From Protonemura montana (taxonomy: Eukaryota; Arthropoda; Insecta; Plecoptera; Nemouridae), in assembly GCA_947568835.1 (NCBI GenBank), contig OX387610.1, forward strand, positions 14,489,001 to 14,553,000: a stretch of DNA of 64,000 nucleotides. The letters run 5' to 3'. A program made the position numbers and the translations under genes. The notes beneath the pieces are model-generated. The model searched no databases. It saw nothing but the letters and a program-made list of their open reading frames with translations, and was not told where the DNA came from. Each line of letters begins with the position of its first letter. Within the stretch, counting starts at the first letter, position 1. Of this stretch, positions 1 to 64,000 are shown piece after piece.

Positions 1-95
1 CTAACAAGCTTTGCCATAAATACAAAACCATAACACACTGTTCATCAAAAGGAATGGAATTATGATTAAAAATAATGACATTGCATATAACTCAC

Positions 96-1711
96 CAGAC
101 AGAAGTATGATGATGCTGCAAAATTCCATGCGCACCGCTTTCATCTCTGCCGCCAACTTTATCTATAAGTCCTCCATACCTCCTGGTCGCCGAACAACAA
201 AGAGACATTGTTGAGCCATCGAGTTTATCCACATGTCTATGAGTCGCATGTTCACACATCCCACCCTCGCCACCGACATCACAGTTCGACATACTAGCAC
301 ATCGCGGTAACATAGCCGGCGCCGGGGGCGGCGGCGTCGAAACATGCCTACCTCCACTGGCACCAAGATACTCAACCGGTGTCGCAACCACCGAAGTACC
401 GCCATTAAGCCTCGCTCCAAATTCGACACAATTCCTGCCACCAAAATCTCTCTGAATCGTCGCACTGAAATCAACAACCCCAGGTGTTCCATTACGCACT
501 GTAAAATCAACGATTGAATTACGTTGACTAGTCCGACCACGTGGCAACGAAGGCGATTGACTCAGATACTCGCGTGACCCTGAATTAGGCGTCGCAGCGA
601 CAATAACAGACGCACTGTTCGCCGGCGTCGTCTGACACGACGTCGAGTTCACCGTGCAAGACAGCTGATTGGTTCCGACATGGCTTGGCGAAGGACAACA
701 TCGCAGTTGATGGCTTCTATGGTTGGGACTCGGCAGTATGTGTTGGTGGTAGCGATGGTGTGGAGTCGGCAACGCTCGATGGTAGTGATGGTAGTGGTGA
801 TGAGGATGATAGTTCGGATGTGATAGTCGGTAGTGGTGGTGATAGCCTAGGTCTCGCCGCATGTATGGGTCGCCAGGGTTGACAGGTGCTGTTGGAGTGA
901 TGAAACCGTTTGGCAGATAGTTGGGCGAAGGTGGTAAGAAATTGGTTGTGTATCTATCCGATCCTTGGCTGGGTACGTAACGTTCGTTTGGTGCCGGCGG
1001 TGGGGGATAGCGATCCGAAGGCGTCTGAAGATAGCTGTTGCTAAAACGATCTTGAACGTATCGTTCGCTTGGTACGGGCGATTTACTAAATCGTTCAACG
1101 ACGCCGTTCTGACTTGGTATTGTGCTGATGTACCGGTCGCTGCCAGAAGGTGCTGGCGGCGGTATGTATCGGTCGCCATTCGAGTATCGTTCCCCGTTGG
1201 CGTAACGTTCTGAGAATCTGTCGCCAGCGTTTCCGTAACGTTCCAGACGGTTCTCCGGGGTGTAGCGCTCGGGTGTTGGCGCTGGCGGCGGCGGGTTGTA
1301 CCGATCCGAACCGGAATTCGCTGCGTTGAACCGTTCCGAAGATGAACTGCTCGACGCGTACCGGTCTTGCCCCGGTGTCGGCGTGTGGTAACGTTCTGGT
1401 GTCGAATTGCCGCTACAATAACGTTCCGTTGGTGTGCTCGATTGCGATGAGAACCGTTCTGGTGGCGTCGCGACAGTCTGAGAGAATCGTTCCGCATTGG
1501 AACTGACGTTTGGGAAGCGGTCGGTTGAGGTTGGAAAGCGTTCCGAGTTGGAGCCGAATCGTTCGCCGGGCGGAAATTGAGGGGTGGGCGTTGACTGTTG
1601 GGTGGGGGCGACGGCAGGTGACTGCGACGAGGATGACGAAGACGAGGACGAGGACGTCTGGAGGAGAAGACGCTCGCGACGGGTGAAGTCCTCGTCCTGA
1701 GCCGAGGTCAT
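96..1711 (-). CDS. Unrecognised low-complexity protein, first coding exon (partial)
   Basis: An open frame runs through an exon bounded by an acceptor (pyrimidine-rich tract ending CTTCCAG, exon starts at 1745) and a donor (CTG|GTGAGT, exon ends at 96). I take the ATG at 1711 (MTSAQDEDF) as start, because the best upstream leader exon places in-frame stops before it. The exon gives 538 residues and ends in phase 2; the rest lies outside the window. From about residue 20 there is a Ser run, then about 23 [E/D]-R-[F/Y] motifs at roughly 50-255 spaced by Pro/Ser/Thr/Asn-rich linkers, then a His/Tyr-rich stretch around 285-330, then Ser/Thr/Gly-rich sequence with a possible phospho-motif region (SLPRGRTSQRNS). 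No folded domain, signal peptide or membrane segment is visible. The GC content and CpG-rich codons are far above the surrounding AT-rich DNA, which supports coding. I do not recognise the family; it may be the disordered N-terminus of a large protein. Confidence 0.75.
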
Positions 1712-1745
1712 CCGGGTCCCCCCAACAAGCCCATTGTCAGGACAT
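1712..1745 (-). other. 5' end of the exon ahead of the proposed start codon
   Basis: These 34 bases lie between the AG acceptor (1746-1747) and the ATG at 1711. They are open in the same frame (CPDNGLVGGTR), so they could be coding if an upstream exon supplies a start. If joined directly to the leader exon at 23407-23676 the frame meets a TAG upstream, so they would be untranslated. Confidence 0.45.
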
Positions 1746-2640
1746 CTGGAAGCAAAGCAATAAGTTTGGTTAGTCAAGTTTCAAAACATGTTTCCCTGTG
1801 TGTCTATGATTGCCTACATCATATGATGCCATAGCCAATAATATATGTCCATAGGCAAAGGACATAGGCACATGGCATAGGTTACCTGGCTTGGAATAGA
1901 AAGACCGCACTTGAGCTTCGAAGCAGTTATCCTGCCTAATTTATCAAGCTCATAACTTCATAACTTCTAGTAATTACTAACTACTATTGTATAACTTTCA
2001 TAATTTCATTTCATTCTAGCCCAAAAGCAGAATTAGCAAAGAGCATTAATTTTTAACGAAGCCTTATGTGATGCTATCGAGCAATTTAAAAGATTGTTTT
2101 TTGTTCTCTGAACAACGCTACTACATAAAAAAAAATATATTTAGGAAAAATCACAAAGAAAAATTTTCTCTCCTAAAAAACTGTAAAGATTTCTTGTTCC
2201 CGTCCCTCTCACCGCCATCATAATCTGAAAACAAATGGATCTCTAGCGTCTTAACAAAATGGTCGTCTTCCTGATTAAGACGATTATCCAAATTAATGAG
2301 CAAACCATTTATGAATGCAGGACAATGCAACGCATATGAGAATGAATTATTCTCATAAACAAGGTAAGAATTAACCAGCTAGCTTAGATCAATAGTACCA
2401 CCATTGAAATACTCAATCCACCATTGAAATTCTGAAAGGTTTCAGAATATCTGGAGAGGGAAATTACAGTTTTTTTGTAATATCTTCTTGGCAAGAAAAA
2501 CTTGAATGAGTACCTTTAACAATTAGAGACTAACAGAGTTTCTCACGAACAAATTAAAAACCGCCGGCGGGAATTTCCTTTTCTGAACATGCACTTCATT
2601 AAGAAAAACAACTTAACGAACTTAGCTTATTTTAAATTGT
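1746..2640. other. Noncoding AT-rich stretch (probable intron)
   Basis: Sequence upstream of the left-edge exon on the minus strand. It has AT-rich composition and no convincing ORF, RNA or repeat beyond short local duplications of a CATAGG-type motif at about 1825-1885. Confidence 0.5.
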
Positions 2641-3135
2641 ATTTAAATTGCAAACGCTTGCAATGCGCGTGGTATTTTATAATTATCAACATTTTAACCG
2701 TCTCAAAGATTAATGCCCAAACGGGGACTCGAACCCCGATCTCCACCTGTCGCGGGTGTTGCTCTAACCAATTGAGCTACTTGGACCCCGATCTCCACCT
2801 GTCACGGGTGTTGCTCTAACCCATTGAGCTACTTGGACCCCGATCTCCACCTGTCGCGGGTGTTGCTCTAACCCATTGAGCTACTTGGACACTGGCTTTT
2901 TGAGACGATTTTAGTGTATTTGCTGAGAATGACGGATCTCCAAGGAGTAGAACCAAGAGACTGTGAATAATCACAGTCACTCTGATTCTAGTGACGCTAT
3001 ATCACGTCACAACCTGTCAATCTCCAGTAACTAGAACTTTGATTTAGGTTGCGTTTTATTTATTTGAAATCAGATTTTTAATTGCAAACGCTTGCAATGC
3101 GCGGGTATTTCATTATTATCAACACTAGGTACTAC
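2641..3135 (-). mobile_element. tRNA-derived SINE-like element with 52-bp array (3 units)
   Basis: Read on the minus strand, three units of the 52-bp tRNA-like repeat (GTAGCTCAATTGGTTAGAGC...) end in a B-box/T-arm, then the conserved 3' region with TTTTTGAGACGG, a TTGCAAGCG hairpin and A/T-rich tail. The 5' body, with the hairpin-prone CTGTGA/TCACAG and GTGACG/CGTCAC pairs, lies at about 2900-3035. A second copy of the 3' end follows at about 3053-3130 in the same orientation. Confidence 0.75.
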
Positions 3136-3294
3136 TTAGTTGAAAACTTAAAACTTAGTTACTTAGATCAAGTTCCACTATCACCAAGCCATGCATCTAA
3201 CTTTTTTTTTGCTGCCAAACTCAAATATCTCCTTTCGATACGAGCTATGTGTGTGTGTGTCTCATTAGTTCTAAATCTGATATAACCTAAAAAC

Positions 3295-3335
3295 GCAAGC
3301 GACGCCGACGCCCGACGCCCGACGCCGGCGCCGTT
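3295..3335. repeat. GACGCC microsatellite
   Basis: Imperfect GACGCC/CGACGC repeats over about 40 bases, GC-rich in an AT-rich setting. Confidence 0.6.
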
Positions 3336-3433
3336 AACAATGTGTGTACACTGCACACTCGACCACTTCACTTATTGATTCAGAACCGTGGCACAGCCTT
3401 CTTAAAGACGTTAAATCACATGGCACAGCCTTC

Positions 3434-3724
3434 TTAAAGTTGGGTTGGGTTAGGTTAGGTTAGGTTAGGTTGGGGTGGGTTGGGTTGGGTTGGGTTGGGT
3501 TGGGTTGGGTTGGGTTGGGTTGGGTTAGGTTAGGTTGGGTTGGGTTGGGTTGGGTTGGGTTGGGTTAGGTTAGGTTGGGTGTGGTTGGGTTATGTTGTGT
3601 TGGGTTGGCTTGGCTTGGCTTTGGTTGGGTTGGGTTAGGTTAGGTTAGGTTGGGTTAGGTTAGGTTAGGTTAGTTTAGGTTAGGTTAGGTTAGGTTAGGT
3701 TAGGTTAGTTGGTTTAGTTGGTTG
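3434..3724 (+). repeat. Interstitial telomere-like tract, (GGTTA/GGTTG)n
   Basis: About 290 bp of pentamers mixing TTAGG (the canonical arthropod telomere repeat) and TTGGG, with blocks of each type and a few point variants (TTGTG, TTGGC). The two variants are clustered rather than random, suggesting local amplification. It is not terminal in the window. Confidence 0.85.
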
Positions 3725-4435
3725 CGGGTTTCTTAAATCAGTGGAAAAGCATAAAAAAAGAGTTTCTACGACTGTTTATTATTTTAAATCACTTATTTGA
3801 ATATTAGTTTGATCGATGAAATCAATATCTTAACTTAAATATCAGCAATTATTTCATTTTCTTTAAAAAAAAATTACTTTAAAAGTCCTATTGTTGCTTT
3901 TTTGTGTAACGGTTTATCTCTTTTGGGCTTTAATAATTTTTTGCCCTAAGTCATTTTGTAACCACGAACCAGACACACTTTTTAGAGATTAGTCTGCAAT
4001 AGAATCCGTGCTGGGCTTTTTTTTATAATTAAAAAAAAAAAGACAGATAAGGGAAAAAGCGTTAGTGTTCATATTGAGAAAATGTTCGAGATGAGAATTG
4101 TACAGGTTGACATTTTTCGGCTGAGAGCAGAGTTGGTGGTCACCTGGATAGAGGTTTGTTGCATTGAAAAGAAAACATGTACTAGACTTAAAAAAGTCCC
4201 AATTATCTGAGTCAATGTGGGTTTATTTACAACAAAACTTTCCCATTTTACCTCTGACAAAATCCCTCCTATAGCAGAAGAAATAAGATGGATTGGACTC
4301 AGTTGGTAGCATGGTAAGAGTCGCTTGAAGTTGTTCAAGCTTAAAAAAGTTCAAGTAGTTATTGATTTATGGGCGTTTATCAAATGATTTGCATGACTTT
4401 TCATGATCATTTTGTTGATCGTCCGTTTGAGACAT
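3725..4435. other. Noncoding stretch, nothing recognised
   Basis: AT-rich DNA with short ORFs only; no domain, RNA or family repeat seen. Confidence 0.5.
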
Positions 4436-4439
4436 TGAA

Positions 4440-5165
4440 CTGAACGACCGAACTGTCAGGCGTGTTAAAAACACAGGTTCTCATTAGATCCCGAAGTTAA
4501 GCAACACTTTGCTGAGTTAGGTATTGGATGGGTGACCATCATACATATGACCAGTTCTGTTTGGGAGAGAGGTTGGAGGGATGAAAGTTAAGCAACACTG
4601 CGCTGGGTCAGGTATTAGATGGGTGACCATCATACACATGACCAGTTCTGTTCGGGAGAGAGGTTGGAGGGTTGAAAGTTAAGCAACACTGCGCTGGGTT
4701 AGATATTGGATGGGTGGCAATCATACACATGACCAGTTCTGTTCGGGAGAGAGGTTGGAGGGATGAAAGTTAAGCAACACTGCGCTGGGTCAAGTATTGG
4801 ATGGGTGGCAATCATACACATGACCAGTTCTGTTCGGGAGAGAGGTTGGAGAGATGAAAGTTAGTACAGCAACTTCACTCGCCTTGCTTATCAACCTCTC
4901 GACAGCATGGATTTGTGGAGGAATCCTGTTGTTCGCGTTGTACCGTCCTTCGGAAGGGACGTTAAGCCGGTGGTCCCCTTGGTCTTCGACAGGAGTAGGC
5001 TACGTGCCGGCACCGGGTTTCCCTCCTCTCTTCTAGGCTAGGTTAGGTTCATCATCATCCTCATCATCATCCACTAATTCTCCGACGCCATTAGACCAGT
5101 GCCGCATGGCCAGATGTCAAAACAGTGCGTCGTTAAACACCACAAATAATAATAATAATTAACTG
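4440..5165 (+). mobile_element. 5S rRNA-derived SINE-like element, 4 tandem 91-bp units
   Basis: The head at about 4448-4560 matches the 5S rRNA order: GTGTTAAAAACAC, then GGTTCTC, GAAGTTAAGCAAC (A box) and TTGGATGGGTGACC (C box). The A box to spacer segment is repeated about four times, ending GGAGGGATGAAAGTTA. A single-copy body follows (AACTTCACTCGCC..., CCTTCGGAAGGGACGTTAAGCC, GTGCCGGCACCGGG), then CATCATCATCC, GACGCCATTAGACCAGTG and a tail ending GTCGTTAAACACCACAAATAATAATAAT. The 5S homology is established knowledge of SINE3-type elements; the expansion is seen directly. Confidence 0.85.
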
Positions 5166-5171
5166 AACGAA

Positions 5172-5690
5172 TGAACCAGTGGCGTAGCCTGGTGGGTGAG
5201 GGGCGCAACGGTGCGGTGCCCCTGTTTTGCTCTTAGTCTCGGAAAAAAACGCCAGCTGTGTTGTTTTGCATCCGTAACTTTTTGTGTAAAGATAAATTAA
5301 ACTTATAATTGGATATTTACTAGTAACCGTGCGCTTATCTGATGTTAAATCTGTTGATTTATTTTGCCCGGCTCAAGCACCAAACGTATAAAAAAATATT
5401 AATTTTAAATTCTAAAAAAAAAAAAAAAAAAATCTTAAAAATAAAATTTAGATTCATTTGGTTTCAAGGGTCAATTAAAAATAAAATACAAAAATCTTGA
5501 CATTAATTTCTGGGACTGAAAAAGTTGCAAAAAGTTGAAAATGTTTGATTTAATCTGGTTGATTCGGTCCAAAATATGACCTTTAATATAATATATTTAA
5601 ACCCCTCCTATTTTTTTTTTATTTTATTATTTGTGCTATGACCAAAGCTTGTCCTCTCATAAGACATAAAATGATCAATTTTGCACCGTA
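5172..5690 (+). mobile_element. Interspersed repeat with CAGTGGCGTAGC terminus
   Basis: Begins CAGTGGCGTAGCCTGG and is related to a second copy at 33472-33760: both share the terminal motif, a GGTGCCC about 45 bp in, and CGCTTATCTGATG further inside. CAGTGGCGTAG-type ends are common on cut-and-paste transposons, but no transposase is present and the right end is not defined. Confidence 0.4.
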
Positions 5691-6096
5691 TGGTCAATCA
5701 CCTGATCACACAAAAAAAATATATTTCTTTTATCAAAAAATACTATTTTGAGAAAGTCGTCTGCCACCACGCCCGAACACCTGGCTGCGTCACAACTAAA
5801 AACAATGAATGGAGCTAAAATAAAACAGAATCGAATCCGTTTAAAAAAAACTGCTATCACCTTTACCTGTGCACAGCCAGAGAAAAATTAGCTATCCGTT
5901 CTTAGTGAGTAAAACAAATGTTACGTTCGTGTTGAGAACTAATTTTGCTTTCTCCTTCACGATCAAGATATAAAACTGTATGGCTACTATCTTCAGTTGA
6001 AATGACCGACCTTTTTAAAAAATTAACTCGCTTGCAAAGTAGAAGAAAGTCTACCCATATTTGGCACAGCAAACAGCAAACAGCATAAGCTTGTGA
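5691..6096. other. Noncoding stretch, nothing recognised
   Basis: AT-rich sequence with no supported feature. Confidence 0.45.
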
Positions 6097-6631
6097 TTGT
6101 GCTAGTGCTAGTGCTTGTTCTAGTGCTAGTGCTAGTGCTAGTGCTAGTGCTTGTGCTAGTGCTAGTGCTAGTGCTTGTTCTTGTTCTTGTGCTTGTGCTA
6201 GTGCTAGTGCTAGTGCTAGTGCTAGTGCTAGTGCTAGTGCTAGTGCTAGTGCTTGTTCTAGTGCTAGTGCTAGTGCTAGTGCTAGTGCTTGTGCTAGTGC
6301 TAGTGCTAGTGCTTGTTCTTGTTCTTGTGCTTGTGCTAGTGCTAGTGCTAGTGCTAGTGCTAGTGCTAGTGCTAGTGCTAGTGCTTGTGCTTGTGCTAGT
6401 GCTTGTTCTTGTGCTAGTGCTAGTGCTAGTGCTTGTGCTAGTGCTTGTGCTTGTGCTAGTGCTAGTGCTAGTGCTAGTGCTAGTGCTTGTGCTTGTGCTA
6501 GTGCTTGTTCTTGTGCTAGTGCTAGTGCTAGTGCTTGTGCTAGTGCTTGTGCTAGTGCTAGTGCTTGTGCTTGTGCTAGTGCTAGTGCTAGTGCTAGTGC
6601 TAGTGCAAGTGCTTGTGCTTGTGCTTGTGCT
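6097..6631 (+). repeat. Hexamer microsatellite (GTGCTA/GTGCTT)n
   Basis: About 90 hexamers in which the variants GTGCTA, GTGCTT and GTTCTT/GTTCTA alternate. Larger blocks recur, for example a GTTCTTGTTCTTGTGCTTGTGC block near 6175 and 6312 and a second higher-order block around 6400-6540. Because the unit is a multiple of three, long Val-Leu and Ser-Thr frames exist on both strands; these are artefacts. Confidence 0.95.
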
Positions 6632-9005
6632 CATTTCTTTTCAATCGAGACTCAACAAGTATTGGAGATGACAGTCAATATAGCCTAGATTTCTAAAAAT
6701 AACAATTTCAGAGTTAAAATTCAGTAAAATTAAAAATGTCGTTTTATTTCTCTGAAAAAAATAAACATTCTAGTAGGTAGGTACTAATGTCCAGTCCAAT
6801 GCTGCATTGGGCGGAAATCCTGACCGTGTTTCCTACTGCTTTCCACAAATTGTCCATCAGCAAATCCCAAAGGACCTCCAGTGGTCGCAAAAAACGACAG
6901 TCGCGTTCGTAAATGTTGCCAATTCTAGCAGCAAAACAGCATCGAGTCTTGACCGTTGACCGTAACGATGTCCCAAAAACAAACTTGAAACTTTCAGGAG
7001 AACAGAAAATAGCGGCTGGTATATATTTGATATTATAGAATGTCTCATACATTTTTACCCATTTTATAAAAACATTTTCTATCACAGTATATTTACAGAG
7101 AAAGCATGGCCAATTCTAAAAATATCCCAGTTCGTTTTCAACGTTTTGAAAGATTTAGAAAAAGTTTAAAACATTTTGTAGTTTCTACAATAATAATAAT
7201 GTATGAACGTAACAAAAATATTTACAGAAACAATTTTTCATGCCATTAGAAAAGCTCTGCTAAAAGTTTTGCTGTGTAAATAACTGCCATTCCGTAATAG
7301 GGGCTAACATAAGAAATAAATTTCAGCTGAATTGATTGAAGAGTATACCAAAAATGTATACAAAAAGTATTTTTAATTATTGACCCATGTTTTCATTCAA
7401 AATAAAACAAATACCTTGTCGATCCGTAGTCATAGTTTGTAACAAAATGGCAAAGATGTAGATGTCAACAGAAATAAAATCCATGTTAATAACTTTTCAA
7501 TCCTGCTCACAGATTTCATCCAAATCCACGTCCGCACACCCAAAAAAAAAATAACAACCCATAAAACCCACTAAAGTTTCCTATCCGAGCCACTCGGATT
7601 TCTCTACAAGTCAACAATGGGCAGCTAGTCGTAAAGCGCTGGTGAAGAGGCCATCAGATTCCGGCTGGAATTAATTAGAGATCGAGTTGAGATGGCTTCC
7701 GTATTGTCGTTTAACGACCGGCATGCGTCGTTAAACTCTGGATATTAGGTACTTTACACAGCGTGCATCAGCCAGATAGTCGTCGTGTGGCTAGAATTGT
7801 TTTTCAAGACAGTGGCGAGGTGTCAACACCCATTGCAGACAATGTAGACCAAAGTATTTTCTACTTTTGTAAGTATTGCTTCAGTATAAAAATTGCTAGT
7901 TACAAAAATAACGTCCAGTTTTAAAGCAAATAGAAGCATGCAATGAGTTCAATTGACAAGAAAAATTGTTTAGCCAGCAGTTATCTAATATTAGTCAAAA
8001 TGGCGACTTTTAACTATAGCCAACTTCATAAAAATTGTCTCTACTATGCCAGCTCCATCTAATTCATATTTTAGAGCGTCCAGAAGTTTCACTTACAGCC
8101 GCTAGGTGGCGACAAAGACCAGTATCAAAACCAACATGGCGACTCTTTGTCTGCATCTTCAGCATTCATTAACAGATTCAAACGAATATACTCGACAGAC
8201 TGCTGTTTTAATCAGGAACAAAAGTTTATATTGTGACGCTTTACATTCTGTACTCCATTGTAATGCAAAATTCGTAGATGTAAACATAAATGATTCATAA
8301 GTGTGAATTCCAGTCAAGTTTTTACCTTGCCACGTGAAGACTGGAACTTTGAAGTGCCTGGTATTTTGTGCACATAGTATGAAAAAGTGCATTCTAAAGG
8401 CGTTAAATATATTTCAAAAGTGAAGTTTTATAACGTGTCTATCTATTTGCCACAGAGGCGCTGCGTTGGCCAACGTTTAAACCACAAATACCCTTCCGTC
8501 TAATGTCATTGTTTTATAATCCACAAATGAGAGGTAAAGATTAACCCTCATAAATGTGTATTTTAAGATCCCTGACAATCTAAAAAAACCATCTGTGATA
8601 AGATGATAATTTTTTATGTGGAGTGATCTTTTGTCGTTTGAATTCTGGACGTGGCTTCGTCATCCCGGATCTAACGCCACTGGTTGTTACGACAGTTATA
8701 TCTGGATGTAGGATAATTTCAACTCCGGATGCGACGCAATTTGCAGTCTCTGCAGCGAATGTTGTGCTTTTGGTGACAGAACCAAACCCCCCGGGATTTT
8801 GTCCCTATTTTTTTTTTTTTTTTTGCAAACTGGGACGTTATTAAATTCGTGTTTCAAGTGCTGGGAGGTGAAATTTGCACTCGTTCAATGCAGAGTACCG
8901 CGGGGTTTGAAAATGTCTTAGAAAATAGATTAAAATGTTTACACGAGCTTTTCGTAGAACTTTAGAATTGTATGAAAGTGGTGACACCATATTGAATAAC
9001 GAGAA
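6632..9005. other. Noncoding stretch, nothing firmly recognised
   Basis: Mostly AT-rich DNA. A short open frame on the minus strand (6744-7085) and a GC-richer patch at 8623-8800 were inspected, but neither has splice sites or family similarity I can name. A poly-T run lies at about 8807-8824. Confidence 0.45.
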
Positions 9006-9008
9006 AAA

Positions 9009-9645
9009 ATATGAACTATGTTTTTAGATGAAATCTTATTTAAATTGCAAAAGATTGCAATGGAAGGGTTTTTTTTTATTATAAACAACGCTATAACCGT
9101 CTCAAAAATTGATGTCTAAACGTGGACTCGAACCCCGATCACCACCTGTCGCGGGTGTTGCTCTAACCAATTGAGCTACTTGGACACTGGCTTTTTGAGA
9201 CAATATTTTGGAGATCCGTCATTCTCATCAAATACACTAAAATCGCCTCAAAAAGCCAGTGTCCAAGTAGCTCAATTGGTTAGAGCAACACCCGTGATAG
9301 GTGAAGATCGGGATCCAAGTAGCTCAATTGTTTAGAGCAACACCCGCGACAGGTGGAGATCGGGGTCCAAGTAGCTCAATTGGTTAGAGCAACACCCGCG
9401 ACAGGTGGAGATCGGAGTCCAAGTAGCTCAATTGGTTAGAGCAACACCCGCGACAGGTGGAGATCGGGGTCCAAGTAGCTCAATTGGTTAGAGCAACACC
9501 CGCGACAGGTGGAGATCGGGGTTCAAGTAGCTCAATTGGTTAGAGCAAAACCCGCGACAGGTGGAGATCGGGGTTCGAGTCCGCGTTTGGGCATCAATTT
9601 TTGAGACGGTTATAGTGTTCATAATAATAAAATGAACTATTTTTA
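9009..9645 (+). mobile_element. Foldback tRNA-derived element: 1 unit (-) and 6 units (+)
   Basis: A left arm (9030-9215, minus sense) has the 3' region and one tRNA-like unit; a right arm (from about 9216, plus sense) has six 52-bp units and ends in a complete T-arm (GGGGTTCGAGTCC) followed by TTTTTGAGACGGTTATAGTG and AATAATAAAA. The flanks carry a probable target-site duplication, ATGAACTAT plus T-run, at about 9011-9025 and 9633-9646, so the inverted pair inserted as one unit. Confidence 0.75.
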
Positions 9646-9646
9646 T

Positions 9647-10069
9647 TTATCTTAGACATTGTTCTTAATATAAAAGAATATGCGAAGTTTTTCAGGTGTC
9701 TTTTTCATCCTTCTTCAAAATAACCCTACGATTATTTCTTCCTTTAATTTCATTTTTTTCTTATTTTCAAAACATGAGATCAATTAAAATTTCGTAATAC
9801 GTTTGTAGATTTTAATTGAAAGTTTATCTCTCGGGTGCTGGTCGGTAATTATAAAAGGAAAACACGCACGCTGCTGGCACAGATTGGCTAGACGGTGGAA
9901 ATGGGAAAATTAGTTTCAAGGAAAACTCGATTAAAATCACACGACGCGGAAATTTGAGACAGTTTTCTGTGGCATCTTGACTGGCTTAGGTTTTAGTTTT
10001 AGTTTTGGTTTTGGTTTTTCCTGGAAATCGTAGGTTGGCAGCATTGTATTGGGCACTTTAAAAACTCAG
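9647..10069. other. Noncoding stretch, nothing recognised
   Basis: AT-rich DNA; a short TTTTGG/TTTTAG run occurs at about 9990-10018. Confidence 0.45.
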
Positions 10070-10312
10070 CTGAGTGTGAATTAAGTGCAAAGTTGAGTGT
10101 TAATTCAGTGTAATTTGAGCGTGAATTGAGTGTGAATTGAGTGCGAATTAAATGTGACTTAAGTGTGGATTAAGTGTGGATTAAGTGTGGATTAAGTGTG
10201 GATTAAGTGTGGATTAGGTGTGAATTAAATGCGAATTAAGTGTTTATTAAGTGCGAATTAAGTGCGAATTGAGTGTGAATTAAGTGTGGATTGAGTGTGA
10301 ATTAAGTGTTAA
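10070..10312 (+). repeat. Degenerate 11-bp minisatellite (AAGTGTGGATT)
   Basis: About 20 head-to-tail copies of AAGTGTGAATT/AAGTGTGGATT/GAGTGCGAATT; the five central copies (about 10157-10217) are nearly identical, showing recent local expansion. Confidence 0.85.
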
Positions 10313-10990
10313 TGTTGCTGCGTACTAAACTTGATGATGATATCTTCGAGCCAGACAGTCCTGAAATAGCGTGAGCTTACTTTTAGCCTTGGTAGTCATC
10401 AATGAAAGGTGTAGGATGGAAATACATTAGAATATAAGTGTCGTTCTATTCAGGTGTTGAGGGAGACTAAATTAATTGATCAAAAGTAAAACAATAACGC
10501 AATTATGTCTTTTAAAAGTAATCCAAGCTAAATTTTAGAGATGTTTTACTCATTTTCTTTAGTTTTCCCGGGGAAAGTGATTTTAGATCAATTTTTTCAG
10601 TGATTTTCTGGCTGAAATACTAATGTTAGAATTTGAATATGTTGCAGATTAAGGTTTTATGATAGATAACTTAAGAAAAACATATTTTGTCTTCGAAATA
10701 TCTTCTCCTTTTGACAAATTAACTCTCAAAAATTCACTTTTTACCCAAGTTTAGGACAGAATACCAGACAAAAGTAATACATTTTCGAAAAAATTCAACT
10801 TTTACAAAAATGTTATTAAATTCAAATTGGAATCGTTAAGCGTCTGATTTAAATAGCGACTATCGATCTGTGATATTATCAAATAAATACCAAATTCTAG
10901 GTCCTGAACCTACAAAATATTTGTCATAAAGGTATTTTTGAGAAAATCTCCGAAATGCAATAACTTAAATATTTCAAATGTATACATATA
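10313..10990. other. Noncoding stretch, nothing recognised
   Basis: AT-rich; no supported gene or repeat. Confidence 0.45.
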
Positions 10991-11016
10991 TATATTTTAT
11001 ATTTAAAATGTTTCAA

Positions 11017-11098
11017 TTTTTGAGACGGATATAGATGTTTATAACAATAAAACAACCCACGCATTGCAAGCGTTTGCAATTTAAATCAGATTTCAAAC
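11017..11098 (+). mobile_element. Solo 3' end of the tRNA-derived element family
   Basis: TTTTTGAGACGGATATAG, an AATAAAA segment, GCATTGCAAGCGTTTGCAAT and TTAAATCAGATTTCA match the 3' region of the tRNA-array family, with no tRNA unit attached. Confidence 0.7.
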
Positions 11099-11251
11099 AA
11101 ATACAAAAATGCTTGAGACAATCTGCGTCCACACAAAATAATCCATCTTCTAAATAAAAAATAAATAAAAAAAGTTTCATTTTGCAAATCTAATAAATCA
11201 CGCTACCGAAATGATCGTGCCACTTGCGGACCGGGGAAGAACACCACCACA

Positions 11252-11336
11252 TCTGCCCACCCATCGGTCCCACCCATCGGTCCCACCCATCGGTCCCACC
11301 CATCGGTCCCACCCATTGGTCCCACCCATCGGTCCC
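11252..11336 (+). repeat. 13-bp minisatellite (CCCACCCATCGGT)
   Basis: Six to seven copies of CCCACCCATCGGT, followed by a G-rich stretch (11340-11395). Confidence 0.85.
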
Positions 11337-11687
11337 TGTTTGGGGTGTTGTTTGGGGCGAAGGGGCGGGGGAGGGGGAGGGCCTAACAGGTGGGGTTGAC
11401 ACTCTACAAAAACACGCACGCAGGTTGATTTATCTCGGGGAATTCGTGGGCCCAAGAGACTCAACATTGAGGTAAAGTGCCGAGGCAGGGTGCAATATTA
11501 GAGCGTTTCACTGCTGAGGGTGCACGGAATTATTGATAAGTTTTTAAAGCTGGTTTTTATACCAGATTTATGCATTATGATAATGATTTGGATTCAATTT
11601 CCGAATAGGAGATTGAAAATAAATTAACCTACATTGATAAAAATAATTTTTCGATGAAAATTAATTAACAAAACTTTGGAAAATTTA

Positions 11688-11920
11688 GTTGTTCTTCACT
11701 TAGCATTCAAAACCCAGTTGAAATAGTTTTTGTTAAAACTAGAGCTAAGTTTACATCAAGTAGACATGAGTCTAAAAACAATCAAGAAAAGAAAAAGTTG
11801 AAATACATTTTTGTTTTTAGACTTATGTCTACTTGATCGAACTTAAACAAATTAGAAAATTAATTTGTTCTTCACTTGGCATTCAAAACCCAGTTCAAAT
11901 AGTTTTTGTCATGAAATAAA
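11688..11920. mobile_element. Foldback-family arms (CATTCAAAACCCAGTTGAAA family)
   Basis: A sense arm with CATTCAAAACCCAGTTGAAA and TAGACATGAGTCTAAAAACA (to about 11780) faces an antisense end (TTTTTAGACTTATGTCTACTTGAT, 11813-11837). A second partial sense arm follows (11868-11912). It is the same family as at 20170, 24415, 43015 and 62455. Confidence 0.7.
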
Positions 11921-12461
11921 AGGTTTTGCATTTTTGTTCTTATTTATCAAAGTCATAAGTGCATATTTAAGAAGAAGAACAAGAACAAGGGCAAGAAAAT
12001 TGAAAAGTATAAGAAAACTAATAAATAATCAAAGAAAATGTCTTAATTCTTTGTGCTGCGGAAATGTTATCTGATGAAATAATTGACAATAAATCTAAGA
12101 AAGTTTCCTCAAAATTGAGAGAAGATTTCTCAATGCGCTGAGTTAAAATAAAATGATTTGTTTTGGAAAACTCTAGGCACGCAATGGATAGCTAGTCACG
12201 AGTACCAACTGATGAAATATTTAACAACTGTACTTCTTCTACCATTACTTTCCTCGAAGAATTGTCGGATATTACAGTGATTTGTTGTGTGGTGCCTTCA
12301 CAAAAATAATGGAACTTTTACAAAGAAAATGAAAAATTTCATAATTTCATGTTTTTCAGACAAAAATAATTCCTCGAATACCGTGAGAAATTGAAAGCGT
12401 TTTCACGAGCAACAAACGAAACAGCAACAGTAATTGTTTATGTTAATCTCCAGTCCAATTC
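11921..12461. other. Noncoding stretch, nothing recognised
   Basis: AT-rich; no supported feature. Confidence 0.45.
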
Positions 12462-13312
12462 TTGATTTGCGGTGTTTAGCATAGCACTGTTTTGACATCT
12501 GGCCATGCGGCACTGGTCTAATGGCGTCGGTGAATGAGTGGATGATGATGAACCTAACCTAGCCTAAAAGGGAGGAGAGGAAACTCGGTGCCGGTACGTA
12601 GCCTACTCCTGTCGAAGAGCACCAAGGGGACCACCGACTTAACGTCCCTTCCGAAGGACGGTACAACGTGAACAACAGGATTCCTCCACAAATTCATGCT
12701 GTCGAGAGGTTGATAAGCAAGGCGAGTGAAGTTGCTTCACTAACTTTCATCCCTTCAACCTCTCTCCCGAACAGAACTGGTCATGTGTATGATAGTCACC
12801 CATCCAATACCTGATCCAGCGCAGTGTTGCTTAACTTTCATCCCTCCAACCTCTCTCCCGAACAGAACTGGTCATGTGTATGATAGTCACCCATCCAATA
12901 CCTGATCCAGCGCAGTGTTGCTTAACTTGCATCCCTCCAACCTCTCTCCCGAACAGAACTGGTCATGTGTATGATAGTCACCCATCCAATACCTGATCCA
13001 GCGCAGTGTTGCTTAACTTTCATCCCTCCAACCTCTCACCCGAACAGAACTGTTCATGTGTATGATGGTCACCCATCTAATACCTGACTCAGCACAGTGT
13101 TGCTTAACTTTCATCCCTCCAACCTCTCTCCCGAACAGAACTGGTCATGTGTATGATGGTCACCCATCCAATACCTGACCCAGCGCAGTATTGCTTAACT
13201 TTCATCCCTTCAACCTCTCTCCCGAACAGAACTGGTCATGTGTATGATGGTCACCCATCCAATACCTGACCCAGCGCAGTATTGCTTAACTTTCATCCCT
13301 CCAAAATGCTGT
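12462..13312 (-). mobile_element. 5S-derived SINE-like element, 6 tandem 91-bp units
   Basis: In minus sense the order is 5S-type units (about 12780-13310, six copies of the A-box to C-box segment plus spacer), the body with GGAAGGGACGTTAAG, and the tail near 12470 (AAACACCGCAAATC). The proximal 5S head (GTGTTGGAAACACCGG) is missing, so the array is truncated at 13312. Confidence 0.82.
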
Positions 13313-14066
13313 AAATTTCTTCCTTATTTGCATTTTATATCCTTGCTGCAAACCCAATATAAATTATTATCTGATCTTGAACCAGATCCGTGGAGAAATA
13401 ATCCCACAGACCTGAAATTTCTCAAGCGTTTCATAAATTGTTCGCTGAATTCTTTCTGTTTGACTTAACTTTGGGAAACAAATTCGACTTCCTTGAGAAA
13501 TAAAACGAGTTCTCTCTCAATGGCGGCGAGTAACTTTTCCACTGAACTGTATCTTGCTCTGGTAACTCCTTGAGATGAAAAGTAGCATCTACTACCACAG
13601 ATACTGTACTCGGAAAATTTCCTTCCCGAGGTCGGAAAATTGCTTTTTATATATTTCGGACTCAGGTCTACTTTATTCTCTTTTGAGCGCTAGTTTTTCA
13701 AACTAAGTTTTCAATGGTAACTATGTTCTAAACTCGTGGAACCTTCTGTATTCTTGATATTGGATCAGTAAGATGCATTTATGATTGATTGATTTGTGGT
13801 GTTTAACGACGCACTATTCATCAGATATATTGGCTTCATTAAATGAGCTGGTTATTACTAAATCTGTGATTTGAGAAGCCGAGACGAGTTTGTTGTTGAT
13901 TTTTGTTATTAGATGTCAAAGAAGTCGAGTTTTCACTGCAGTTAATTGAAAATCTGGTGTGAAAATATGGTTTTTTTGGATTAAACCCGTACTTAAGAGA
14001 TGTAAAGAATGACTAAGTTTTGTAGGACATCTGTAAATGATTCAATGTTTTTAATATTTTGCCGAA
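13313..14066. other. Noncoding stretch with a SINE-tail fragment
   Basis: Mostly featureless. At about 13785-13825 a minus-strand fragment of the 5S-element tail (GTGGTGTTTAACGACGCAC) is recognisable. Confidence 0.5.
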
Positions 14067-14067
14067 A

Positions 14068-14990
14068 TGTGTGGCGTGTTGGAAACACCGGTTCACATGA
14101 GATCACTGAAGTTAAGCAACACTGCGCTGGGTCAGGTATTGGATAGGTGACCATCATACACATGACCAGTTCTGTTCGGGAGAGAGGTTGGAGGGATGAA
14201 AGTTAAGCAACACTGCGCTGGGTCAGGTATTGGATGGGTGACCATCATACACATGACCAGTTCTGTTCGGGAGAGAGGTTGGAGGGATGAAAGTTAAGCA
14301 ACACTGCGCTGGGTCAGGTATTGGATGGGTGACTATCATACACATGATCAGTTCTGTTCGGGAGAGAGGTTGGAGGGATGAAAGTTAAGCAACACTGCGC
14401 TGGGTCAGGTATTGGATGGGTGACTATCATACACATGACCAGTTCTGTTCGGGAGAGAGGTCGGAGGGATGAAAGTTAAGCAACACTGCGCTGGGTCAGG
14501 TATTGGATGGGTGACCATCATACACATTACCAGTACTGTTCGGGAGAGAGGTTGGAGGGATGAAAGTTAAGCAACACTGTGCTGAGTCAGGTATTGGATG
14601 GGTGACTATCATACACATGACCAGTTCTGTTCGGGAGAGAGGTTGGAGGGATGAAAGTTAAGCAACACTGCGCTGAGTCAGGTATTGGATGGGTGACCAT
14701 CATACACATGACCAGTTCTGTTCGGGAGAGAGATTGGAGGGATGAAAGTTAGTACAGCAACTTCACTCGCCTTGCTTATCAACCTCTCGACATCAACTTC
14801 ACTCGCCTTGCTTATCAACCTCTCGACAGCATGGATTTGCGAAGGAATCCTGTTGTTCGCGTTGTACCGTCCTTCGGAAGGGACGTTAAGCCGGTGGTCC
14901 CCTTGGTCTTCGACAGGAGCAGACTACGTGCCGGCACCAAGTTTCCTCTCCTCCCTGCTAGGCTAGGTTAGCTTCATAATCATCCATCAT
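14068..14990 (+). mobile_element. 5S-derived SINE-like element, 7 tandem 91-bp units
   Basis: A clear head (GGCGTGTTGGAAACACCGG, GAGATCACTGAAGTTAAG), seven 91-bp units to about 14745, then the body with a duplicated 36-bp-type segment (AACTTCACTCGCC appears twice, 14760-14830). This is an early stage of the 36-bp expansion seen at 16170 and 25790. The 3' part fades at CATCATCATCAT (about 14990). Confidence 0.85.
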
Positions 14991-15649
14991 CATCATCATA
15001 AGGCAATTCAATTTTTGAAAACTATTTAAAAACCTGTATTAACTTCCAAATTGAAAAAAAAAAAATCCATTCTTTCCCATTTTCTCTTTTCTACCGCTCT
15101 TTAAAAGCAACAGTTTTACTGTTTTGGGGTAACTTTCCCCGCCATGTTTAATAGAAATGAGCCCATAAATAAAAAAAATAATCCTCTTCACTATAAAGCT
15201 AATTTATTTTAAATTCACCTGGCAGACGCTTTAAAAAATATTGCCCGCGCCCGACCTCCCAACCAACACCCATTGGATTCTCAGAAAGTTGAACGAACTT
15301 ACAACATAAAAAAACAAAAACTTTACCGTTGGACTTCAGCCAATTTAGAGACAACTCTCGATTTTGATTATCCAATAACTTGAACGGAGATGAGTCCTGC
15401 ACTCAATGCCCGAGTCTGAGTCAGTGGTCCCCGTATGCACCGAGAGCGGGCATCTGGTAGCAATGGCTTCCATGATTTTACTGGCATAAAACTTCAAAAA
15501 CAGATTCAAATATTACGTTACAAGACCAACTTCTGTTTACTTTCATCACAGCACTTCATAATTAGTAAGCAATCGAACAATTGTAATGTTTTTAGCTAAT
15601 AGCATTGAGTTAATAAGTATAGTATTAGAGAACTAGCGTTAACGTTAAA
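14991..15649. other. Noncoding stretch, nothing recognised
   Basis: AT-rich flank of the 60-bp array; no supported gene. Confidence 0.45.
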
Positions 15650-16150
15650 CTTTTTGCTGAGCAAACGAAGCCGGCAATATGTGGTAACGGTAGGTGCCAC
15701 CCGATGGCGCTTGCTGCTGAGCAAACGAGGCCGGCAACACGTGGTAACGGTAGGTGCCACTCGATGGCGCTTGCTGCCAAGCAAACGAGGCCGGCAACAC
15801 TTGGTAACGGTAAGTGCCACCCGATGGCGCTTGCTGCTGAGCAAACGAGGCTGGCAAAACGTGGTAACGGTAGGTGCCACCCGATGGCGCTTGCTGCTGA
15901 GCAAACAAGGCTGGCAACACGTGGTAACGGTAGGTGCCACCCGATGGCGCTTGCTGCTGAGCAAACGAGGCCGGCAACACGTGGTAACGGTAGGTGCCAC
16001 CCGGTGGCACTTGCTGCTGAGCAAACGAGGCCGGCAACACTTGGTAACGGTAGGTGCCACCCGATGGCGCTTGCTGCTGAGCAAACGAGGCCGGTAACAC
16101 GTGGTAACGGTAGCTGCCACCCGATGGCGCTTGCTGCCGTCTTTTTAAAC
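15650..16150. repeat. 60-bp minisatellite, 8 units
   Basis: Eight copies of a 60-bp unit (GGTAACGGTAGGTGCCAC... CTTGCTGCTGAGCAAACGAGGCCGGC) with 1-4 differences each. The right border (GCCGTCTTTTTAAACAAAC) and the left border resemble those of the 6-unit array at 47855-48225, so both belong to one element family. The unit is divisible by three and stop-free in several frames, which creates long but meaningless ORFs on both strands. Confidence 0.92.
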
Positions 16151-16169
16151 AAACCTTTTTAATTAAGTA

Positions 16170-16842
16170 CATCAACTTCACTCGCCTTGCTTATCAACCT
16201 CTCGACAGCAACTTCACTCACCTTGCTTATCAACCTCTCGACAGCAACTTCACTCGCCTTGCTTATCAACCTCTCGATAGCAACTTCACTCGCCTTGCTT
16301 ATCAATCTCTCGATAGCAACTTCACTCGCCTTGCTTATCAACCTCTCGACAGCAACTTCACTCGCCTTGCTTATCAACCTCTCGACACCAACTTCACTCG
16401 CCTTGCTTATCAACCTCTCGATAGCAACTTCACTCGCCTTGCTTATCAACCTCTCGACAGCAACTTCACTCGCCTTGCTTATCAACCTCTCGACACCAAC
16501 TTCACTCGCCTTGCTTATCAACCTCTCGATAGCAACTTCACTCGCCTTGCTTATCAACCTCTCGACAGCAACTTCACTCGCCTTGCTTATCAACCTCTCG
16601 ACAGCATGGATTTGTGGAGGAATCCTGTTGTTCGAGTTGTACCGTCCTTCGGAAGGGACGTTAAGCCGGTGGTCCCTTTGGTATTCGACAGGAGTAGACT
16701 ACGTGCCGGCACCGGGTTTCCCCTCCTCCCTTCTAGGCTAGGTTAGGTTCATCATCATCCACTCATTCACCGACGCCATTAGACCAGTGCCACATGACCA
16801 GATGTCAAAACAGTGCTATGTTAAACCCCAAGAATCATAGTT
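16170..16842 (+). mobile_element. 5S-element body with 36-bp array (12 units), headless
   Basis: Twelve copies of a 36-bp unit (CAACTTCACTCGCCTTGCTT...CTCTCGACAG, with AGC/ACC/TAGC variants) lead straight into the 5S-element body (GGATTTGTGGAGG..., GGAAGGGACGTTAAGCC) and tail (TGTTAAACCCCAAGAATC). The 5S head is absent; the array abuts the 60-bp minisatellite element. Variant units recur in a higher-order order (AGC-AGC-ACC-TAGC), implying block duplication. Confidence 0.88.
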
Positions 16843-17577
16843 CGCTATATTTTAGCCAATATCTAAACATGGCGGCCATGATCTGTGATTTCCACTCCCA
16901 ACCTTCAGACCTCCTTCAGCTTTGAGTGTCGAGTGCAACGACAAGTTTTAAACTCTTCTACGAGCTTTTTTATGAGCCTCGCGCTCCTTTCTCCGGGTGA
17001 TTTTCTTTTCAGACGCCGCGAGTGTCTCGACTTAAGCTCGTGATATTTTTGTGGCCACACTTTCTTTTATCCAGCTTTCGATCGTGAGAAGAATCCAAGA
17101 AATTTTGTCAATCAATTGAAAATTTTATACTTTTTTTACTATAAGTGCCTCGAATGTTTAAATGGCTGATTTTTAACATTGGCTTTATGGGTTATTTTTC
17201 AAGGTAAGACCGGTGATCGGCCATTTTAACTAGTAACTCTATGAAAAAAACTATAAAAAAAAAAATCCACTATTTTAAAGTCATTCATAGTGCTTTTAGA
17301 TAGATCTCTTGAAAATCTCATGAAAACATATGCATATATAGATAATATTTTCTTTCAATGGGTAAGTTATATGATTCAATAGGAATTTTTAATTAGGCAG
17401 AATTTTTTTTGCATAAGTATTTAATTTTTATGCCCAAAATATTACCACAAAACACATAAAATTCACAGTAGACAAATTTCTTCTGAGTTACTATAGAAAC
17501 AAATTCGAGGCTAACAAAATATCCTTGATCCCCTTAAGGGAATCCCTTATGCCAACCCCGCGAAAGCTGGAATTTGT
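16843..17577. other. Noncoding stretch, nothing recognised
   Basis: AT-rich with no supported gene; the last ~45 bp (from about 17530) are shared with the tRNA-like repeat copy near 46940. Confidence 0.45.
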
Positions 17578-17662
17578 TTGTCCAGATAGCTCATTTGGTA
17601 GAGCACCTGACCGGCAATTGGGAGGTCCCGGGTTCGTACCCCGGTTCGGTTGCACATTATCA
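17578..17662 (+). mobile_element. tRNA-derived repeat, second family
   Basis: A box TAGCTCATTTGGTAGAGC, anticodon-arm CCTGACCGGCAATTGGG and T-arm CCGGGTTCGTACCCCGG give a tRNA-like fold. The anticodon loop has C at position 33 instead of U and the acceptor pairs poorly, so it is tRNA-derived rather than a working tRNA gene. The upstream 45 bp (CCAACCCCGCGAAAGC...) are shared with 46945-46985, marking an interspersed element. Confidence 0.65.
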
Positions 17663-19092
17663 GTCTAGCTTCCTTTCCATCATCCACTTGCTGGTTTCAG
17701 CTCCCTAACGGAAATGCCAGAAAAACCAAAAAACACTGCAAAAAATAAGTCATGTTGTCTCTCCATTGTAACTTTCTTCATCAGTGCACACACATTCTTG
17801 TCCAGGGGCAAGAATTGGCTAGTCTAGAAAAACAAAATCTTAACTCTTAAGATGTCCGCGGGTTTCACGGTGATATTTTCACTCAAACTAATCTAACAGC
17901 AAACTAATGGCGTTTACTGCCAGAGTAAAACTGTCACAACGTATCGACCTGGACCGAGCAAAAGCCGTCGCTAGGAAAAACACAAGAAAGAAAAGCCGAT
18001 TGTCATCGAGAGTTTTACTTTTGTGTTTTATTTTGTGCTCATGGCAAACAAACGAGTGTAAAAACATTTCACGAAAATGAAAATATCAGATTGAACTCCG
18101 TTAAAGTTTTCAATGCGTCTGTTGAGAAGCAAATCGATGAAAAGTTAATCCAAGCCCCGTACGGGAAGTGGGATTTATTCCTTTCCTTTCGTTCCACGGA
18201 AATGTATTAGATCGGGGGTCTTTTTTGTTTTTTTGTAGATTTGTCAAATATCTGTTTTTGACATGCTATGATTTTAATAATCGAAACTATTTCTACTAAA
18301 AGATTTTTATCTTTATTACTCGCCGTTTCTTATAATTGTCTGGTATAGAATTGGAACGATGAAAAAACACAGTCCGGGGTTCGATGACCTGCACCGGGGC
18401 AGGTTTTAAACTTGCTTGATGACGTCATAATCTGCACCGGGTTTGCACCAGCTCCGAGCGAGAGCGATCTCAACCGAACACGTGACCACTAGCTGTCAGT
18501 GGATTCATTTCTTTCCTAATAGCAAAGTCAAAATACACGTGAAAGTTGCACTGGGGCAGAGTCACATGCCCAGTCGAACACGTGAAAGTTGCACTGGGAC
18601 AGACAAAGTTCCCAAGCTTTGCACAAAAACCCAACCTTTACAAAATCCGTAAATACTCCTAAAAACAGTCCTCGTTTCACGTCATTCATTTAAAACTAAT
18701 CTCTGATTATCAAAACGGATTAATTTTAATCCCCAAAATTTCCTATAAAAATAATAACAAACCATCCGAGAACTAACAGAAAACACATAACAATTTCTTT
18801 AGCATCAAAATATTGCAACAGCTAAAGCCCATTTCCCAGAAGTAGCTGCCGGATTAAGTTGTATTTTCCAGCCACACACTGGTCGTCGGGGCCAGTGGAA
18901 AATTCCTGTCTGTAAAACGAAAAGGAAATGCGAGAAAAACGTTCGGTCGCTCTGACTGTTTTCTCGTAGCAGAGGCAAATGGCTTTCCTCTCTCCCTAGC
19001 GACTACTAGGCCAAATCGCCGCTGCCACCCTCCGAGAAAAGTCGATATCCTCACTAGCTACTAGCTACCACGCAAACATCTGCTTCTCTTCA
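17663..19092. other. Noncoding stretch
   Basis: No supported gene. A short duplication (CACGTGAAAGTTGCACTGGG) occurs at about 18536 and 18580. Confidence 0.45.
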
Positions 19093-19339
19093 TGTGATAG
19101 AAGATACCAGCACAAGGACTGTCCCCTGCATTGCTACAGTCTAGCCCGTGAGAGAAGATACCAGCACAAGGACTGTCCCCTGCATTGCTACAGTCTAGCC
19201 CATGAGAGAAGATACCAGCACAAGGACTGTCCCTGCATTGCTACAGTCTAGCCCGTGAGAGAAGATACCAGCACAAGGACTGTCCCCTGCATTGCTACAG
19301 TCTAGCCCGTGAGAGAAGATACCAGCACAAGGACTGTCA
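19093..19339 (+). repeat. 54-bp minisatellite, about 4.6 units
   Basis: Near-identical head-to-tail copies of a 54-bp unit containing AGATACCAGCACAAGGACTG and GCTACAGTCTAGCCC; one copy has a 1-2 bp deletion. Confidence 0.92.
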
Positions 19340-20163
19340 AGGAATGATTTTAGTGGTGGGATTTTAAAGTGGTCATGATATCTGCAATAGATTCCTTAAG
19401 ATTGTTAAAATAGTTCAAAAAACAAACCAGTTGGCCCGAATGTCGCCCTATAACGACCGGTGGCGCCTCTGGTAGCAAAATATTTCTCTAACTGGTTTCA
19501 GTTTTGGGTGTTCGTGGGTCTTGCGGTCGAAAGGGGGTCAAATGTTCGCAGGTTAATTTATGGTTAATTGAATGCAAAAGGAATACCAAGTGATAAATAC
19601 TTTGATCACTATGGTTTTTTAGACTCATTTCTACTCAATGAAACCTTGGCAATTGTTTTCGTTGCAAAAACCAGTTGATTTAAGAGAGAAATTAGAGGAA
19701 ATTAAGTGATTTGTACTTAGCATTCATAGACCAATGCGATTTAAAATATATTTTTTAGCCTGATTACTCGTTTAAGTGGAAGTACTTACTAAAAAACATA
19801 CATTGCATTGAAATAAAAACACAGTAATACACTAAAAGATCACAAATCATTAATTACAACGTCAGGTACATAAGAGAAATGGTCAGGTGACCAACTGGCT
19901 ACTGAATTACCGTCTGGTCACCGATTTTTCCTTTAAAAGCGATAGCACTTTGTCACGCAAGGCAGATTTGGGTCATTTTCTAAAGATTGAGATAAATCTC
20001 GGTAACTATTAATAAAGACTCGTGATTTTGTCAGCGAATATTTTAATGGGTTTCAGCAGCAAAAAGAATGAAACATCGAAGAGTTAAAATATTGTACGGT
20101 TGAGTGTGCAGGTTCTAGGTTATATAGGTTAGTTTCATATTTAATACTTGGTGATTTTACTTT
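19340..20163. other. Noncoding stretch with a decayed foldback-family fragment
   Basis: At about 19611-19740 diverged pieces (TTTTTTAGACTCAT, TACTTAGCATTCATAGACC) resemble the foldback family. Nothing else is supported. Confidence 0.4.
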
Positions 20164-20521
20164 GTGATTATAGAAAAACTATTTCAACTGGGTTTTGAAT
20201 GCTAAGTGAAGGGCGGCTAAATTTCCCAACGTTTCGTAACTTGTACCTGTTACTTTATCAAGGTTAAGAGCAGTCCTGACAGTTTTCCGATAACAAAAGA
20301 ACCACATAAAATTATAACAATTACCAAGTTCAAGCTTCCTAAATGCATCTTAATAAAATAATCAGGTTCAATAACTTTAAAACTAATGTATTATGTATTT
20401 TATGAAATACAATAGTAGCCCTTTACTTAGCATTCAAAACCCAGTTGAAATAGTTTTTCTAAAAACTTGTGCTAAGGATAAATCAAGTAGACATGAGTCT
20501 AAAAACCATTACTTTGTGATA
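20158..20521 (+). mobile_element. Foldback element with 12-bp target-site duplication
   Basis: The antisense arm (ACTATTTCAACTGGGTTTTG..., from about 20174) continues through GACGTTTCG-like sequence, the GTACCTGTTAC segment and ATTTTCCGATAAC. The sense arm (TTAGCATTCAAAACCCAGTTG, 20425-20455) ends GAGTCTAAAAACCA. TTACTTTGTGAT occurs on both sides (about 20158-20169 and 20510-20521), so the inverted pair behaves as one insertion. Confidence 0.75.
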
Positions 20522-22190
20522 TTCACTTGCTTGCACCGTTCTTCTTCATTTGACACAGAACTTTAGAAAATGATCGACATGACTCTGAAGTCAACTGTCT
20601 TTGTATTGCATTCTCGACAAGCATATGTTCTTTGACTTTACAGCTTTCAAGTTATAAACTTCTCAAGACAGAGCTCAGATTGTTTGATATCTTCACAGGA
20701 AATGACTTTCTTAAGTTGGAAGTCGGATCTAGACAAAGCCAGGTTTGCATGGAAACAGTTAGAAATGTACAGGTACAAAGCCAAGGGCGCTGATAGATTT
20801 GTTAGAACCGGTTTGTGGCTATTTTTATTCAACTTACATGTGAAGCTTTTGACAGTTCTAACTGTTCTAATCGTTCTAATCTTTCTAAATGTACGGTTCA
20901 TTATTTGAGTTGGAGGGATTGGGTCTCGCTGAAGAGATTCAATTTCGAACTGAAACAATATTTTTACAGTCATATTACTTGTACATATTACAGTCATGTA
21001 ATGGCTTTCTTTTCATTCCTGTAAATTTTTTTATTTTTTCTAAAAATGTATCCAAGCTCGAATGTGGCTTTTAAATAATTTTGATTTTGATTCGTCTAAC
21101 GGCTTTATGACGCCCTGAGCTACGCTGTTTTTTGTCGATTCAGGGAAAGTTGTTGTGAATTTTAAGACAAAATTTATGATTAAAATAAAGAAATTTATAA
21201 AACAAAATTGTTCCATTTTCAGCTCACTGGCGTCAAGTATAGCGACAAAGTGGCGAACCAATTTTAACCCGCGAGTATTTGTTCGATTTTATTCAAGCTA
21301 AAAAATAAAACAAACTAAATTTAAAACAATTCAGGCGGCTGATTATCAATTTTCCCATCAAAACCCGACGTTGTTCTCATCTTTTCTCTTCCCAGGTATT
21401 TTCTTTTCTTCTCGGCAATCGTTTTTCACCGAGAAAATATCAATCAATTTGATTGTTTCCCTAGTTTCGCTACACATCGTATTCAACATATCTGTACAAA
21501 CTTCATCTCTGCAATCAACCTCCGTTTATCGAATCTAAATCTACTCCGTTTCGCAGGGAATCGGATAATGTGCTCTCTGCAAATATATTTTAATCGCATT
21601 GCAATTGGAATATATTTCGAAAAGCTTTCGAACTAACTTTGCTACGTATAAAAGCGACCCTTGGCGGAGCCAGATTAGCAAAAGCGTGATTTTACTCGAT
21701 ATAAACAGGCACAATAAATAAAAGAAAAACTATGGGAAAAAGCACGAAAAACAAAACCTATTGAAGTTTAGACAATTTCATAGAAACTGTAACAAACGAG
21801 GTATGCTAAACAAATGATGGCCAGCAACGAATCCAGAGTCCGGTCCATGGCGTGGGAAAAACTGAAGCGCTGAACTTAAAATACCAGACCAGAATACGAA
21901 ATCACAAGCTTGAATATAATAGTTCCAAGCCGAGCCGCTGCGCATGTCGGAAGATTTCATGTTTCAAGTTAATAGTTAACTCGATGGTGAGATGTTTAAC
22001 TCTGGACTGGAACTTTGTGTTCATATTAAAACATTGTGTGCGGACTTCCATGAATACAAATTCTCTGCATGCGCTCAGAACATGAACTGGAAACATATTC
22101 GAAGTCACGTAGCTTTTCTGTCCCATGGTGAAATAGTTTTGTGGGTTTCCATATTAGCCACCGTATTTATCTAATAATCAACCATATTCC
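20522..22190. other. Noncoding stretch, nothing recognised
   Basis: Short overlapping ORFs at 20650-22170 show no family similarity and AT-driven composition. Confidence 0.45.
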
Positions 22191-22194
22191 ATAT

Positions 22195-22484
22195 TAACCA
22201 AACCTAACCTAACGAAACCTAACCATGCCTAACCTAACCTAACCTAACCTAACCTAACCTAACCTAACCAAACCAAACTAACCTAACCAAAACTAACCTA
22301 ACCAAAACTAACCTAACCAAAACTAACCTAACCCAAACTAATCTAACCAAACATAACCTAACCTAACCTAACCTAATCTAACCTAACATAACCTAACCAA
22401 AACTAACCTAACCAAAACTAACCTAACCAAACCTAACCTAACCTAACCTAACCTAACCTTACCTAACCAAAACTAACCTAACCA
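22195..22484 (-). repeat. Interstitial telomere-like tract, (AACCT/AACCA)n
   Basis: About 290 bp of CCTAA-type pentamers (reverse of TTAGG) interspersed with AACCAAAACT variants; orientation is opposite to the tract at 3434-3724. Confidence 0.85.
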
Positions 22485-22923
22485 CATACATAAACCACTA
22501 AACTTACGATATTATGATTCACATTACTAAAAATCCAAAACTGGTAGAATGTCATGTGTCTGAGCCACAAAATCAAAATGCTGATAGTGAAATTAAGAAG
22601 TCAGTCGAATAGCCGCATGTCCAAATGGAGCTCTATGTTATTGTGATGAATCCAAATTGCCAATTAGTGTCCGCGTACTAATCATTGTACTTGACTATGC
22701 ATGGAAGTGAAAGTGGCTTGGACGTGATGTGTTAATCAAAGGAGACCGCAATAACCGGACAGTCCAATCGTTCCCTGCCACTAATTCTAATTGCAAGTCA
22801 TGAAGCACCTGTGATATACAATAGTAACATTCCTATTGTAGCAATTACAATCAATTACCTGCTCGTTACAGGCAATTCATGAGGCTTCACTTCTTGTTAT
22901 GTACATCATGTGTACGCAATACC

Positions 22924-23385
22924 CTAACTTTCATCCCTCCAACCTCTCTCCCGAACAGAACTGGTCATGTGTATGATGGTCATCCATCCAATACCTGACC
23001 CAGCGCAGTGTTGCATTAACTTTCATCCCTCCAACCTCTCTCCCGAACAGAACTGGTCATGTGTATGATGTTCACCTATCCTATACCTGACCCAGCGCAG
23101 TGTTGCAAACTTTCATCCCTCCAACCTCTCTCCCGAACAGAACTGGTCATGTGTATGATGGTCACCCATCCAATACCTGACCCAGCGCAGTGTTGTTTAA
23201 CTTTCATCCCTCCAACCTCTCTCCCGAACAGAACTGGTCATGTGTATGATGATCACCCATCCAATACCTGACTCAGCACAGTGTTGCTTAACTTTCATCC
23301 CTCCAACCTCTCTCCCGAACAGAACTGGTCATGTGTATGATGATCACACATCCAATACGGTGACCGAGCACAGTGTTGCTTAACT
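22924..23385 (-). mobile_element. 5S-derived array, 5 units without body
   Basis: Five copies of the 91-bp unit in minus sense, without the downstream body or tail and without the full 5S head. It lies about 20 bp from the splice donor of the candidate leader exon. Confidence 0.85.
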
Positions 23386-23406
23386 TCTGCTAATGTAATA
23401 ACTTAC

Positions 23407-23676
23407 CGGTAACGGATCTCGGGTTGTTTTGCCGTCCTTCTCTAAGCAGCGCCACGCCTGCCGACGCCTTCTCTCCCCGTGGTCAACGATGCTCGTGCTC
23501 ACGCCGCCGCTCGATGCGTCGCGACGCTTGGGGTCTGTCTCATTGAAAGCCGAGACAAAGACCGAGTGTTCTGGTGCTCAGGGATCGGAGACGGCGACGA
23601 CGGCGACCTAGGAGGCGTCGCTTGAGACGGCGTCGTTGACGATTTGATGTCAGTGACGTTACTCATCGCTGATAAA
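23407..23676 (-). other. Candidate 5' leader exon with uORF
   Basis: A strong acceptor (CCTCTTTGCCTCTTTGCAG) and donor (ACCG|GTAAGT) bracket 270 bp of GC- and CpG-rich sequence amid AT-rich DNA. The first ATG (23666) opens a 55-codon, Ser/Pro/Thr-rich frame ending TGA at 23499. Spliced to the exon at 1745, the leader supplies CG to complete codon CGA, but a TAG lies upstream in that frame, so translation would start at 1711. A second open frame (about 23565-23407, ending in phase 0) cannot join 1745 directly. The exon could instead belong to another transcript or be coding with a missing intermediate exon. Confidence 0.5.
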
Positions 23677-24234
23677 CTGCAAAGAGGCAAAGAGGTTTTG
23701 TTTTGTTTGATTGTCATTTGAATTCCTTTGAATGTAAAGACATGTTATACAAAAAAAAAATACTTAAAATTACAATTGTTTACATATTATAAGCATTCTG
23801 GCAGAAACACACAAACTCATCAATATTGTAAAATTCTAGATCCACTTATAGGTACATTTTTTTAGACTTGTTTTACATTTTTGTACAGTCAAGTTCTGTA
23901 AAGCCTCCGGTAGCATATTAAAGAGTCTCATTCCTTGTTGTTTGGCCTGATTTCTAATTTGAATCCTATTTTCTGGTAAATTTCAAAGTTTCCTTTGTTT
24001 CTAGTTTTTTTTTTTTCTGTATTTCGATGAAATATAATACAGTTTTGTTTAAATTTGAGCTAACATTTTATGATTTATTTTTTATTTTCAGTAGTCACAT
24101 TTCTTTTACCTATCCAATGCCCTAGTATCTAAAAAAGTTCCAAGAAAAATCTGTCATAGGTAAAGCATTATTACAAGATGATTTTTGTTGATTTATACTT
24201 TAATTAGATCTAAAAACTTGCTGAAACAGTAGAT
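23677..24234. other. Noncoding stretch (probable intron)
   Basis: AT-rich with no supported feature. Confidence 0.45.
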
Positions 24235-24239
24235 GAAAT

Positions 24240-24352
24240 CTGTATTTAAATTGCAAACGCTTGCAATGCGTGGGGTATTTTATTATTAACAACACTAAAA
24301 CCGCCTCAAAACCGTCCCCGTTTAAGCATTTGAGACGGTTATAGTGTTCTTA
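24240..24352. mobile_element. Array-less tRNA-family foldback remnant
   Basis: The 3' region (TTAAATTGCAAACGCTTGCA, CACTAAAACCGCCTCAAAA) runs directly into an inverted copy of the same end (CCCCGTTTAAGCATTTGAGACGG, TTATAGTG) with no tRNA unit between. It is the bare foldback frame of the elements at 31094 and 48926. Confidence 0.7.
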
Positions 24353-24389
24353 ATAATTTAGTTCTGGAAAGTAATTTTGAATATGACTG

Positions 24390-24545
24390 CTCTAACCCTT
24401 GATAAAGTAACAGGTACAAGTTACAAAACGTTGGGAAAATTTAGTTGTCCTTTACTTAGCATTCAAAACCCAGTTGAAATAGTTTTTTTCAAAACTAGTG
24501 CTAAGGATAAATCAAGTAGACATGAGTCGAAAAACCATCATAATT
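24390..24545 (+). mobile_element. Foldback-family sense arm
   Basis: Contains CTCTAACCCTTGATAAAGTA, CTTAGCATTCAAAACCCAG and the 3' end AAGTAGACATGAGTCGAAAA, the constant terminus of the family. Confidence 0.75.
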
Positions 24546-25169
24546 TTAAATAGTTTTCATATAACATAATATAATATAGTTTTACCTAATTAACTAGGGG
24601 TTACTGTGGCTATTTTATAGCTGTAAATCAATATTTTGCAAATGTTTAACTTGAAGGTAAGAAACTTTACAAGTATTTGGTATCTTCACCACTAAATAAT
24701 AGGTAAGAGTTGTCGAAATTCGTTCTTGGGGACTTTTTTTGTTTACTATTTCTGTGTTGACCAACCTGGAGGTGGGTAATTCCGCCTGCAAACTCTACCC
24801 GTGTAAAATTAAACAACTCCCAACCACCCACGATCGATCCATGTGTGCATAATTTATAGTTGATGCCAATTTTTCAGCGAGATGCTTAGAACCTAACGAT
24901 CCGTTATCATTAAATAACGATCCGTTATCAGTAAATGGCAGATTGGCTCTTGCCAAAAACGTTCAATCATGATGGGTCGTTAATTTTTAACTAGACGTTA
25001 AAATACTCTTTGAGTTCGGTCGAAAGTCTATAGTTTATTAACTAGAACGTCCAGTGCCGCGTCCAAAATCTGTCCAACCAGCAAAATGTTGAGCTGGAAC
25101 GAAGATAAATCATTTCTTCCACAAAAATCGAGTTCATTTAGAGTCAATTGTTAAATAGTTCGGTTAACT
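24546..25169. other. Noncoding stretch, nothing recognised
   Basis: AT-rich; a short duplication AACGATCCGTTATCA at about 24896 and 24917. Confidence 0.45.
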
Positions 25170-25171
25170 TT

Positions 25172-25535
25172 TTTTTATTATTAACAACACAATAACAGTC
25201 TCAAAAATTGATGCCCAAACGCGGACTCGAACCCCGATCTCCTCCTGTCGCGGGTGTTGCTCTAACCAATTGAGCTACTTAGACCCCGATCTCCACTTGT
25301 CGCGGGTGTCACTCTAACCAATTGAGCTACTTGGACCCCGATCTCCACCTGTCGCGGGTATTGCTCTAACCAATTGAGCTACTTGGACACCGATCTCCAC
25401 CTATCGCGGGGGTTGCTCTAACCAATTGAGCTCTTTGGACCCCGATCTCCACCTGTCGCGGGTGTTGCTCTAACCAATTGAGCTACTTAGACACTGGATT
25501 TTTGAGACGATTCTAGTGTATTTGATGAGAATGAC
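25172..25535 (-). mobile_element. tRNA-derived element, 5 units
   Basis: Minus-sense: a terminal unit with full B box (GGGGTTCGAGTCCGCG) plus four more 52-bp units, bounded by CGTCTCAAAAATC on one side and CACTAGAATCGTCTCAAAAA on the other. It abuts the SINE starting at 25545. Confidence 0.82.
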
Positions 25536-25544
25536 GGATTATTT

Positions 25545-26300
25545 TTTTGATTATTGTGTTTAACGACGCACTGTTTTGACATCTGGTCATGTGGCACTGG
25601 TCTAATGGCGTCGGTGAATGAGTGGATGATGATGAACCTAACCTAGCCAAGAAGGGAGGAGGGGAAACCCGGTGTCGGCACGTAGCCTACTCCTGTCGAA
25701 GACCAAGGGGACCACCAGCTTAACGTCCCTTCCGAAGGACGGTACAACGCGAACAACAGGATTCCTCCACAAATCCATGCTGTCGAGAGGTTGATAAGCA
25801 AGGCGAGTGAAGTTGCTGTCGAGAGGTTGATAAGCAAGGCGAGTGAAGTTGGTGTCGAGAGGTTGATAAGCAAGGCGAGTGAAGTTGCTGTCGAGAGGTT
25901 GATAAGCAAGGCGAGTGAAGTTGCTGTCGAGAGGTTGATAAGCAAGCGAGTGAAGTTGCTGTCGAGAGGTTGATAAGCAAGGCGAGTGAAGTTGCTGTCG
26001 AGAGGTTGATAAGCAAGGCGAGTGAAGTTGCTGTCGAGAGGTTGATAAGCAAGGCGAGTGAAGTTGCTGTCGAGAGGTTGATAAGCAAGGCGAGTGAAGT
26101 TGCTGTCGAGAGGTTGATAAGCAAGGCGAGTGAAGTTGCTGTCGAGAGGTTGATAAGCAAGGCGAGTGAAGTTGCTGTCGAGAGGTTGATAAGCAAGGCG
26201 AGTGAAGTTGCTGTCGAGAGGTTGATTGATTGATTATTGGTGTTTAACGACGCACTGTTTTGACAATAGGCCTTGCGGCACATGGAATGGTATCCTCTTT
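25545..26300 (-). mobile_element. 5S-element body with 36-bp array (12 units)
   Basis: In minus sense: an array of twelve 36-bp units (25785-26222), the body (GGAAGGGACGTTAAGC), GACGCCATTAGACCAGTGCC and the tail near 25560. One unit has lost a base (25947, AAGCGAG), the only frame break in the array. At 26222 the array is fused to another element tail (GATTGATTGATTATTGGTGT), so two insertions are joined. Confidence 0.88.
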
Positions 26301-27000
26301 TAATGAATGGAAAGTAATTCTTTAAATTATTGGCATTGTTTTTCGTATATTGAGATTTATTTGGCGAGCCTAGATGAGATCTATGCTTTAATAGAATCAA
26401 TAATTTCAATGGCATTTTGACCCATTTCTACCGAAACAGCAGATTAATGCAAAGGGATTTAGATTTCTAGTTTTAATAAAACTTAATTGTTCGTTTCTTG
26501 GTTCTAATGTTAACCCTTAATTAAGTATCAGACATAAATTGCAAAACATAGGACATTTACTTGCGTGTAAAAACCCAGTTTTAATTATAAATTTATTTTT
26601 ATCTGCGTTTAGATTAGATAAAGTAGACATGAGTCTAAAAACCATAACATCGCCTTCAGTATTTTAATTTTAATTTGACATGTAATCCAACCTCACCAAA
26701 CTCAAGCATTACTCGAATTCGATCCAAATAGGAGATTATCACAAAAATCCCAAACATATTTCCTCCATTATTTTTCAATGGTTTCCGTTCTTAGTTGACA
26801 AAAGTTAGTAAAGATACCCTCATTAAAAAAACAAAAAATCCTGAAATCCAACCTGAAAAAAAACACGGTACGCCCTTAAAAACCCTTTTCATTTGAACAA
26901 GTCACGTCTAGGGACATTTCATCTCACAAGCTAACATAGCAAAGAAAAACTTGTAACCCTTTTAAAAACCTTTCCCCCATCTGACAAAACTAACTCCACC
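26301..27000. other. Noncoding stretch with a decayed foldback-family 3' end
   Basis: At about 26565-26643 AAAACCCAGTTTTAATTAT and AAGTAGACATGAGTCTAAAA mark a degraded sense arm. The rest is unremarkable. Confidence 0.5.
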
Positions 27001-27019
27001 CTTAAGCAAATCCAACCCT

Positions 27020-27190
27020 AATACGCGTAGAACATAAATCCACGCGCATAATGGCTGCGGTGCGTGTTGTTCGCGTTTCCTGTTACGCGTTGGCACGCAC
27101 CGGAAGTTACGTTGGCACGCACCGGAAGTCACGTTCGCACCGTCGATGACGCTAGCCAGGATTCGAACTCAACACTCGCTCGGAAAAACT
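27020..27190. promoter_or_regulatory. CpG-rich patch with tandem ETS-type motifs
   Basis: A CpG-dense patch inside AT-rich DNA contains two copies of CACGCACCGGAAGT 22 bp apart (ACCGGAAGT at 27099-27107 and 27121-27129), the core of ETS/GABP sites, and ATAATGGCTGCGG resembling a YY1-type site. No exon was identified beside it. The regulatory role is inference. Confidence 0.35.
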
Positions 27191-27334
27191 GTGGAGCGAG
27201 ACGCAAAGATTTTCGATAATTCAGAGTAGACGACTTTCTCAAGTCTATGCGGGCCACTTTCTTAGATTGTCAGTGGTGGAGCTCGGGTCCGTGTTCCGCC
27301 ACTGACGAAGCTTCATTTAGTTTGATTAATGTGT

Positions 27335-27600
27335 TTTAATGAAGCACTGGTCTAATGGCGTCGGTGAATGAGTGGATGATGATGAACCTAACCTAGCCTA
27401 GAAGGGAGGAGGGGAAACCTGGTGCCGGCACGTAGCCTACTCCTGTCGAAGACCAAGGTGACCACCGGCTTAACGTCCCTTCCAAAGGACGGTACAACGT
27501 GAACAACAGGATTCCTCCACAAATCCATGCTGTCGAGAGGTTGATAAGCAAGGCGAGTGAAGTTGCTGTACTAACTTTCATCCCTCCAACCTCTCTCCAA
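27335..27600 (-). mobile_element. 5S-element body and tail, inverted against the next array
   Basis: Minus-sense body (GGAAGGGACGTTAAGCCGG, with one substitution) and tail. At 27600 it meets a plus-sense 5S array head-on within CCTCTCTCCAACTGAGATCACC, so the two halves of an element point at each other. Confidence 0.82.
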
Positions 27601-28805
27601 CTGAGATCACCGAAGTTAAGCAACACGGCGCTGGGTTAAGTATTGGATGGGTGATCATCATATGACCAGTTCTGTTCGGGAGAGAGGTTGGAGGGATGAA
27701 AGTTAAGCAACACTGCGCTGGGTCAGGTATTGGATGGGTGACCATCATACACATGACCAGTCCTGTTTGGGAGAGAGGTTGGAGGGATGAAAGTTAAGCA
27801 ACACTGCGCTGGGTCAGGTATTGGATGGGTGACTATCATTCACATGACCAGTTCTGTTTGGGAGAGAGGTTGGAGGGATGAAAGTTAAGCAACACTGCGC
27901 TGGGTCAGGTATTGGATGGGTGACCATCATACACATGACCAGTTCTGTTCGGGAGAGAGGTTGGAGGGATGAAAGTTAAGCAACACTGCGCTGAGTCAGG
28001 TATTGGATGGGTGACCATCATACACATGACCAGTTCTGTTCGAGAGAGAGGTTGGAGGGATGAAAGTTAAGCAACACTGCGCTGAGTCAGGTATTGGATG
28101 GGTGACCATCATACACATGACCAGTTCTGTTCGAGAGAGAGGTTGGAGGGATGAAAGTAAAGCAACACTGCGCTGGGTCAGGTATTGGATGGGTGACCAT
28201 CATACACATGACCAGTTCTGTTCGGGAGAGAGATTGGAGTGATGAAAGTTTAGCAACACTGCGCTGGGTCAGGTATTGGATGGGTGACTATCATACACAT
28301 GACCAGTTCTGTTTGGGAGAGAGGTTGGAGTGATGAAAGTTAAGCAACACTGCGCTGGGTCAGGTATTGGATGGGTGACTATCATACACATGACCAGTTC
28401 TGTTCGGGAGAGAGGTTGGAGGGATGAAAGTTAAGCAACACTGCGCTGATTCAGGTATTGGATGGATGACCATCATACACATGACCAGTTCTGTTCGAGA
28501 GAGAGGTTGGAGGGATGTAAGTTAAGCAACACTGCGCTGAGTCAGGTATTGGATGGGTGACCATCATACACATGACCAGTTCTGTTCGAGAGAGAGGTTG
28601 GAGGGATGAAAGTAAAGCAACACTGCGCTGGGTCAGGTATTGGATGGGTGACCATCATACACATGATTAGTTCTGTTCGGAAGAGAGGTTGGAGTGATGA
28701 AAGTTAAGCAACACTGCGCTGTGTCAGGTATTGGATGGGTGACAATCATACACATGACCAGTTCTGTTCGGAAGAGATTGGAGGGATGAAAGTTAGTACA
28801 GCAAC
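27601..28805 (+). mobile_element. 5S-derived array, 13 tandem 91-bp units
   Basis: The longest 5S array in the window: a head fragment (GAGATCACCGAAGTTAAG), then 13 units. Diagnostic variants (GCTGAGTC, TTCGAGAG, GAAAGTAAAG) recur in the same order in units near 27980-28240 and 28440-28690, indicating duplication of multi-unit blocks. It ends GAAAGTTAGTACAGCAACTT without the rest of the body. Confidence 0.88.
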
Positions 28806-29600
28806 TTCATTTTAAAAGAACCTTATTGTTCGAACGTGTACTCCTTTATCTTAACTCTAGCGTTCAACGAAGGGATAGAAAATGTCTCTAATTCCACTAG
28901 AGTTCTTCTACTTTAACAGATTCGGCTGAAAACACAAACCTTTAAAAGGTCATCAAAATCAACAGCCATTATATAAAAAAAATTATAAAAAAAACGAACG
29001 TTACTTTTTCGAGGGGTTAGTAAAATTTAAAATTGCACTTCCCTTCGCTAAGATCATCAACTATAGAAGTCGGACAAACCCTGGCACTTCTTTGGCACAG
29101 CGCCACTGAGCAAAATTCTTACCAGCGCTAGATCTGTGATTCCTAACACCTAGCTCGCCCTGCTTGGGTCCCACAGCGTCATGGGTTGGGGGTTGGGTGG
29201 GGAGTGGGTGGGGAGTGGGTGGGGGTTGGGTGGGGTCGATTATTTCCCGATCCCACATCGTAAAGTAGAAGCAGAAGCTACCACGTCCTGTCATAGGATC
29301 GCATCTCTGATGGCGATACGGCCATACGGCCATGGCAAGCCGTATTCCATATATATATATATATATGTGAAGTATTGATACGATTTTGTGGGTTTTATTG
29401 ACAGCTTATAGCCTGAGCGTAGGATATTCTAGCGTGATTTGATTTCAGAATTTATTTTCAGAGAAGTTTTAGAAGGAATCTGAATTTTGAGTCTGTTTAA
29501 CATGACTTTTGGGAGTTTTTTTGTTTAAGTACTCGTTTTTGAACTCAGTAACTTGCAGTGTTACTCGAATGTTTGTGTGGTTTGAAAATATATATCTGTT
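28806..29600. other. Noncoding stretch with simple repeats
   Basis: Contains a GGGTGGGGAGT/GGGTTGGG G-rich repeat (29178-29236) and an (AT)n run (29350-29366). No supported gene. Confidence 0.55.
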
Positions 29601-29604
29601 AAAT

Positions 29605-29795
29605 TCAACGTCAAATTGTAGTTACTTGAGATTGACAGGTTGTGACGTGATATAGCGTCACTAGAATCAGAGTGACTGTGAGTATTCACAGCCTCTTGGT
29701 TCTACTCCTTGGAGATCTGTCATTCTCATCAAATACACTGAAATCATTTAAGAAATTATGTGTCCAAGTAGCTCGATTGGTTAGAGCAACGTACC
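29605..29795 (+). mobile_element. 5' part of tRNA-derived element, degraded single unit
   Basis: Carries the family 5' body (AACGTCAAATTGTAGTTACT, GTGACG...CGTCAC and CTGTGA...TCACAG hairpins) followed by a partial tRNA-like unit (GTCCAAGTAGCTCGATTGG); 3' truncated. Confidence 0.7.
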
Positions 29796-31080
29796 CTTTT
29801 GTACACCGATTTTTTAGAGGTTATTTGAGTTCCTAATTATAAAATACTCTAGCGATTGCAAACTTTAGTAATTTAGATACTAATTTTTATAGTTCAAAAT
29901 AATTTGCTAAATGCTAAAAAAAATGATGGCCTTTGTCATAAAACTTCATTCTTTGGGTCTCGTGAGAGAATTTATGGCAATGATAATATTATTAAAACCT
30001 TGGTCTGTGTCCTTCATTGCCAACCTTTGCAAGTTACAATTGTTTTCTAAAGTTGGTGCCACTGCATGAGTACGATGAAAACAACTTCGGACAAATTGAC
30101 CGATTACAAGTTAATTTAATTGTCATGGCAACAAACAATAAAAGGCAGTGAAAATCAGCTGTTTCTGTGAGTTTATAGCTTAACTCAGAGTTAAAACTAT
30201 TGTTATACAGGTTTTCAACAGGATGCTAATGTGCAAAACTAGCTTTTAAAACTGATTTTCATTTCAACATGAAAAGCTGTCAGCGGACATTGCCAAAACA
30301 CAAAAAAAAAGTACTGTTTTTTAACTGAATTTTAATCTTAAAAAATATAATCCTTTAAGGTTGGTATACCTGATGTCTGGCTAAGATATACATCAAGTTG
30401 ATTGCATCTTAAAAAGCAATTCTAATTTTAAACACTATAACACTAAAAAGCCAGTCGATCAAACTAGAAAGGTCAAATTCATTAAGCCAAAAATTACCAC
30501 TTGATTTCCCACTGATATTGCAATGTTTTAATTAACTATAAATATTAAATTACAGGGGAAAAGTTGCGAAGACGCGACACTGTCTTTGGGAATTTCCCCA
30601 ACGGCGTTAAAGATGTCTTTTTGCACCAAAAGCATTTAAAATTCATGGGACGCGTTAATTCAGCTTTAGAAATCGCGACACATCATAAATTTGTTAAAAC
30701 TGACAGCAAAATACAATAAAAAAATAATAAATATATATATATGAAAAGTAATATGGACATATGACAGAAATATTGTATTGATCAAATCCATGACAATTAA
30801 ATTTAGAATGAAATCGATGTTGTAGTCCACTGAAAAGATGTCTGTTACGTTACAATGAGAGGTGATAAATTATTTGAAATGTCGACAATGGAAATATTGT
30901 GACAATGGGACGGGAAAGCATAGCTGGGTACATAGCGTTGTCACCCATAGCGGCATGGTTTCGCTACATGCTGAGCAAAACATGCCAAAATCCCACCCCC
31001 AACTAGGAATCCCTTCCCTAACTAGCAACCCCAATGTTTGGATGAGCCTGTCAAACAATTGAGACCTTTAAACGCGAAAA
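29796..31080. other. Noncoding stretch, nothing recognised
   Basis: AT-rich, with a short (AT)n at 30730-30742. The small ORFs at 30862-31062 overlap on both strands and have no family similarity. Confidence 0.45.
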
Positions 31081-31082
31081 AT

Positions 31083-31627
31083 TCACAGTTTTTAGATTAA
31101 ATCTGATTTAAATTGCAAACGCTTGCAATGCGCGGGGTATTTTATTATTAACAACACTATGACCGTCTCAAAAATTGATGCCCAAACGGGGACTCAAGTA
31201 GTTCAATCGGTTAGAGCAACACCCGCGACAGGTGGAGATCGGGGTCCAAGTAGCTCAATTGGTTAGAGCAACACCCGCGACAGGTGGAGATCGGGGTCCA
31301 AGTAGCTCAATTGGTTAGAGCAACACCCGCGACAGGTGGAGATCGGGGTTCAAGTAGCTCAATTGGTTAGAGCAACACCCGCGACAGGTGGAGATCGGGG
31401 TCCAAGTAGCTCAATGGTTCAGAGCAACACCCGTGACAGGTGGAGATCGGGGTCCAAGTAGCTCAATTGGTTAGAGCAACACCCGCGACAGGTGGAGATC
31501 GGGGTCCAAGTAGCTCAATTGGTTGGAGCAACACCCGCGACAGGTGGAGATCGGGGTTTGAATTCCAGTTTGGGCATCAATTTTTGAGACGTTTCAAGTG
31601 TTCATAATAATAAAAATCACAGTTTTT
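31083..31627 (+). mobile_element. tRNA-derived element with 7 units and 11-bp target duplication
   Basis: TCACAGTTTTT flanks both ends (31083-31093 and 31617-31627). Inside, an inverted copy of the 3' end (TTAAATTGCAAACGCTTGCA, CCGTCTCAAAAATTGATGCC) precedes seven plus-sense 52-bp units and the normal 3' end (TTTTTGAGACGTTTCAAGTG, AATAATAAAAA). The array therefore sits between inverted repeats, within a single insertion. Confidence 0.85.
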
Positions 31628-31913
31628 TTTCTCTGGCAATTATCGTTGATTCCAGACAAGGAATTTACACTTGTATTTTTTTTATCTGAACGTGGCGATC
31701 GTTTATTTGTGTGGGGTGGAAGGGGTTGTGATAATTTGATGGAATCACGACAGTTTTATTTGTAGTGTCCAAGCGGTTTCAAATATGCAACGAATTATCT
31801 TAAATCTCGGGCGCATAACTTGTCAATAGAGCCGGGTTCACAAAAGAGTGTTTCTGTTTTAGAAAGTTTGTTGTGCCTTTTTTCCTGAAGGGAACAAAAT
31901 ACTGACCAGACCT

Positions 31914-32093
31914 AGAACCTCTACCCAACTAGAACCTCTACCCAACTAGAACCTCTACCCAACTAGAACCTCTACCCAACTAGAACCTCTATCCAACTAG
32001 AACCTCTACCCAACTAGAACCTCTACCCAACTAGAACCTCTACCCAACTAGAACCTCTACCCAACTAGAACCTCTACCCAACTAGAACCTCTG
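31914..32093 (+). repeat. 17-bp minisatellite (AACCTCTACCCAACTAG)
   Basis: About ten and a half nearly perfect copies (one C-to-T variant, TATCC), so the array is young. Confidence 0.93.
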
Positions 32094-32162
32094 TAGCTAT
32101 AGACTCTAAAGAAAGAGCTGCACCAAGAAACTTAAAATTCTTACATCGAATTGACAACCTCA

Positions 32163-32406
32163 TCTACACTAGGATTTATTTGAGTTTGCCACTTTCTGGG
32201 GTGCTTGTACCAACCTAGAAAACATGGCACCATGATGCTACTGTTACACTAGGATTAATTTGAGTTTGCCACTTTCTGGGGCGCTTGTACCAACCTAGAA
32301 AACATGGCACCATGATGCTACTGTTACACTAGGATTAATTTGAGTTTGCCACTTTCTGGGGTGCTTGTACCAACCTAGAAAACATGACACCATGATGCTA
32401 CTGTTA
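32163..32406 (+). repeat. 80-bp tandem repeat, 3 copies
   Basis: Three near-identical copies starting ACACTAGGATTWATTTGAG and ending CATGATGCTACTGTT. Confidence 0.92.
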
Positions 32407-33470
32407 ACTATCCGATTTAAAAGCAACAAAACAATGTTTTTCTTTGGTTGAAACATTTAATAATTTCAGGAAAACAAAATATTGAATGAAAAACAATAAA
32501 TGTTAATCAACCAAAGTTTAAATTAATATATTTCGGATTACTTTAAACTTGTATCAGGTTTTGGCAGGAAACCAAGCTTGCAAACTGCTTTATGGCAGCC
32601 ATTGCTAGAATCCGCTAGTGTACGGTAGGTATTTAGCAGAAGCCATTAGGACTTTTAGTTTTGCATTTAAGTTCTTATTTTTCAATAGAATTAATTTCAC
32701 GTAAATAAACTGTTGAATTCACAAAGAATTTAAGTGCATGATGCATTGTTTGATCATAATTTTCTGGTTAATTTTCAAACTCCCCGGTGAAGACTGGCTT
32801 TATTTTGCATTCTAAAGTTGGCAATGTGCAGTCAGAGTCCACCAGGTTGTGGCAAGGTAAGGCTAACAACCGTATTAGTCAGTTTTACTGTCGTTTGACT
32901 TTTGAATTCACTGCGCTTGGCTATGTTTAGTTTTTATTATGTGTATCTAAACTATTTCAATTTGTTGATTGAGTTCAATAATCAAATACCATCAACCGAT
33001 TCCAAAGCAAATCACTTAAATTTATTAAATAAACTGAAAATACGAACAGAAGATATTTTCAACAGATAAAAACAGCAGTTAATGCGAGTGATATTAAATT
33101 GTCAAGTACTGGGACTGTTACAAGAAATTCTAAAGAGCTTGGTAAATAATTATACAGTCCCATGTTCTTCAGTGCAAATTCGGCACAAAAGAACTTAGAT
33201 CTACGATAAGAAAATCTATGACTTGAGTTCTTCAACCTTTTGGTCATAATTACTTCTAAAATAAAGTACTTTGCAGGTCATAACAATTACAAGCTTGAAG
33301 TCCAAATTACTTTTATTCAGTGCTATGCATCTCAATTAGTTCACAAAGACCACATATTTATAACAAGAAAACATGGCGTGCCAAAAATTTTCACATTTGC
33401 CCCATGAATACCATGTCAAAAGTCCACGACATAAATTCCCCAAAGAATGTTTTATCGGCAAGCTCCATTC
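32407..33470. other. Noncoding stretch, nothing recognised
   Basis: AT-rich; no supported gene, RNA or family repeat. Confidence 0.45.
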
Positions 33471-33471
33471 A

Positions 33472-33760
33472 GTGGTGTAGTCAGGGTATGGGGCAGAAGG
33501 ATACGGTGCCCATATTTTCTTTTCAATACAGAAGCGTTTAACATATTTTCTTTTTTGAAAAACAAAAATTAGAAGATAATTTTGCGTTTTTAGTCGCTTA
33601 TCTGATGATATCTTAACTTATTCTGGAGTCTCAAAATGAAATTCGATCTGAGTTACAAATAAAAAATGAAAATAAATGTCTAAAATTCTTGACTTTTAAG
33701 TATGGGTCTAAGAAAGCTCGAAATATTTTCAAATGCTTGCTTCAAAAGCGAAGATTTTCT
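33472..33760 (+). mobile_element. Second copy of the CAGTGGYGTAG repeat
   Basis: Begins CAGTGGTGTAGTCAGGG, has GGTGCCC about 40 bp inside and CGCTTATCTGATG later, as in 5172-5690, but is more diverged. The right end is uncertain. Confidence 0.4.
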
Positions 33761-33889
33761 CCAATATATGACAGCGATTTGAATTATTGCTGGGGAAATC
33801 CTTCAGGATTTTCTGTATTTGTGTCAAGTAAAAAAACGACCACTCATAACTCACAAAAAGACATATCTCGTATTGATAATATTTAGATG

Positions 33890-34085
33890 AAATCTGATTT
33901 AAATTGCAAACGCTTGCAATGCGCGGGGTATTTTATTATTATCAACACTATAACCGTCTCAAAAATTGATGTCCAAACGGGGACTCGTACCCCGATCTCC
34001 ACCTATCGCGGGTGTTGCTCTAACCAATTGAGCTACTTGGTTACTGGCTTTTTGAGACGATTTTAGTGTATTTGATGAGAAAGAC
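33890..34085 (-). mobile_element. tRNA-derived element with a single unit
   Basis: Minus-sense single tRNA-like unit with degraded B box (GGGGTACGAGTCCCCG), bounded by the CGTCTCAAAAATTGATG and CACTAAAATCGTCTCAAAAA inverted motifs. It represents the unexpanded form of the family. Confidence 0.78.
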
Positions 34086-36032
34086 AACCACTACAATGTT
34101 TAATACACTAATGCCATTATTGCTATTTTTCTTAGATTCCCTTAAATCAATGCAATGCCGCAACATTCACCACCTTACAACTTGGTCTCGCATCGCCCCC
34201 CAATTACTTATCAAATTACCACAATCAACGACAAAATTACTCACAGGGTCAAACCAGAGTAATACCTTACCGCTAATCGGACAGCTTTCAAGTGCCTGAC
34301 ATAAACCGATATACTTGTTTGAGAATAATAACCTAGCACATACATATATACATTGCATAGTCTCAGATCTTTATCGATAGACCATCGGGTTTAGCATAGA
34401 AAATCTATTAATTCTTGCACAATGGAGTGTTGCTGTTTTGATGGGGGTTTTGGGTTGGGTTGGGTGGGGATGGGTGGGGTTGGGTGGGGTTGGGTGGGGT
34501 AGTTGGAAACAAATGGTTCTCACTCGAGGAGAGTAATGCATCATCCCTTGTTACGCCTACATTACACTGTACTCGGGCTCATTCTGTACTCGAGGAAAAG
34601 GGGCAAAATTTACGGCTCAACTTCCTTGGTAAAATTCCTCCCACAAAAAGCAATTAAAACAGATTGAGACATTATGTGCGACGGTGCGAATTGAGGTGAG
34701 CACACGGGACGGGAGTGAAATGAAATGTGGGTCACTTTTGTTAATTTTAGGCTAGACCTTTTGGCCTCGTTGAGAAATAAAGCTAAGTTTTTACTCGTGT
34801 AATTTTGACGGTATTTTTGGGTGAATTTACGCTTGTTTACGGTGAGGGCTGCGCCGGCTTTGACAGCTTTTATTAAGGTGGTGTTTTTGTTAAATTGTTT
34901 CATTCACATTCTTTTAAGCTTTCTTCTTGCTTGGTCTGCGAACTTTATGATTTGTTTAGTTATTCGCACATTTTAATTAGGAATAATTGCAAATTAGGAG
35001 ATTAACTTTTTATTCGTTGGTGAAATACAAGAACCCCCCATCAGAAATTAAAACACTCGACGCCTGCTCAGCGAGCTACTATATTCTCCCGTTAGAGGCG
35101 CCAGCAGACGTTTTGCGCTGACATTCTGGCCAACTGTCATTTTTAAAAACAATACAAATCATCTCAGCTGATGTCCGCCATTTTTCTTTCGCTGTAAAGC
35201 TTTTATCGTGTTCAGATCTTTTCGATTTTCGACCTATCATAAGAATTTTCATATCAATTACAAAAATCATAAGAACTATTTTGCAGATATAACAGCTACA
35301 CCGAAATCCCATCACTAAAATCATAACTGACATTTCATTTATGATTCAATAGCGTCAAATAACGACCTTTGGCAACGCAAACAAAATAAATAAATCAAAC
35401 TCGTCTCAGAATTAAATATCTTCCGTCCATCCATCTTTACCCAATGGCATTTGCAATGCAGGAAACCTATGACCAGGTCGCACGTGGAATTTACACGTTC
35501 AATTAATCATCAACTTCTTGCAAGCAAAGACCGTTACACGTGCAGAGTTTCCCAGAAACCGAGGTAACAAAAGTGACGTATGTGTGACGTTTTAACGACT
35601 GCACGTCTACCTCTCCAGACTACATCAGTGAAAGGAGCTTCTCTTCCTGTGGGAAACACTATTTAGACCGCTGCGTGTCTGGAGAAAGGGGTCGACGTGG
35701 CGTGCGGACGCCATGTTTGTTTTTTGCATTCAAGTGGCAAATTCAAAAGAGTTGTGACATAGCGTTAAGATTGTTTGAAATTAGTAATTTAAACGAAGTG
35801 TCTAGTCACACAAAAAAAAACGACAATTTAGTGTATCCAATTCGCTAGAAAGCTCTTCGCAACTTGATCTAGGTGAGATGTGAATGGACAGATTGCTTCC
35901 CGGCTCTGAACTCATTTTTAGTTCACATACCTCACACCGCTTTCTTATTTGAATTGCAGAGATCAAATATTCTAACGCTTCTTGCACCTGACACAGCTTC
36001 CCAAAGACTGGACAAGTGCAACTAGCACTGCC
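34086..36032. other. Noncoding stretch
   Basis: Contains a GGGTTGGGTGG minisatellite (34443-34502). Short ORFs across 34100-36040 overlap one another on both strands and show no similarity I recognise. Confidence 0.45.
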
Positions 36033-36116
36033 ATTCAAGAGAGTTAAGAGACACTATTTGAACTGGGTTTTGAATGCTAAGTAAAGGGCTACTAAATTTC
36101 CCGACGTTTCGTAACA
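36033..36116 (-). mobile_element. Left arm of interrupted foldback element, with 13-bp TSD
   Basis: ATTCAAGAGAGTT (36033-36045), identical to 43344-43356, is followed by the antisense arm (AACTGGGTTTTGAATGCTAA, CCCGACGTTTCGTAACA). The arm breaks off at 36116 where the Helitron-like dimer begins. Confidence 0.85.
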
Positions 36117-38997
36117 TTAACCTTATATAAAAGCTTTAAAATTGTGATGTTCAACTTTTTAGTTTGTGGGTGGGTGGCTGGGTGGATGGGTGGCTGGGAT
36201 GTAACCGGCCGCTCTACTGGTTATGGAAATTGCGAAATGCCACTCAAAACGTACGGAAATGGGCTAGAATTTTTCAGAATTAACTTTTCCATTGGCAGGC
36301 GACATTTTGACAGCGATTTGAAATCGTTTTCATGGTGAAAAGTTGCTAAATATGACGGCAAGATATCTCAGAGCCAGGCGATACAGCTCGATTTTTAAAA
36401 CTCTTTTTATACCAAAGTTTTTCTAGCCTTGAGCTCCACGGTTATTTTTCATGCATTTGTAATAAAGTTGTTGATGTAATTGAGCAAAAACACATGCAAT
36501 TGCGATCGTTTAACGTGAAAAAGAATTAATTTTGCTAATAAACTGACAGCTTTGATCAATTGTTTGCATTTTTGACACCACGGCAAGGTGTACGAAATCG
36601 TGAATGTATCTTTTCGGCAGTGCATTCAGGAAATTCAAACGTCAAATTTAAACGTCAAAGTCAATGTCAAATTCAATTTCAAAATCTCCAAAACTGAACG
36701 GAAAACGTGTGAAATTGGCTTCTATTGTTCAAATACAGTTTAACATCCTGCTACGTCTTTTTCACGATGATTTAAAAGTGTTTTAGTAAAGTAAAGTATC
36801 AAAAATATTGTTGGTGTTCGGCTAGCAAGATACAAAAGAGTCACTTGATTCATCTCGACATTGCATGGTATTGTATATGATTGTATTATACTGCATGGTA
36901 TTGTATGGTATTTTATTGTTATGTATGGTATTCTTTGGTGTTGGATGTTTTTGGATGGTATTTTATATTATTGTTTGATATTGTATGGTATTCTTTAGTA
37001 TTCGACAGTATTCTATGGTATTCTATGGTATTCTATGGTATTCTATGGTATTCTATGGTGTTCTATGGTGTTCTATGGTGATCTATGGTGTTCTATGGTA
37101 TCCCATGGTATTCTTTGGTATTCTATGGTATTCTATAATATTCTATGAATTTCTATGGTATTGTATGGTATTGTATGGTATTGTATGGTATTCTAAGGTA
37201 TTCTTTGGTATTCTTTGGTGTTCTATGGTGTTCTATGGTGTTCTATGGTATTCTATGGTATTCTATGGTATTCTATAATATTCTATGACGTTCTATGGTA
37301 TTCTATGATATTGTATGGTATTGTATGGTATTGTATGGTATTCTATGGTATTTAATGGTATTCTATGGAGTTATATGGTATTCTATGATATTGTATGGTA
37401 TTCTATGGTCTTCTACGGTATTCTATGGTATTCTATGGTATTCTTTTGTATAATATAATATTATATAGTATTCTATGGTATTCAATGGTATTCTATGGTA
37501 TTTTATAATATTCTTCGGAGTTCTATGGTATTATATGGAGTTAATGGTATTCTATGGTGTTCTATGGTGTTCTATGGTGTTTTATGGTATTTTATTGTGT
37601 TCTTTGGTGTTCTATGGTATACTATGGTATTCTTTGGTGTTCCATGGTGTTCTATAGTATTCTATGGTATTCTATGGTATTCTATTGTGTTCTATGGTAT
37701 TCCATGGAGTTCTATGGTATTCTATGGTATTCTTTAGTATTCTATGGAGTTATATAGTATTCTATTATATACTATGGTATTCTATAGAGTTCTATGGTGT
37801 TCTATGATATTCTATGGTATTCTATGGTCTTCTATGGTATTCTATGGTATTCTATGGTAATCTTTGGTGTTCTATGGTATTCTATGGTGTTCTATGGTAT
37901 TCTAAGGTATTCTATGGTATTCTTTAGTATTCCATGGTATTCTAAGGTATTCTATGGAGTTCTATGGTATTCTTTGATATTGTATGGTATTCTATGGTAT
38001 TCTATGGAATTCTATGATATTGTATGGCATTGTATGGTGTTCTATGGTATTCTATGGTATTCTATGATATTCTACGGTATTCTATGGTATTCTATGGTAT
38101 TTTATGGTATTCTATGGTATTATTTGGTATTCTATGGTAATCCATGGTATTCTATGGTATTCTTTGGTATTCTAAGGTATTCTTTGGTATTCTATGGTGT
38201 TATTTGGTATTCTATGGTATTCTTTGATATTGTATGGTGTTCTATGGTATTCTATGGAATTCTATGATATTGTATGGCATTGTGTGGTATTCTATGGTAT
38301 TCTATGGTATTCTTTGATATTGTATGGTATTATATGGTATTCTTTGGAATTTTATGATATTGTATGGTATTCTATGGTATTCTATGGTATTTTATTGTAT
38401 TGTATTGTATTCTATGGTATTGTATGGTATTGTTCGGTTTTGTTTGGAAGTGTATGGTATTAAATGTTTTTGGATGGTATTCTATGAAATTTTATGGGCT
38501 TCTTTGATATAATATGTTTCTTTATGGTATTTTAAAGTATTCGATAGTATTATTTGGTATCCTATGATGTTGTATGGAATGGTATGGTATTCCATATGTT
38601 CCTATGGGGTATTATATTATTTTATGGTAGTTTTTGGTATCCTCTGGTATTTTATGACTTTCAATAGATTTCTATTGTATAAGAAGATACTTTATGGTGT
38701 TGTTAGGAAATGAATGGTATTCGATGATACAGTTTGGTATTTTTAGGTATTCTATTGTATTGTATGGTATTCTAGGTCCCATTTGGTATTGTATGATATT
38801 GTGTGGTATTTAATGGGTTTGTTTGGTTTTTTATGGCATTTTATGGTATTGTATTGTATTGAATGGAATTTTATGGTTTTCTTAGGGTTTCTTTGGTATT
38901 GAATGGTTTTCTATCAAAGAAAACTCGAGACACGTTTAAACCAAAATTCCCACTCCCTCAAAATCGTAAGGTGCCGTTAGGCATCGGGTACTGCTAG
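36117..38997 (+). mobile_element. Helitron-like element, monomer 1, carrying 10-bp satellite
   Basis: Starts TTAACCTTATATAAAAGC and ends GGGTACTGCTAG. The first ~735 bp is unique-type sequence shared with monomer 2 (GGGATGTAACCGGCCGCTCT, GACGGCAAGATATCTCAGAG). A 10-bp repeat (TATTCTATGG, about 200 degenerate copies, 36870-38920) follows, then an 80-bp 3' region (CTCGAGACACGTTTAAACC). Near the 3' end TGCC-GTTA-GGCA can form a stem-loop 10-11 nt before CTAG, and insertion is between A and T; these are Helitron traits. The 5' end is TT rather than the usual TC, and no Rep/helicase is present, so it would be non-autonomous. Confidence 0.7.
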
Positions 38998-41900
38998 TTA
39001 ACCTTATATAAAAGCTTTAAAATGCAATGTTCAACTTTTTAGTTTGTGGGTGGCTGGCTGGCTGGCTGGGTGGGTGGCTGGGATGTAACCGGCCGCTCTA
39101 CTGTTTATAGAAATTGCGAAATTCGACTAAAAACGTACGGAAATGGGCTAGAATTTTTCAGAATTAACTTTTACATTGGCGTGCGACATTTTCACAGCGA
39201 TTACAAATCGTTTTCATGGTGAAAAGTTGCTAAATATGACGGCAAGATATCTCAGAGCCAGGCGATGCAGCTCGATTTTATAACTATTTGAATACTCAAG
39301 TTTTTCTAGCCTCGAGCTTTGCGGTGATTTTTCATGCATTCGTAATAAAGTTGTTGATGTAATTGAGCGAAAACACATTCAATTGCGATCGTTTTACGTG
39401 AAAAAGAATTAATTTTGCTAATAAACTGACAGCTTTGATCAATTGTTTGCTTTTTTGACACCACGGCAAGGTGTACGAAATCGTGAATGTATCTTCTCAG
39501 CAGTGGATTATCAGGCCAAATTAAACGTCAAATTCAAACGTCAAAGTCAACGTCAATGTCAAATTATTTTCGAAATGTCCAGATCTGAAGGAAAAACGTG
39601 TGAAATTGGCTTCTATTGTTCAAATACAGTTTTACATCCCGCTACGTCACGGTGATTTTAAAGTGCATTATTATTATTATAGTAAAGTATCAAAAATATT
39701 GTTGGTGTCTTGGCTAGCAAGATGAAAAATAGCCACTTGACAAGCCCGTGGAATTCTTGTGGAGGTTATTTACACGTCAAAAAGGTTTGGAAAGTTAAAA
39801 AATCTAAGAAATTTCTTAAAATACGACGATTTTTTTCCATCCCTAGCCTAGACAAGATCACACAGTTGATTCCAAGCTATCAATGATATTTGTGACAATT
39901 ATGTAAATCAATAGCAATCCTAACTTTCTATGCAGGTCTTTAAGACATTAAATAGGGTTTTCAAACAAACAAAACATACTTTATTAGTTTTTTATTGATG
40001 ATTTTGCTAAAACTAGATTTAGAGTGACATTGACAGATCAAAGATAAACATTTGACAGATATCTTTCATCGAATCAGGACGCCGTGGATATTAATTTTAT
40101 TTTCGAGGAAGCCGTGATCATTCAACAGGTATTTAAATTCAAAACGTCATAAATGACAGAGTGCAGTTTTATCAAATCTAATCCAAATACGCAATCTAAG
40201 TTTAATATAGTTTTATATGGAATTGTATAATATTGTATAGTACTTTATAGTGTTATATGGTAGTCTATGTTATTCCATGGTATTCTATGGTATTCTATGG
40301 TATTCTATGGTATTCTATGGTATTCTATGGTATTCTATGGTATTCTTTGGAGTTCTATAGTATTCTTTGATATTGTATGGTATACTATGGTTTTCTATGG
40401 TATACTATGGTATTCTATGGTATTCTATGGTATTCTATTGAGTTCTATGGTATTCTACGATATTGTATGGTATTCTATGGTATTCTATGGTATTCTATGG
40501 AGTTATATGGTATTCTATGGTATTCTATAGTATTCTATGGAATTATATGGTATTCTATGGTATTCTATGGTATTCTTTGGTATTCTATGGTATTTTATGG
40601 TATTCTATGGTATTCTATGGAGTTATATAGTATTTTATGGTATTCTTTGGAGTTATATGGTATTCTATAGTATGCTATGGTCTTCTTTGGTATTCTATGG
40701 TGTTCTATGGTATTCTTTGGTATTCTATGGAGTTTAATGGTATTCAATGGTATTCTATGGTATTTTTTGTATTTTATGGTATTTTTATGGTATTCAATGA
40801 AATTCTATGGTGTTCTATGGTATTCTATGGTATTCTTTGGTATATACATTGATATTCTATGGTATTCTATGGTATTTTATGGTATTGTATGGGGTTCTGT
40901 GGTATTCTATGGTATTGTTTGGTATTCTATGGTGTTCTCTGGTATTGTATGGAGTTCAATGGTATTCTATGATATTGTATGGTATACTATAGTATTCTAT
41001 GGTAAACTATGGTATTCTATGGTATTCTATTGAGTTCTATGGTATTCTACGATATTGCATGGTATTCTTTGGTATTCTATAGTATTTTATGATATTCAAT
41101 GGAATTCTATGGTATTCCTTGGTATTCTATGATATTTTGTGGTCTTCTATGGTATGCTATGGTATTCTATGGAGTGCTATGGTATTCTATGATATTCTAT
41201 GGTATTCTATGGTATTTTATGGTATTTTATGGTATTCTATGGTATTTGATGGTATTCGATTGTATTCTATGGTATTCTATGGTATTCTATGGTATTCTAT
41301 GGTATGCTATGGTATTCTATAGAGAGCCATGGTATTCTATGATATTCTATGGTATCCTATGGTATTCTATGGTATTCTATGGTTTACTATGGTATTCTTT
41401 GGTATTCTATGGTATTCAATGGAATTCTATGGAGTGCTATGGTATTCTATGATATTCTATGGTACTCGATGGTATTCGATGGTATTCTATGGTATTCTAT
41501 GGTATTCTATGATATTCTATTGTATTCTATGGTATTCTATGGTATTATATGGTATTCTATGGTATTCTATGGTATTCTATGGAATGCTATGGTATTATAT
41601 GATATTCTATGGTATCCTGTGGTATTCTATGGTATTGTTTGGTATTCTATGGTATTCTTTGATATTCTATGGTATTCAATGGAATTCTATGGAGTGCTAT
41701 GGTATTCTATGATATTCTATGGTATTCTATGGTATTCTATGGTATTTTATGGTATTTTATGGTATTCTATGGTATTCTTTGGTATTCTATTGTATTCTAG
41801 GGTATTCTATGGTATTCTATGGTTTTCTATGATATGCTGTGGTATTCTATGGAGTGCCATTGTATTCTATGGTATCCTATGGTATTCTATGGTATTGTTT

Positions 41901-43014
41901 GGTATTGTTTGGTATTCTATGGTATTCTATGGTATTCTATGGTTTTCTATGATATGCTGTGGTATTCTATGGAGTGCCATTGTATTCTATGGTATCCTAT
42001 GGTATTCTATGGTATTGTTTGGTATTGTTTGGTATTCTATGATATTCTATGGTATTCTATGGTATTCTATGGTATTTTATGGTATTCTATGGTATTCTTT
42101 GGTATTCTATTGTATTCTAGGGTATTCTATGGTATTCTATGGTATTCTATGATATGCTGTGGTATTCTATGGAGTGCCATTGTATTCTATGGTATTCTAT
42201 GGTATTCTATGGTATTGTTTGGTATTCTATGGTGTTCTATGATATTCTATGATATTGTTTGGTATTCTATGGTATTCTATGGAGTTCTATGATATACTAT
42301 GGTATTTTATGGTATTCTATGGTATTTTATGGTATTCTAGGGTATTCTATGGTATTCTATGGTATTGTATGGTATAGTTTGGTTTTGTTTGGGAGTGTAT
42401 GGTATTAAATGTTTTTGGATGGTATTCTATAAAATTTTATGGATTTCTTTGATATAAGATGGTTCTCCATGGTATTTGCAGGTATTCGATAGTATTATTT
42501 GGTATTCTTTGATGTTCCTATGGGTTTATTTATTATTTTATGGTATTGTTTGGTATCCTCTGGTATTTTTTTAGTTTCAATGGATTTCTATGGTATTATA
42601 AGATACTTTATGGTGTTGTTAGGAATTGAATGGTATTTGATGATATAGTTTCGCATTTTTATGTATTCTATGGTATTGTATGGTATTGTATGGTATTCCA
42701 GGTACTCATTGGTATTGTATGATATTGTGTCGTATTTTATGGGTTTGTTTGGTATTATATGGGTTGGTTTGGTATTCTATGGCATTTGATGGTATTGTAT
42801 TGAATGGAATTTTATATTTTTCTTAGGGTTTCTTTGGTATTGAATGGTTTTCTAAGGTATTTTATGATATTCTATGGTATTGTATGGTATTGCATGGCTG
42901 TGGTCCTTTTAAGAGGCTTTGGATAGGGCATCAAAGAAAACTCGAGACACGTTTAAACCAAAATGCCCACACCCTCAAAATCGTAAGGTGCCGTTAGGCA
43001 GCGGGTACTGCTAG
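38998..43014 (+). mobile_element. Helitron-like element, monomer 2, head-to-tail
   Basis: Begins TTAACCTTATATAAAAGC directly after the CTAG of monomer 1 and ends GGGTACTGCTAG at 43014. The 5' ~740 bp (38998-39740) is collinear with monomer 1 with scattered differences. About 460 bp at 39745-40205 has no counterpart in monomer 1. The 10-bp array (40210-42905) is longer, with a 120-bp higher-order repeat at 41821-42060. The 3' stem-loop is retained (GCC-GTTA-GGC). Confidence 0.7.
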
Positions 43015-43356
43015 TATACTAGTTACTTCTTCAAGGGTAAGAACAGTCCTGACAATTTTCCAATAACAAAAGAACCACACAAAATTATAACAATTACCTA
43101 TGTTTGTTCTTATTATTATTATTATTATAATTGTGTATTATGTTTGTTATTAAGTATGTTTCTATGTTTTTGTATCGGAAAATTGTCAGGACTGCTCATA
43201 CCCTTGAAGAAGTAACTAGTATATGTTGCGAAACGTCGGGAAATTTAGTAGCCCTTTACTTAGCATTCAAAACCCAGTTGAAATAGTTTTTGTTAAAACT
43301 AGTGCTAAGGATAAATCAAGTAGACATGAGTCTAAAAACCATTATTCAAGAGAGTT
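43015..43356 (+). mobile_element. Right part of interrupted foldback element, with TSD
   Basis: Resumes the left arm (TATACTAGTTACTTCTTCAA), passes the loop (about 43095-43160), then gives the complete sense arm (GAAGTAACTAGTATATGTTG, TTTAGTAGCCCTTTACTTAG, AAGTAGACATGAGTCTAAAA). It ends AACCATT followed by ATTCAAGAGAGTT. The sense arm preserves the uninterrupted insertion site. Confidence 0.85.
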
Positions 43357-43394
43357 GTAGCTAACAAACTGGTTGGTCGAATCAGTGGTTAATT

Positions 43395-43530
43395 TGTAGC
43401 AAAATAATTGGGTAAGCCATTGTAAATAAAAAAATTACATAACTAGAAACAATCCACTCGATACCTAGTATGCCTTCGCATTGCTTTGTCGGCGCTGCCC
43501 GACAAAGGGCTGGACTGTTTGAATCTCATT
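43395..43530 (+). repeat. Repeat ending in a 9-bp perfect stem-loop (copy 1)
   Basis: About 130 bp shared with 51145-51290 (GGGTAAGCCAT, AGAAACAATCCACTCGATAC, CGCATTGC), ending in CTTTGTCGG-CGCTGC-CCGACAAAG. The two copies diverge immediately after this hairpin, so it is probably the element terminus. Confidence 0.6.
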
Positions 43531-43880
43531 TTCCGGCAAGCGTGGTTTTCTTTAAAAAGAAAATGTAACACTATTTGAATTCCGTCACATTTTCCATTAA
43601 AATACCGATCCGTGCGAGTTTTGTTTTTCTTTCGAGCATTTGCTTTATCGCTAAAAGTGTCAGGACAAATTTATTGGCGATTGTTAAGGGAAACAAGTAA
43701 AAATAATTTGTGAGAATACGTGAACCAAGATGTATTTACCCTGCGAGGTAAGTTGAATTGAATTACGCCACACATGAAGATAATTTTTAAGAAACCAAAT
43801 AAAAAAACTTCATAATTTGGCAAGAGTTCAAGTTAATTATAACGTGTAGTTGTAAAGTAGGCTTGAACCTCTTCTCACCG
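43531..43880. other. Noncoding stretch, nothing recognised
   Basis: No supported feature. Confidence 0.4.
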
Positions 43881-43881
43881 A

Positions 43882-44745
43882 ACTGTTTGGCGTGTTGGAA
43901 ACACCGGTCCTCGTGAGATCACTGAAGTTAAGCAACACTGCGCTGGGTCAGGTATTGGATGGGTGACTATCATACACATGACCAGTTCTGTTCGGGAGAG
44001 AGGTTGGAGGGATGAAAGTTAAGCAACACTGCGCTGGGTCAGGTATTGGATGGGTGACTATCATACACATGACCAGTTCTGTTCGGGAGAGAGGTAAGAG
44101 GGATGAAAGTTAAGCAACACTGCGCTGGGTCAGGTATTGAATGGGTGACCATCAAATACATGACCAGTTCTGTTCGGGAGATTGGTTGGTGGGATGAAAG
44201 ATTAGCAACACTGTGCTGGGTCAGGTATTGGATGGGTGACCATCATACACATGACCGGTTCTGTTCGGGAGAGAGGTTGGAGGGATGAAAGTTAAGCTAC
44301 ACTGCGCTGGATCAGTATTGGATAGTTGACCATCATACACATGATCAGTTCTTTTTGGGAGAGAGGTTGGAGGGATGAAAGTTAAACAACACTGCGCTGG
44401 GTCAGGTATTGGATGGGTGACCATCATACACATGACCAGTTCTGTTCGCGAGAGAGGTTGGAGGGATGAAAGTTAGTACAGCAAATTAACTCGCCTTGCT
44501 TATCAACCTCTCGACAGCATGGATTTGTGGAGGAATCCTGTTGTTCGCGTTGTACCGTCCTTCGGAAGGGACGTTAAGCCGGTGGTCCCCTTGGTCTTCG
44601 ACAGGAGTAGGCTACGTGCCGGCACCAGGTTTCCTCTCCTCCCTTCTAGGCTAGGTTAGGTTTATCATCATCCACTCATTCACCGACGCCATTATATGAG
44701 TACCGCAGGCCCCGTTGTCAAAACAGTGCGTCGTTAAACACAAAA
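43882..44745 (+). mobile_element. 5S-derived SINE-like element, 6 units, full length
   Basis: Complete layout: head (GAACTGTTTGGCGTGTTGGA, AACACCGGTCCTCGTGAG), six 91-bp units, body (GGAAGGGACGTTAAGCCGG, GCCGGCACCAGG) and tail (GTCGTTAAACACAAAAAATC AATC in two blocks). This is the best reference copy of the family here. Confidence 0.88.
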
Positions 44746-45345
44746 AATCAATCAACCTCGTTCGTCTTTGCCATGTGCCTTTTAGAAATTCCATATTTCA
44801 TGTAAAATGCATTTAAAATGCAAAAGTACTTGCAATATTCCTTGTAAATCAGAACCCTGAGCTATCTAAACATATTTTACATACCCTTATCGTTAAGAGC
44901 TGCGAAATAACAACGTAAATAAAAACAAAAAAAGCAAATGTTGGTTTTCAAACAGATGAACGGAAAATACTTTGATAGAGGCAGGAAAGAGGATCACATA
45001 CCCATCCTATTAAACTAGCACAAGCAAGCAAAGATACATAGCCTTGCATTGAAATTGCAAAGAAGTGTCAAACCAATATCTTCATATACCCTTACATAGC
45101 ATAGCCAGCGAAACGTTCGATTTAGGTCATATTTCGAAGGGTACATGCAAACTGCACAAAACCTCGCTATATTAACATCGATCCAAGCTGTAAACTAGAA
45201 ACATTATCTTTTCTTTGATCTCAGTGCAAAGCCAAGTCATAATGCAAAATATATTATAATAAGTCACTTTATTATCATATCAGAAATGTCGTTTAGTTAA
45301 GATTGCATGACACTAGGATAGGTTATGTTCACGTGAGTCTTTCTA
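44746..45345. other. Noncoding stretch, nothing recognised
   Basis: AT-rich; no supported feature. Confidence 0.45.
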
Positions 45346-45890
45346 GATCAATATTCTTATTATTTGTGGTCTTTAACGACGCACTGTTTTGATATCTGGT
45401 CATGTGGCACTGGTCTAATGGCGTCGGTGAATGAGTGGATGATGATGAAGATGATGATGAACCTAACCTAACCTAGAAGGGAGGAGGGGAAACCCGGTGC
45501 CGGCACGTAGCCTACTCCTGTTGAAGACCAAGGGGACCACCGGCTTAACGTCCCTTCCGAAGGACGGTACAACGCGAACAACAGGATTCCTCCACAAATC
45601 CATGCTGTCGAGAGGTTGATAAGCAAGGCGAGTGAAGTTGCTGTACTTACTTTCATCCCTCCAACCTCTCTCCCGAACAGAACTGGTCATGTGTATAATG
45701 GTCATCCATTCAATACCTGACCCAGCGCAGTGTTGCTTAACTTTCATCCCTCCAACCTCTCTCCCGAACAGAACTGGTCATGTGTATGATGGTAACCCAT
45801 TCAATACCTGACCCAGCGCAGTGTTGCTTAACTTCGGTGATCTAACGAGAGCCGGTGTTTCCAACACGCCAAACCGTTCGGTGATCAATA
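45346..45890 (-). mobile_element. 5S-derived SINE-like element, 2 units, full length with TSD
   Basis: Minus-sense complete copy: head ends near 45880 (revcomp CCGAACGGTTTGGCGTGTTG), two 91-bp units, body and tail. GATCAATA flanks both ends (45346-45353 and 45883-45890), supporting retroposition. It is the least expanded full-length copy. Confidence 0.88.
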
Positions 45891-46293
45891 ATTTGTTATG
45901 ATATGTTAATGTTATATACGATATGGTGTTGGTTTATTATGTGAATAGGTGTTTTTTTTATGGTTGTTTGCTCGAGTCTTACACGAGTAATAAATGAGTG
46001 AAATTATGTATTTAATTAAATGATAAACATTGATATTTTGCAGTGTTTTCATACCGGCTTGTGTTATGTGCATTTATATGAGATATTTTGATCTTTACTG
46101 CCAGTAAAACGTAGCATGGCGTGCGTATATGAGAAGCTAAAGCACATCGATGCACCTTTTGCATAGCGATACAGAATTTAATTGCATTCATATCATTATA
46201 TTTGTAATTAAATCGCGGTGATCACCAAGTTTTTATGGTTGCTCGTGGAAATTTTGATGACTCACTTCTGTCTCATCAAACTAGACCTGCAAC
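45891..46293. other. Noncoding stretch, nothing recognised
   Basis: AT-rich; no supported feature. Confidence 0.4.
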
Positions 46294-46717
46294 CGTTGAG
46301 TGTAGGTTCTAGGTAGAGAAACAACGTCAATGTTATAGTCTCTGCGTGAAAGATGGCCACCAAATGACTACCTTACCGACAAAAATGCAGAGTACCGGAA
46401 CATCACGTTAAGTGGAGCCACTGTCGTATGAAATTTAATTTCGATATTTCTCGTAGGTTAACTCGCTTTTTAATATCGTTACATGTTTATCAATCGTTGA
46501 AGTAAACATTGATGGAGATTTTTTGAGTATGAAAAGTCTGAAAAGCGAGTTAACCTACGAGAAATATCGAAATTAAATTTCATACGACAGTGGCTCCACT
46601 TAACGTGATGTTCCGGTACTCTGCATTTTTGTCGGTAAGGTAGTCATTTGGCGGCCATCTTTCACGCAGAGACTGTAACATTGACGTTGAAACTCTACCT
46701 AGAACCTGCACTCAACG
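46294..46717. mobile_element. Near-perfect 177-bp inverted repeat element
   Basis: The left arm (46294-46470) and right arm (46541-46717) are reverse complements with about 7 differences over 177 bp, separated by a 70-bp loop. Outer ends are CGTTGAG/CTCAACG. Loop and inner-arm sequence (CATGTTTATCAATCGTTGA, CAGTGGCTCC) recur, diverged, at 48275-48420 beside the 60-bp array. It has no ORF. It could be a MITE or a foldback retroposon. Confidence 0.85.
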
Positions 46718-46939
46718 CTACAACGAAGCATTGAAATTTGAAAATGTTTGGTTTCGATTCATATTTTAATATATTTTGTTTATTTCTTAGTTTCAATTTT
46801 ATGACGGTTATTTTTAGAAAAACCAAAAATATCTGAAACAACCCAAATTTCTAGAGATACTAAACGTGATTCGAGGAATGGAGACAGACGTTCTGTTCGG
46901 CTGAGAACTCTTCAATACGAGTCACCTCGGCATCTTCCC

Positions 46940-47510
46940 CCTTTGAAAGGATCTCTTATCCCAACCCCGCGAAAACAGGAATATATGTGCCCGAATAGCT
47001 CACTTCGTAGAGCACCGACCGGCAATTGGGAAATCTCTTTAAATTTTAAACTATTTTTTTTTAATTTTTGTTTGTGAGAAAATAATGAACATGTATTTTT
47101 TTTATTTTCTTCTAAATCAAATTTTGAATAAAATATCTCTGTTTAAAATGTTTGCGTTTGAATCTCGTACGAAAATTAGGGTCGCCATTTTTTATGACAT
47201 GAAGTGAAATCTGACGTCAGTATGACGTCAAGAAACAGAAGCGAACGCAAAGGATACAACAAAATGACGTCAGAACTACGTGTAGTTAATCACAGCCCGT
47301 TTTCATCCCGCCACGAGAATTCATATTTTAGCCATTCTTAAAACAAATAGAAATAGAAAAGTTATGATCGGATTATAAAAAGAAAAAATACGTCAGATTT
47401 TATTTTAAACGCGTATTTGAACACAATGATAATAATTAAATAATAATCTTAATGAGATTTCCCTATTGGCAGGTCCCGGGATCGTATCCGGTTCGGTTGC
47501 ACATTTTTCC
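46940..47510 (+). mobile_element. tRNA-derived repeat (second family) split by a MITE-like insert
   Basis: The left half (CCAACCCCGCGAAAACAGG, ATAGCTCACTTCGTAGAGC, CCGGCAATTGGG) matches 17530-17620. The right half resumes at about 47470 (ATTGGCAGGTCCCGGGATCG, GGTTCGGTTGCACA). Between them lies about 440 bp with inverted ends (GGGAAATCTC / GAGATTTCCC) and a probable ATTGG duplication at the junctions. Confidence 0.65.
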
Positions 47511-47850
47511 ATTTTAATTTACATATCTGTTAAAATCGGGCGAAATGTCATATGAATGAATAGAGTTTCAGGCGGTCAACCATTCACGCCAAACCGAATC
47601 CAGACATTCATGTATCAAATTTGTTTATTTAATTTGAGTCAATGAAACATCATGTACCGTAATAATAATTGTGATTCATATTAATTTGATGTCAAGGGGC
47701 AACTAAATCAACGCATTGCGTTCGCAAAACCCGAGGGGTTTTAGAATTTGATGATATTCAATGTGGATGAAACTGAGAAATGGCAAAATTTTATGAAAAA
47801 GTTACCATAACATTGAGTTTATAGGTTCAGTCAGACGGCTAGTGTTATTG
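47511..47850. other. Noncoding flank of the 60-bp array
   Basis: No supported gene. Sequence at about 47812-47850 (CATTGAGTT...GCTAGTGTTA) resembles the left flank of the 15650 array. Confidence 0.45.
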
Positions 47851-47854
47851 TTAA

Positions 47855-48225
47855 GCTTGCTGCTGAGCAAACGAGGCCGGCAACACGTGGTAACGGTAGG
47901 TGCCACTCGATGGCGCTTGCTGCTGAGCAAACGAGGCCGGCAACACGTGGTAACGGTAGGTGCCACCCGATGGCGCTTGCTGCTGAGCAAACGAGGCCGG
48001 TAACACGTGGTAACGGTAGATGCCACCCGATGGCGCTTGCTGCTGAGCAAACGAGGCCGGCAACACGTGGTAACGGTAGGTGCCACCCGATGGCGCTTGC
48101 TGCTGAGCAAACGAGGCCGGCAACACGTGGTAACGGTAGGTGCCACTCGATGGTGCTTGCTGCTGAGCAAACGAGGCCGGCAACACGTGGTAACGGTAGG
48201 TGCCACCCAATGGCGCTTGCAGCCG
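47855..48225. repeat. 60-bp minisatellite, 6 units
   Basis: Six copies of the same 60-bp unit as 15650-16150, with fewer differences between units (1-2 each). It ends GCCGTTCTTTTTAAAAAAC like the other array. Confidence 0.92.
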
Positions 48226-48254
48226 TTCTTTTTAAAAAACAACTTTTTAAATAA

Positions 48255-48425
48255 TTACCGATCAAAATATCGCGATGCATGTTTATCAATCGTTGAGGTT
48301 AGCATTAATAAAGATTAATTGAGTGTAAACCAGACTCAAATGCGAGTAATCTGCGAGAAATAAAACGAAATGAAATTCCTATATAACCGAAACAACGGTG
48401 GCTCCACCTGGCGGCATCATAAATT
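48255..48425 (+). mobile_element. Diverged copy of the 46294-46717 inverted-repeat family
   Basis: CATGTTTATCAATCGTTGAG, GCGAGTAATCTGCGAGAAAT and GGTGGCTCCACCTGGCGG align in order with the loop and right arm of 46294-46717. The 60-bp array occupies the position of the missing left arm, suggesting that the array belongs to this family. Confidence 0.6.
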
Positions 48426-48496
48426 TCTGCATACACAATATTAATTCTAAGGCTACAATTTTTGCAAAGAAAATTTAAGATTGACAAAAATTATTT

Positions 48497-48640
48497 CAGC
48501 TAGGTTTTGAATGCTAAGTGAAGAAAAACTAAATTTCCCAACGTTTCGTAACTTGTACCTGTTACTTTATCAAGGGTTAGAGAAGTCCTGACACAATTTT
48601 CCAATAACAAAAGAACCACACAAAATAACAAAAATGACCT
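48497..48640 (-). mobile_element. Foldback-family antisense arm
   Basis: TTTTGAATGCTAAGTGAAG, CCCAACGTTTCGTAACTTGT and GTACCTGTTACTTTATCAAG, then CAATAACAAAAGAACCACAC; no opposite arm nearby. Confidence 0.75.
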
Positions 48641-48744
48641 AGTTCACAATTAACTAAAAAAAATAACTAACATATTTTGTAATTTCAAAAATATGACCCC
48701 AAACTAATTGACAGCTGTTTACCAACAAACAAATATATTATTCT

Positions 48745-48890
48745 TGACTCGTTGTGCGTAACGACGCATTGTTTTGACAACGGACACTTCGGCATTTTGA
48801 CATGTTTAGATATCGAAGTGGATGACGATGAACCTAACTCAGCTTAGAAGGGAGGAGGAGAAACCCGGACCTAACCTAACATCAGCCATC
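48745..48890 (-). mobile_element. Degraded 5S-element tail
   Basis: GTAACGACGCATTGTTTTGAC and AGAAGGGAGGAGGAGAAACCC match the 3' body of the 5S family in minus sense, with much of the body deleted. Confidence 0.6.
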
Positions 48891-48916
48891 TTGGCTTTCT
48901 TCAGCTGAAGCTAACG

Positions 48917-50070
48917 ACGCCCATGTTGTATTAGGATTAAATCTCATTTAAATTGCAAACTCTTGCAATGCGCGGGATATTTTATTATTATGAACCCTAA
49001 AACCGTCTTAAAAATTGATGCCTAAACGGGGACTCATACCCCGATCTCCACCTGTCGCGGGTGTTGCTCTAACCAATTGAGCTACTTGGACCCCGATCTC
49101 CACCTGTCGCGGGTGTTGTTCTAACCAATTGAGCTACTTGGACCCCGATCTCCACCTGTCGCGGGTGTTGCTCTAACCAATTGAGCTACTTGAACCCCGA
49201 TCTCCACCTGTCGCGGGTGTTGCTCTAACCAATTGAGCTATTTGGACCCCGATCTCCAACTGTCACGGGTGTTGCTCTAACCAATTGAGCTACTTGGACC
49301 CCGATCTCCACCTGTCGCGGGTGTTGCTCTAACCAATTGAGCTACTTTGACCCCGATCTCCACCTGTCACGGGTGTTGCTCCAACCAATTGAGCTACTTG
49401 GACCCCGATCTCCACCTGTCACGGGTGTTGCTCTAACCAATTGAGCTACTTGTTGAGATTTTGATGAGAATGACAGATCTCCAAGGAGTAGAACCAAGAG
49501 GCTGTGAATACTCACAGTCACTCTGATTCTAGTGACGCTATATCACGTCACAACCTGTCAATCTCCTGTAACTACAATTTGACGTTGGATTCGTTGCTAT
49601 ATTTAGTTGAAATCTTATTTAAATTGCAAACTCCTTGGAGATCCGTCATTCTCATCAAATACACTAGAATCGTCTCAAAAAGGCAGTGTCCAAATAGCTC
49701 AATTGGTTAGAGCAACACCTGCGACAGGTGGAGATCGGGGTCCAAGTAGCTCAATTGGTTAGAGCAACACCCGCGATAGGTGGAGATCGGGGTCCAAGTA
49801 GCTCAATGGTTCAGAGCAACACCCGCGACAGGTGGAGTTCGGGGTCCAAGTAGCTCAATTGGTTAGAGCAACACCCGCGACAGATGGAGATCGGGGTCCA
49901 AGTAGCTCAATTGGTTAGAGCAACACCCTCGATAGATGGAGATCGGGGTCCAAGTAGCTCAATTGGTTAGAGCAACACCCGCGACAGATGGAGATCGGGG
50001 TTTGAGTCCCCGTTTGGGCATCAATTTTTGAGACGGTTATAGTGTTGATAATAATAAAATTACGCCCATG
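48917..50070. mobile_element. Giant foldback tRNA-derived element: 8 units (-) facing 6 units (+)
   Basis: ACGCCCATG occurs at both ends (48917-48925 and 50062-50070) next to the two family 3' ends (TTAAATTGCAAACTCTTGCA on the left; AATAATAAAAT on the right). Inside are eight minus-sense 52-bp units (49030-49450), a central 5' body (hairpins CTGTGA/TCACAG, GTGACG/CGTCAC), then six plus-sense units (49690-50010) ending in a complete B box (GGGGTTTGAGTCCCC). One pair of target duplications around both arrays shows a single insertion of about 1.13 kb. Confidence 0.85.
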
Positions 50071-50502
50071 CTGGTTGAAATGGCATTGCCAATGGTTCAG
50101 TGGCTTATTCAGGATTTTGATACACATATATGATTCGGCGTTATTGGTAGGTAGGTACTATCACTGGGGTAGTTTTCAATGTATTTGGATATAGAAGCTT
50201 AGAAAAACTAAACATCCTTTTTTATTAAAAGCACATTATTTACGCATTAGCCTAGATTCATTCTTTACTTACACTCATTCAAAGTTAGAACCTTTTTATT
50301 ATAACATTTCTAGAAAAACTCATTGTGTTTATGAACTCGCTGTCACCGAAACGTGTCATAATGATTGAGAAATCACAAGATAATTGAACTGAAAGTGACA
50401 TACGAATACCACATAATGCACGCTATGGTCATACTATGCAAAGTTATGGCCATAGCATTGTAAAACATCTTTTCTGTTTACTGGCAGCATTGAGTTTATG
50501 CT

Positions 50503-50541
50503 TGGTTCGGGTTCGGGTTCGGGTTCGGGTTCAGGTTCAGG
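50503..50541 (+). repeat. (GGGTTC)n microsatellite
   Basis: Six to seven hexamers, GGGTTC changing to AGGTTC at the right end. Confidence 0.8.
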
Positions 50542-50705
50542 CTTTTTTCCCTTCGGTCTGCCTGGTATTTACGGTAGAAAATAAAGTGGATGCAAACTGT
50601 AAACCGGGTCTCGACAGTCGATACAATGTACTTATAAATACATTTCCTTGCATTTACCTTCATAATCACGTTACAGCCATCTACTCTGCTAAACAAAAAC
50701 TATAG

Positions 50706-50880
50706 CTATGATAGTTTTTAGACTCATGTCTACTTGATTTATCCTTAGCACTAGTTTTAACAAAAACTATTTCAACTGGGTTTTCAATGCTTAGTGAAGA
50801 ACAACTAAATTTCCCAACGTTTCGTAACTTGTACCTGTTACTTCTTCAAGGGTTAGAGCAGGCCTGACAATTTTCCGATT
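50706..50880 (-). mobile_element. Foldback-family antisense arm, full outer end
   Basis: Shows the complete outer terminus in antisense: TTTTTAGACTCATGTCTACTT, TCCTTAGCACTAGTTTTAAC, CAACTGGGTTTTCAATGCT, CCCAACGTTTCGTAACTTG, GACAATTTTCCG. Confidence 0.8.
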
Positions 50881-51144
50881 TTTTTTCCAATTTCAGAATT
50901 TTTATTAAAACTATAGCTATACAACTAAAATATTTTCTGATCTTGCTTTCTTGTTTGCGCCCAATGATTCAAATGTGTAGCTAAAACACAAGAGTGTAAT
51001 GCGGCCACCTCCCATGACGAATGAGAAAATACTGGTACTGACCGAGCGAGTTGGTACAGTGTAAACTTTGCTACTTCTTAAAATAGAAGATATTCCCAAG
51101 TCCTAGTTCCCTTAATGTTGTCCATTATCCTTGAAATGCTATTA

Positions 51145-51290
51145 AAGTGGTAACAAAATAAGTGGGTAAGCCATAAATTAAAAAATATATGCATAACCAG
51201 AAACAATTCACTCGATACCCAACCCAGTTTGTCTTTGTTTTTATTCCATACTGTCGCATTGCTTTGTCGGCGCTGCCCGACAAAGGGTAG
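51145..51290 (+). repeat. Repeat ending in a 9-bp perfect stem-loop (copy 2)
   Basis: Shares GGGTAAGCCAT, AGAAACAATTCACTCGATAC and the terminal CTTTGTCGG-CGCTGC-CCGACAAAG with 43395-43530; a ~20-bp insertion precedes the hairpin. Confidence 0.6.
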
Positions 51291-52610
51291 CAACAAAAGG
51301 TTGATATTTAAGAGAATCTACGAGTACACTGCTAGCCACACTAACGTTACAAATGACAGCTCTCACAGTTTGAGTTTTCTGCAGAAATTTCAAAAGATTT
51401 CTCAGTCACCGATGTAAAAACCGTGTGAATTATTTTATTTCTTCAGCCCGACTGCGTAATGAGGCGTCTTTTGTCTGGTACGTTGACAAGAAAAGGTGCG
51501 TAAGTGTGTTTACCCACAGAAAATAGGTGCGTAAGCTGGCTTACGTGCGCTAACGCAAAAATTAACGCATGTTTAATATGTGATTTCATGCTGGTTTCTT
51601 GGCCGCATTTTAAAGACTGCCATCGTCTGTCTCGGGTATTATAAATTGCAAGTAAATCCTGTTTGAATTTCAATGTAGAATTAAAATTAAAATGTTGAAT
51701 TTGAATTGGCCGATTTCTGTGTAGACAAAACTTGTTAAGCTGGATTATATTGTGTCAGACACATTTTGATAAAATTCCGCAAAACAAAAATATCTTGCAT
51801 CTCACCCGGAAGGATATCTGCACACAATTACGGGTTCGGGTTTCCAAATTTTCTGGATTCTTGTTCGGGTTCGGGTTCGATGCCCTGATCTTAACGAAAA
51901 AAAAACCCGATCATGCAAGATTCGCGTTTTATTCTCTGCAATCAAATCAAAACCTCAAAGTTTTCATCTGTACATCACCACAAAAAACTAAATAACCCAT
52001 CTTTAAAAAACCATCAGCTTCTAGCTAGCTTTGACTGGCGCAGAACCTAGCAAACTCTGGTAATAAAACATGCATGACCCACACGTCCATCTAGCCTCTC
52101 TCTACCATAACACAACGCAAATATGTCATGAACCCTGGAATGGAAGTCAGCTACTACTACATCATTATACATAGAGACTGCTGGTCGATAGATGCATGTT
52201 CAGTCACATGACGCGTTCCTCTCAAACAATTATCTGAGCCTACAGCAACAATTACCAAGATTAATTCACGTTTCTATCGATCACCGTCGCTCCTGTTTAG
52301 AGCATTAATTCAGAATAGCCTCGGGTACAGGCTGGCAATTGGATTGTCAGTTGGTTGGCTACCGTGGATTGGGTGGTAACCTGCTTTGTGGGTGGGTGGA
52401 CCTGTCAGATTAGTCTTTGTGTAAAGTGTAATGTGCTCGGATTTGTTGGATTGAAAGTGGTTTGTGAGGATTTGGGTAAAGTGGCATGAACGCACCGTTT
52501 CTAGTGTTTGCTGTTTAGCTAATTGAAGATTATTTTGTGTTACCAGATATTCTAATGTACAAGAAAAGTGTGTGCTTGTCCTATTATAATATCGGTTGAT
52601 ATTAGTTTTG
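51291..52610. other. Noncoding stretch, nothing recognised
   Basis: Small ORFs only. A few GGGTTCGGGTT repeats occur at about 51833-51880. Confidence 0.45.
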
Positions 52611-52639
52611 TATTTATAGACCCTGATTATTTTATTTTA

Positions 52640-52852
52640 GATGCATTTAGGAAGCTTGAACTTGGTAATTATTATAATTGTATGTGGTTTTTTTATCGGA
52701 AATTGTCAGGACTGCTCTTACCTTTGATAAAGTAACAGGTACATGTTACGAAACGTTGGGAAATTTAGTTGTTCTTCACTTAGCAATCAAAACCCAATTG
52801 AAATAAACCTAGTTTACAACTAGTGCTAAGTTTAGATAAAGTAGACATCAGA
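52640..52852 (+). mobile_element. Foldback-family sense arm with extended 5' part
   Basis: Extends the family upstream (GATGCATTTAGGAAGCTTGA, ACTTGGTAATTATTATAATT) through ATCGGAAATTGTCAGGACTG, GATAAAGTAACAGGTACATG and CAATCAAAACCCAATTGAAA to a slightly altered end (AAAGTAGACATCAGATTC). The same upstream sequence appears in antisense at about 20320-20350. Confidence 0.75.
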
Positions 52853-53620
52853 TTCTTGAGGTAATAAAAACCTTTTTGGAATATTTTGATCATAAAACGC
52901 CGTAAAAATAAAGTACCTTTTCTCATCCTGTCTTCCATTCTCGTTTCCCGAAATTTGTCCGTCAAACACACAAAGAAATGCTACTCACTCATTATTTTTC
53001 ATTAATAATTAAAAGATCTGCACTCAGCAATTAGCTTCATTTTTTTAAAATCCCTGGAGGCACAATTAAAATACTCAGACAAACATGCAAACTTTTAATG
53101 TAGGTATATATTTAATCTTTTAGCATGGGTGTAACCCCAATAATTTGGCACGTGTCGTCCAAATAAAGTGCACAGCAGAAGAAGCGTGTTAATAGCCATA
53201 AAAATAATTACAATGTTATTACATAATTAAGCTCAAATTAATTACGTGTCTCATTAGCTCTGAACGGGTGCTTCAGTCCATTGGCATCACGCTTAAATCC
53301 TTCCCGGTGCAGGAAAAAAATCAATTAAGCAATTGCATAATTGAAAGCTTTAAGTAAAAGTCAATATTCAATGTCTGCAAATTAAACCCCAGAGAACATT
53401 GGAAAATACAAGTTCCTTACATAATTTAAGAATCTTTAGCGTCAAGTTTTCCTGCTCTGTTTTTATTTCTCTACTCTGTTCAATATCAAAGAAAATTAGA
53501 TTACAAGATCTTGGTTATTTTCTTTAGACCTTATTGATTTTTAAGACTAAGCTATTTTCTGATATTTTACAGAAAACTCTTAGACGAGCAGCGTAGTTTT
53601 TCTTCTGCTAAGTAGAACCA
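52853..53620. other. Noncoding stretch, nothing recognised
   Basis: AT-rich; no supported feature. Confidence 0.45.
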
Positions 53621-53621
53621 A

Positions 53622-54185
53622 ACGGTTTGACTTGTTGAAAACACCGGTTCTTATGAGATCACAGAAGTTAAGCAACACTGCGCTGGGTCAGGTATTGGAT
53701 GGGTGACCATCATACACATGACCAGTTCTGTTCGGGAGAGAGGTTGGGGGGGATGAAAGTTAAGCAACACTGCGCTGGGTCAGGTATTGGATGGGTGACC
53801 ATCATACACATGACCAGTTCAGTTCGGGAGAGAGGTTGGAGGGATGAAAGTTAACCAACACTGCGCTGGGTCAGGTATTGGATGGGTGACCATCATACAC
53901 ATGACCAGTTCTGTTCGGGAGAGAGGTTGGAGGGATGAAAGTTAGTACAGCAACTTCACTCGCCTTGCTTATCAACCTCTCGACAGCATGGATTTGTGGA
54001 GGAATCCTGTTGTTCGCGTTGTACCGTACTTCGGAAGGGACGTTAAGCCGGTGGTCCCCTTGGTCTTCGACAGGAGTATGCTACGTGCCGGCACCAGGTC
54101 TCCAATCCTCCCTTCTAGGCTAGGTTAGGTTCATCATCATCATCCACATAGATTGTTGTCAAAACAGTGCGTTGTTGAACCCCAT
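53622..54185 (+). mobile_element. 5S-derived SINE-like element, 3 units, near full length
   Basis: Head (AACGGTTTGACTTGTTGAAA, ACACCGGTTCTTATGAGATC), three 91-bp units, body with GGAAGGGACGTTAAGCCGG and tail (TGCGTTGTTGAACCCCATC) with a deletion removing the GACGCCATTAGACC segment. Confidence 0.87.
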
Positions 54186-54798
54186 CAGTCAAGGAATCAA
54201 GAAATTTGATTTTCTATTAAATGGCAAAGTTCAGCAAACGAAACAAGCATTCAACATTTATAATTATATCTGCGTTCGATTAATTTAAGTTTTTAAAATT
54301 AAAAAAAATATATATAGTTTCCTATCTCACCTTACATTTATAGCAAAGCAGGTTTAAATGAAACTTTATTTAAATTCCAGCTTCATACCAATTGTTCGAT
54401 TGAATTTCATTTCAATGCATTCGTATAGAGTAAAACAACAGTTGAATTAATTAAATAGCAATTTTGTTTTGTTTTTCCGTTCAGTCCTCCCTTTGACGGT
54501 GAATACACTTTCAATTATAGGAATTATTCACATTATCCCATTTCACCAATCATTTTTGGAATGTTTACTTTGGGATTCATTTTATGGCACGAACACAACA
54601 GCCTGGATTACTCTAAAATATGTCGCTTTTAAAATGATTTCATCGCTGTTTTTTGTGGACATGTTTTATATGAGGTTAAGCAACAATATGAGGTTATATG
54701 AGGTTATGGATGGGTGACCATAATGATAATGGGAAATTACCGAAATCTCCTCCCCCAAAAGAAAACAACAATCTATTAGATACTTAACTGAAATATAA
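54186..54798. other. Noncoding stretch with a degenerate 5S fragment
   Basis: At about 54673-54722 GAGGTTAAGCAACA and TTATGGATGGGTGACCATA are remnants of one 5S-type unit. Otherwise AT-rich and featureless. Confidence 0.5.
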
Positions 54799-54799
54799 T

Positions 54800-55530
54800 T
54801 GATTGATTGATGATTGATTTGTGGTGTTTAACGACGCACTGTTTTGACATCTGGTTATGCGGCACTGGTCTAATGGCGTCGGTGAATGAGTGGATGATGA
54901 TGATGATGAGGATGAAGATGAAACTAACCTAACCGAGAGGGGGAGGAGGCAAACCCGGTGCCGGCACGTAGCCTACTCCTGTTGAAGACCAAGGGGACCA
55001 CTGGCTTAACGTCCCTTCCGAAGGACGGTACAACGCGAACAGCAGGATTCCTCCACAAATCCATGCTGTCGAAAGGTTGATAAGCAAGGCGAGTAAATTG
55101 ATGTAGGTACTAACTTTCATCTCTCCAACCTCTCTCCCGAACAGAACTGGTCATGTGTATGATGGTCACCCATCCAATACCTGACCCAGCGCAGTGTTGC
55201 TTAACTTTCATCTCTCCAACCTCTCTCCCGAACAGAACTGGTCATGTGTATGATGGTCACCCATCCAATACCTGACCCAGCGCAGTGTTGCTTAACTTTC
55301 ATCCCACCCACCTCTCTCCCGAACAGAACTGGTAATGTGTATGATAGTCACCCATCCAATACCTGACCTTGCGCAGTGTTGCTTAACTTTCATCCCTCCA
55401 ACCTCTCTCCCGAACAGAACTGGTCATGTGTATGATGGTCACCCATCTAATACCTGACCCAGCGCAGTGTTGCTTAACTTTCATCCCTCCAACCTCTCTC
55501 CCGAACAGAACTGGTCATGTGTATGTCATT
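54800..55530 (-). mobile_element. 5S-derived SINE-like element, about 5 units
   Basis: Minus-sense tail (CGTTAAACACCACAAATCAATC), body, then five units of which the outermost is truncated at 55530 inside the spacer. The 36-bp region is a single altered copy. Confidence 0.85.
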
Positions 55531-56620
55531 TCATGTCAATTTTAGAGCCTAACGGTTTTTTAAACAACCAAATCTAATTTTAAAAATGCATTTTTTTAAA
55601 CTCGGATGAAGAATTACAATTCGGCAATTGATTCGTTGTTTTAAGAATTGATAGCTGATTCGAATTTGTTATTTCTGAATTGTTAATCGATGAAATGCCT
55701 AGTTTTCATTATTTGTTCAGTAAATCACTGTTCCTATAAATTTATTAGAAATGGAATTTATATGAAAACCATGTTGGCAGTTTCACGGTTGAAAGATTTG
55801 AAAGGTACGTTGCGTGAGCTCGGCAAGGGCCAGCCAGAAAACACATCTTTCTATCACCGGCTGCTCTTTCCAATATCTTCGGTCCTGATTTCTGTCGGGC
55901 CACAGGACGTGGGTAGCAAAGCAGAAATAAAAGCAGTACGCCATAGAAAAGCCGCATTGTGTCGCCGAATTTCAGTAGCACTTTTGCCCAGACTGGGTAT
56001 CGAACCCAGCTGACGTGTATAGGGTGTGGCTGTAAGAGCGAGCGAGATAGAAGATGCAGTTACATAACGAGTTAGAAAGAGATGGAAGCTAAGATTTTTC
56101 ATTGCGTAACGATGGACACACGAGTTCGCTAACAATTAAAGGCATGTGATTTTGTTTTGTTAAGATTTTCGATTTTTACATATGTGATCAAAAAGATTTT
56201 TTGTTTTATTGGCTGTCGAAGTTTTTTGTTTAAATTATGCATTGCATGTTGCCGTGTTTTCGACGAGGTTTGACGTTTAACCTTAATGTTAAACTCTACG
56301 TGATTTTCTTTGTCTTTGTGGGCTTACTTATGGCCGTGCGTGATATAGTTTTGATATGACTTGGATTTTAGTTATAATAGCCACATTATGGTAACATATT
56401 TAAGCGTCTTTTAGCTACAACTCGAGCGAAATTCTTTTAAGTTCGCATAAGGCGAAATATAGATGGATTGGCAAACGAAAAATTGATCTTTTCAATTTCC
56501 ATTTCGTTGAAATAGTTTTGCATAAATTTCGCGTTGCAAATGTTTTTATTTTTTACCGTCTACCACGGCCTTGTGGTGTTTTAGTTTAGTTTTTTAAATA
56601 TTAATTTATTTCCATTGTTC
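55531..56620. other. Noncoding stretch with a possible tRNA-derived repeat
   Basis: On the minus strand CAGCTGGGTTCGATACCCAG (about 55993-56012) is a perfect T-arm/B-box-like hairpin followed by GC-richer sequence to about 55800, resembling the 3' part of a tRNA-derived SINE. No A box could be placed with confidence. Confidence 0.35.
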
Positions 56621-56624
56621 TTAC

Positions 56625-57760
56625 CTTTTCCCTGGACGTTGAGGTTTGGTCACAATATTCCTGAGTATCCACACTGGAAGCCGCACTAACTAGAGACACG
56701 GCACCAATACTTTCACAAAAACGATAAGAACCCTACGTCACACGCATTTACATTCGAAAATCGACAACATTCTCATTTTTTACCTTTCCCATGATTTTAA
56801 ATTTAGTGCCGAATCGATCATAGAAACGAATTACCGATCTGCGAGCCCAAATTTGAAAGAATTCTGCGGATGAACGTTAGTTGTCGGGCCAAGAGTTAAA
56901 ATTAACGACTGAAATTAATGCGAGAATCGGAATCGAGCGTAAACGGAAACAATTCTGAGGATGTATCGCTAACATCTGCGAAAACACGTTTGCAAATCTA
57001 GAAAGGGGTAGGTATGGACACAATAGTAAAAGAGATCAGTTTACGTGCACAACTAAGATGTTAACTATTCGCGTTTTAGAATCAAATGGCAATCATAGCG
57101 GGTTTCAATTGAAATCTCGACTCCTTTTCGTGTTGTGGACCGTTAAGAATTCGAAAAACACGTACTATCAACCAACATCATATTCATGACAAAATGGTGG
57201 ATGGTAGATTTTCACTGCAAACGGGGGTAGCACTGGCTCGCGGTAACCGAACAAAACGCAACACTCCCTGTTCTTCCAAACGCGTATCACCGATTTCGCA
57301 ACCACAAACCTCACGCAAACACTCGAATGTCTCACCAAATGATCATAGTCGCACTGACCGCACGCAGTACTCGAATCGTTTTTTTGTTTTTCGTTGCTAA
57401 ACTGGCGAAATCAAGGCGATGGCCATGCGAAAAACCGACGTCCGTCAGTGGGGAACGACGCCTGTGGACTGACGTCTTGGGGGTGGGCTAGCACTTGAAA
57501 CCGAACGCGACAAACGCCGTGGTCGGACGACGCTGTTTGCAAGTCTCGGTGAAGTCGTGTCGCTGTCCGGAGACGTCTTGCGTATCCCACTAACGCACAA
57601 TCTGGTCGCCGTGTGTATTTTTCGTCTATTTTTAGTGCGACGGCGACTGAGAAACTCGTATGGCGGATAGATCGACGTCGCTACGTCAGTTTACGGATTC
57701 GAAATTACGTCGCTAGCGCGTTCTGTTGGCGAAACGTAAAAGCTCGGTTCACAACAAATG
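56625..57760 (-). promoter_or_regulatory. CpG-rich block with splice donor: candidate promoter/first exon
   Basis: From about 56660 to 57760 CpG density rises sharply and continuous simple repeats vanish. On the minus strand a consensus donor (AAAAG|GTAAGA) ends a possible exon at 56625. No coding frame runs into the donor, so this would be a 5' untranslated first exon, with transcription starting somewhere in 57200-57700. It could serve the leader exon at 23407-23676 and the coding exon at 96-1745. That link is inference from strand and splice sites only. Confidence 0.35.
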
Positions 57761-58669
57761 ACAGATTCCATTTTTTCGAACGCTAGATTGTCGCAAACGG
57801 ATGAAAAAAGTGACGGTTAAATTTGTTTATTCATATTTACGAGCAGTTCCAGCTGTAATTCTATGTAATAGTTGTCAAAAATTGATTATACCATTCGCTT
57901 GCGATAGAAGTGAGCACGAGGCGAGGGTGATTCTGCGCCGTTACCAGGGATGATTTTGAGTACGAGGGTGTCTCAATTCTAGGTAGGGTAGCGCGCAAGT
58001 GCAGTTTATTGGTCTGGGGCTGGGGATGGGGTAGCGGAATCAATAAAGAGTCCCCCTTTACCCCGCATAATGGCATTTCGTTGTGCATAATAACAATATC
58101 GCGCCACCCATTCCTCTGTGAACCCTCGAACAATGACCCACGGCTCGGGGCGAGTCAATAAAGGATTATGTTTTTGGCATCTGGTAAAATTTCGTAACAG
58201 ATGGATACTATGAACCCAAGTTTCAATATAACTACCACTGAATTCAATGTTACCAAATCTCTCAATGACCTTAGGTTAGGAAATAAATACGATAAAGCGG
58301 AAAGATTGTCAATGGCAGACGCATTTTAGAGACAATATATAAATAAATTAACATATAATCCAAAGGATTTCTAAAAACCTAACCTAACCCTAAGCACTTT
58401 GTCAACAAGATAAAACAGGTCAACCCTGGCCACTTGATAAATCAGGATTTCTTAATTTAATTATTTGAACCAAGAATAAGTCGCATTACAGATCACTTAC
58501 TTAGGTCGAATGCACCACCTATAATAAAGCACTGTCACAAAGAAACTGTGGACTTCAACGGTAAGTACAGCATTTCATGTAAAACGTGAAATAAACGCGA
58601 CTCTATACTAAGTTTTGGGGAGAGGATGCACATAGGACTGATCACACAAGATAAACACAAAACATCACA
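57761..58669. other. Intergenic stretch between candidate promoter and eIF3b 3' end
   Basis: No supported gene; a short TTAGG-like trace (CCTAACCTAACCC) at about 58378. Confidence 0.5.
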
Positions 58670-58999
58670 TTCCACCTATTGACTTTATTTAGGTTCGCAT
58701 TATCGCCGGCCAATCTATATCCGGCGTGGTAAAATTTACCTAGCCGAACGCAGAACCTCGAAGAGGCCCTGCGCTCTGACAAAGCACACCACAACATCCC
58801 GAAGGGACAAAGCTCCGAGCTCCGAACGACGTCGTTTCCCACGACGATCGCAGCCATGGCGACGAATGTCCCCGATCGCAAGAGCTCGCGGCGTGAACCC
58901 GGTGCTCCCGTGAGAAATGCGTTGGTTCACCGTGTTCTCTCCACCGAATGTTCGTTCCAGCCGAGGTACCCGAAACGTGTGTAGAAACTCGCGGGGCGG
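58670..58999 (-). other. 3' untranslated region of eIF3b
   Basis: Extends from the TAG stop (59000-59002) to just past the AATAAA signal; about 330 bp, unusually GC-rich in its first 250 bp, which produces spurious ORFs. The true cleavage site is not visible. Confidence 0.6.
58684..58689 (-). terminator. Poly(A) signal AATAAA of eIF3b
   Basis: Canonical hexamer on the minus strand about 310 nt after the stop codon; the only AATAAA between the stop and the next ~300 nt of sequence. Confidence 0.6.
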
Positions 59000-59094
59000 C
59001 TAGTCCAGAACGAACGTCTCTTCTTTGATGAAAAATTCAACGACATTCTCCTCGACGTTCTTCGTGTCCGAACGCAACTCGTCCGTGTCAATGT
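59000..59094 (-). CDS. eIF3b: eIF3b terminal exon
   Basis: Acceptor CTTTCCTTCCAG|AC. Encodes [21 protein letters not shown] and ends [13 protein letters not shown] (59002-59000), matching the acidic DTDEL...EFF tail of eIF3b orthologues. It was recovered from splice phase, since no start-initiated ORF covers it in frame. Confidence 0.93.
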
Positions 59095-62000
59095 CTGGAA
59101 GGAAAGTCGACAGAACTTAGCGTGAATTCCTATGCAGTTTATCAGCTTTAATATGGTGTTGACCACCAATTTAATTGTATGCTGAACAGGAACTAAAGAC
59201 CATTTTTTCATTTATGTTTTTAAATCCCTAGGACTAAATTATTGTCATAGTTATTATTGTCATGTTATTGTCTAAACTTCTACCAAGAATCCAGAATCAC
59301 AGTACAGCCCGATACCAAACTGGCTTATACTACAGGGGCGCAAATCTCTTTAAAGCCCTTCCCGATAGCATGAAGAAAGTAGAGAATATGAGGAATTTAA
59401 AACGAACAGTTAAAGAATATCTTGTAAATAATAAATTATATTCCTTATATGAATTTTATGGAGACTTTTAAAAGAATTTATGAACCTTCTGACGATGTAT
59501 AACTGCCAATAAGTATGTATGTTACGGATTGAAAATAAATAAATGAATAAAATAAATAAATTGTTTTAAATGGGTGGAACGCCACAGTTCATGAATATGT
59601 CACAAACTTCTTGCAGCACAAAATTAGCTATTATTATAGATGACTTCAAAAAGTATCACCTGGCTACAAAAGCTAAGTTTGGGAAAAGTACGATAGAGAT
59701 CGGCAAAACAAAATCTTGTCAAAGCCCAGGGCACTCTTCGAGAATACACGCAAACCTGCACCACCGAAACTATTACAAACGCCAACAAAAACCAAACTCT
59801 GGCAACAAACTCACGTCCACGCAGCTCCAGTCGCCGGTGCTTCTGCTCCATCCAGTCCTCGACCCTCTTGGCCCGGTACTCGTTGAACGCCTTCATCAGC
59901 GCCGACCGCTTCTCGATCAGCTCCTTGGAAGCCTTGGTCGTCCGCAGTCGGTCCTTGCTCTCGAACTGAGCGCTGTACTTCTTCAAGTTCTTCTTGATCT
60001 CCTGCTGCTGCTTGACATTGAGCAGCGAAGCAAGATGCGGCCGCCAGACAAACTGGCAGAAGATGTCGATGTTGAATCGTTTGATGATCTTCCCTTGGAA
60101 CGTCCAGATCCAGTAGCCGTTGTCGTGCTGGGGGAAGAGAAATTCCGTTAATTAACTCGGAAACAGGTGAAATTTTGATCGTATTTCAGTTAAATCGGTT
60201 GTTTCTTCGTAGATAGGGTAACCAGGAGAAAGTGCAGAGCATTATGGATCCCAGTAACTCTAGTAGTTACCACCTAACTACATTAGGAATACTATCTACT
60301 AAACTTAGGCAACTTCACTTCTTGAACAATGCAACACAGCTGCAATGTTGCCCAACTTTGCATCTAACAAAACCAACTTTTTCACACTCGATAAATTGCG
60401 TTCCTTCCGCCCTCTTCCCCATTACACATTATTAGGCAAAGTGATTTGCTAACTCAGCTACATAGGAAATCATTGCATCTTTATCCCTAGCTCATAACAT
60501 TGATTACTCCCTAGAATTAGTCCTTGTCTCCCAATGTAACCTTACTCGGTTGATTGGGAAAGTAGAGGGAGAAGTAGAGTAGAGGTAGTGGTAGGCCGCG
60601 TTAGTGGATAGTAGAGTTCACGTTTCGGCCTTTGCCTTAATTACTGAAGAGGAAGAGACTCCAGTGATAAAGTTAACAGCCGAAACGTTAACGAAGAATT
60701 TTTACCATCGCGACCTGCCACTCACTGCTTGGTAAGTCCCATACTCTCCCTTTCCTTTCCCAATCAATAAATTTGTTATCCCAGCTCTTTGACACACTAC
60801 AAATCAACATATTCTTTATCCCAGCCCATTGGCACATTACAAATCAACATATTCTTTATCCCAGCACTTTGGCACATTACAAATCAACATTTTCTTGTTA
60901 TCCCAGCCCTTTGGCACATTACAAAACCAACATATTCTTTATCCCAGCCCATTGGCACATTACAAATCAACAAACCTTACTAAGGTAATGATAACAATTG
61001 AACTGATCCAACCTTTTCACCGAGTCAATCGGTATCAGCTTCGTACCACACTAGCACATTCCGATCCTCAATCTACACCCGCGATCAACGACTCACAGAA
61101 ACGAAGCCAGCAACGCGGTGGACTCACCTTGTTCTTCCAGAACGAGCACGCAGTGACAACGTAACGGCCGGTCGGATCCCACTCTACGTCCGAGCAGTTG
61201 TAATGCTCGGTCGAGTTCATGATGACAAAGTCGTTGGAGTCGACAAACTCGAGAGTGCCGCCGAGGCTGTGAAGGCCGGCCAACACGATGAACTGGCCGT
61301 TGGGCGACCAGAACAGGGTGTTGCACGCCTTCTTCTCAAACTTCTTCAGCAAGGACGGTGCCTGCAGAGACAAAATATCGACATTCAAATCTCAATTTCA
61401 AACGTTTTGTTATCTCATTGTACATAACTTTTGAAATTACATACTTGCTCCAATTAAAGTATAATATTATACATAAATACACTTTGGAGCATAGAAATAT
61501 GTCAGTAGAATAAAAGTTATTCACAAGTAATGCAATCGCACTTCTGTCTTTTGGTGAACTGATCAATAGTGTAAAAACAGAGCTCTATGAAGAATTTTTT
61601 GACCCTGCTCTTGAAAATACTACGGAAATATTAACGTTATACTATGAAAACATTTATATCGGTTTATTAAAAAAGATATCCAGGATTGTACAGTGCAAAC
61701 TTGCATTTCTCTTTAACCTTTCGGCCAGAGCCTCTCAATCTGCAAGCAACAATTGGCATGCGACATCTGAAAAGAATATTTTCCGACTCACCTGTCCGCT
61801 CTTAACTCCGTAGAAGCTGACGCTGATGTTCGCTCCCTCGCCGTGGATGATGGCAAACTTGGAGCCGACCGGTTCCCAGGCGAACGCGTGGATCGGTTCC
61901 TTGATCTCAACGCTGTCCACCGGGATCTGCTTTTCACGCATGTGGAAGATCTCGAAGTTGTAGTACATGCCTGCGAACAAGGATGCTTGGCTTGAAGCGA

Positions 62001-63859
62001 CAAACACTTGCTAACACCGGAGTAAGTTCAAACTGGAAATATTTATTTCTTTACTAATAGCTTTGATATTTACAAATAATTACCAAAGGCTAATAGAATT
62101 ACATTAATGTTTATAGAATTTACAATATAGTTACAAAGAATTTTGTGCTTAGTTTATAAATTTACATTGGTATTTCACTTTTTTTGGAAATGTAGTCATT
62201 ATATCATGGGTACAGATAGGTGTTTTCAAAATTTTAGTGCTAATTATTTGAACTTTAGCGTTTATAGCTAAATAGAAAAAAGGGCTTTTGCAATCTACAT
62301 TCCAAAGGAATGCGGATTTTGAACAAGCACTGGGATCTCTAATAAAGAAGTTATGAATAATAATAGCAATTAAGCAAATATTTAGAGTAGGTCTTCAACA
62401 TCGGTATTTGTTAGGGACTTCGAATAAATGAATAGCACAAAAAGCACAGAAACGTCCGGAAATTTAGTTGTTCTTTACTTAGCATTCAAAACCCAGTTGA
62501 AATAGATTTTGTTAAAACTAGTGCTAAGTTAACATCAAGTAGACATGAGTCTAAAAACAATCATAACACAAATCAATATTGTATATAATTGGAGCGCAGT
62601 TCTTGCAACAATGAACTCACCGCTGTACTTCATGTCGTTCTTCTCCTTGTTGCGGATGATCTTGCTGTAACGGTTGACGTTGACGCAGAGGTAGTCGCCG
62701 GACTTCTGCCAGTACATCTTGCAGTCGGCGACGTTGAACAGATTCTTGGCTCTGGTCTCGTTGCGGGACGGTACTTCGAGCAGCGTGACGCGCGCGGGCA
62801 CGTCCTTGTCCTCGGCGACCCAGTAGGCGAGCACGTTGTCCGTCGGCGACCAAGTGAAGTCACGGATACCCGGGATCTTAAAACTCTTCTTCTCGAGCAG
62901 GCCGAATGACTGGAGGACAAACGGGGGGATTAGATGAAATCTGATATTAATTGCAAACGCTTTCAACACGTGGTTTTTTTTTTATTATTAACAAAACTAT
63001 AACCGTCTCAAAAATTGATGCCCAAACGGGGACTTGAACCCTGATCTCCACCTGTCGCAGGTGTTGCTCTAACCAATTGAGCTACTTGGACCCCGATCTC
63101 CACCTGTCGCGGGTGTCGCTCTAACCAATTGAGCTACTTGGACCTCGATCTCCACCTGTCGCGGGTGTTGCTCTAACCAATTGAGCTACTTGGACCCTGA
63201 TCTCCACCTTTCGCAGGTGTTGCTCTAACCAATTGAGCTACTTGGACCCCGATCTCCACCTGTCCCGGGTGTTGCTCTAACCAATTGAGCTACTTGGACA
63301 CTGGCTTTTTAAGACAATTTCAGTGTATTTGATGAGAATGACGGATCTCCAAGGAGTAGAACCAAGAGGCTGTGAATACTCACAGTCACTCTGATTCTAA
63401 TGACGCTATATCACGTCACAACCTGTCAATCTCAAGTAACTACAATTTGACGTTAGAGGTCATAAAAAAAAAATCAAACTGGGCGCTATTCCATTCATTT
63501 CTGTCTTCGACGAGAAGACAGAAACGAATGGAATAGCTATGTTTTATGATTTATGTTTTATATCTTATTGTGTTTTATTATATGGCTCAACTGGGTTCCA
63601 ACCTGTATGTCATAAAGGTTCAATCAAAAAATAAAAAGAAATAAAAAAGAAACTCACCGGGGTCTCGTAGACGCTGAGTACGTCGTTGCCGATTCGCGCG
63701 AAGTACTTGTCGTCGTGTGACCAGCGGAACACCGGCCACATGCACGGCCCGTCGGGTACGAACGTTCGCTTCTCAACGCCCGTACGCGTGTTCCAGATTA
63801 TCAGCTTCATGACGTCGCTGGGGACGTCGTCTGCGTGCGGCGAATACGTAACTAAGTAC
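59000..63859 (-). CDS. eIF3b: Translation initiation factor eIF3 subunit b, C-terminal part (six exons)
   Basis: eIF3b is a core scaffold subunit of the eIF3 complex, which binds the 40S ribosomal subunit and promotes recruitment of initiator tRNA and mRNA. Exons on the minus strand are 63658-63859, 62621-62909, 61792-61970, 61128-61361, 59815-60127 and 59000-59094. All introns are GT-AG and all phases match. The 1,312 coding bases give ~436 residues, roughly the C-terminal half of an ~700-800-residue family. Family landmarks seen: [101 protein letters not shown] and [12 protein letters not shown]. These cover most of the WD40-like beta-propeller and the C-terminal helical region that binds eIF3i/eIF3g. 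The N-terminal RRM exons lie beyond 64000. The gene is intact within the window despite transposon insertions in its introns. Confidence 0.97.
59250..59562 (+). mobile_element. 5'-truncated LINE: reverse-transcriptase C-terminus and 3' tail
   Basis: The frame at 59262-59471 reads [40 protein letters not shown] and LYSLYEFYG, the pattern that closes ORF2 of Jockey/CR1-like non-LTR retrotransposons (R-G...L(F/W)N-x-LP ... FK ... YL). It stops and is followed by an AATAAATAAATGAATAAAATAAATAAAT tail in short blocks. No catalytic region remains. It sits in the last eIF3b intron, antisense to the host gene. Confidence 0.75.
59815..60127 (-). CDS. eIF3b: eIF3b exon: last blade and C-terminal helices
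   Basis: Acceptor TTCCCCCAG|CAC, donor GGAC|GTGAGT. Encodes [49 protein letters not shown], then charged helical sequence to LELRG. It ends in phase 1. The plus-strand open frame over this exon is an antisense shadow. Confidence 0.96.
60620..60695. repeat. Short inverted repeat around GTTTCGGC
   Basis: CACGTTTCGGCC and GCCGAAACGTTAA face each other across about 50 bp; such ends are seen on small interspersed elements. No family assignment. Confidence 0.45.
60775..60974 (+). repeat. 40-bp minisatellite, 5 units
   Basis: Five copies of a unit starting TTATCCCAGC and ending ACAAATCAACATATTC, with small indels in copies 4 and 5; intronic in eIF3b. Confidence 0.9.
61128..61361 (-). CDS. eIF3b: eIF3b exon: [17 protein letters not shown]
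   Basis: Acceptor GTCTCTGCAG|GC, donor AACAAG|GTGAGT. 78 codons in phase 0 at both ends. Encodes [29 protein letters not shown] and [18 protein letters not shown]. Confidence 0.96.
61792..61970 (-). CDS. eIF3b: eIF3b exon: [18 protein letters not shown]
   Basis: Acceptor CTTGTTCGCAG|GC, donor GACAG|GTGAGT. Encodes the highly conserved [33 protein letters not shown] and ISVSFYGVK stretch. Confidence 0.96.
62455..62570 (+). mobile_element. Foldback-family sense arm in an eIF3b intron
   Basis: AACGTCCGGAAATTTAGTTG, TTAGCATTCAAAACCCAGTT and AAGTAGACATGAGTCTAAAA; solo arm inside the 61971-62620 intron, which otherwise holds nothing recognised. Confidence 0.75.
62621..62909 (-). CDS. eIF3b: eIF3b exon: propeller segment [15 protein letters not shown]
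   Basis: Acceptor TGTCCTCCAG|TC, donor AGCG|GTGAGT. 96 codons plus one base, ending in phase 1 so that G joins GC of the next exon to make Gly. Contains [30 protein letters not shown] and [19 protein letters not shown]. Confidence 0.96.
62930..63445 (-). mobile_element. tRNA-derived element, 5 units, in an eIF3b intron
   Basis: Same strand as the gene: 5' body (hairpins GTGACG/CGTCAC and CTGTGA/TCACAG, 63350-63440), five 52-bp units (63020-63298) and the 3' end (TTTTTGAGACGGTTATAG, TTTCATCTAA) at 62930, only about 20 bp upstream of the splice acceptor of exon 62621-62909. Confidence 0.85.
63486..63536. repeat. 23-bp near-perfect hairpin
   Basis: The arms 63486-63508 and 63514-63536 are reverse complements with one mismatch, loop of 5 nt (GACGA). 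The structure lies in an eIF3b intron just outside the tRNA-derived element. Confidence 0.8.
63658..63859 (-). CDS. eIF3b: eIF3b exon: propeller segment [14 protein letters not shown]
   Basis: Acceptor CTCGCGCAG|G, donor CCCCG|GTGAGT. Starts in phase 2 and encodes [43 protein letters not shown] and LSVYETP, typical of the blade preceding the conserved LLEKKS motif. Confidence 0.95.
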
Positions 63860-64000
63860 CTGCGCGAGCGAAGGTGAGGTTAGGTAGGTCATCGATTGAT
63901 GGGCGGGAACCCCGGGTGATTTTAGCTTAGCTAAATTATTGATATAGCTTTTGAATATCATATATAGATACGGGCAGGAACTGCTAGCGGTTTCAGACAT
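63860..64000. other. eIF3b intron, cut by window end
   Basis: Sequence upstream of the acceptor at 63860-63861; no further exon recognised before the window edge. Confidence 0.6.

Follow-up and report, generated by a model that had tools for sequence, protein, structure and literature searches.

Mixed head-to-tail arrays of a Helitron-like family in Protonemura montana probably grow by insertion at existing element ends

In the genome of Protonemura montana, insertion at existing element ends probably builds mixed head-to-tail arrays of a Helitron-like family by accretion. Exact joints between units, an A|T insertion at one host site, element ends shared between units, independence of neighbouring units, and one pair consisting of a filled and an unfilled joint were observed directly. 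Throughout, the window denotes the stretch of 64,000 nucleotides that was analysed (GenBank assembly GCA_947568835.1, contig OX387610.1, positions 14,489,001 to 14,553,000 of the forward strand), and the genome searched comprises 258 Mb in 34 contigs.

Results

Two different units abut exactly in one host site

A first-pass annotation of the window had described a head-to-tail dimer of a CTAG-ending element, and its account of the bases was borne out. Specifically, two units abut at 38997/38998 with no base between them, and both start TTAACCTTATATAAAAGC and end GGGTACTGCTAG (5'-TTAACC...CTAG-3'). The features are as follows.

36117..38997, plus strand: unit 1, non-autonomous and probably the younger, 2881 bp (ends and length; compared with the copy at C2:28278307, a single mismatch over 2881 aligned bases plus one 10-bp indel)
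38998..43014, plus strand: unit 2, non-autonomous and probably the older, 4017 bp (ends and length; last 1.4 kb compared with the nearest copies found)
38970..39015, plus strand: head-to-tail joint, the 28-base 3' end of unit 1 followed directly by the 18-base head of unit 2
36117..36848, plus strand: head region of unit 1 that is common to unit 2 (88.4% identity with unit 2), the first ~550 bp of which are also present in an autonomous-type element (91.3%)
38998..39740, plus strand: head region of unit 2 (BLAST), the first ~550 bp of which are also present in the autonomous-type element (92.8%)
36895..38914, plus strand: 10-bp satellite (ATGGTATTCT) of unit 1 (Tandem Repeats Finder)
39740..40215, plus strand: block private to unit 2 and absent from unit 1 (BLAST; best other genomic matches 98%)
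40216..42891, plus strand: 10/20-bp satellite of unit 2 (Tandem Repeats Finder)
42987..43014, plus strand: 3' end of unit 2, comprising CTAG and, by sequence, a hairpin (conserved 28-base end)
36044..36116, plus strand: left host flank, a host repeat, with the final A of the A|T target (aligned to the opposite arm)
43015..43110, plus strand: right host flank with the initial T of the A|T target (aligned to the opposite arm)
43144..43296, minus strand: opposite arm of the host foldback, a paralogous unfilled site (alignment to the joined flanks)

By BLAST in the window, which contains no other head or tail of this kind, the two heads are 88.4% identical over 752 aligned columns and the two tails 96.5% over 85. 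The units therefore differ by ~12% at the head, and also by 1.1 kb in length and by the block at 39740-40215; a plain dimer of one element was rejected because head identity is only 88%.

The joined flanks align with the opposite arm of the host foldback at 135 of 153 positions, with a T/C mismatch near the insertion site and no indel at the insertion point. Additionally, 40 genomic copies of the unfilled 140-base site were scored, the best 40 of 1348 first-look candidates. The top copy covers 135 of the 140 bases at 98% identity with equal length in query and target, and most of the 40 cover about 135; the equal lengths argue against an insert or a duplication. Because the joined flanks match both the opposite arm and the genomic unfilled copies, the pair sits in an A|T site without target duplication, as had been proposed. 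A 1-bp T duplication is formally possible, the first T being ambiguous by one base, and was rejected since A|T without duplication is simpler. Target-site duplications, or ends other than TTAACC and CTAG, had been named in advance as grounds against the description; at the one site tested there is no duplication, and the ends coincide with TTAACC and CTAG.

The host foldback (36044-36116, 43015-43296) is itself a high-copy repeat, as the 1348 candidates for its joined site indicate. The window also carries, by Tandem Repeats Finder, many separate arrays of a 91-bp unit (e.g. 4494-4863, 12741-13304, 27613-28795) and of a 52-bp unit (e.g. 9261-9574, 31187-31557, 49038-49452), which we take to resemble part of 5S rRNA and the 5' half of a tRNA, respectively.

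Shared ends and the A|T target across the genome

The 28-base 3' end has 884 genomic matches at up to 2 mismatches, far above chance given that the reversed control has 0. Its last 18 bases occur exactly 1158 times and are followed by T in 1152 cases and by another base in 6, a count that includes joints, where the head itself begins with T. Both results support the assignment of a Helitron-like, CTAG-ending element. The stem-loop GCC-GTTA-GGC, earlier placed 10-11 nt before CTAG, is present by sequence and ends 11 nt upstream, and its predicted folding (-5.3 kcal/mol, z -1.57, 16 of 200 shuffles equally good) is only modestly better than that of shuffles.

A pattern barring G at -1 and C at -11 found 225 heads. 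Among the 100 of these that were listed, the base before TTAACC is A in 99 and T in 1; four of the 99 are joint remnants, in which CTGCTA or ATGCTA precedes the head, and two are nested heads; with these six set aside, the base is A in 93 of 94. As the pattern excluded G at -1, the frequency of a host G before heads cannot be read from this count. The 5' TT is present in both window units and in the listed heads and joints, which were searched with TT.

Some joints lack the last G of the left unit, so that CTGCTA or ATGCTA directly precedes TTAACC (L007, L032, L033 and L034; C4:71798, C4:621832, C4:23713637 and C4:23717339). At C1:282869, C4:685865 and L027, a head is nested 11 bp within another head (TTAACCTTATA|TTAACC), and these cases look as if the inner head had been inserted at A|T inside an older one.

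An autonomous-type relative encodes a Helraiser-like Rep-helicase

The first-pass annotation had suggested a search for an autonomous relative with the same ends, and one was found. With the Helitron_like_N profile, 150 of 207 candidates were scored as matches, the open frames listed for them ranging from 797 to 2061 aa. One match, at C2:28273045, lies in a unit of ~10 kb bounded by joints at C2:28268312 and 28278306, with no further joint in the parts examined (all but 28269812-28271899). The first 557 bp of this unit are 91.3% identical to unit 1 and 92.8% to unit 2, and over its last 29 bp it is identical to unit 1 and one base different from unit 2. Its 5' region also carries sequence matching the satellite of the window units; a reading of the satellite, earlier noted as unusual cargo, as peculiar to those units was accordingly dropped.

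The Rep-helicase frame of the C2 unit is open over the 1530 residues examined, up to a stop at 28276492. By eye it contains HVIEFQKRGLPHAHIL and KYLCKYVYKG, which we take to be motifs of an HUH Rep domain with its Tyr motif. It matches PF14214 (E 1e-61), PIF1 (E 3.7e-57) and, over 913 residues, Helraiser (PDB 7lcc; E 3.6e-246). When the last 530 residues of this one copy were scanned against Pfam at E up to 0.1, the families listed were of helicase and AAA type only, with no C-terminal endonuclease domain. Of all 150 scored matches, 78 are located on contigs C7 and C8 (0.93 and 0.89 Mb), and others cluster near ends of C2, C4, C5, C11, C12 and C15.

Because the ~10-kb relative has its head and its last 29 bp in common with the window units and codes for a Helraiser-like Rep-helicase, the family is placed, on sequence features, in the Helitron superfamily. 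In particular, an autonomous member carries a Rep domain and a Pif1-type helicase; unfilled sites, T after 3' ends and A before heads all point to A|T insertion without target duplication; and the 3' end is of the CTRR type (CTAG). The hairpin before it is present by sequence but only modestly better than shuffles in predicted folding (z -1.57). The start is non-canonical, TT in place of the 5' TC of canonical Helitrons (Helitron1). The target is A|T and not the T-rich or TT target of Helentrons and HINEs, and membership in the Helentrons was rejected on this target together with the C-terminal scan of one copy, in which no endonuclease was found. Judging from the shared ends, the ~10-kb relative probably moves units 1 and 2.

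Neighbouring units examined are mostly of independent origin

Allowing up to 2 mismatches in its 30-base core, the head-to-tail joint occurs 678 times genome-wide (reversed control, 0), spread over many contigs among the first 100 listed. Exact-match searches, which damaged examples could escape, found 0 tail-to-tail joints within 30 bp and 0 head-to-head joints within 12 bp. Across 30 loci from the search with the 28-base 3' end, taken in contig order (L061-L090), a head follows 21 of the 36 distinct 3' ends, and DNA starting with T follows the remaining 15. By a rough estimate, about a thousand existing ends would hardly ever be struck if insertion used AT steps at random.

The contexts of 59 distinct joints, each with 400 bp upstream and 500 bp downstream, were compared. 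In 33 pairs the left side is at least 99% identical and the right side less than 97%, in 31 pairs the reverse holds, and in 7 both sides are alike; in a further 11 (4 and 7), the other side is at 97-99%. In 28 of the 33 pairs the first difference comes no more than 61 bases from the joint, in 30 of the 31 no more than 93, and in the remaining 6 (5 and 1) it lies 166-263 bases away; these pairs are not independent of one another, and the conserved ends set a floor for the distance of the first difference.

Adjacent short units were compared among 19 units, a small sample. At all four loci with two complete units, each of the eight units is closer to a unit elsewhere than to its neighbour, some margins being only 0.3-0.4 points. 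Percent identities are as follows.

L061: to neighbour 96.1; best elsewhere 97.0 and 98.4
L062: to neighbour 94.4; best elsewhere 98.4 and 94.8
L073: to neighbour 97.1; best elsewhere 97.4 and 99.7
L083: to neighbour 94.3; best elsewhere 97.8 and 96.9

Unit 1 itself recurs beside other partners. In addition to the copy on C2, it is present at C8:881849, where the first ~1.8 kb has a single mismatch and the last ~0.3 kb compared has none, the middle ~0.7 kb lying outside the comparison. Its left neighbour is host DNA in the window. On C2 this place is taken by an autonomous-type tail, and on C8 by a satellite tail ~20% different from window unit 2; the heads to its right at the three loci show 23 to 31 differences from one another in about 496 bases. 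Two further loci with head matches of the 100% class, L003 and L005, were rejected as copies of unit 1, as they diverge after about 0.5 kb.

Unit 2 is more diverged. Its last 1.4 kb shows 16-18 differences in 1340 and 120 gap columns against the nearest copies, which come from the best 40 candidates scored, so that closer relatives may exist; its private block is about 2% from the best other genomic matches. Provided that the nearest copies were found, unit 1 is probably younger than unit 2 by divergence. Since it is also nearly unchanged at its C2 and C8 loci, where both neighbours are different, unit 1 most likely arrived in the window alone and inserted at the 5' end of unit 2; on this reconstruction of the order of events, it probably used the canonical A|T formed by the host A and the first T of unit 2.

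These comparisons bear on rolling-circle concatemers, in which one event lays several copies, or a composite block is copied as Rep reads past an inner 3' end. Such an origin would account for exact joints of uniform polarity, and the accessible part of the Helraiser study describes precise end-to-end junctions made by that element (PMC5876387). It would lead one to expect sister units side by side, which are found neither in the window pair nor among the eight units at the four loci. The first-pass annotation had ascribed the window junction to rolling-circle transfer of a dimer; with heads just 88% alike and unit 1 set among different neighbours in three places, this ascription was not borne out. 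An array that bears on the question differently is one on C2, half of which (L096, C2:6433950-6438150) shows a higher-order repeat of Helitron units of ~1.08 and 1.05 kb in the order A-B-A, where the A units are 99.4% alike and A and B 96.3-96.5%. This near-identity of the A units shows that copying of several units as one block also occurs, and it is compatible with concatemers of a pair. As a general source of the joints, concatemers are nevertheless unlikely.

A joint filled on C8 is unfilled on C7

Contigs C7 and C8 were compared at one joint. From the RepHel match to a head, termed H, the interval is 4716 on C7 and 8264 on C8. The difference of 3548 predicted a joint and the next head at C8:424307, and the 1-kb sequence retrieved there showed the joint exactly at this position. 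The 3548-bp extra stretch thus sits at a C8 joint that is unfilled on C7. The 593 bp to the left of the C8 joint show no mismatch against C7, and H differs at 3 of 1859 positions between the two contigs, and between the head of the insert and H there are 25 differences in 400. The insert, examined over about 0.4 kb at its start and 1.5 kb at its end, with the middle ~1.6 kb outside, may comprise two or more units.

This difference between the contigs is explained by an insertion into the joint or else by precise loss from C7; the insertion reading requires a G|T target in place of the usual A|T. This is one pair only, and C7 and C8 may be alleles or duplicates. Crossing-over between two heads was rejected for it, as it should leave a mixed head and none is seen.

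The same pair, and the joint contexts that break on either side, would look alike if arrays swapped whole units at CTAG|TTAACC through Rep-mediated exchange, with no new transposition. This would leave unexplained the exact outer ends of the window pair in the host A|T site, and no such activity was found in the accessible portions of the literature searched; we regard exchange as improbable. The arrays could also stem from plain tandem duplication, from unequal crossing-over or from similar copies having been joined in the assembly. This origin is more doubtful still: it could draw on the near-identical pieces shared by C7 and C8, on the A-B-A array and on the joints being read here from the assembly, yet the breaks cluster at element ends instead of in heads more than 90% alike or in satellites, where homology is longest, joints are present on many contigs (first 100 listed), and the outer ends of the window pair make an exact A|T insertion.

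Discussion

We propose that arrays of this family grow by insertion at existing ends. In the window, unit 2 would first have entered the host repeat between A and T without target duplication, and unit 1 would then have landed on its 5' end. Elsewhere, insertion at existing ends and at CTAG|TTAACC joints would let mixed arrays grow by accretion. A joint would read like the junction of a transposon circle, and Rep would nick each end in any case, so that existing ends may serve as preferred, orientation-fixing targets, with end-nicking as the presumed attractant. Whether this amounts to a strategy is evenly balanced in our judgement: a self-targeting Helitron relative, its transposase preferring existing ends or joints in one fixed orientation, might build large mixed arrays as a safe haven. 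No description of such a strategy for Helitrons was found in the literature searched.

Among known systems, Helraiser/Helibat resembles the Protonemura family in its Rep-helicase (homology over 913 residues), its CTAG 3' end with a hairpin (here a candidate by sequence), its A|T insertion without duplication, and the precise end-to-end junctions made by Helraiser. The authors suggested that circles with such junctions are preferred substrates (PMC5876387, in part). Unlike the Protonemura family, which starts TT, Helraiser starts TC, and the accessible part of that paper describes no large mixed arrays in which neighbours are independent. Proto-Helentron-Pi of Phytophthora infestans shares 5'-TT, 3'-CTAG and A|T insertion with no target duplication, but according to the portion available its Rep-helicase groups with Helentrons (PMC4067079); the transposase here was compared to PDB only (Helraiser).

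Adjacent head-to-tail Helitrons with exact joints of CTAG to the 5' end are known from maize and bat (PMC2267711, citing the bat cases; available in part). At maize r1, one exact joint of two different Helitrons was taken as the result of consecutive insertions, their order being unclear; that single case in the accessible text compares with 678 joints and a filled/unfilled joint pair here. FoHeli of Fusarium likewise shows self-insertion and joined ends, but has Helitron2-type ends, and the available part of its description gives a few nested or tandem cases (PMC5148889). HINE/DINE elements are also non-autonomous rolling-circle elements with central tandem repeats (PMC4067079; PMC7492417, both in part), but have a T-rich/TT target and subterminal inverted repeats, in contrast to A|T here. 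New insertions of wheat Helitrons prefer AT, and insertion at element ends is not mentioned in the part of that paper available (PMC13286980). Taken together, the literature searched, much of it accessible in part, contains tandem and self-inserted Helitrons, none at such a scale or with a filled/unfilled joint; as most subscription papers lay outside the search, this is weak evidence of novelty. The scale of the joints, the independence of neighbours and the filled/unfilled joint look new.

Whether head-to-tail Helitrons stem from one multimer or from repeated insertion has, as far as the accessible text of the relevant papers goes, been argued from few cases (PMC2267711; PMC5876387). This one genome has joints in the hundreds, many copies of the Rep-helicase with long frames and a filled/unfilled pair, so that counting can decide the matter. 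Should insertion indeed be drawn to existing ends, the family would be a eukaryotic rolling-circle transposon with a built-in target preference, which would bear on the formation of arrays and satellites.
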